IMG/VR virus record: IMGVR_UViG_3300034685_000158
Coordinates: 1-20,662 of that record
Reading direction: 5' to 3' (one strand)
Origin: a virus
DNA length: 20,662 bases
Shown here: positions 1-20,662 of the stretch, piece by piece
Layout: the number at the start of each line of letters is the position of its first letter
How positions within the stretch are numbered: position 1 is the stretch's first letter
Program-made: the position numbers and the translations under genes
The notes under the pieces: generated by a model
The model's database searches: none
The model's input: the letters and a program-made list of their open reading frames with translations, nothing else
Told to the model about the DNA's origin: nothing

Positions 1-456
1 ATATCTGGGAATCATGATTTAAGCTTTTATACAAAATCAGGTATGGATATTATAAAAAAGTTTGCTGTCGAAAGGGATGACATAGAGTATCTTGGACAAT
101 ATGGTGCGTATATTGAAATAGCAGACGGAGTGTTTATTTATTTACTACACCCAGATTCAGGGCAAGCTTATGCTATCTCATATCGCCCACAGCGTATTGC
201 CAGTGGTTTTAACAATGAAAACAAGCCAGATATAATGTTAATAGGGCATTTTCATCAATCAGAGTATATCTATGAAAGAGATATACACATAATCCAGTGT
301 GGATCGTTTGAGGGTCAAACCCCATACTTAAAAAGAAAAGGTATTATGCCTAAAGTTGGAGGGTGGGTTATAGAATTTAAAGTCGATGGAGGATTTATAA
401 CAAGATTTAAGCAAGAGTTTATCACATTTAAGAAAGAAATACCTAATGATTTTTAA
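1..456 (+). CDS. Metallophosphoesterase, 5' end outside the window
   Basis: Calcineurin-type metallophosphoesterase, a two-metal hydrolase of phosphate esters or nucleic acid ends; its substrate in phages is uncertain. The reading frame is open from base 1 and gives ISGNHDLSF, so the GNHD metal-binding motif is already at residues 3-6. The first in-frame ATG (base 43) lies after this motif and is therefore not the true start. Further family marks are LLHPDSG (a metal-binding His), the SYRPQRI stretch and GHFHQ near the middle, followed by a CGSFEGQTPYL segment and a beta-rich tail. The N-terminal DxH motif must lie upstream of the window. The gene ends in TAA inside the left arm of a terminator hairpin, so it belongs to an upstream transcription unit, separate from the late operon. 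Family call is firm; biological role is not known. Confidence 0.88.
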   Translation: MSGNHDLSFYTKSGMDIIKKFAVERDDIEYLGQYGAYIEIADGVFIYLLHPDSGQAYAISYRPQRIASGFNNENKPDIMLIGHFHQSEYIYERDIHIIQCGSFEGQTPYLKRKGIMPKVGGWVIEFKVDGGFITRFKQEFITFKKEIPNDF

Positions 457-478
457 GCCTGTACGAGGCTTTTTATTA
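455..478 (+). terminator. Intrinsic terminator after the metallophosphoesterase gene
   Basis: Stem AAGCCT (455-460), loop GTACG, AGGCTT (466-471), then TTTATTAG. The stem is only 6 bp but is GC-rich at its top and followed directly by a T-rich run. The stop codon of the preceding gene lies within the left arm, a compact arrangement common in phages. Confidence 0.7.
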
Positions 479-486
479 GTATAAAA

Positions 487-502
487 TGTTAAAATTTTAA
501 CA
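487..502. promoter_or_regulatory. Perfect 16-bp palindrome, operator-like
   Basis: TGTTAAAATTTTAACA is a perfect dyad. The palindrome at 976-991 has the same outer six bases on each side and differs only by two central bases (TGTTAAAAAATTAACA). A third, looser relative lies at 1004-1020. The shared TGTTA...TAACA half-sites suggest binding by one dimeric regulator. The protein is not in this window. Confidence 0.5.
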
Positions 503-522
503 ATCACCCTTCTCTCTTTTGA

Positions 523-621
523 AGTACGCGAAATTTGAGTGCGTATATAATATAAGTATTATTTTTATTATATAATTATAAAAGAATTATATTATATACG
601 CACTCAAATTTTACGTGTACT
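523..621. repeat. Long inverted repeat, copy 1
   Basis: A 99-bp element bounded by AGTACGCG (523-530) and CGTGTACT (614-621). Its core arms, 531-555 and 587-611, are perfect 25-bp reverse complements containing GAGTGCGTATATAATATAA, separated by a 31-bp AT-rich loop. Its right part (586-629) is repeated base for base, 44 bp, at 811-854 in copy 2. Each arm is itself partly symmetric (ACGC...GCGT). It could form a DNA cruciform or an RNA hairpin. No transposase, target-site duplication or T-run that would make it a simple terminator was seen. Confidence 0.85.
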
Positions 622-710
622 AAAATTTTTATCATTAAATTTAATCTTTATTTTTATAGATAATACTAACACTATACTTTATGGAGTATGGATGAAGATT
701 TAAGTGTTAA

Positions 711-846
711 AGTACACGTAAAACCTTAGTGCTTTACTTTAGTGAAACGCAAAAATTGAGTGCGTATATATAATAATATCTATTATAATTAATGTCTATA
801 TTATAAAAGTATTATATTATATACGCACTCAAATTTTACGTGTACT
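711..846. repeat. Long inverted repeat, copy 2
   Basis: The outer arms AGTACACGTAAAA (711-723) and TTTTACGTGTACT (834-846) are perfect 13-bp reverse complements. The inner arms share GAGTGCGTATATA (758-770) with TATATACGCACTC (818-830). The right side is identical to copy 1 over 44 bp (811-854 against 586-629). The left side differs: about 27 extra bases sit between the outer and inner arm, and the left inner arm has small changes that weaken the match. The loop is unrelated to that of copy 1. Conservation of arms with free divergence of loops suggests that the arms are the functional part. Confidence 0.82.
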
Positions 847-925
847 AAAATTTTACATTTCTTTTTAACTTTTAATGTCTTTGATTTTAGGTTTTAAATT
901 AAAATAAAGTTCTTTTCCTCACCTA

Positions 926-954
926 ACCCATGTGCGACTTCGGCGCACATGGGT
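926..954 (+). other. GC-rich stem-loop with cUUCGg tetraloop, no T-run
   Basis: ACCCATGTGCG (926-936) pairs perfectly with CGCACATGGGT (944-954). The apex CTTCGG (938-943) forms the very stable cUUCGg tetraloop when transcribed, leaving A937 as a bulge. It is followed by AATTAAAAG and not by a T-run on either strand, so it does not look like a normal terminator. It lies about 60 bp before the late promoter's transcription start, so it could be a protein-binding DNA dyad, a pause site, or an RNA element of a transcript arriving from upstream. Confidence 0.7.
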
Positions 955-975
955 AATTAAAAGAATCCCGCACAT

Positions 976-1020
976 TGTTAAAAAATTAACATTCGATTAA
1001 TGCATGTTAGAATATAACAT
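976..1020 (+). promoter_or_regulatory. Probable late-operon promoter with two operator-like palindromes
   Basis: -35 TTAACA (986-991), 16-bp spacer, extended -10 TGTTAGAAT (TG at 1005-1006, hexamer 1008-1013). Predicted transcription start is near 1020, about 38 bases before the portal ATG. Two dyads overlie it: TGTTA-AAAAAT-TAACA (976-991) covers the -35, and ATGTTA-GAATA-TAACAT (1004-1020) covers the -10 and start point. This placement would let a bound regulator block RNA polymerase. Promoter boxes are read by eye. Confidence 0.6.
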
Positions 1021-1057
1021 TTACTGTCTATTCTACTCTTGAAAAGGCAGGTGTTTA

Positions 1058-2503
1058 ATGTTGAACATATTTAAAAGAGTTAACAAACTTTTTTCAAATA
1101 GAAATAACTCAAGTCAACTTCCGCCACCACCGGAACTTGGAGGCAGCAGAACTTCAGTTTCCAAAAACCAAGTGGGTGGAGGAGTATTTGGATCTCTTCC
1201 TAGAAAGACTTTAAGGGATTTAGGTTTAGATGATAGGAAGCTTAAAACTTATAGTGTTTTTGAATTGATAGATGTACTGACAGATGCTCACCCAGACTTG
1301 TCTTATGCTTTATGGAATTTTATCCGTCTTGGTAATAGTGGTTATTCTTACACAGTAAAGAAAATAGGTTCCGGTAAAGAATATCCGCAAGGCGTTAAGG
1401 AGATTGATGATTTATTTCAACGGTTAAGAATACCTAATATGGTTGGGTTTGAGAAATCTAAAAACATTGATAAAATAATAGACCAGTTTTTTATTAGTGC
1501 GATAACTAGAGGAGCTATCGCTTGTGAACTTGTTTTAACTCCAGATAAGAATGATGTTGCGTTTATTGCTCCTGTAGATCCTGCAACAATTGAGTTTAAA
1601 ATTGAGGGTGGGCGGTATATACCTTACCAAGATCAAGGGAAAATAAAGCTGGATATTCCTACGTTTATATATGAGGGAATTGATGAAAGAATAGATGACC
1701 CTTATGGCCGTTCTCCTTTTACAAGTGTATTAACAATTATTTTATTTCAACTTCAGGTTTTAAATGATATTAAAGCTGTGGTTCATAATCAAGGATATCC
1801 TAGGCTTGATATTAAAGTTATCGAAGAAGTGCTTTTAAAAAGGATGCCAATGGCTGTACGCAATAATGAAGTTAAAAAAGAACAATGGCTCAGGGACAGG
1901 CTAAAAGAAATTATAGCTATGTACAATAGTTTGAATCCTGATGATGTATTTGTACACTACGATAGTGTTGAAATAGGGGAGGCGGGCGGTAAAGGTGGAG
2001 CATTAATTGATCCAGAGAAATTAATGCACGCTATAGATAATCTTATACAGAGTGGTTTAAAGACTTTATCTACAATTTTAGGTAGACGGAGCACGGGAAA
2101 CACAGAGTCGTTTGCCAAGATAGAAATAAAACTTTATTTATCAGGTTTAGCGGGGATTCAAAAGTATATTGCGACAGTAATGGAAAAAATATTAACCTTG
2201 TATTTAAATATAAAAGGTAAACAAGGTATAGTGGAGTTTAGGTTTAAACCTATTGAAATTCGAAGTCAACTAGAACAAGAGCAATTCCGTGCTACTCAAC
2301 TCAATAACATAGCTTTCATGTATGATAGAGGATGGATTTCTCAGGAAGAAGCCGCCCGCATGGCTATTGGCCATGATCCTGTTTCTCCTGTGCCATTAGT
2401 ACAAGGTAGTAGAATTAGGAATGCAGATGGAGGAACTGTTGGACCTACCGTAGACAATAACCCATCTGCTGGTGGGAATATAGATAATTCTAATTCAAAT
2501 TGA
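1058..2503 (+). CDS. Portal protein
   Basis: Predicted portal protein, 481 residues, forming the dodecameric ring at one capsid vertex through which DNA is packaged and the tail attaches. The first ~45 residues are a low-complexity Pro/Gly stretch (PPPPELGG). The body follows the usual portal plan: an alpha/beta wing with the run FFISAITRGAIACELVL (near 145) and PVDPATIEFK (near 175), a central helical region around DPYGRSPF, the long stem/crown helices, and a C-terminal EQEQFRATQLNNIAFMYDRGWISQEEAARMA type segment typical of portals, ending in a disordered Asn/Gly/Ser tail. Length is normal for the family. The start ATG at 1058 follows AAAAGGCAGG. It is the first gene after the putative late promoter, and the protease gene follows after 17 bases. 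Confidence 0.88.
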   Translation: MLNIFKRVNKLFSNRNNSSQLPPPPELGGSRTSVSKNQVGGGVFGSLPRKTLRDLGLDDRKLKTYSVFELIDVLTDAHPDLSYALWNFIRLGNSGYSYTVKKIGSGKEYPQGVKEIDDLFQRLRIPNMVGFEKSKNIDKIIDQFFISAITRGAIACELVLTPDKNDVAFIAPVDPATIEFKIEGGRYIPYQDQGKIKLDIPTFIYEGIDERIDDPYGRSPFTSVLTIILFQLQVLNDIKAVVHNQGYPRLDIKVIEEVLLKRMPMAVRNNEVKKEQWLRDRLKEIIAMYNSLNPDDVFVHYDSVEIGEAGGKGGALIDPEKLMHAIDNLIQSGLKTLSTILGRRSTGNTESFAKIEIKLYLSGLAGIQKYIATVMEKILTLYLNIKGKQGIVEFRFKPIEIRSQLEQEQFRATQLNNIAFMYDRGWISQEEAARMAIGHDPVSPVPLVQGSRIRNADGGTVGPTVDNNPSAGGNIDNSNSN

Positions 2504-2520
2504 GGGGGGGGTTGGTTTTA

Positions 2521-4323
2521 ATGCCTGCTGAATCATATCACGATTTCCCTTTATCTGGTGATTATAATTGGGATGCAAGCCAAGCTGAACCTGAATTAAG
2601 GCGATGGGCTTCAAGTGACGGCAGTGGTGATAAAGAAAAAATAAATTGGTCTAAACTAAAGCAGGTATATTTTTGGCATGATTCTAGAAAACTCGAAAAT
2701 TTTGAGCAGCTTAAGTTTCCGTACTGTCGCATTGAAGGTGGCCGACCGCATGTTGTACACAACGCTGTACAAAATGCTTTAGCAAGAATAGAAGGTAGTA
2801 ATATACCAGAATCAGATAAACCTGCTGTTAGACGGGTTGCTGAACGGCAAATGAGAAGATTTAATCAAAGGAGGAGTAGTTCAATGGGAAGACCTACAGA
2901 ACAGCAATTACAAATTATTAATAGTAAATTCAGTCAAACGCCGCTTACTGCTGATGATTGTTATGTATTTTCTAATCTTATGATAGATAATCTTCCTACA
3001 AGCTACCATTCAATTATACAGCCTGCATTGCTAACTACATTTATGGAGGATGCGAAACAAGGAATAGCTTTATTGCTTGTTCATAATAACAAGAAACTTC
3101 CTGTTGGGAGATCGTTTGACGCAAGGATTAAAAATGAATATGTAGCTGATGTTGGAAAAGAAGTTTTAACACTTTATGGTGATTTTTATATACCTTTAGG
3201 TATTTCTCTTGAGGGCGGTATGACAACAGATGATATAGTAAAAGGTATAGAAACTGGAATTAATTTTGCAACGTCTATCGGTTTTAGCGCAAATAAGTGG
3301 GATTGCTCTATTTGCGGTAACGATATAAGAAATTACCGTGCTTGTCCTCATATACCAGGTAAAAAATATGCTGTAGAAAAAAATGGGCAGGATGTTGTAG
3401 AAACATGTTATGTACTTGTAGGTTCTGATGGAGAAGGGAGCCTTGATGAAGACTCTTTTGTATTCGCAGGAGCATGTAGTAGAGCACGTGTAGTATCAAA
3501 TTACTCAAAAGGTGTTAATGATTTTGATATGTTGTCTAAACTACACCTGATGGATGATTTTAAAAATATTCCATTAAATACAAAAATATACCAATATTTC
3601 ACTAAAGACGGTTCAGTGTTGTTTGTTGATACAGATGAACATACCGGCGGAAGTGAGTTTTTAAAGAGAAGGAGTGAAGAGGAAGTGGAACTGGCTAAAT
3701 TTAAGGAAGTATTGAGCAAAATGGGTATAGAATTTACCGATGAGAATAATCTTGAGTCTGCTATCAACAAGTTTGTACAAGGCAAAGTTGACGCTTATAT
3801 TAAGTCTATAGCAGATTCTACCACGACTTTTGATTCGAGTAATTATGTAACAAAAGATGAGTTTGATAAGGTTATTAGTGAAAAGGATGCTACTATAACA
3901 GAACTGACGAAGAAAAATGAGGAATTGTTGGAAAAGGCAGAGCTTGCTGAGACTTATCGTAAAGATCTTATTAATAAAGCTCTGGAGGCGGGCATTAGGG
4001 CACAAGGAAATGTGTTCCCTAAGGATATGTTTGAGAAATTCCTTAATACCCTTACTATTGATGAAATTAAAAAGGTCATAGATGATTTCAACGCAGAATT
4101 TAACAGTAAATTTGAAGGGGCAAGAGTTACTGAATCTAAATCTTCTGAGAAAAGATTTAGTTCTGAAAAAGAGCCTACATCAAAGGACGATTTTGAATCA
4201 GAAGAAGAATTCAGAAATTACATCGCTGATAAGGCTGTAGAGTATGCAAGAGAAAATAAAGTTTCAATAAAAGAAGCTACAAAAATTCTTTATTCAAAGT
4301 TTAATAAGGATGGTGAAAAATAA
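2521..4323 (+). CDS. Head maturation protease fused to scaffold
   Basis: A 600-residue protein with three parts. Residues 1-120 form a module seen in XkdF-like phage head proteins (INWSKLKQVYFWHD..., ending in ARIEGSNIPESDK...AVRRVAERQMRRF). Residues ~122-330 fit a prohead protease: LLLVHNNKKLPVGRSFD supplies the probable catalytic His188 and FATSIGFS the probable catalytic Ser252. Just after that Ser comes C262-x2-C265-x9-C275-x-H277, a likely zinc-binding insert. Residues ~390-600 are charged, with a coiled coil near 445-485, as in a scaffold. The ATG at 2521 is chosen because it follows a GAGGGGGGG ribosome site; the frame also extends to a TTG at 2500 inside the portal stop region, which is less likely. 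It overlaps the next gene as TAATG. Protease assignment rests on motifs and position. Confidence 0.78.
   Translation: MPAESYHDFPLSGDYNWDASQAEPELRRWASSDGSGDKEKINWSKLKQVYFWHDSRKLENFEQLKFPYCRIEGGRPHVVHNAVQNALARIEGSNIPESDKPAVRRVAERQMRRFNQRRSSSMGRPTEQQLQIINSKFSQTPLTADDCYVFSNLMIDNLPTSYHSIIQPALLTTFMEDAKQGIALLLVHNNKKLPVGRSFDARIKNEYVADVGKEVLTLYGDFYIPLGISLEGGMTTDDIVKGIETGINFATSIGFSANKWDCSICGNDIRNYRACPHIPGKKYAVEKNGQDVVETCYVLVGSDGEGSLDEDSFVFAGACSRARVVSNYSKGVNDFDMLSKLHLMDDFKNIPLNTKIYQYFTKDGSVLFVDTDEHTGGSEFLKRRSEEEVELAKFKEVLSKMGIEFTDENNLESAINKFVQGKVDAYIKSIADSTTTFDSSNYVTKDEFDKVISEKDATITELTKKNEELLEKAELAETYRKDLINKALEAGIRAQGNVFPKDMFEKFLNTLTIDEIKKVIDDFNAEFNSKFEGARVTESKSSEKRFSSEKEPTSKDDFESEEEFRNYIADKAVEYARENKVSIKEATKILYSKFNKDGEK
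2867..2886 (+). promoter_or_regulatory. Internal ribosome binding site and in-frame start in the protease gene
   Basis: AAAGGAGGAG (2867-2876) is an ideal Shine-Dalgarno sequence. Nine bases after its AGGAGG comes an in-frame ATG (2884-2886), codon 122 of the long product. Starting here would give a 479-residue protein, MGRPTEQQL..., that begins exactly between the N-terminal module and the protease domain. The Arg/Ser-rich linker codons (QRRSSS) encode the site, so chance is possible, but position and strength favour a real second start. Confidence 0.6.
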
Positions 4324-4736
4324 TGGCTGGCAAATACACTGGCACTCAAAGGACTTATGTATTAGAAGATAGTGCAATAAACAGATATACCGGCGTAACT
4401 TATGGAACTGTTGAAGGTAGTTGTAAAATACCGACTTCTGATAACGCTGTATTTCTTGGTGTAGTTGATAATGATGAGAGAATTAACGATCCGCTTAGGG
4501 CTGGAGGAGATCAGGCAGGTAGAAATATTGCTGTTCATATTGATGGGTATGGTGAAATAAAACTGTCTGGTAGCGTTAGTTACGGTGATATGCTTATTCT
4601 TGGTAACGGCGGGGCGGCTAAGAAAGTTCCTGCCACAGCAGGTCAGTATAATGTAATAGGCTTTGCTGAAAAGGCTGGCGTTGACGGAGAAATAATTCCT
4701 TTTAGAATTCAGCCATTCACTTACACCGTAGCATAG
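4323..4736 (+). CDS. Capsid decoration (cement) protein
   Basis: A 137-residue protein of the DUF2190-like decoration family, predicted to bind the outside of the expanded shell and stabilise it. It is beta-rich and Gly-rich, without helices or cysteine-rich sites apart from a single Cys (EGSCKIP). It shows the family's usual pattern of an N-terminal RTYVLEDSAINRYTGVTYG strand region, a FLGVVDND turn, a GYGEIKLSG strand pair and a VIGFAEKAGVDGEIIPFRI end. The start overlaps the protease stop (TAATG), preceded by AAGGATGG, suggesting coupled translation. Its place directly before the major capsid gene matches many siphovirus head cassettes. Confidence 0.72.
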   Translation: MAGKYTGTQRTYVLEDSAINRYTGVTYGTVEGSCKIPTSDNAVFLGVVDNDERINDPLRAGGDQAGRNIAVHIDGYGEIKLSGSVSYGDMLILGNGGAAKKVPATAGQYNVIGFAEKAGVDGEIIPFRIQPFTYTVA

Positions 4737-4759
4737 TTTAAGAAAGGAGATGGAATAAC

Positions 4760-5710
4760 ATGCCTGTTGTACAAAAAGTTCATGTAGATAAAATGCTTAC
4801 TAACATTTCAGTAGGTTATAAAAATGAAGATTTTATAGCTGATGAAATATTCAAAGTTGTATCTGTTCAAAAGCAATCGGATAGATACTATGTATATGGC
4901 AAAGAAATGTTTAGGGTAACTGATGATAGAAGGGCACCTGGTACTTCTGCTAATGAAGTCGATTGGTCTCTGTCTGACGACACCTATTTTTGTGAGGGCC
5001 ATGCACAAAGACACTTTGTACCGGATGAAGCTATCCAGAATGCAGATGAAGAATTTGACCTTGAAGCTGAGGCTACAGAATTTGTAACAAATAAAATTCT
5101 TTTAAATAAAGAGAACTTTGCAGCACAGAAGCTTCTTAATTCAGATAATTATGATTCTGACCTTGTAGTTGCTACTGGTGGAACGGGACAGCCTGCAAAG
5201 TGGTCTGATTATGAAAATTCTGACCCACTTGCTCTTATTGAAGAAATGAGAGTAGCTGTACACCAAAAGTCAGGGCTTCCTGTAAATACTTTAATTTTAT
5301 CGCAGCCTGTTTACAGCAAGCTCCGTATCCATCCTAAGCTTGTTTCAGTGTTTAAGAATACTGATATAAGCATAGTTCCTCTTAATGTTATGGCTGAACT
5401 GTTTGAGGTTGATAGAATCCTTGTAGGTAAAGCCCTTAAGTCCACTGCAATTACTGAAGATGGTAATGATCCTCTTGGTTATATTTGGGGTAAGTCAGCT
5501 ATTCTTGCATACATTCCGCCCAGACCTGCAAGGAAAACCCCTGCACTTGGTTACCAGTTCCAGTGGGTAAGGGGCGGACAGGGAGCCGTACAGGTAACTA
5601 AGTGGTATGACCAGGATAGAAAAGCTACTATAATTGAAGCTGAGCAGTATTACGATCTAAAAGTAGTGTCAAATGTAGCTGGAGTATTATTCCCTGATGT
5701 TGTTGCTTAA
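4760..5710 (+). CDS. Major capsid protein
   Basis: A 316-residue major capsid protein of HK97 fold, the main shell subunit. The N-terminus (HVDKMLTNISVGYKNEDFIADEIF, then QSDRYYVYGKE and RAPGTSANEVDW) is a well-known signature of one large capsid family, followed by a FVPDEAIQNADEEFDLEAEATEFV helix that corresponds to the spine helix, the A-domain region LALIEEMRVAVHQKSG...LILSQPVYSKL, and a C-terminal WYDQDRKATIIEAEQYYDLKVV segment. The ribosome site AAGAAAGGAGATGG before the ATG is one of the strongest in the window, as expected for a protein made in hundreds of copies. No separate N-terminal delta domain is evident, which fits the scaffold being carried on the protease gene. A GC-rich hairpin follows. 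Confidence 0.93.
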   Translation: MPVVQKVHVDKMLTNISVGYKNEDFIADEIFKVVSVQKQSDRYYVYGKEMFRVTDDRRAPGTSANEVDWSLSDDTYFCEGHAQRHFVPDEAIQNADEEFDLEAEATEFVTNKILLNKENFAAQKLLNSDNYDSDLVVATGGTGQPAKWSDYENSDPLALIEEMRVAVHQKSGLPVNTLILSQPVYSKLRIHPKLVSVFKNTDISIVPLNVMAELFEVDRILVGKALKSTAITEDGNDPLGYIWGKSAILAYIPPRPARKTPALGYQFQWVRGGQGAVQVTKWYDQDRKATIIEAEQYYDLKVVSNVAGVLFPDVVA

Positions 5711-5734
5711 TATTGAGACCCTCCTTATGATATA

Positions 5735-5778
5735 GCCCCCGCAGATAGGCTTTACCCGCCGAGTGCGGGGGCATTTGA
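5735..5778 (+). terminator. Hairpin after the capsid gene, likely partial terminator
   Basis: GCCCCCGCA (5735-5743) pairs perfectly with TGCGGGGGC (5764-5772) across a 20-base loop, followed by the weak T-run ATTTGAAT. The stem is strong but the T-run poor, so readthrough is expected. It would lower expression of the following connector genes or protect the 3' end of the capsid message. Confidence 0.6.
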
Positions 5779-5812
5779 ATAGTTAACATAATTTTAAGAA
5801 AGGATTGGTATT

Positions 5813-6154
5813 ATGGCGAGAAAACCTAAAAATATAGATGCAAACATAGATGAGGTTATTAACCAAGAAGTTAGTGTTGTTAATTCAGATGTTGTGGAAA
5901 ATGAGTTTGAAGTTGATACGATTATTAGTGCTCAAGGTAATATAAAAAAGGCTTTTAATATTAAACTATCTCCTTATGTAAAACAACCTATTAGTTGTGA
6001 GAATTCTAAAGTAAAAATTACGAATTTAGGTTTTGGCGATGTGGTAGAGTTAAATTCCAAAAAAGTGCTTTTTACTGGTGATGCCGAGATTTTTGATTGT
6101 GATGTTATTGTTGAAAGTGCAAGTTTTCCTGTAGTACAAATAGAGATTTTTTAA
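5813..6154 (+). CDS. Small protein of unknown function after the capsid gene
   Basis: A 113-residue protein that I do not recognise. Residues 1-45 are polar and rich in Asn, Asp, Glu and Val, probably flexible. Residues 46-113 alternate hydrophobic and polar residues (FNIKLSPYV, VKITNLGFGDVVELNSKKVLF, CDVIVES, VVQIEIF), which suggests a small beta-sandwich. No signal peptide or membrane segment. The start is set by AAGAAAGGATTGG just before the ATG. The next gene's start lies 15 bases after its stop. Its place between capsid and connector genes fits a minor head, head-fibre or connector accessory protein, but this is position only. Confidence 0.75.
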   Translation: MARKPKNIDANIDEVINQEVSVVNSDVVENEFEVDTIISAQGNIKKAFNIKLSPYVKQPISCENSKVKITNLGFGDVVELNSKKVLFTGDAEIFDCDVIVESASFPVVQIEIF

Positions 6155-6169
6155 TTGGGTGGTGGGCTT

Positions 6170-6595
6170 ATGGACATTCTTACATCTGGTTTTGAGTCTA
6201 TTGTTCGCAGTAAATTAGGCGTGGATATATACGATTTACCTGATAGTGAAATTAATAATTCAAGGTTTCCAGAACAAGCAGAGTTAATTGTAAAAAGAAG
6301 GGTTCCTGATTATGCGTCTATCACAGATGATGCAGATAGGTTTTTTCTTGAAAATGCTGTAATTAACTATATTTGTTATCTTTTATGCCCCAGTCTTTCA
6401 AGAAGGCTTAATATTGAAGTTAAAACACTCGATACTTCATGGAAAAAGGATAAAATAGATTGGATAGAGTTTGCAGAGTTGTTCTTAAATAAGTTTGAAG
6501 AAGACTTGCTTAATATCCAAACAGTTCAAGTTATTAATATTGAATCTACGCTTGTAGATAAGGTATCGTTTGAATATACTCCTATCGGGAGCTGA
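6170..6595 (+). CDS. Head-tail connector (adaptor) protein
   Basis: A 141-residue protein predicted to bind the underside of the portal after packaging (HK97 gp6/SPP1 gp15-like adaptor). It is mostly helical: FESIVRSKLGVDIYDLP, EQAELIVKRRVPDYASI, DDADRFFLENAVINYICYLLCPSL and the long WIEFAELFLNKFEEDLLNI helix, with a C-terminal beta tail, as in the adaptor family. The ATG at 6170 follows GGGTGGTGGG and is preferred over an in-frame TTG at 6155 that overlaps this ribosome site. Identification rests on length, helical pattern and gene order (third gene position after the capsid), since these proteins diverge strongly. Confidence 0.6.
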   Translation: MDILTSGFESIVRSKLGVDIYDLPDSEINNSRFPEQAELIVKRRVPDYASITDDADRFFLENAVINYICYLLCPSLSRRLNIEVKTLDTSWKKDKIDWIEFAELFLNKFEEDLLNIQTVQVINIESTLVDKVSFEYTPIGS

Positions 6596-6600
6596 TAAAG

Positions 6601-7212
6601 ATGATAGCTCATGATAAAAGAAAGATTATATTAAAAGAAGGTACGCCTGTTACTTTATACCCACCCGCAGGTGATCCTATTGAAACAAGAGCACTTATTG
6701 GTAGGGCTTCAAAACAATTTATGAATTCACTTTCTTTAGAGGAAAATAGAAGGGGTTATTTTTTACCTGATGTTAATTTAGATAATGGATGGATAGTACT
6801 CAATAATACTACTGGAGAATACTATATTGCTATAGCTGTGTACCCTGAGATATATAATACTGAAATCCTATCAATAGCATCACATATGTTTGTTTGTAAC
6901 GCAGTAATTGATATTTCAGGATTTAGTGAAGTTTGGGACGATTATGGTAATAAGGAAGTTACACCTGTTGTAAAAGTAAGCGGTAGTAGATGTTATTTAC
7001 AGCATGTATCGGCAGAATTAAGACAATTCGATCCTGGGCTTCACCATGACGCTGAATACATTATTTATACACAACAGTGTGATGTTAATTTATTGGATAC
7101 TATAAAACTTAAAAATAATTCTCCTGAAATAAATATGAAAATTGTTGATATAAATAATTTTTCATTTAATGGTATAACAAAATTACAGGTAAGGACTGAT
7201 TCACGTGTCTAA
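6601..7212 (+). CDS. Head closure / stopper-type connector protein
   Basis: A 203-residue protein, beta-rich throughout (KIILKEGTPVTLYPP at the N-terminus, then GWIVLNNTTGEYYIAIAVYPEIY), with the beginning TPVTLYPPAGDPIETRALIG resembling head closure proteins that plug the portal and receive the tail. It is longer than the usual ~110-residue stopper, with an extra C-terminal half (VVKVSGSRCYLQHVSAELRQFD... to TKLQVRTDSRV), so it may carry an added domain or be a different neck protein. The ATG follows GGGAG with good spacing, 5 bases after the previous stop. Its last 8 bases overlap the next gene, suggesting translational coupling. Call is mainly from gene order. Confidence 0.5.
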   Translation: MIAHDKRKIILKEGTPVTLYPPAGDPIETRALIGRASKQFMNSLSLEENRRGYFLPDVNLDNGWIVLNNTTGEYYIAIAVYPEIYNTEILSIASHMFVCNAVIDISGFSEVWDDYGNKEVTPVVKVSGSRCYLQHVSAELRQFDPGLHHDAEYIIYTQQCDVNLLDTIKLKNNSPEINMKIVDINNFSFNGITKLQVRTDSRV

Positions 7213-7942
7213 GAGACCTTATAGACCGTTAAAAGCTATAAAATATGATTCTAATACAGCAAGATTTGGTGGAAAATATATCATCTTTCGAGCTGATTAT
7301 TTTATAAGAGATCTAGGAAAAGTTGTTGAAAAGACCATTCAGCGTGTTGGAGAGTTAATAGTACAACAATCTAAACGAAATATTGCTGCAATAAGGTTTC
7401 ACATTTATCCTATTAAACTTGCAGGATCTTCAGTCACGGTGGCGGGGCTTAGAAAATTTGGTAAGGGATATGAAGTAACAGATAATTCAAGGAAGAAAGC
7501 TTTAATTAATTCTATTGTTCTTGGCGAAATAAAAAAGAGAGCAGATGCTAGAATTGGCGTATTGGTAAGGACAATGGTTTCAAATTTTAAAGATTCACAT
7601 ATTGGTATTTATTATGAATATGGTACTGGTCAGTATCAATCTGGTGGTTGGGTTGATGTAAAGGGTCAAAAGTATGAGCACAATCCTTTAAGGTCAGGTA
7701 ATTATATTTATACAAGACCGGGGCAGATTTGGACTGATTTAGGTGGTAATAGGAGAATATCTTCAGCAGGTAAATTAAGGAGATTAGATGGATTTGCCGT
7801 ACCAGCATATTATTGGTTTAGTAATGCTGTTAAAGAAGCTGATAAATATTTTGTTAAGATATTTGAAGAAGAGTTTTCTGTATTAGATGTTCGTAAATAT
7901 TTGCAAATTAAGCCTAAAATTATTCTTGGGAGGGTTAGGTAA
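7205..7942 (+). CDS. HK97 gp10-like neck / tail completion protein
   Basis: A 245-residue protein with features of the HK97 gp10-like family that acts at the head-tail junction. There is an N-terminal long helix (LGKVVEKTIQRVGELIVQQSKRNI), a central section ending in IGIYYEYGTGQYQSGGW, where the YEYGTG turn is the family's hallmark, and an aromatic PAYYWFSNAVKEADKYFVKIFEEEF helix near the end. It is longer than the typical 110-150 residues. The start is GTG at 7205, after AAGGA at 7191-7195, overlapping the preceding gene by 8 bases. Basic overall. The next start codon is one base after its stop. Confidence 0.65.
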   Translation: MSKRPYRPLKAIKYDSNTARFGGKYIIFRADYFIRDLGKVVEKTIQRVGELIVQQSKRNIAAIRFHIYPIKLAGSSVTVAGLRKFGKGYEVTDNSRKKALINSIVLGEIKKRADARIGVLVRTMVSNFKDSHIGIYYEYGTGQYQSGGWVDVKGQKYEHNPLRSGNYIYTRPGQIWTDLGGNRRISSAGKLRRLDGFAVPAYYWFSNAVKEADKYFVKIFEEEFSVLDVRKYLQIKPKIILGRVR

Positions 7943-7943
7943 A

Positions 7944-8387
7944 GTGGGTAATGGTTTATCAACAATAGCTGTATATAATGGTATATATAAATTATTATCA
8001 AACGATGCTGTTATTCTTCAAAAACTAGGACTTCCGCCCACACCAACAAATGAACAAAAGGGGCGGAAAATCCAAAAAAGAAGCAAACCTCAAGAACTTT
8101 CAGACAATCTTCCAATAATTACTTATTATACTCCTGGTGGCAATATGGATATTATAAATCAGAATGTATACAAACCATTATTTTATTTTGATATTTATAC
8201 TAAGGATAATGTCAATCTGGCACATGAAATTGCTGAAAGAATATTTGAGTTGTTTGATGGGGTTGTTAATTGCTTCCCTAATCTCGAAAATGCAGAAGCT
8301 TCATTTATTGATGCACACGAGAGTGATCCTGGTCAACCTAATGTTTATTGCTTTACCTTAGAGATTCTTTTTTCAATAGCTGTGTAG
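7944..8387 (+). CDS. Tail terminator protein (probable)
   Basis: A 147-residue protein predicted to cap the finished tail tube and dock it to the head. The pattern fits tail terminators: N-terminal helix (STIAVYNGIYKLLSND), a basic Lys/Arg-rich loop (GRKIQKRSKP), strand PIITYYTPGG, strand YKPLFYFDIYTKD, helix LAHEIAERIFELFDG and a last strand VYCFTLEILFSIAV. The start chosen is GTG at 7944 because GGGAGGG (7928-7934) lies at ideal distance. An in-frame ATG at 7887 lies inside the previous gene and lacks a ribosome site. Order (after the gp10-like gene, before the tube gene) supports the call. Confidence 0.65.
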   Translation: MGNGLSTIAVYNGIYKLLSNDAVILQKLGLPPTPTNEQKGRKIQKRSKPQELSDNLPIITYYTPGGNMDIINQNVYKPLFYFDIYTKDNVNLAHEIAERIFELFDGVVNCFPNLENAEASFIDAHESDPGQPNVYCFTLEILFSIAV

Positions 8388-8410
8388 TGTTACAAATTTT
8401 TGAAAAGTGC

Positions 8411-8466
8411 CTAATCTATCTCCAGAAACCGGTGTTGGATTTAATTTACGAAAGGAGATAGATTGG
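8411..8466 (+). promoter_or_regulatory. Leader hairpin that can hide the tail tube ribosome binding site
   Basis: AATCTATCTCC (8413-8423) is the perfect reverse complement of GGAGATAGATT (8454-8464). A U-G and a C-G pair extend it to 13 bp (8411-8423 with 8454-8466), with a 30-base loop. The right arm contains the GGAG of the Shine-Dalgarno sequence AAAGGAG, and the tube gene ATG starts two bases after the stem. When folded, the ribosome site would be buried. No promoter is obvious in this 80-base gap. Confidence 0.72.
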
Positions 8467-8467
8467 C

Positions 8468-9295
8468 ATGGCAAGGAAAAATAAGAGTATAATTATTAAT
8501 GGCGTAGGAACCTTTTTTGCTAAGGATAAAAATAACAATAAATTAATGTCACTAGGTTCGTTGCAAAGTTTGAGATTTGATTTTTCTGTAACAGAAGACC
8601 CTGTTTATGGTGGGGACGGGCTGTTTCCAATTGATTATGTAACTAGGGAGAAAAATGTAGGTGTAACAGCGACTAACGCTAAATTTGATTTGAACGTTCT
8701 AAGAATTGTAACTGGTGCTACTTTGTCTACTGCTTCTGGGTCTGATGCTTATAGATGGGTGCTGAACAAGATGGCTACTGTTAGAAAGACTGGCGTAGAC
8801 CCTAATTATGAATATGAAATTGATATCTCAGCAGATGGTACTGTATTTACATTAGATCCGGCATTTTCAGTGATGGTTGCTGAGACAGGTGAAGCACTTA
8901 CTGAAGCTACTGCTGGAAGCCCTGCTTCTGGTGAGTTTAAATATGACAGTGTAAGTAAAAAGCTGTTGTTTAATTCCGATATGGAAAATAAAATGGTTAT
9001 GTATAGCTTTAAAGTAGCTGCTACTGATGTTGCGTTTGCTGAGGGTAAGAAGATAGATCTCCCAATTCCTGTTACAGTTATTCATCAAGGTATGTTTAAG
9101 CAGAAAGATGATACGTGGCAGGGTATTGAAACTGAAATCAAGCTTGCAAAAGCAAGTGGTACATTTACACTTGATTTCGCAAGAGCTACTGCCAGCGCAT
9201 CAACCATTACATTGAATATGCTTGATCCTGAAGATGGAACTTGCAGACTGTGGACAATGAAGAGATTTGAAACCTCCGCACCACCTTGTGTGTAA
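8468..9295 (+). CDS. Major tail tube protein
   Basis: A 275-residue protein predicted to polymerise into the hollow non-contractile tail tube. It begins MARKNKSIIINGVGTFFAKDKNNNKL and alternates beta strands, with phrases common in siphovirus tube proteins: LGSLQSLRFDFSV, EDPVYGGDGLFPIDYV, REKNVGVTATNAKFDLNVL. The C-terminal half contains LPIPVTVIHQGMF and SGTFTLDFARATASASTITLNML, closing the barrel. The middle (residues ~125-185) is Ala/Gly/Thr-rich and may be an exposed loop or small extra domain. The gene is bracketed by control elements: the ribosome-site hairpin before it and a strong terminator after it. It is followed by the chaperone and tape measure genes, the canonical order. Confidence 0.87.
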   Translation: MARKNKSIIINGVGTFFAKDKNNNKLMSLGSLQSLRFDFSVTEDPVYGGDGLFPIDYVTREKNVGVTATNAKFDLNVLRIVTGATLSTASGSDAYRWVLNKMATVRKTGVDPNYEYEIDISADGTVFTLDPAFSVMVAETGEALTEATAGSPASGEFKYDSVSKKLLFNSDMENKMVMYSFKVAATDVAFAEGKKIDLPIPVTVIHQGMFKQKDDTWQGIETEIKLAKASGTFTLDFARATASASTITLNMLDPEDGTCRLWTMKRFETSAPPCV

Positions 9296-9321
9296 TATAA
9301 ATACCCCCTACCTTTTGCCAG

Positions 9322-9356
9322 AAGCCTTATCTTAGCGATAAGGCTTTTTGCTTTTT
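9322..9356 (+). terminator. Intrinsic terminator after the tail tube gene
   Basis: AAGCCTTATC (9322-9331), loop TTAGC, GATAAGGCTT (9337-9346): a perfect 10-bp stem followed by TTTGCTTTTTG. This is a good intrinsic terminator. Downstream tail genes must depend on partial readthrough, antitermination or a promoter I could not identify. Confidence 0.85.
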
Positions 9357-9358
9357 GT

Positions 9359-9393
9359 CTAATCTATATCCAGAAAACTAATAGAAAGGTAGG
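9359..9393 (+). promoter_or_regulatory. Leader motif shared with the tail tube gene
   Basis: CTAATCTATATCCAGAAAAC (9359-9378) nearly repeats CTAATCTATCTCCAGAAACC before the tube gene (8411-8430), and both precede a GAAAGG ribosome site. In this copy pairing with the ribosome-site region is only partial (AATC with GATT, CC with GG, bulges between), so the hairpin is degraded or shorter. The shared block suggests a common regulator, RNA processing signal or duplicated leader. Confidence 0.5.
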
Positions 9394-9402
9394 ATTTGTA
9401 GT

Positions 9403-9807
9403 ATGTCAGAGGAACTTAAGAGCGAAGTGTTGACAGAGGCAGAGAGTAAAAGAATTGAGAGCGTGTTTTTTGAGGATGATGCTGAGGTTAAACTAAGGGA
9501 CGGTAAAATTTATAAAATCCCGCCCGCAAGCCTTAAAAATGCCAGAAGGTTAATGCAGTTATTGAAAACTGTAAATACGGACATTGTTTTACTTAATTTT
9601 GCTCCTACAGGAGATACTGAAACTGATTCAAAAAGAGAAAATGATTTGTTTGAAATTTTATCTATTGCATTTATTAACTATCCAGAAGTAACGAGAGAAT
9701 ATTTAGAAGAATATGTTGATATAAAACTTGCCTCTGAAATAATTGACATTCTTATTGGATTAAACGGGATAAAAAAGTCGAAGCCTCAGCCAGCGAATCA
9801 GGAATAG
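9403..9807 (+). CDS. Tail assembly chaperone, short (gpG-like) product
   Basis: A 134-residue acidic protein, the unshifted product of the chaperone gene, equivalent in role to lambda gpG: it coats the tape measure during tail assembly and is absent from the virion. It contains a beta hairpin (AEVKLRDGKIYKIPPASLKNARRLMQLL) and helices (ENDLFEILSIAFINYPEVTREYLEEYVD, IKLASEIIDILIGLNGI), a layout common to Gram-positive phage chaperones. Its last residues KKSKPQPANQE lie beyond the slippery site. The ribosome site AGAAAGGTAGG precedes the ATG. Position between tube and tape measure is canonical. Confidence 0.82.
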   Translation: MSEELKSEVLTEAESKRIESVFFEDDAEVKLRDGKIYKIPPASLKNARRLMQLLKTVNTDIVLLNFAPTGDTETDSKRENDLFEILSIAFINYPEVTREYLEEYVDIKLASEIIDILIGLNGIKKSKPQPANQE

Positions 9808-10076
9808 TTGACGAAGAAACAAACCAGCCCGTTGACTGGGGCGAAATATTTTTTATGCTTCACAAACATTGTAACTTAAATAAATGGGAGATATATGATT
9901 ATACTTTACCACAAATTACAGAACTACTTAAAAATGCTCAAAAATATATCAGGTTTGAAATAGAAACTACAATGGCTCCATTTAAAGCTTTTGTTGGTGG
10001 GGGCGGCGATGGCGATGAAGCAAAAGAATTAACAGAAGAAGATTTAGATTTCATGGAACAAATGAGTTTTAGTTAA
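9403..10076 (+). CDS. Tail assembly chaperone, frameshifted (gpGT-like) fusion
   Basis: A -1 ribosomal frameshift at A AAA AAG (9771-9777) joins the first 125 codons to the downstream frame, which then reads VEASASESGIVDEETNQPVDWGEIFF... to a TAA at 10074-10076, giving a 224-residue protein. The downstream part has no credible start of its own: the ATG at 9855 has no ribosome site and skips in-frame coding sequence that runs back to the slippery site. The T part has a helical section (NKWEIYDYTLPQITELLKNAQKYIRFEIET), a Gly/Asp-rich linker (GGGGDGDEA) and an acidic end. As in lambda, a low level of fusion would link chaperone, tape measure and tube subunits. Confidence 0.85.
9771..9777 (+). 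other. -1 frameshift slippery heptamer
   Basis: AAAAAAG read in the zero frame as A AAA AAG, between ATA and TCG codons. It fits X XXY YYZ. Slipping back one base leaves both tRNAs re-paired on AAA AAA and enters the open downstream frame at GTC. No strong stem-loop lies at the usual 5-9 base distance; a weak CCAG/CTGG or GCCC/GGGC pairing sits about 45 bases downstream. Confidence 0.85.
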
Positions 10077-10083
10077 CGAAAAT

Positions 10084-10126
10084 AATCTCTTGTCTATTCT
10101 AAAATAGACAAGAGATTTTATTTTAA
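10084..10126 (+). terminator. Intrinsic terminator between chaperone and tape measure genes
   Basis: AATCTCTTGTCTATT (10084-10098), loop CTAA, AATAGACAAGAGATT (10103-10117): a perfect 15-bp stem with tract TTTTATTTT overlapping and following it. Its strength is notable because the tape measure gene starts only 17 bases later and has no other visible promoter, so the giant gene must be reached by readthrough. Confidence 0.85.
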
Positions 10127-10142
10127 TGGAGGGCGGTCCATA

Positions 10143-13100
10143 ATGGCTGAAGAATTAAATAATGTACAGCATAATCTTAATGCTGATGTTGATATAAGTT
10201 TTGAGAGTGGAATAGAAAGTATACTTAGATTTGCAGAACAAATTGAATCTGTAAATAGTGTTTTTTCACAGTTATCTTTTACAGCAGAAAATTTGGAAGA
10301 TAAAATAGTTCGTAAATTTAATGAATTAGGCAATTTGCTTAATGATTCTAAACCTATAGCCGATGTAAATGAAGCTGTCGCTAAAAAAATTCAGCATAAA
10401 ATAAATCGTTATATTTCTCAATATGTAGATAATCTTAGCTTTTCTACTGAAACTAGCCGTTTAAATAAACAGCCTTTTGATGAATTTAATAAAAATTTTA
10501 CCAATAGTATAGATAAATTTATTAGGGAAATTAATACAAAACTGAGTACTGGTTTAATAAAATCTGCTAACAAAGAGGATGTTTTGAATTTTATTAGGAA
10601 ATTGATTAGTTTAAGAGATACGACCAGTAATTTATATAAGAAAATTTTTAATGCTGTGCCAAGTGAAGAAAGATTGGTGCAGCTTGAAAATATAAGGGCT
10701 GGTATATTTAAAGAACTTGATACTCTTGAAGGTATTGATAAGTTTGGTAGTACTTTTAAACAATTTAAACAACAGATTACTGATCTGTTTAATGGCATTA
10801 TATCTAAATATGAACAAGTTCTACAAAGTCAAACAAAAGGTGTTAGTGTTGGTGATGAGACTGTAATTTCAAAAACAGCCTTAAATAAATTAAGAAGTAA
10901 AATAAAACAGGCTATTTTAGATAGTTTAGATGTAAAATTTGGTACCAACGCCTTGAGTATTACTATTGATAAAAGCTCTGTTGGTGAGATACAAAAGGTA
11001 ATTGCAGAGCATTTTAATGAAATGATAAAAAAAGGTGATATTCAAATAGATACGGATGATACTGATATAGATAAAAATAGAAAAGATATTGAAGCTAGAA
11101 TAAAAGAGTATGATGAGAATATTGCCAAGATACGTGAAAAATTAAATAAAAAACTTATGGCAAGGGCTGATGCTTTAGCCAGCGGGGATCCTTTGGATAT
11201 GATGGCCTATGAAGATAAAAGCTTTAAAGTTGAAATAAGAAAACTTAAAGATGATCTAACAAAACAGGAAGCAGAACGTAAAAAGTTAGTTGATAACCTA
11301 AGTACTGTTCAATCTAATGTTTTATTCATTACAAACGAAAATTTGAAAAAATATTGGGCCACTATACAAAATAAGTTTGCTGAATTACTTTCTGAAACAA
11401 CCCTTAAAGGGTTGGATGATTTAGAGCCTATAAAGGTAGATAAAATTAAACAGGTAATTAACCAACTTAGTGAGACTATAAATAAGTCTTTTGAAGGCTT
11501 AAAAATTGATAAAGAAACTTTAAATAAAATACCTGAATTAGGTAAATCTATAGAGAAGTTTAATACTTCTATATCTGATATAATTAGTTTACTGTCAGAT
11601 TTAGGTAATAATTTTGCTTCGAAGCCAACCGCCGATTTTAAAAAATCTTTAACAAAAGTGAACGATGCTTTAGTTGGAGTAAAGCAACAAATAGATAATT
11701 ATGTTATTGACTATATTAATAAAATTATTCCTGAAAATTTATTTGCTGATGGAGTTACTGTTAATACCGATCCAGCTAAAAAAATAAATAAAAAGGCTAG
11801 TGCTAAACTTAAAAATTTAGAAAAACAACTAGATGAGCTATTGGAAAAAATTCCAGTAGAAACTGATGAAGCACAAAGAATAGAATTAGGTGTTAAACTT
11901 GTTGAATTAAATAAAGAAATAGAAAGGCTTACTGCATCTACTGGGGAAAAAGTTTTACAGCAAGTAGATAAAGTCAGAAAAGAGCCTTTAATTTCTCAAA
12001 ATTTAATACAAAAGTTTGTTGAAAAATTTTCACAAGAGCTAGAATCGTTGATAGATGTTTCTAAAATTGATGGTTTAAATACTATAAAGGAAAAGATAGC
12101 AGCTTTAGATAAAAATTTTAAAGAATTGGATCAAAATCTTAAATCAATACTTACAGAAAAAGAAGTTGGTATTGATAAGGAGATTGTTGTCTTTAAATCT
12201 AACATTGAAGAATTAGGGAAGAACTTTGAAAATATTAATGCTTTATTGAAATCCGCTGATGTGGGCGGACTAAAATCAGCTATTGAATCTTTAATAAATG
12301 GGTTAAATAGTTTAGCAAAAGATATTAATGCTATATCAGCGCAGGTTTATGTAGAAGATAGAAGTGATGATCGTATAGTAAGGGACATAAAAAATTACAA
12401 ATATGCGTTTGATGCTTATGAGTTAAAGCCTGACGAAGACCCTGCTCAAAAGTTCAGATATATGGAAAATGCTTATAAAGTATTGTTTGATAGGTATATA
12501 GCTTTAAGTAAATATGAGATTAATAAACTTTCTCCTGAGAGTGTTTTTGACTTACGTGAATTGAAAGAAACCGTTTTATATAAGTATTTTAATAATACAT
12601 TTGAAGGTTCTACTTATGATTTAATCGAGAGGTTTAAAGATATAGGTAAAAAATTAAACCCTGCCTTATATGATGAAACCTTGAAAATAGATGTACCTGT
12701 TGAAAGCTTATATAAAACTATAACTACTCAAATCAATGAGATTGTAGCAAGACTTACTGATATTTTAAAGAATGAAGTTGAAAAAATTTCTACAGACTCA
12801 GAAAAATTATTAAGCATATCTAAGTCTCAAGATATAGATAATGCAGTAAAAGCAATTAATGATAAGATTGCACAGTTAAGTAACTCTATTAGTAGTGAGT
12901 TTATTTCTGATATAGATAATCTTATAATTGAGTTTAATAAGATAAGTGATCTACTTGGAACAGCTAATGTTAAAGGTTTATATGATGCTGTTAATAATTT
13001 TGTTCAAGCTGTAAATCAACTCACTGGTGAAGTAAATACAGTACCTATTGCTGGAAAATACGATGATTTAAAAATTCAGGGTGTAAAAAAGGGTTCATTT

Positions 13101-16100
13101 GAGGTATGGCATAATACATGGAATCTCGATACTTTGGAAAAAACAAATGGCGGTTTTAAGTTTACACAGAAAGATTCTCCAATAAGTACAGCAGTTTCAC
13201 CTGAGGAAGCTTATTTTGCACCTGCGATAGATGTTCCGGATGGACCAAAAGCAATTTTACACGGTAAATTTGAGGGTAATTATATAGACTTTTTAGAGGA
13301 TAAAGAGGCAGCAAAGGTTATTAACCAGTTATGGAGTTCTATATTAAGAGAAGCTGGTTATGATGATAAATCCTTTTTAGAGCAAAAGCAAGAAACAAAA
13401 AGTGCATTGTACCTTAAGATGCTTAATACTTTGAGGTCAAAAGGGATTGACGCTTTAAAGAATTTTTCAATCCACCATGTTAATGCAGAAGAGCGTTTTA
13501 TATCACCTGGTGAGCTTCAAATTCTTCGTGCTGATTCTTTATCAGATTTCAGTGTTTTTCATTCACTAGATTTAGGCAATATTACAGAGAAAAACCTATT
13601 AGAAAAAATTAAACAAAAAATTGTACCTTCTTATATGAAAGGTTATATAAATGAAGATAGTGTATCGTATGAAATATCTAAACTTGTTTCGGATAATTTT
13701 TCAGAGTTACCAGCTATTCAAAAAATAAAGCAATATTTAGAGAAAGGTTTAAAATTTAGTGACACAGAGAAAAATTTGCGTGCTTATACTTCTGCTGAAG
13801 CGACGATGATAGACCGTTTACAGAAAAAAACAGACTATTTAATTAAAGGGATAGATTTAGAAAGTACAAACACAAGAGTACCGAAAAAACTTTCAGCAGA
13901 AACTATTGCAGCTTTACAGGGTAAATTAGATAACGTAAAACAAGAAATTAAGGGTATACCTTTAAACGAAACTATAGCTAATATTGCTCAGAAAATAAAT
14001 TTTTTGGGTGATAACTTTAAAGTTATCGAAACTAATTTACAAAAAGCACTAAATATAAAATCTAAAGGATTAGATGTACATGTGAGTAATCTTCCTGCAA
14101 TTATACAGGAGTTAGGTCGGAATTTTGAAAAAATAACCGCTTCCCTACAAAGTTTAAGCCTTGAAAATATACAGGTTGCAGTTAATAATTTTGCTAAAAC
14201 TTTACAAAAATTTGAGGGTGCTTATTCAAAGAAAGTAGGGAATGTAGACATCAGTGGTAATATTGAAAATTTGAATAAGAGTCTTAGAGAGTTGCAACAA
14301 GAAATACGCAATTCTGATAACGGTATTACTGCGGCAAGGCTTATTGTTGATGGTATTAATCAAAAAATCGAACAATTTGTTAAATCACTTATAGCTCTTT
14401 CAGCTAAAATTGTTAATGTAGATACAGCCACCCTCAGTATAAAACTGACACCTGAACAGTTACAATCACTTGAAGCTCAACTTGAAGGTGTGAATATTGT
14501 AAATGTTAATGAGATTAGTGGACCAATAAACACTGCACTTAAAAATTTGTTAGGTAATGCCGGGAAAATTATAGAAAGCCAGTTATCTAATATAATGAAT
14601 CAAGAAGATATAAAAATACCAAAGTTACAGACGAAAAAGATAGTATCTCAGCTTACTACCTTGGTTAATACTTTTATGACAGGGTATGTAAATGCTGTAG
14701 CTGAAAATTCTTTAATTTACAAACCATTAGAAATTAAAACTAAAGATTTACCGCAAAGCATTAAAAATGCTCTTGCTAAGAAAGCAGGGGTGTCTTTAGA
14801 AGATTATTTAAAGAGGACGCCTACTATTGGAGGGGCGACTGTTTTAGCTGAAACTTTGGAGCAAAATATGGGCGCTTTATCTGCTAAGTTGCACGAAGCA
14901 GCTATGAATAACGAGAACCGTTTGTTTAGTGAGTATAAAAATGCAATAAAGGGTATAAAAGTTAAGGTAGATACATCTCCAGTAGAGTATTTCACTAATA
15001 ATATTACAAGCATACAACAAGAGATAATTGCTAAAATAAAAGAAATAATGCGTGTTCAATTTTCGGAAATTAATAAACAGATAAAAGAATTAAAAGCTGT
15101 ACCTGTTGGATTTAATTATGTTCCAAAGAATATTCCCTCCACTATACCTGTAAAAACTGCAACAGTACAATCATACGGAGCAAAAGTAAATATACCTCGT
15201 GGTACTGTTAATATTCCTGTTCCATATCGTGTGGGAGACGATCTTGATTTTACAACGATATATCAAAAGGCTGGCGGGCTTGGAAGTCATGTTAATAATA
15301 GAACATTGTTAAATTCTATATTGAATACTATGCGTTATATACTTGCAGGTTCGTTATTAAAAGGTCCTTATGCTTACTTATATCAAGGGTGGGAGTCTGC
15401 TAAAGATTTTGAAGCATCATTAGTGAAGGCACAGATTAACTTATCTGGGTCTAATGAAGAATTGTTCAGAGATTTCGCCAGAACTAGAATTGAAAAGGCA
15501 GTTGAACTTGGTGTTACCAACGCACTAAGTCACCTAAAAGGTATAACTGATACAGAAGCAATGGTAGATGCAGAAGTAGCTTTCCTTAAAAAATATGTAA
15601 CAGAAGATGTAAGAAAAGATTTGCAGAATATATCATTAAGATATATAATATCACAGGCACAATTAGGTCAGATGTTTGAAATTGCTTCAAGGAGTACTAC
15701 TGATCCTTTTGAAGCAAGAGCTATTACAGAAACCGCCGCCCGTTTGTTTGCGGCAGAGCCTGGGGTAGGGTCTCCTGAAGAAATTGCGGATGCTTTACAG
15801 GCTTCTATAGTACAGATGGGTATGACTGGTTTTGATACAAAGAGACTTTCTGAGATATTCTTTAATATATCAACAAACTTCAGGGTAAGCACTAAAGACT
15901 TGCTTAAATTTACTGCAACTGCTGGTGCTGTGATGTCAGACGAGTTAAAAAATTATCAGACTGAAGAATTAGCAAAATTAAAGCAAGAAATAGAATCAGC
16001 TACAGGCAGCAGGAGAAAAGAGCTAGAAGAAAGATATAAGCAAGTTAAACTTGATACTGATATAGCCTTAACTGGTCTCATAGGCGCACTAATTACAGAA

Positions 16101-19100
16101 GGATCAAATAAAACTGGAACAGAAGCTGCTAGAATGATGATACAATTTTTTAACTCACTTAATACGCCGGAGACAAGAAAACTATTGGAGGATATTGCTG
16201 GCAGTAATCCTAAATATGCTAGTATACTACCATATAAATACACTCCAAACCAAGAAGGGCTACCGTTTACTGAAAAAACGAGTGGAATAGAATCGTTTTT
16301 TACAATACTCAAACTAGCAAATGAGATGGAATCACAGGGTGATGCAAGACTAGCGGGTGAAATGCTTAGAAAAGTATTCGGTAGGTATACTGGTGCTGGT
16401 AAAGCTGTTGATAAAATGATTGAAATTATAATGCAAAGATTTCCAGAATATAGGAAAGAAGGCAAGGACCCGGTACAAGGTATTATAGAGGACTTTAAAA
16501 AGAACTCAGATCTGTTTATGGAAGAAGCCATTGCAAAAAATAATATGACTTTAGCAAAAAGAACAGAACGTGCAGCAGTAACATGGGAAGCTGCAATGAG
16601 TAATGTTTTTATGGAATTTAAAGATGATATAAGTTTTGCAATGGATGCTATTACAAATATACTGAGAATTATAAGAGACAATGCAGACTTTGTGGCAGGA
16701 TTGATAAAAAATCTTATTAATATTTTAATAGGCGCAGGGGTAAGGCATTATGGTGGTAAATTGTTTGATAAAATCAATGCTAATGTTCTTGCTAGTGAAA
16801 GGGATTTATTAGTTGAGCCGTGGAAACAAAAAATAAAAGAAGATATTAAACAGAGAGCTGAGATGCAAAAAGATCTATTGAATTATGATGAAAAATTATC
16901 AAAAGCTGTTAATGTATATGAATCAGCAAGACAAGCTTATTTTAATTTAACGGGTGTAAACTTAGGGGATGTCGATGAAAAGAATCAACCTCAATTTACT
17001 AATAAATCTGTAAGAGAAATTTTAAATACTAGTGATGATGCTGTTGAAAGGGCTTTACTTGCATTATACAGTAGTCAAATTGATTCTGAAAAAGCGTCGA
17101 GATATACTATTGAAGGTAATAATATTGGGTTTAATATGTATGATGCTAAAATTTTATCTAAATTTGCCGAGAAATTGAAGTCTGGAAATAAACTATCTCC
17201 AGATGAAATCCGTAAAGCTAGACAGCGTTTGTTAAAATATAGTGGACAATTATCAGAGTTTGGTCCAGAATTATTCGATTCGGATACTGATATAGCACTT
17301 GTTACAGGTCAGAGTACTGGTGATGGCGGCATTATTGGAAGATTGAAAGCTAAAGCTTCTATGTTAGAAGAGAATTTACAAATGTTTAAAAATGACAACA
17401 TCTTATTAAATGTTGTTGGTGGAAGTATTTCAGGCATTTTACCTAGATCAAAAGAAGAATTATTAACTAGAGCAAATAAATATATACAAAGTTTAGAGTC
17501 TTTAGTAGATGAAGATGATGACATAGCAATGTTAAAACAATTATTAGACAATGAACAAGAAGATTCTAAAGAATATGCAAAGCTAGTAGAAGATATTAAT
17601 AAAAGACGGTCGCAGGTAGAAACATCTTTAGGTATACCAAGATTGAAAGAAGCTTTAGAAGCATATAAATCTAGTGAGATTGATTTTGAGAGTGTCGCCA
17701 ATACGATAAAGGAATTTGAGGATAATCTTCAAAAAATAAAATCTGGTATTCCAGTGAATAGGGTTGAAGCAGAGAGTGAAGAGCAGGAAAACCTTTTAAG
17801 GTTAAAGGCTTTAAGGGAAGCTTATGTAACTTTATATGGGGAAGATGCTACTAATGATAAGAAGTTAAATAATATTAACCAAAGAATATCCATGTCACAG
17901 AGAAGGTTGGAAAAAATAAAGAGCGGCCAATTTACCAATAGTGAAATAGAGCAGCTTGTAGATCAATTGAATGGGATGAAGCAGTTTAATGTTACTCCTG
18001 AAAATTATGGTGACATGGTAGAAACTCTAAACCAAATAAAAGCAGCTGTAGCCGTATATGAAGATGAGGCTGAAAAAATACTGAATAAAGCTACTAGAGC
18101 AGCTTCTACTATTTCAGAATTATCTTTAGGTAAAGGTAAACATGTAAATAAGCTTGCTGAACTTGATACTGCCATAGCTGAATCTCATAATGTAGTTAAA
18201 AATATTATTGAAGCTTATTCAAATATGGGAGCCGCCCCCCGTATTGAAAAAGGTAAAAGCACTATAGGCGGATTAAAAGATACTAAATTATTGAAAACCA
18301 TTGATAATTTAAAACAGGGATATATTAAAACCATAGCTGAAATGGTACCAGTATCAACCAATGCTTTTATAGATGCTGTAAACAGCTTAACAGATAGAAT
18401 GTTTAACAAGAAAATACTAGGTAAGTTGGATGAGGAGCAGGTTGAAAAAGCCATACTCAAAGCTATGGGTGGGGACTATACTGAGGCAGACAAGTTATTT
18501 GGGGAAAAATCAAAAGATATTGTATTAGGGTATGAAGAAATAAATACAGGAATTAGTAATGCTAAAAAACTTGTTGATAATTTAAGTAAGCAAAAACAAA
18601 TAATACAGGAAATAAGTAAGTTGCGCGAAAGCGATGAACTTAAAAACTATAAAGATTATATTACTGATAAGGGTGAAATATATGAAGAAAAATTTTATAG
18701 TGATAAAATACCTGGATATTCTTTAGACAAATCTGATGATGAAAATATCAAAAAGCAAACACAAATTTTAAAATCTGAACTTGATTCTATAGGTAAGACT
18801 CAAGCAGGCCAAAAACTATTAGAATTAAGAAAACAGCTTAATAACTTAACAGGAGAAGCAGATGCTTTAGCAAATGCGTCACGTAGAGCTGCGCAAGGAC
18901 AAGCACAACTTTCCGATGCGACAAAACGACTTGTTACAGAACATGAGTTAGGTGTAACAAAAGATTCCGAATTTATAGAGGCGTTGAAAAAAGAACAAGG
19001 GAGTAAACAGCAATCTCCTATGCAATTGGCATTAGGTAGTTTAGTAGGTTCTGTAGCAAGTATCGCTGGAAATATTGCTTTGAACTGGGTCATAGGTGAA

Positions 19101-20662
19101 GTTACTACCTTTGCGGCGGGGCGTTTAGCACAACTATTTGAAAGCAGGGCTACTACTGCACGGTTAAGATATGAAAGGGCTTCTGACATAGCACAACGAG
19201 TAGATGAAATTGAAAGGTTAAAAGGTACATCTGATGGAGGGTGGGATTTAAACTTAAAAAAATCAAGGTTAGGTTGGGATATGATTTTAAACAATATACC
19301 TTTTGTTAGTGATTTAATTCTCGGTAAAAGAAAAATATCTGAAGAACAAATGTCAAAAATTATAGGAGGTAAACAAAGTAGAGTTGAGGCTTTAGCAGAA
19401 CTTAAAAAACAGGCGTTAGAGGAAGAATATTTAAGCGAGAAAACTTTTGACGCAGTTAATACTGAAATTTTTAAAAAGTTAAATGAGGCTGTAAGGGGCA
19501 GTAATAACGCGGCCATAAAAAGAGAAGCAGAATTATATGACACAGAAACTTGGATAGACTTTGCCATGAATAGGCTTGTAGGGCCTGAGGAAAGAGATAT
19601 AAATTATGAATCTTTAATAAAGAAGCTTGAATTAAGGTCTAAAGGGTTTAGAGATACTTCACAAGAAATGATTAATATTGAAGTTCAAACAGCTAAAAAA
19701 TTGGCTGACTTATATGAGAAAGGTGCTGCATTTATAAAGGCAAAAATGGAGATAATGGAAAAAAATGCAGAAGAATTAGGTACTGATGTTAATACAGAAG
19801 CTTATTTAAAGTTGAAAGAAAATTATTTGACATTAAAAGAGAAAGCTGCCCAAGCTCAAAGTATTGTTTCAGATGTTTTTTCACAAATTAATAGATTGTT
19901 TGCTGATATAGAGGCAGATCTCAGTAATGCTTTAATTGGTATTGATATAGCTGATATTAGCAGTAAAATACAACGGTGGCGGTCTGGTATACCGGAATAC
20001 TCAGGAGTGGCTATTAATCAGCAAATATCTGTTTTACAATCTCGTGTCAGTGAGTATAAAAAGGCTGAGGAAGAAGAAAGGCAAAAACTTGCTAGACTTA
20101 AAGATGATGAAAAAAATAGTGGTATGTATAAAGATTTAGAAACTAAATATAAGAGTACTGTAGAAAAACGGAAGCAGGCAGAGTATGATTTAGTTGTAGC
20201 TATGCAGCAACTTCCAATATCTTCTGCTGAGACTTTAATGAATATGGCTGCTGCTACTGCTGATGTTGAAGCCAGAATTGCATTGGCTAAAGCACAATTA
20301 AAAGGATTGGGAGAAGATTCATTATATGCGAGGCTTATGCAAAAACAAAGGCTTGAAAAAATAAATGAGGCTTATGGTAGTATGATAGCCGCATTAAACG
20401 AACAGTACAATAAAAAACAGGGTGACTACCAGAAGATATGGATTGAGATGAAAGAGCTTGAAGCTAAGCAGCTTGAAAATTTAGTAGCTATAAAGAAACT
20501 TAATGAGAATAAAATATCCTTTAACTTACCGGATGGGTTGCGAGTTATGACATATAACGATTATCTGCAATCTACAGGAAACGAAAGGAGTTTTACATCG
20601 CAATTTAAAGCATTTAATTTGAATATAAATTTTGGTGATGTGACTGTAAGAAGTGATAATGA
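10143..20662 (+). CDS. Giant tape measure protein, 3' end outside the window
   Basis: One frame stays open from the ATG at 10143 to the last base, at least 3,506 codons. I followed it codon by codon over most of its length without meeting a stop. The start follows GGAGGGCGG. Product: tape measure protein, which fills the tail tube, sets tail length and helps DNA enter the cell. Residues 1-~1,690 are charged, helical, coiled-coil-like, with recurring LGxNF motifs (487, 691, 1288, 1324) and a compact insert at ~980-1145. A Val/Pro/Thr-rich linker (~1,655-1,700) leads to the TP901-like core (~1,700-2,190). Hydrophobic stretches lie at ~2,180-2,200 and ~2,960-3,000. The final residues NINFGDVTVRSDN resemble a motif close to the C-terminus in other tape measures, so the stop may be near. 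Confidence 0.93.
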   Translation, partial: MAEELNNVQHNLNADVDISFESGIESILRFAEQIESVNSVFSQLSFTAENLEDKIVRKFNELGNLLNDSKPIADVNEAVAKKIQHKINRYISQYVDNLSFSTETSRLNKQPFDEFNKNFTNSIDKFIREINTKLSTGLIKSANKEDVLNFIRKLISLRDTTSNLYKKIFNAVPSEERLVQLENIRAGIFKELDTLEGIDKFGSTFKQFKQQITDLFNGIISKYEQVLQSQTKGVSVGDETVISKTALNKLRSKIKQAILDSLDVKFGTNALSITIDKSSVGEIQKVIAEHFNEMIKKGDIQIDTDDTDIDKNRKDIEARIKEYDENIAKIREKLNKKLMARADALASGDPLDMMAYEDKSFKVEIRKLKDDLTKQEAERKKLVDNLSTVQSNVLFITNENLKKYWATIQNKFAELLSETTLKGLDDLEPIKVDKIKQVINQLSETINKSFEGLKIDKETLNKIPELGKSIEKFNTSISDIISLLSDLGNNFASKPTADFKKSLTKVNDALVGVKQQIDNYVIDYINKIIPENLFADGVTVNTDPAKKINKKASAKLKNLEKQLDELLEKIPVETDEAQRIELGVKLVELNKEIERLTASTGEKVLQQVDKVRKEPLISQNLIQKFVEKFSQELESLIDVSKIDGLNTIKEKIAALDKNFKELDQNLKSILTEKEVGIDKEIVVFKSNIEELGKNFENINALLKSADVGGLKSAIESLINGLNSLAKDINAISAQVYVEDRSDDRIVRDIKNYKYAFDAYELKPDEDPAQKFRYMENAYKVLFDRYIALSKYEINKLSPESVFDLRELKETVLYKYFNNTFEGSTYDLIERFKDIGKKLNPALYDETLKIDVPVESLYKTITTQINEIVARLTDILKNEVEKISTDSEKLLSISKSQDIDNAVKAINDKIAQLSNSISSEFISDIDNLIIEFNKISDLLGTANVKGLYDAVNNFVQAVNQLTGEVNTVPIAGKYDDLKIQGVKKGSFEVWHNTWNLDTLEKTNGGFKFTQKDSPISTAVSPEEAYFAPAIDVPDGPKAILHGKFEGNYIDFLEDKEAAKVINQLWSSILREAGYDDKSFLEQKQETKSALYLKMLNTLRSKGIDALKNFSIHHVNAEERFISPGELQILRADSLSDFSVFHSLDLGNITEKNLLEKIKQKIVPSYMKGYINEDSVSYEISKLVSDNFSELPAIQKIKQYLEKGLKFSDTEKNLRAYTSAEATMIDRLQKKTDYLIKGIDLESTNTRVPKKLSAETIAALQGKLDNVKQEIKGIPLNETIANIAQKINFLGDNFKVIETNLQKALNIKSKGLDVHVSNLPAIIQELGRNFEKITASLQSLSLENIQVAVNNFAKTLQKFEGAYSKKVGNVDISGNIENLNKSLRELQQEIRNSDNGITAARLIVDGINQKIEQFVKSLIALSAKIVNVDTATLSIKLTPEQLQSLEAQLEGVNIVNVNEISGPINTALKNLLGNAGKIIESQLSNIMNQEDIKIPKLQTKKIVSQLTTLVNTFMTGYVNAVAENSLIYKPLEIKTKDLPQSIKNALAKKAGVSLEDYLKRTPTIGGATVLAETLEQNMGALSAKLHEAAMNNENRLFSEYKNAIKGIKVKVDTSPVEYFTNNITSIQQEIIAKIKEIMRVQFSEINKQIKELKAVPVGFNYVPKNIPSTIPVKTATVQSYGAKVNIPRGTVNIPVPYRVGDDLDFTTIYQKAGGLGSHVNNRTLLNSILNTMRYILAGSLLKGPYAYLYQGWESAKDFEASLVKAQINLSGSNEELFRDFARTRIEKAVELGVTNALSHLKGITDTEAMVDAEVAFLKKYVTEDVRKDLQNISLRYIISQAQLGQMFEIASRSTTDPFEARAITETAARLFAAEPGVGSPEEIADALQASIVQMGMTGFDTKRLSEIFFNISTNFRVSTKDLLKFTATAGAVMSDELKNYQTEELAKLKQEIESATGSRRKELEERYKQVKLDTDIALTGLIGALITEGSNKTGTEAARMMIQFFNSLNTPETRKLLEDIAGSNPKYASILPYKYTPNQEGLPFTEKTSGIESFFTILKLANEMESQGDARLAGEMLRKVFGRYTGAGKAVDKMIEIIMQRFPEYRKEGKDPVQGIIEDFKKNSDLFMEEAIAKNNMTLAKRTERAAVTWEAAMSNVFMEFKDDISFAMDAITNILRIIRDNADFVAGLIKNLINILIGAGVRHYGGKLFDKINANVLASERDLLVEPWKQKIKEDIKQRAEMQKDLLNYDEKLSKAVNVYESARQAYFNLTGVNLGDVDEKNQPQFTNKSVREILNTSDDAVERALLALYSSQIDSEKASRYTIEGNNIGFNMYDAKILSKFAEKLKSGNKLSPDEIRKARQRLLKYSGQLSEFGPELFDSDTDIALVTGQSTGDGGIIGRLKAKASMLEENLQMFKNDNILLNVVGGSISGILPRSKEELLTRANKYIQSLESLVDEDDDIAMLKQLLDNEQEDSKEYAKLVEDINKRRSQVETSLGIPRLKEALEAYKSSEIDFESVANTIKEFEDNLQKIKSGIPVNRVEAESEEQENLLRLKALREAYVTLYGEDATNDKKLNNINQRISMSQRRLEKIKSGQFTNSEIEQLVDQLNGMKQFNVTPENYGDMVETLNQIKAAVAVYEDEAEKILNKATRAASTISELSLGKGKHVNKLAELDTAIAESHNVVKNIIEAYSNMGAAPRIEKGKSTIGGLKDTKLLKTIDNLKQGYIKTIAEMVPVSTNAFIDAVNSLTDRMFNKKILGKLDEEQVEKAILKAMGGDYTEADKLFGEKSKDIVLGYEEINTGISNAKKLVDNLSKQKQIIQEISKLRESDELKNYKDYITDKGEIYEEKFYSDKIPGYSLDKSDDENIKKQTQILKSELDSIGKTQAGQKLLELRKQLNNLTGEADALANASRRAAQGQAQLSDATKRLVTEHELGVTKDSEFIEALKKEQGSKQQSPMQLALGSLVGSVASIAGNIALNWVIGEVTTFAAGRLAQLFESRATTARLRYERASDIAQRVDEIERLKGTSDGGWDLNLKKSRLGWDMILNNIPFVSDLILGKRKISEEQMSKIIGGKQSRVEALAELKKQALEEEYLSEKTFDAVNTEIFKKLNEAVRGSNNAAIKREAELYDTETWIDFAMNRLVGPEERDINYESLIKKLELRSKGFRDTSQEMINIEVQTAKKLADLYEKGAAFIKAKMEIMEKNAEELGTDVNTEAYLKLKENYLTLKEKAAQAQSIVSDVFSQINRLFADIEADLSNALIGIDIADISSKIQRWRSGIPEYSGVAINQQISVLQSRVSEYKKAEEEERQKLARLKDDEKNSGMYKDLETKYKSTVEKRKQAEYDLVVAMQQLPISSAETLMNMAAATADVEARIALAKAQLKGLGEDSLYARLMQKQRLEKINEAYGSMIAALNEQYNKKQGDYQKIWIEMKELEAKQLENLVAIKKLNENKISFNLPDGLRVMTYNDYLQSTGNERSFTSQFKAFNLNINFGDVTVRSDN
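13080..13575 (+). other. Compact ADP-ribosyltransferase-like insert in the tape measure
   Basis: Residues ~980-1145 break the coiled-coil pattern: aromatic- and Gly-rich, with predicted strands. Order of motifs: VWHNT (His990), GGFKFT, SPEEAYFAPAI, KAILHGKFEGNYIDF, SKGIDALKN (Gly1101-Asp1103), then EERFISPGELQIL (Glu1116/1117). This order recalls polyvalent phage ADP-ribosyltransferase domains (H...T, a YFT-type segment, GyDGI, then a Glu before a P-x-Q/E-I strand). The match is by eye, and another small alpha/beta fold is possible. Confidence 0.4.
15237..16750 (+). other. TP901-like tape measure core region
   Basis: Residues ~1,700-2,200 match the usual core layout: entry segment (KGPYAYLYQGWESAKDFEASLVKAQINLSG), helical hairpins with ARLFAAEPGVGSPEEIADALQASIVQMG, then STNFRVSTKDLLKFTATAGAVMSDE, ALTGLIGALITEGSNKTGTEAARMM, and a late WEAAMSNVFMEFKDDISFAM helix followed by the hydrophobic stretch FVAGLIKNLINILIGAGV. 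In most tape measures this core starts within the first few hundred residues. Confidence 0.65.

Follow-up and report, generated by a model that had tools for sequence, protein, structure and literature searches.

Why a phage should carry two long inverted repeats between its terminase and portal genes was the question raised by this locus. The DNA analysed, referred to here as the window, is a virus record of 20,662 bases from an uncultured Jenstvirus-like phage, its portal being 44% identical to the portal of Brevibacillus phage Jenst. The repeats lie in a gap of 601 bp (457-1057) that separates the end of a phosphoesterase gene from the portal gene; no ORF of at least 60 aa was found in this zone, and its earlier description as gene-free was borne out. 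In a relative that is 97% identical to the window over the shared 6 kb (L001), TerL precedes the phosphoesterase gene. Transcription signals on the plus strand stand at both ends of the gap: an intrinsic terminator at about 455-476 (stem AAGCCT/AGGCTT followed by a T tract) closes the upstream terminase/phosphoesterase operon, and a promoter-like sequence at 986-1013 (TTAACA-16-TAGAAT with a TG extension) is a candidate promoter of the portal operon. The exceptional conservation of the gap between the window and L001 (1 difference in 601 bp) was rejected as evidence of constraint, because the whole tract 265-2145 is nearly identical. This tract, with a single difference at 601 and 3-4% divergence on either flank, reads as a recombination mosaic that takes in the gap together with most of the portal gene.

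The preliminary description, made from the letters of the window, reported inverted repeats at 523-621 and 711-846 and an exact direct repeat (586-629 = 811-854). All of these are present, and the direct repeat extends to 575-629/800-854 when one mismatch is allowed. Scored without gaps, the best inverted repeat of the 601-bp gap reached 25, the highest score among 300 dinucleotide shuffles being 14, and no other inverted repeat scoring at least 17 was found in the window. The sequence GAGTGCGTATATAATATAA occurs exactly in three arms and with two mismatches in the fourth, the expectation in the shuffled window being 0.01 matches. The repeats as such are far beyond chance, but the hairpin is not their unit: an array of one DNA site of ~17-27 bp, present in six copies, accounts for the palindromes better than two hairpins do.

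The site has a 17-base consensus, ACGYRAAAWYTGAGTGC. Palindrome E1 (523-621) is an inverted pair of the site, made up of iteron 1 (526-542, plus strand) and iteron 2 (600-616, minus strand), neither with a mismatch to the consensus. Palindrome E2 (711-846) consists of an inverted pair, iteron 4 (747-763, plus) and iteron 5 (825-841, minus), again with 0 mismatches, and an additional direct copy, iteron 3 (716-732, plus; 2 mismatches), placed 31 bp ahead of iteron 4. The ~27 extra bases previously noted in the left arm of the second repeat do exist, but they are this further direct copy of the site and not mere additional sequence. Iteron 6 (842-858, minus) is a weak copy with 3 mismatches and falls outside the palindrome arms. 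Orientation is mostly that of inverted pairs, 716/747 (31 bp) and 825/842 being the only direct ones in the window. Allowing up to 3 mismatches, no copy of the site was found elsewhere in the window, nor outside the cassettes in the 89.6 kb formed by the window and two related contigs described below (G005, 33.7 kb; G001, 35.3 kb).

The conserved block is larger than the 523-846 originally given for the repeats and runs from about 484 to 990, from one AT palindrome to another. The left boundary palindrome, AATGTTAAAATTTTAACAAT (485-504), marks the start of homology with a second cassette, and the right boundary palindrome is ATTGTTAAAAAATTAACATT (974-993). Between E1 and E2 there is an AT-rich stretch (606-665, 88% A+T), and a further tract lies 3' of the repeats (846-905, 87% A+T, above the window's 99th percentile of 83% for 60 bp), which is a candidate DNA unwinding element. 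It is followed by a GC-rich hairpin, ACCCATGTGCG-ACTTCGG-CGCACATGGGT (926-954), and by AATTAAAAGAATCCCGCACATTGTTAAAAAATTAAC (955-990), the best-conserved stretch between the two cassettes. No DnaA boxes were found in either cassette.

The second cassette was located by pattern search. The preliminary description had held that further copies at control points would support a function, and such a copy was found in locus L014 on contig G005 (33.7 kb, from a Jenst-like phage), where a sister cassette of three palindromes and eight sites stands ahead of a replication operon. Homology between the window and this cassette extends from 484 to 990 of the window, taking in the GC-rich hairpin and the conserved AATTAAAAGAATCCCGCACATTGTTAAAAAATTAAC, and has its limits at the two boundary palindromes; the flanks are wholly different. 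Those direct pairs of the site that have the conserved interior are spaced at 31 bp in all three cases (716/747 in the window; 7503/7534 and 7711/7742 in G005), and the inverted pairs vary in span from 88 to 98 bp and have divergent interiors. The order on G005, a contig without terminase genes, is tail and endolysin genes, cassette, replication operon. The operon gave a weak RepA_N match (E 1e-4, under the Pfam cut-off) and encodes, where Jenst has its initiator-like gp044, a 461-aa protein, followed by a DnaC-like loader, a DnaB-like helicase, a DnaG-like primase and polymerase pieces. Family matches are weak for both candidate initiators (461 aa, 9410-10795 of L024; 246 aa, 8666-9406 of L024), and a single-sequence fold of the 246-aa candidate was unusable (mean pLDDT 37). 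Cassettes A (window) and B (G005) are on different contigs with no genes common to both, and we infer that both would occur in one phage. Also on G005, between replication genes, is a perfect 34-bp palindrome, GTATTAATTGTTATTTA/TAAATAACAATTAATAC (18613-18646 of L024). An intergenic sequence that overlaps GTATAAGTAATTAGAAAG is repeated at 77% identity (14611-14670 of L024 and 21508-21568 of G005), occurs also just 3' of cassette B and may be a phage promoter motif.

Pattern scans of 2.9 million viral contigs for paired arms yielded no contig beyond those with the cassettes, and public phages and plasmids gave no meaningful match to the element. Single-arm matches in viral contigs L015-L017 and L119-L136, one arm each, were judged to be chance. 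In a near-identical phage (L005, contig G001) other DNA is found upstream of window position ~990 and none of the sites occurs in its 35 kb. There the portal operon is kept, as are the 70 bp nearest the promoter, and sequence from the promoter onward is largely retained, the cassette being absent at this position; because other sequence stands upstream of the portal gene, the window copy is either dispensable or replaced in that lineage. At positions 1-117 of L005, whose portal is 98% identical, the DNA 5' of the portal promoter is entirely unlike that of the window and includes what may be the end of another gene.

The comparison of this gap among relatives drew on loci that have related portals, 74 of them viral and 11 from genomes. 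Several of them have repeat arrays between terminase and portal, with sequences unrelated between lineages: GTAAAATTTAC occurs four times as a direct repeat in Jenst, and L063, L065, L067 and L068 have two to three copies of longer direct repeats. Ranked by repeat-richness among the intergenic gaps of its genome, this gap was 1st of 35 in Jenst, 1st of 22 in G025, 1st of 16 in EZ and third of 30 in G026. The A+T maxima of the relatives' gaps reach the 99.6-100th percentile and, with the exception of G023, are found immediately after the repeats. In Jenst, L063, L065, L067 and L068 the order is repeats, AT-rich tract, GC-rich hairpin (read from the sequences) and portal. Since some relatives have short gaps without repeats, the feature is recurrent and not universal.

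Two relatives link this position to replication directly. Between TerL and portal, G018 has a DnaC-like helicase loader and an initiator gene that is intact (phrog_6493, E 4e-40; internal repeat CAAAGCCAATTTGTCA x2). The gap of G023 contains, as a non-coding copy with 90-94% identity, the repeat region of the phage's own initiator gene (79,520-80,524), the product of which has a DnaB_2 domain (E 1e-11) and DnaD-like phrog matches. Common ancestry of the iterons across lineages was rejected, as no convincing match was found between relatives' iterons. A 10-bp match between the window iteron and Jenst (CGTAAAATTT) was equalled in 70 of 1000 shuffles and is not significant, and one of 11 bp with the G025 array (15 of 1000 shuffles) is weak evidence given that six arrays were tested. 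A dispersed repeat of G018 (1963/85654) was set aside, being away from the gap and in apparently coding or gene-fragment DNA. In L050, which has a 74%-identical portal, the same phosphoesterase-portal gap contains one long palindrome with other arms, TTTCTAGACACCTATAATATA (4801-4927); it is consistent, but not provably homologous.

The reading we favour, at a probability of about 60%, is that 485-990 is an iteron-type replication origin between the terminase block and the portal operon, working like oriR of the model Bacillus phage SPP1. Of the roles listed in the preliminary description, that of a replication element is the one now favoured, and the hairpin idea is unsupported. The palindrome arms would be copies of one putative initiator-binding site, mostly in inverted pairs. 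On binding to them, a replication initiator of the phage would melt the neighbouring AT-rich DNA (846-905 and perhaps 606-665), onto which the DnaC-like loader and the DnaB-like helicase of the phage would be loaded. The sister cassette ahead of the replication operon would serve as the early origin and the late-region cassette as a second one, which may stall replication forks and initiate the change to concatemer formation for packaging, as has been proposed for SPP1 oriR. Counting against this reading are the weak family matches of the candidate initiators, the separate contigs of the two cassettes, the mainly inverted repeats with their varying spans, the other sequence upstream of the portal gene in L005, the lack of DnaA boxes and of convincing iteron matches between relatives, and the short repeat-free gaps of several relatives.

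In SPP1, oriL and oriR each consist of direct repeats and an AT-rich unwinding element, and oriR, flanked by transcription signals, interrupts the late genes (PMC6316719). The likeness is one of arrangement, with no sequence similarity claimed: repeats with an AT-rich tract, one copy by the initiator module and a second, with transcription signals on either side, within the block of late morphogenesis genes, here on separate contigs. Unlike the direct repeats of SPP1, the window sites are mainly inverted pairs in palindromes of 99-136 bp, and the late copy stands between terminase and portal. An origin of the SPP1 type is expected to have one site repeated several times at the locus and not outside it, an AT-rich tract beside these copies and predominantly direct repeats; the first two are found in the window, but its repeats are mostly inverted, and the array is for this reason filed as working like the SPP1 type, not as a member of it. 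The repeat regions inside the DnaD-like initiator genes of G018 and G023 also have short repeats followed by purine/AT-rich DNA, and those of G023 stand in its terminase-portal gap as well; the window array differs from them in being wholly non-coding, with sites unrelated in sequence. It shares its genome position and succession of elements with the arrays of Jenst, L063, L065, L067 and L068, whose repeats, unlike those of the window, are direct and of different sequences.

Structured RNA is one alternative, the original description having suggested a selected RNA or DNA structure: the two to three tandem hairpins ahead of operons could provide a processing site, a put-like antiterminator or small RNAs. 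The palindromes fold very stably (z about -9 to -10, DNA parameters), but any inverted pair of sites would fold well. Covariation, named earlier as the check to make, was sought among six hairpin sequences, and 0 of 25 helix pairs had changed on both sides; paired cells in the aligned palindromes came to 91.8% as against 92.4% in shuffles, for the named helix and a small sample of six sequences. The match of a left arm to its own right arm is no closer than to the right arms of other copies, the extra direct copy and the weak copy form no second arm pair, and Rfam gave no family at gathering score, the best sub-threshold matches being microRNA precursor models. Selection on RNA structure is in this sense unsupported, as opposed to disproved. 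Because there is neither covariation nor a preference for the own arm, an RNA element was set aside as very improbable; pairing of arms with no sign of selection is as expected for independent binding sites. Such sites could also be operators of a phage transcription regulator, acting on the portal operon and, in the sister copy, on the replication operon. Both cassettes lie 5' of long operons and beside promoter-like sequence, with a terminator ahead of cassette A; against this, L005 keeps its portal operon and promoter-proximal DNA with no cassette here, and what G018 and G023 have at the same position is replication genes or their repeats, not regulator genes. An operator array is on balance unlikely.

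The array might instead serve a plasmid-type prophage as its partition centromere (parS/parC-like), with an adaptor protein bound to it; N15 is known to have dispersed centromeres. Jenst encodes ParM (PMC4909266) and has a repeat array just upstream of parM; that array is separate from the one between terminase and portal and unlike it in sequence, and no partition gene lies near either cassette in these incomplete genomes. A centromere is somewhat less probable than operators. Only slightly behind it, though still ahead of structured RNA, comes a mobile module (MITE-like, or a recombination cassette) with AATGTTAAAATTTTAACAAT and ATTGTTAAAAAATTAACATT as its ends. The abrupt limits of homology between the cassettes at 484 and 990 and the missing cassette in L005 would suit such a module, but inspection of the flanks revealed no target-site duplication, no transposase was found, and the pattern scans of viral contigs gave no dispersed copies; duplication of an origin would, moreover, give the same picture. 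Least probable of all is a packaging (pac) site for the terminase small subunit: its position between terminase and portal genes is apt, but the sister copy stands by a replication operon on a contig lacking terminase genes, and relatives have replication genes or repeats at this position.

What is new in the origin reading is that the sites are arranged as inverted pairs and that elements of replication turn up repeatedly between terminase and portal. A search of the open literature, as distinct from subscription journals, found no description of this gap in Jenst-like phages. To our knowledge, SPP1 is the main case among such phages in which control of replication by two origins has been worked out. 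A phage family with unrelated arrays, an initiator-gene fragment and a whole initiator and loader module in one and the same terminase-portal slot would mark the late origin as a recurrent solution, and would offer several natural variants for testing how concatemer formation and packaging are coupled. A wider and rather doubtful proposal holds that in Jenst-like phages the terminase-portal junction houses a second origin, founded anew time and again when an initiator gene is captured: G018 would show the captured gene whole, G023 its repeats as a remnant, and Jenst and others repeats alone. On the same proposal, the inverted-pair palindromes of the window lineage would act as a programmed fork barrier, switching theta replication to concatemer synthesis at the packaging genes.

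Minor observations were made elsewhere in these genomes. In Jenst (NC_028805), the repeat array 5' of the ParM gene, a possible centromere, occupies 2858-3121, and a long inverted repeat at 60869-60959 lies just before a gene annotated 'replication terminator'. In the window, an ORF of >3500 aa in the tape-measure position (10143-20660) runs off the end of the sequence; the G001 version is 3660 aa, and an unusually long tail is therefore implied.

Follow-up and report, generated by a model that had tools for sequence, protein, structure and literature searches.

An apparently exchangeable cassette between repeats of a phage tape measure protein and its possible ADP-ribosyltransferase-like content

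A giant tail gene and its repeats

The window (the whole stretch of DNA that was analysed, 20,662 nucleotides) is a metagenome contig, positions 1-20,662 of IMG/VR virus record IMGVR_UViG_3300034685_000158. Its genes run from head to tail: portal, scaffold-like protein, major capsid protein, tail proteins and then a giant open reading frame. The features of this run to which the argument refers are the following.

4760..5710, + strand: major capsid protein (phrog_1005, E 3.8e-89), which served as the query for relatives
10143..20660, + strand: tail tape measure protein (TMP), an open reading frame of 3506 amino acids whose 3' end is cut off by the window
12102..12326, + strand: TMP repeat unit 1, residues 654-728 (repeat HMM, and BLAST between repeats)
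12852..13034, + strand: TMP repeat unit 2, residues 904-964, the left border of the cassette (repeat HMM)
13992..14225, + strand: TMP repeat unit 3, residues 1284-1361, the right border of the cassette (repeat HMM)

The giant open reading frame is very long and lies after the tail tube and chaperone genes; in order and size it agrees with the gene annotated as TMP in Brevibacillus phage Jenst, the major capsid protein of which is 39% identical to that of the window. The window protein matches the TMP domain PF10145 (PhageMin_Tail) below threshold (17.7 bits), and its homologue in a more distant relative (L011) exceeds the cut-off (55.8 bits). Since synteny with the Jenst gene and this match in the homologue agree, 10143-20660 is, judged from sequence, the tape measure of a siphovirus-type phage. 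In that more distant relative an ORF resembling a TnpB/IS605-type transposase by eye lies just upstream of the TMP gene (L011:6700-7791).

The repeats, of about 75 amino acids, are 29-37% identical to each other with E values of about 1e-6 to 1e-5 in BLAST comparisons, which are independent of the repeat HMM. A second small embedded module, kept in the sister phage described below, lies further downstream: about 90 amino acids at 16992-17258 (TMP residues 2284-2372) match phrog_21015 (E 5e-20) and also small stand-alone hypothetical phage proteins, among them the product of a single gene of about 108 amino acids in Rhizobium phage RHph_I1_18, to which they are 38% identical.

The slot between repeat units 2 and 3

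The comparison that defines the cassette is with a sister phage, itself a metagenome contig (IMG/VR contig 3300033998_000262; L003/L009), whose capsid protein is 99% identical to that of the window and whose TMP has 3660 amino acids. At residues 1-100 the two TMPs hardly differ, and their protein sequences are near-identical once more from about residue 1389; over residues 100-1388 they diverge strongly. Protein identity is 100% at residues 1401-2550 and at least 84% per 50-residue block beyond. Left of the slot the TMP DNA is 80-89% identical in two stretches, and between the flanks there is no DNA match. Two further features follow from this comparison.

13035..13991, + strand: cassette of 319 amino acids, residues 965-1283, between repeat units 2 and 3
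14307..20660, + strand: TMP portion with a nearly identical counterpart in the sister phage (DNA identity 97.5%, beginning at 13994)

Each TMP has three repeats, those of the sister protein lying at residues 422-496, 672-727 and 1415-1490. Between the same two repeats that border the window cassette, the sister TMP carries a different insert of 687 amino acids (residues 728-1414). The two inserts share no similarity beyond chance except at their right ends (LIKGI..), recognisable homology resuming near window residue 1233 (LIKGIDLES in the window, LIKGIEIDS in the sister).

Both inserts are the composition peaks of their own TMPs (z 3.0 in the window, 3.4 in the sister); no such peak is seen in the N-terminal halves of three other related TMPs. 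In the window, where the protein outside the island (residues 985-1145, below) is mostly helical, the 120-residue stretch from residue 961 has an F/W/Y/H/P/G/C content of 0.267 against a TMP mean of 0.142 (z about 3.0), the highest at that window size; with 100-residue windows a conserved Pro-rich stretch near residue 1651 equals it. The frame is open through the island, with neither stops nor frameshifts. The preliminary description had placed a compact domain inside the TMP, and a discrete, non-helical domain there is supported. The sister insert has a GC content of 0.259 against 0.306 for its TMP; for the window island (0.344, with 0.319 for the TMP) an argument for acquisition based on GC was dropped.

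Because repeat units 2 and 3 flank both inserts and the sister phage has a different insert among otherwise the same tail genes, we take this place in the TMP to be a cassette slot. On this reading the island forms the globular portion of a cassette that can be exchanged between two TMP repeats; only two cassette variants are known.

Two other differences between the phages may be recorded here. A block of about 230 amino acids in the window (11052-11750, TMP residues ~304-535) is missing in the sister phage; its absence partly offsets the larger sister cassette and possibly bears on what the cassette contributes to tail length. Inside the sister tail gene cluster, on the minus strand, lies a gene that by eye resembles BRO/antirepressor genes (L009:13121-13837).

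Possible ADP-ribosyltransferase-like features of the two cassettes

The preliminary description had read the island as resembling an ADP-ribosyltransferase (ART) domain of the phage polyvalent kind. ART-PolyVal (PF18760) comprises the Tox-ART-HYD2-like ARTs of phage polyvalent proteins (PMC5512222), and DUF3990 (PF13151) belongs to the ART clan (PMC7955679). The relevant parts of the island are:

13095..13577, + strand: island, residues 985-1145, candidate divergent ART-like domain (composition peak; motif chain equalled by 21/1000 shuffles; profiles silent)
13110..13112, + strand: His990 (VWHNT), candidate strand-1 His, aligned to YHGT by motif only
13158..13160, + strand: Lys1006 (GFKFT), which in the preferred register stands where ART-PolyVal has its strand-2 Tyr/Phe
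13488..13490, + strand: Glu1116 (EERFISPGELQ), with the Glu-to-Pro spacing (P1122) of EYIVFNPNQIK in ART-PolyVal

The motifs lie where they had been placed: VWHNT at 988-992 (13104), GGFKFT at 1003 (13149), EEAYF at 1021 (13203), RSKGIDAL at 1098 (13434) and EERFISPGEL at 1116 (13488), and the numbering of His990 and Glu1116/1117 is correct. As to what they signify, the results are mixed. When five ART-PolyVal motif blocks are placed freely in the 3506 residues, the best chain lands on the island, as the proposed signature would have it; its score of 26.9 is, on the other hand, equalled by 21/1000 shuffles of the island (p≈0.02 locally), and unrelated TMPs score 27-28. Profile searches are silent, and in the profile tests the island does not stand out from its shuffles. 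The island has no match to PF18760 at E<=10 (curated cut-off 31.2 bits), none to DUF3990 and none in HMMER to our own ART-PolyVal profile (38 domains, including those of phage vRNAPs); its hhalign probability is 0.6%, and its glocal score is reached by 24/200 shuffles. The strand-2 position is Y/F/W in 36/38 ART-PolyVal members and K in none; an alternative register puts Phe1005 in place of the Tyr. In the profile, the strand-5 column aligned with Glu1116 is not confined to acidic residues, and the strand of the island is modelled unreliably. AlphaFold2 without homologues gave no usable fold (pLDDT 40.6), and the best Foldseek match of that model (E 0.44, to kinesins) is meaningless.

Searches for relatives of the island in IMG/VR, in phage and plasmid collections and in 399 Bacillota genomes found none, and family searches of Pfam, PHROGs, NCBIfam and PADLOC, and of the PDB by sequence, gave no usable match. 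No close homologue was found in which conservation of His990 and Glu1116 might be followed; the one sister phage found has a different block there.

It is this different block that looks the better ART candidate. In sister residues 925-1125 the H-Y-E motifs occur in order (H936; Y959, in GFYTT; E1099, in EYVV), within YLFHGG (933), GKGFYTT (955), AKKYA (967) and GEYVV (1098). The insert matches DUF3990 at E 0.0087 and 16.2 bits, below the curated cut-off of 32.2 bits, over GKGFYTT and onward, the C-terminal half being without a match; as a yardstick, the accepted ART-PolyVal domain of the RPP1 vRNAP matches DUF3990 at only E 0.0012. Among five TMPs searched with the 38-sequence ART-PolyVal profile, the top match was to sister residues 935-973 (E 0.0095), and hhalign gave the sister domain a probability of 48%. 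Its scores were reached by 0/200 shuffles (glocal) and 6/1000 shuffles (motif chain). The AlphaFold2 model of the sister cassette without homologues (pLDDT 49.5) was rejected as evidence. The motifs and sub-threshold profile matches give moderate support to a weak but recognisable H-Y-E ART-like domain in the sister cassette; to that extent the idea of an ART-like domain in a TMP finds support, in the corresponding slot of a phage that is nearly the same. After it comes a further globular part (L009 residues 1126-1384, L009:4654-5430; RVYSVAPKY...EFFSDFSKALDYLAE...GEFILSDYV), which may be a second domain of the sister cassette and has no family match.

Between the island and the sister ART-like domain pairwise similarity is at z 1.6-1.8, and an unguided MAFFT alignment sets H990 opposite the sister His and RSKGID opposite LKSKGV, and brings the NAE/NGE glutamate regions together. 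That the island is itself an ART is, for all this, a claim that the results do not support: the island lacks a family or profile match, and the strand-2 Tyr of H-Y-[EDQ] is replaced. The case for it is weak, a plausible guess from position and not from the island's own statistics, and we put a divergent or degenerate ART fold at just short of an even chance.

The sister ART-like domain had five matches at E<=0.01 in the 399 genomes, about chance level, one of them a true-looking DUF3990 gene; a search of 151 Paenibacillaceae genomes with PF18760 gave no match and is uninformative. At one Paenibacillaceae genome locus (L040) DUF3990 lies inside a 2702-residue open frame, possibly another very large carrier. 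Brevibacillus phage Jenst has a separate gene, JENST_175 (L111:5842-6540), with no annotation beyond hypothetical; it lies close to the end of the genome, not within the tail cluster, and it matches the first part of an ART-PolyVal domain.

The strongest alternative is that the cassette is globular but not an ART, being some other effector, a domain that acts on the wall or membrane, or a structural bead that takes up its fold once ejected, and that the likeness of HNT, GFKFT and EERF to ART motifs is due to chance. The absence of a statistical ART signal for the island and of the strand-2 Tyr, and the equal motif-chain scores of unrelated TMPs, speak for it, and wall-acting motifs in TMPs are established, for example the peptidoglycan hydrolase motif of mycobacteriophage TM4 (PMC13277306). 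Against it, H, GxxFT, GxD and E..P..L come in the order and at the spacing seen in ART-PolyVal, the sister phage has a better ART candidate in its homologous slot, and the searches with the island matched no hydrolase family. We give this alternative a substantial share of the probability, although under half. That the island is a decayed ART, now a mere spacer in a fast-diverging TMP segment, would suit the lost Tyr, the divergence of residues 100-1388 between the sisters and the presence of the block of about 230 residues in one of them only, but the uninterrupted frame and a composition still of the folded-domain type make it improbable. Chimeric assembly as the source of the slot difference is very improbable, for although both sequences are metagenome contigs, each insert keeps the TMP frame open from end to end and starts and stops at the same repeat borders, and the divergence is graded (80-89% on the left) and not abrupt.

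The tape measure as a possible carrier of early effectors

Virion-delivered ARTs carried in the head take the forms of T4 Alt, MuF fusions and polyvalent proteins. It has been argued that phage ARTs are commonly delivered with the virion, from the head (PMC5512222, PMC9503650). T4 Alt is carried inside the virion and delivered together with the DNA (PMC5512222, PMC9503650); it is an analogue in way of working only, a separate head-packaged protein of the R-S-E clade, to which the cassette does not belong. ART-PolyVal domains, like the window island, sit in very large, multi-part virion proteins and have GxxFT and GxD motifs; the island's strand-1 His, and its candidate for the strand-5 Glu, have surroundings that match theirs. 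The island differs in its lack of a profile match, in the Lys that stands for the strand-2 Tyr and in having a tape measure as carrier; DUF3990 is weakly matched, below threshold, in the sister insert and unmatched in the island. The ART-PolyVal carriers listed in PMC5512222 are vRNAPs, other large phage proteins and proteins of conjugative elements, and tape measures go unmentioned there as in the other ART survey (PMC9503650). Titles and abstracts found in the open-licence literature describe no TMP-embedded ART.

For the carrier, the nearest parallels are the TMP-related effectors of contractile injection systems, Sle1 and Tme, which are TMP-like with exchangeable functional domains (PMC13277306). 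They share with the phage cassette a TMP-like carrier, swappable domains and ejection from a tail-like tube, but they belong to bacterial injection systems and their domains are C-terminal, whereas here the protein is a phage TMP and the cassette internal. The TMP of mycobacteriophage TM4, with an enzymatic motif inside it, resembles our reading of the cassette, except that it acts on the wall.

It is established that TMPs occupy the tail tube and come out of it at infection (reviewed in PMC13277306). The most likely reading of the slot is a swappable, effector-like cassette that would leave with the TMP, and the slot is probably a cassette site for ART-like and other virion-delivered domains. 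As a section of the TMP, the cassette would travel in the tail tube, exit with the protein ahead of the DNA, fold at or inside the host membrane and there act as an early effector. Action in the host ahead of gene expression is argued by analogy, since TMPs leave the tail at infection and phage ARTs have been argued to be commonly virion-delivered. The window cassette may, less securely, be a very divergent and possibly non-catalytic ART-like version in which His990 and Glu1116 were kept and the strand-2 Tyr was lost. An exchangeable TMP cassette acting on the host early, with such a domain in the window, is the explanation we propose, tentatively, at close to but below even probability. A bolder form seems to us unlikely: the TMP would be an injection vehicle with an interchangeable effector slot between two of its repeats, phages that are near-identical elsewhere would differ in the NAD-dependent (ART) enzyme that the slot holds, and the effectors would enter the host cytoplasm ahead of all gene expression and be swapped as host targets or defences change.

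If the proposal is true, tail-carried cassettes would offer a route for first-strike enzymes that is independent of the head, and slots of this kind could be found by comparing sister TMPs, even where the domains in them are too divergent for family searches.
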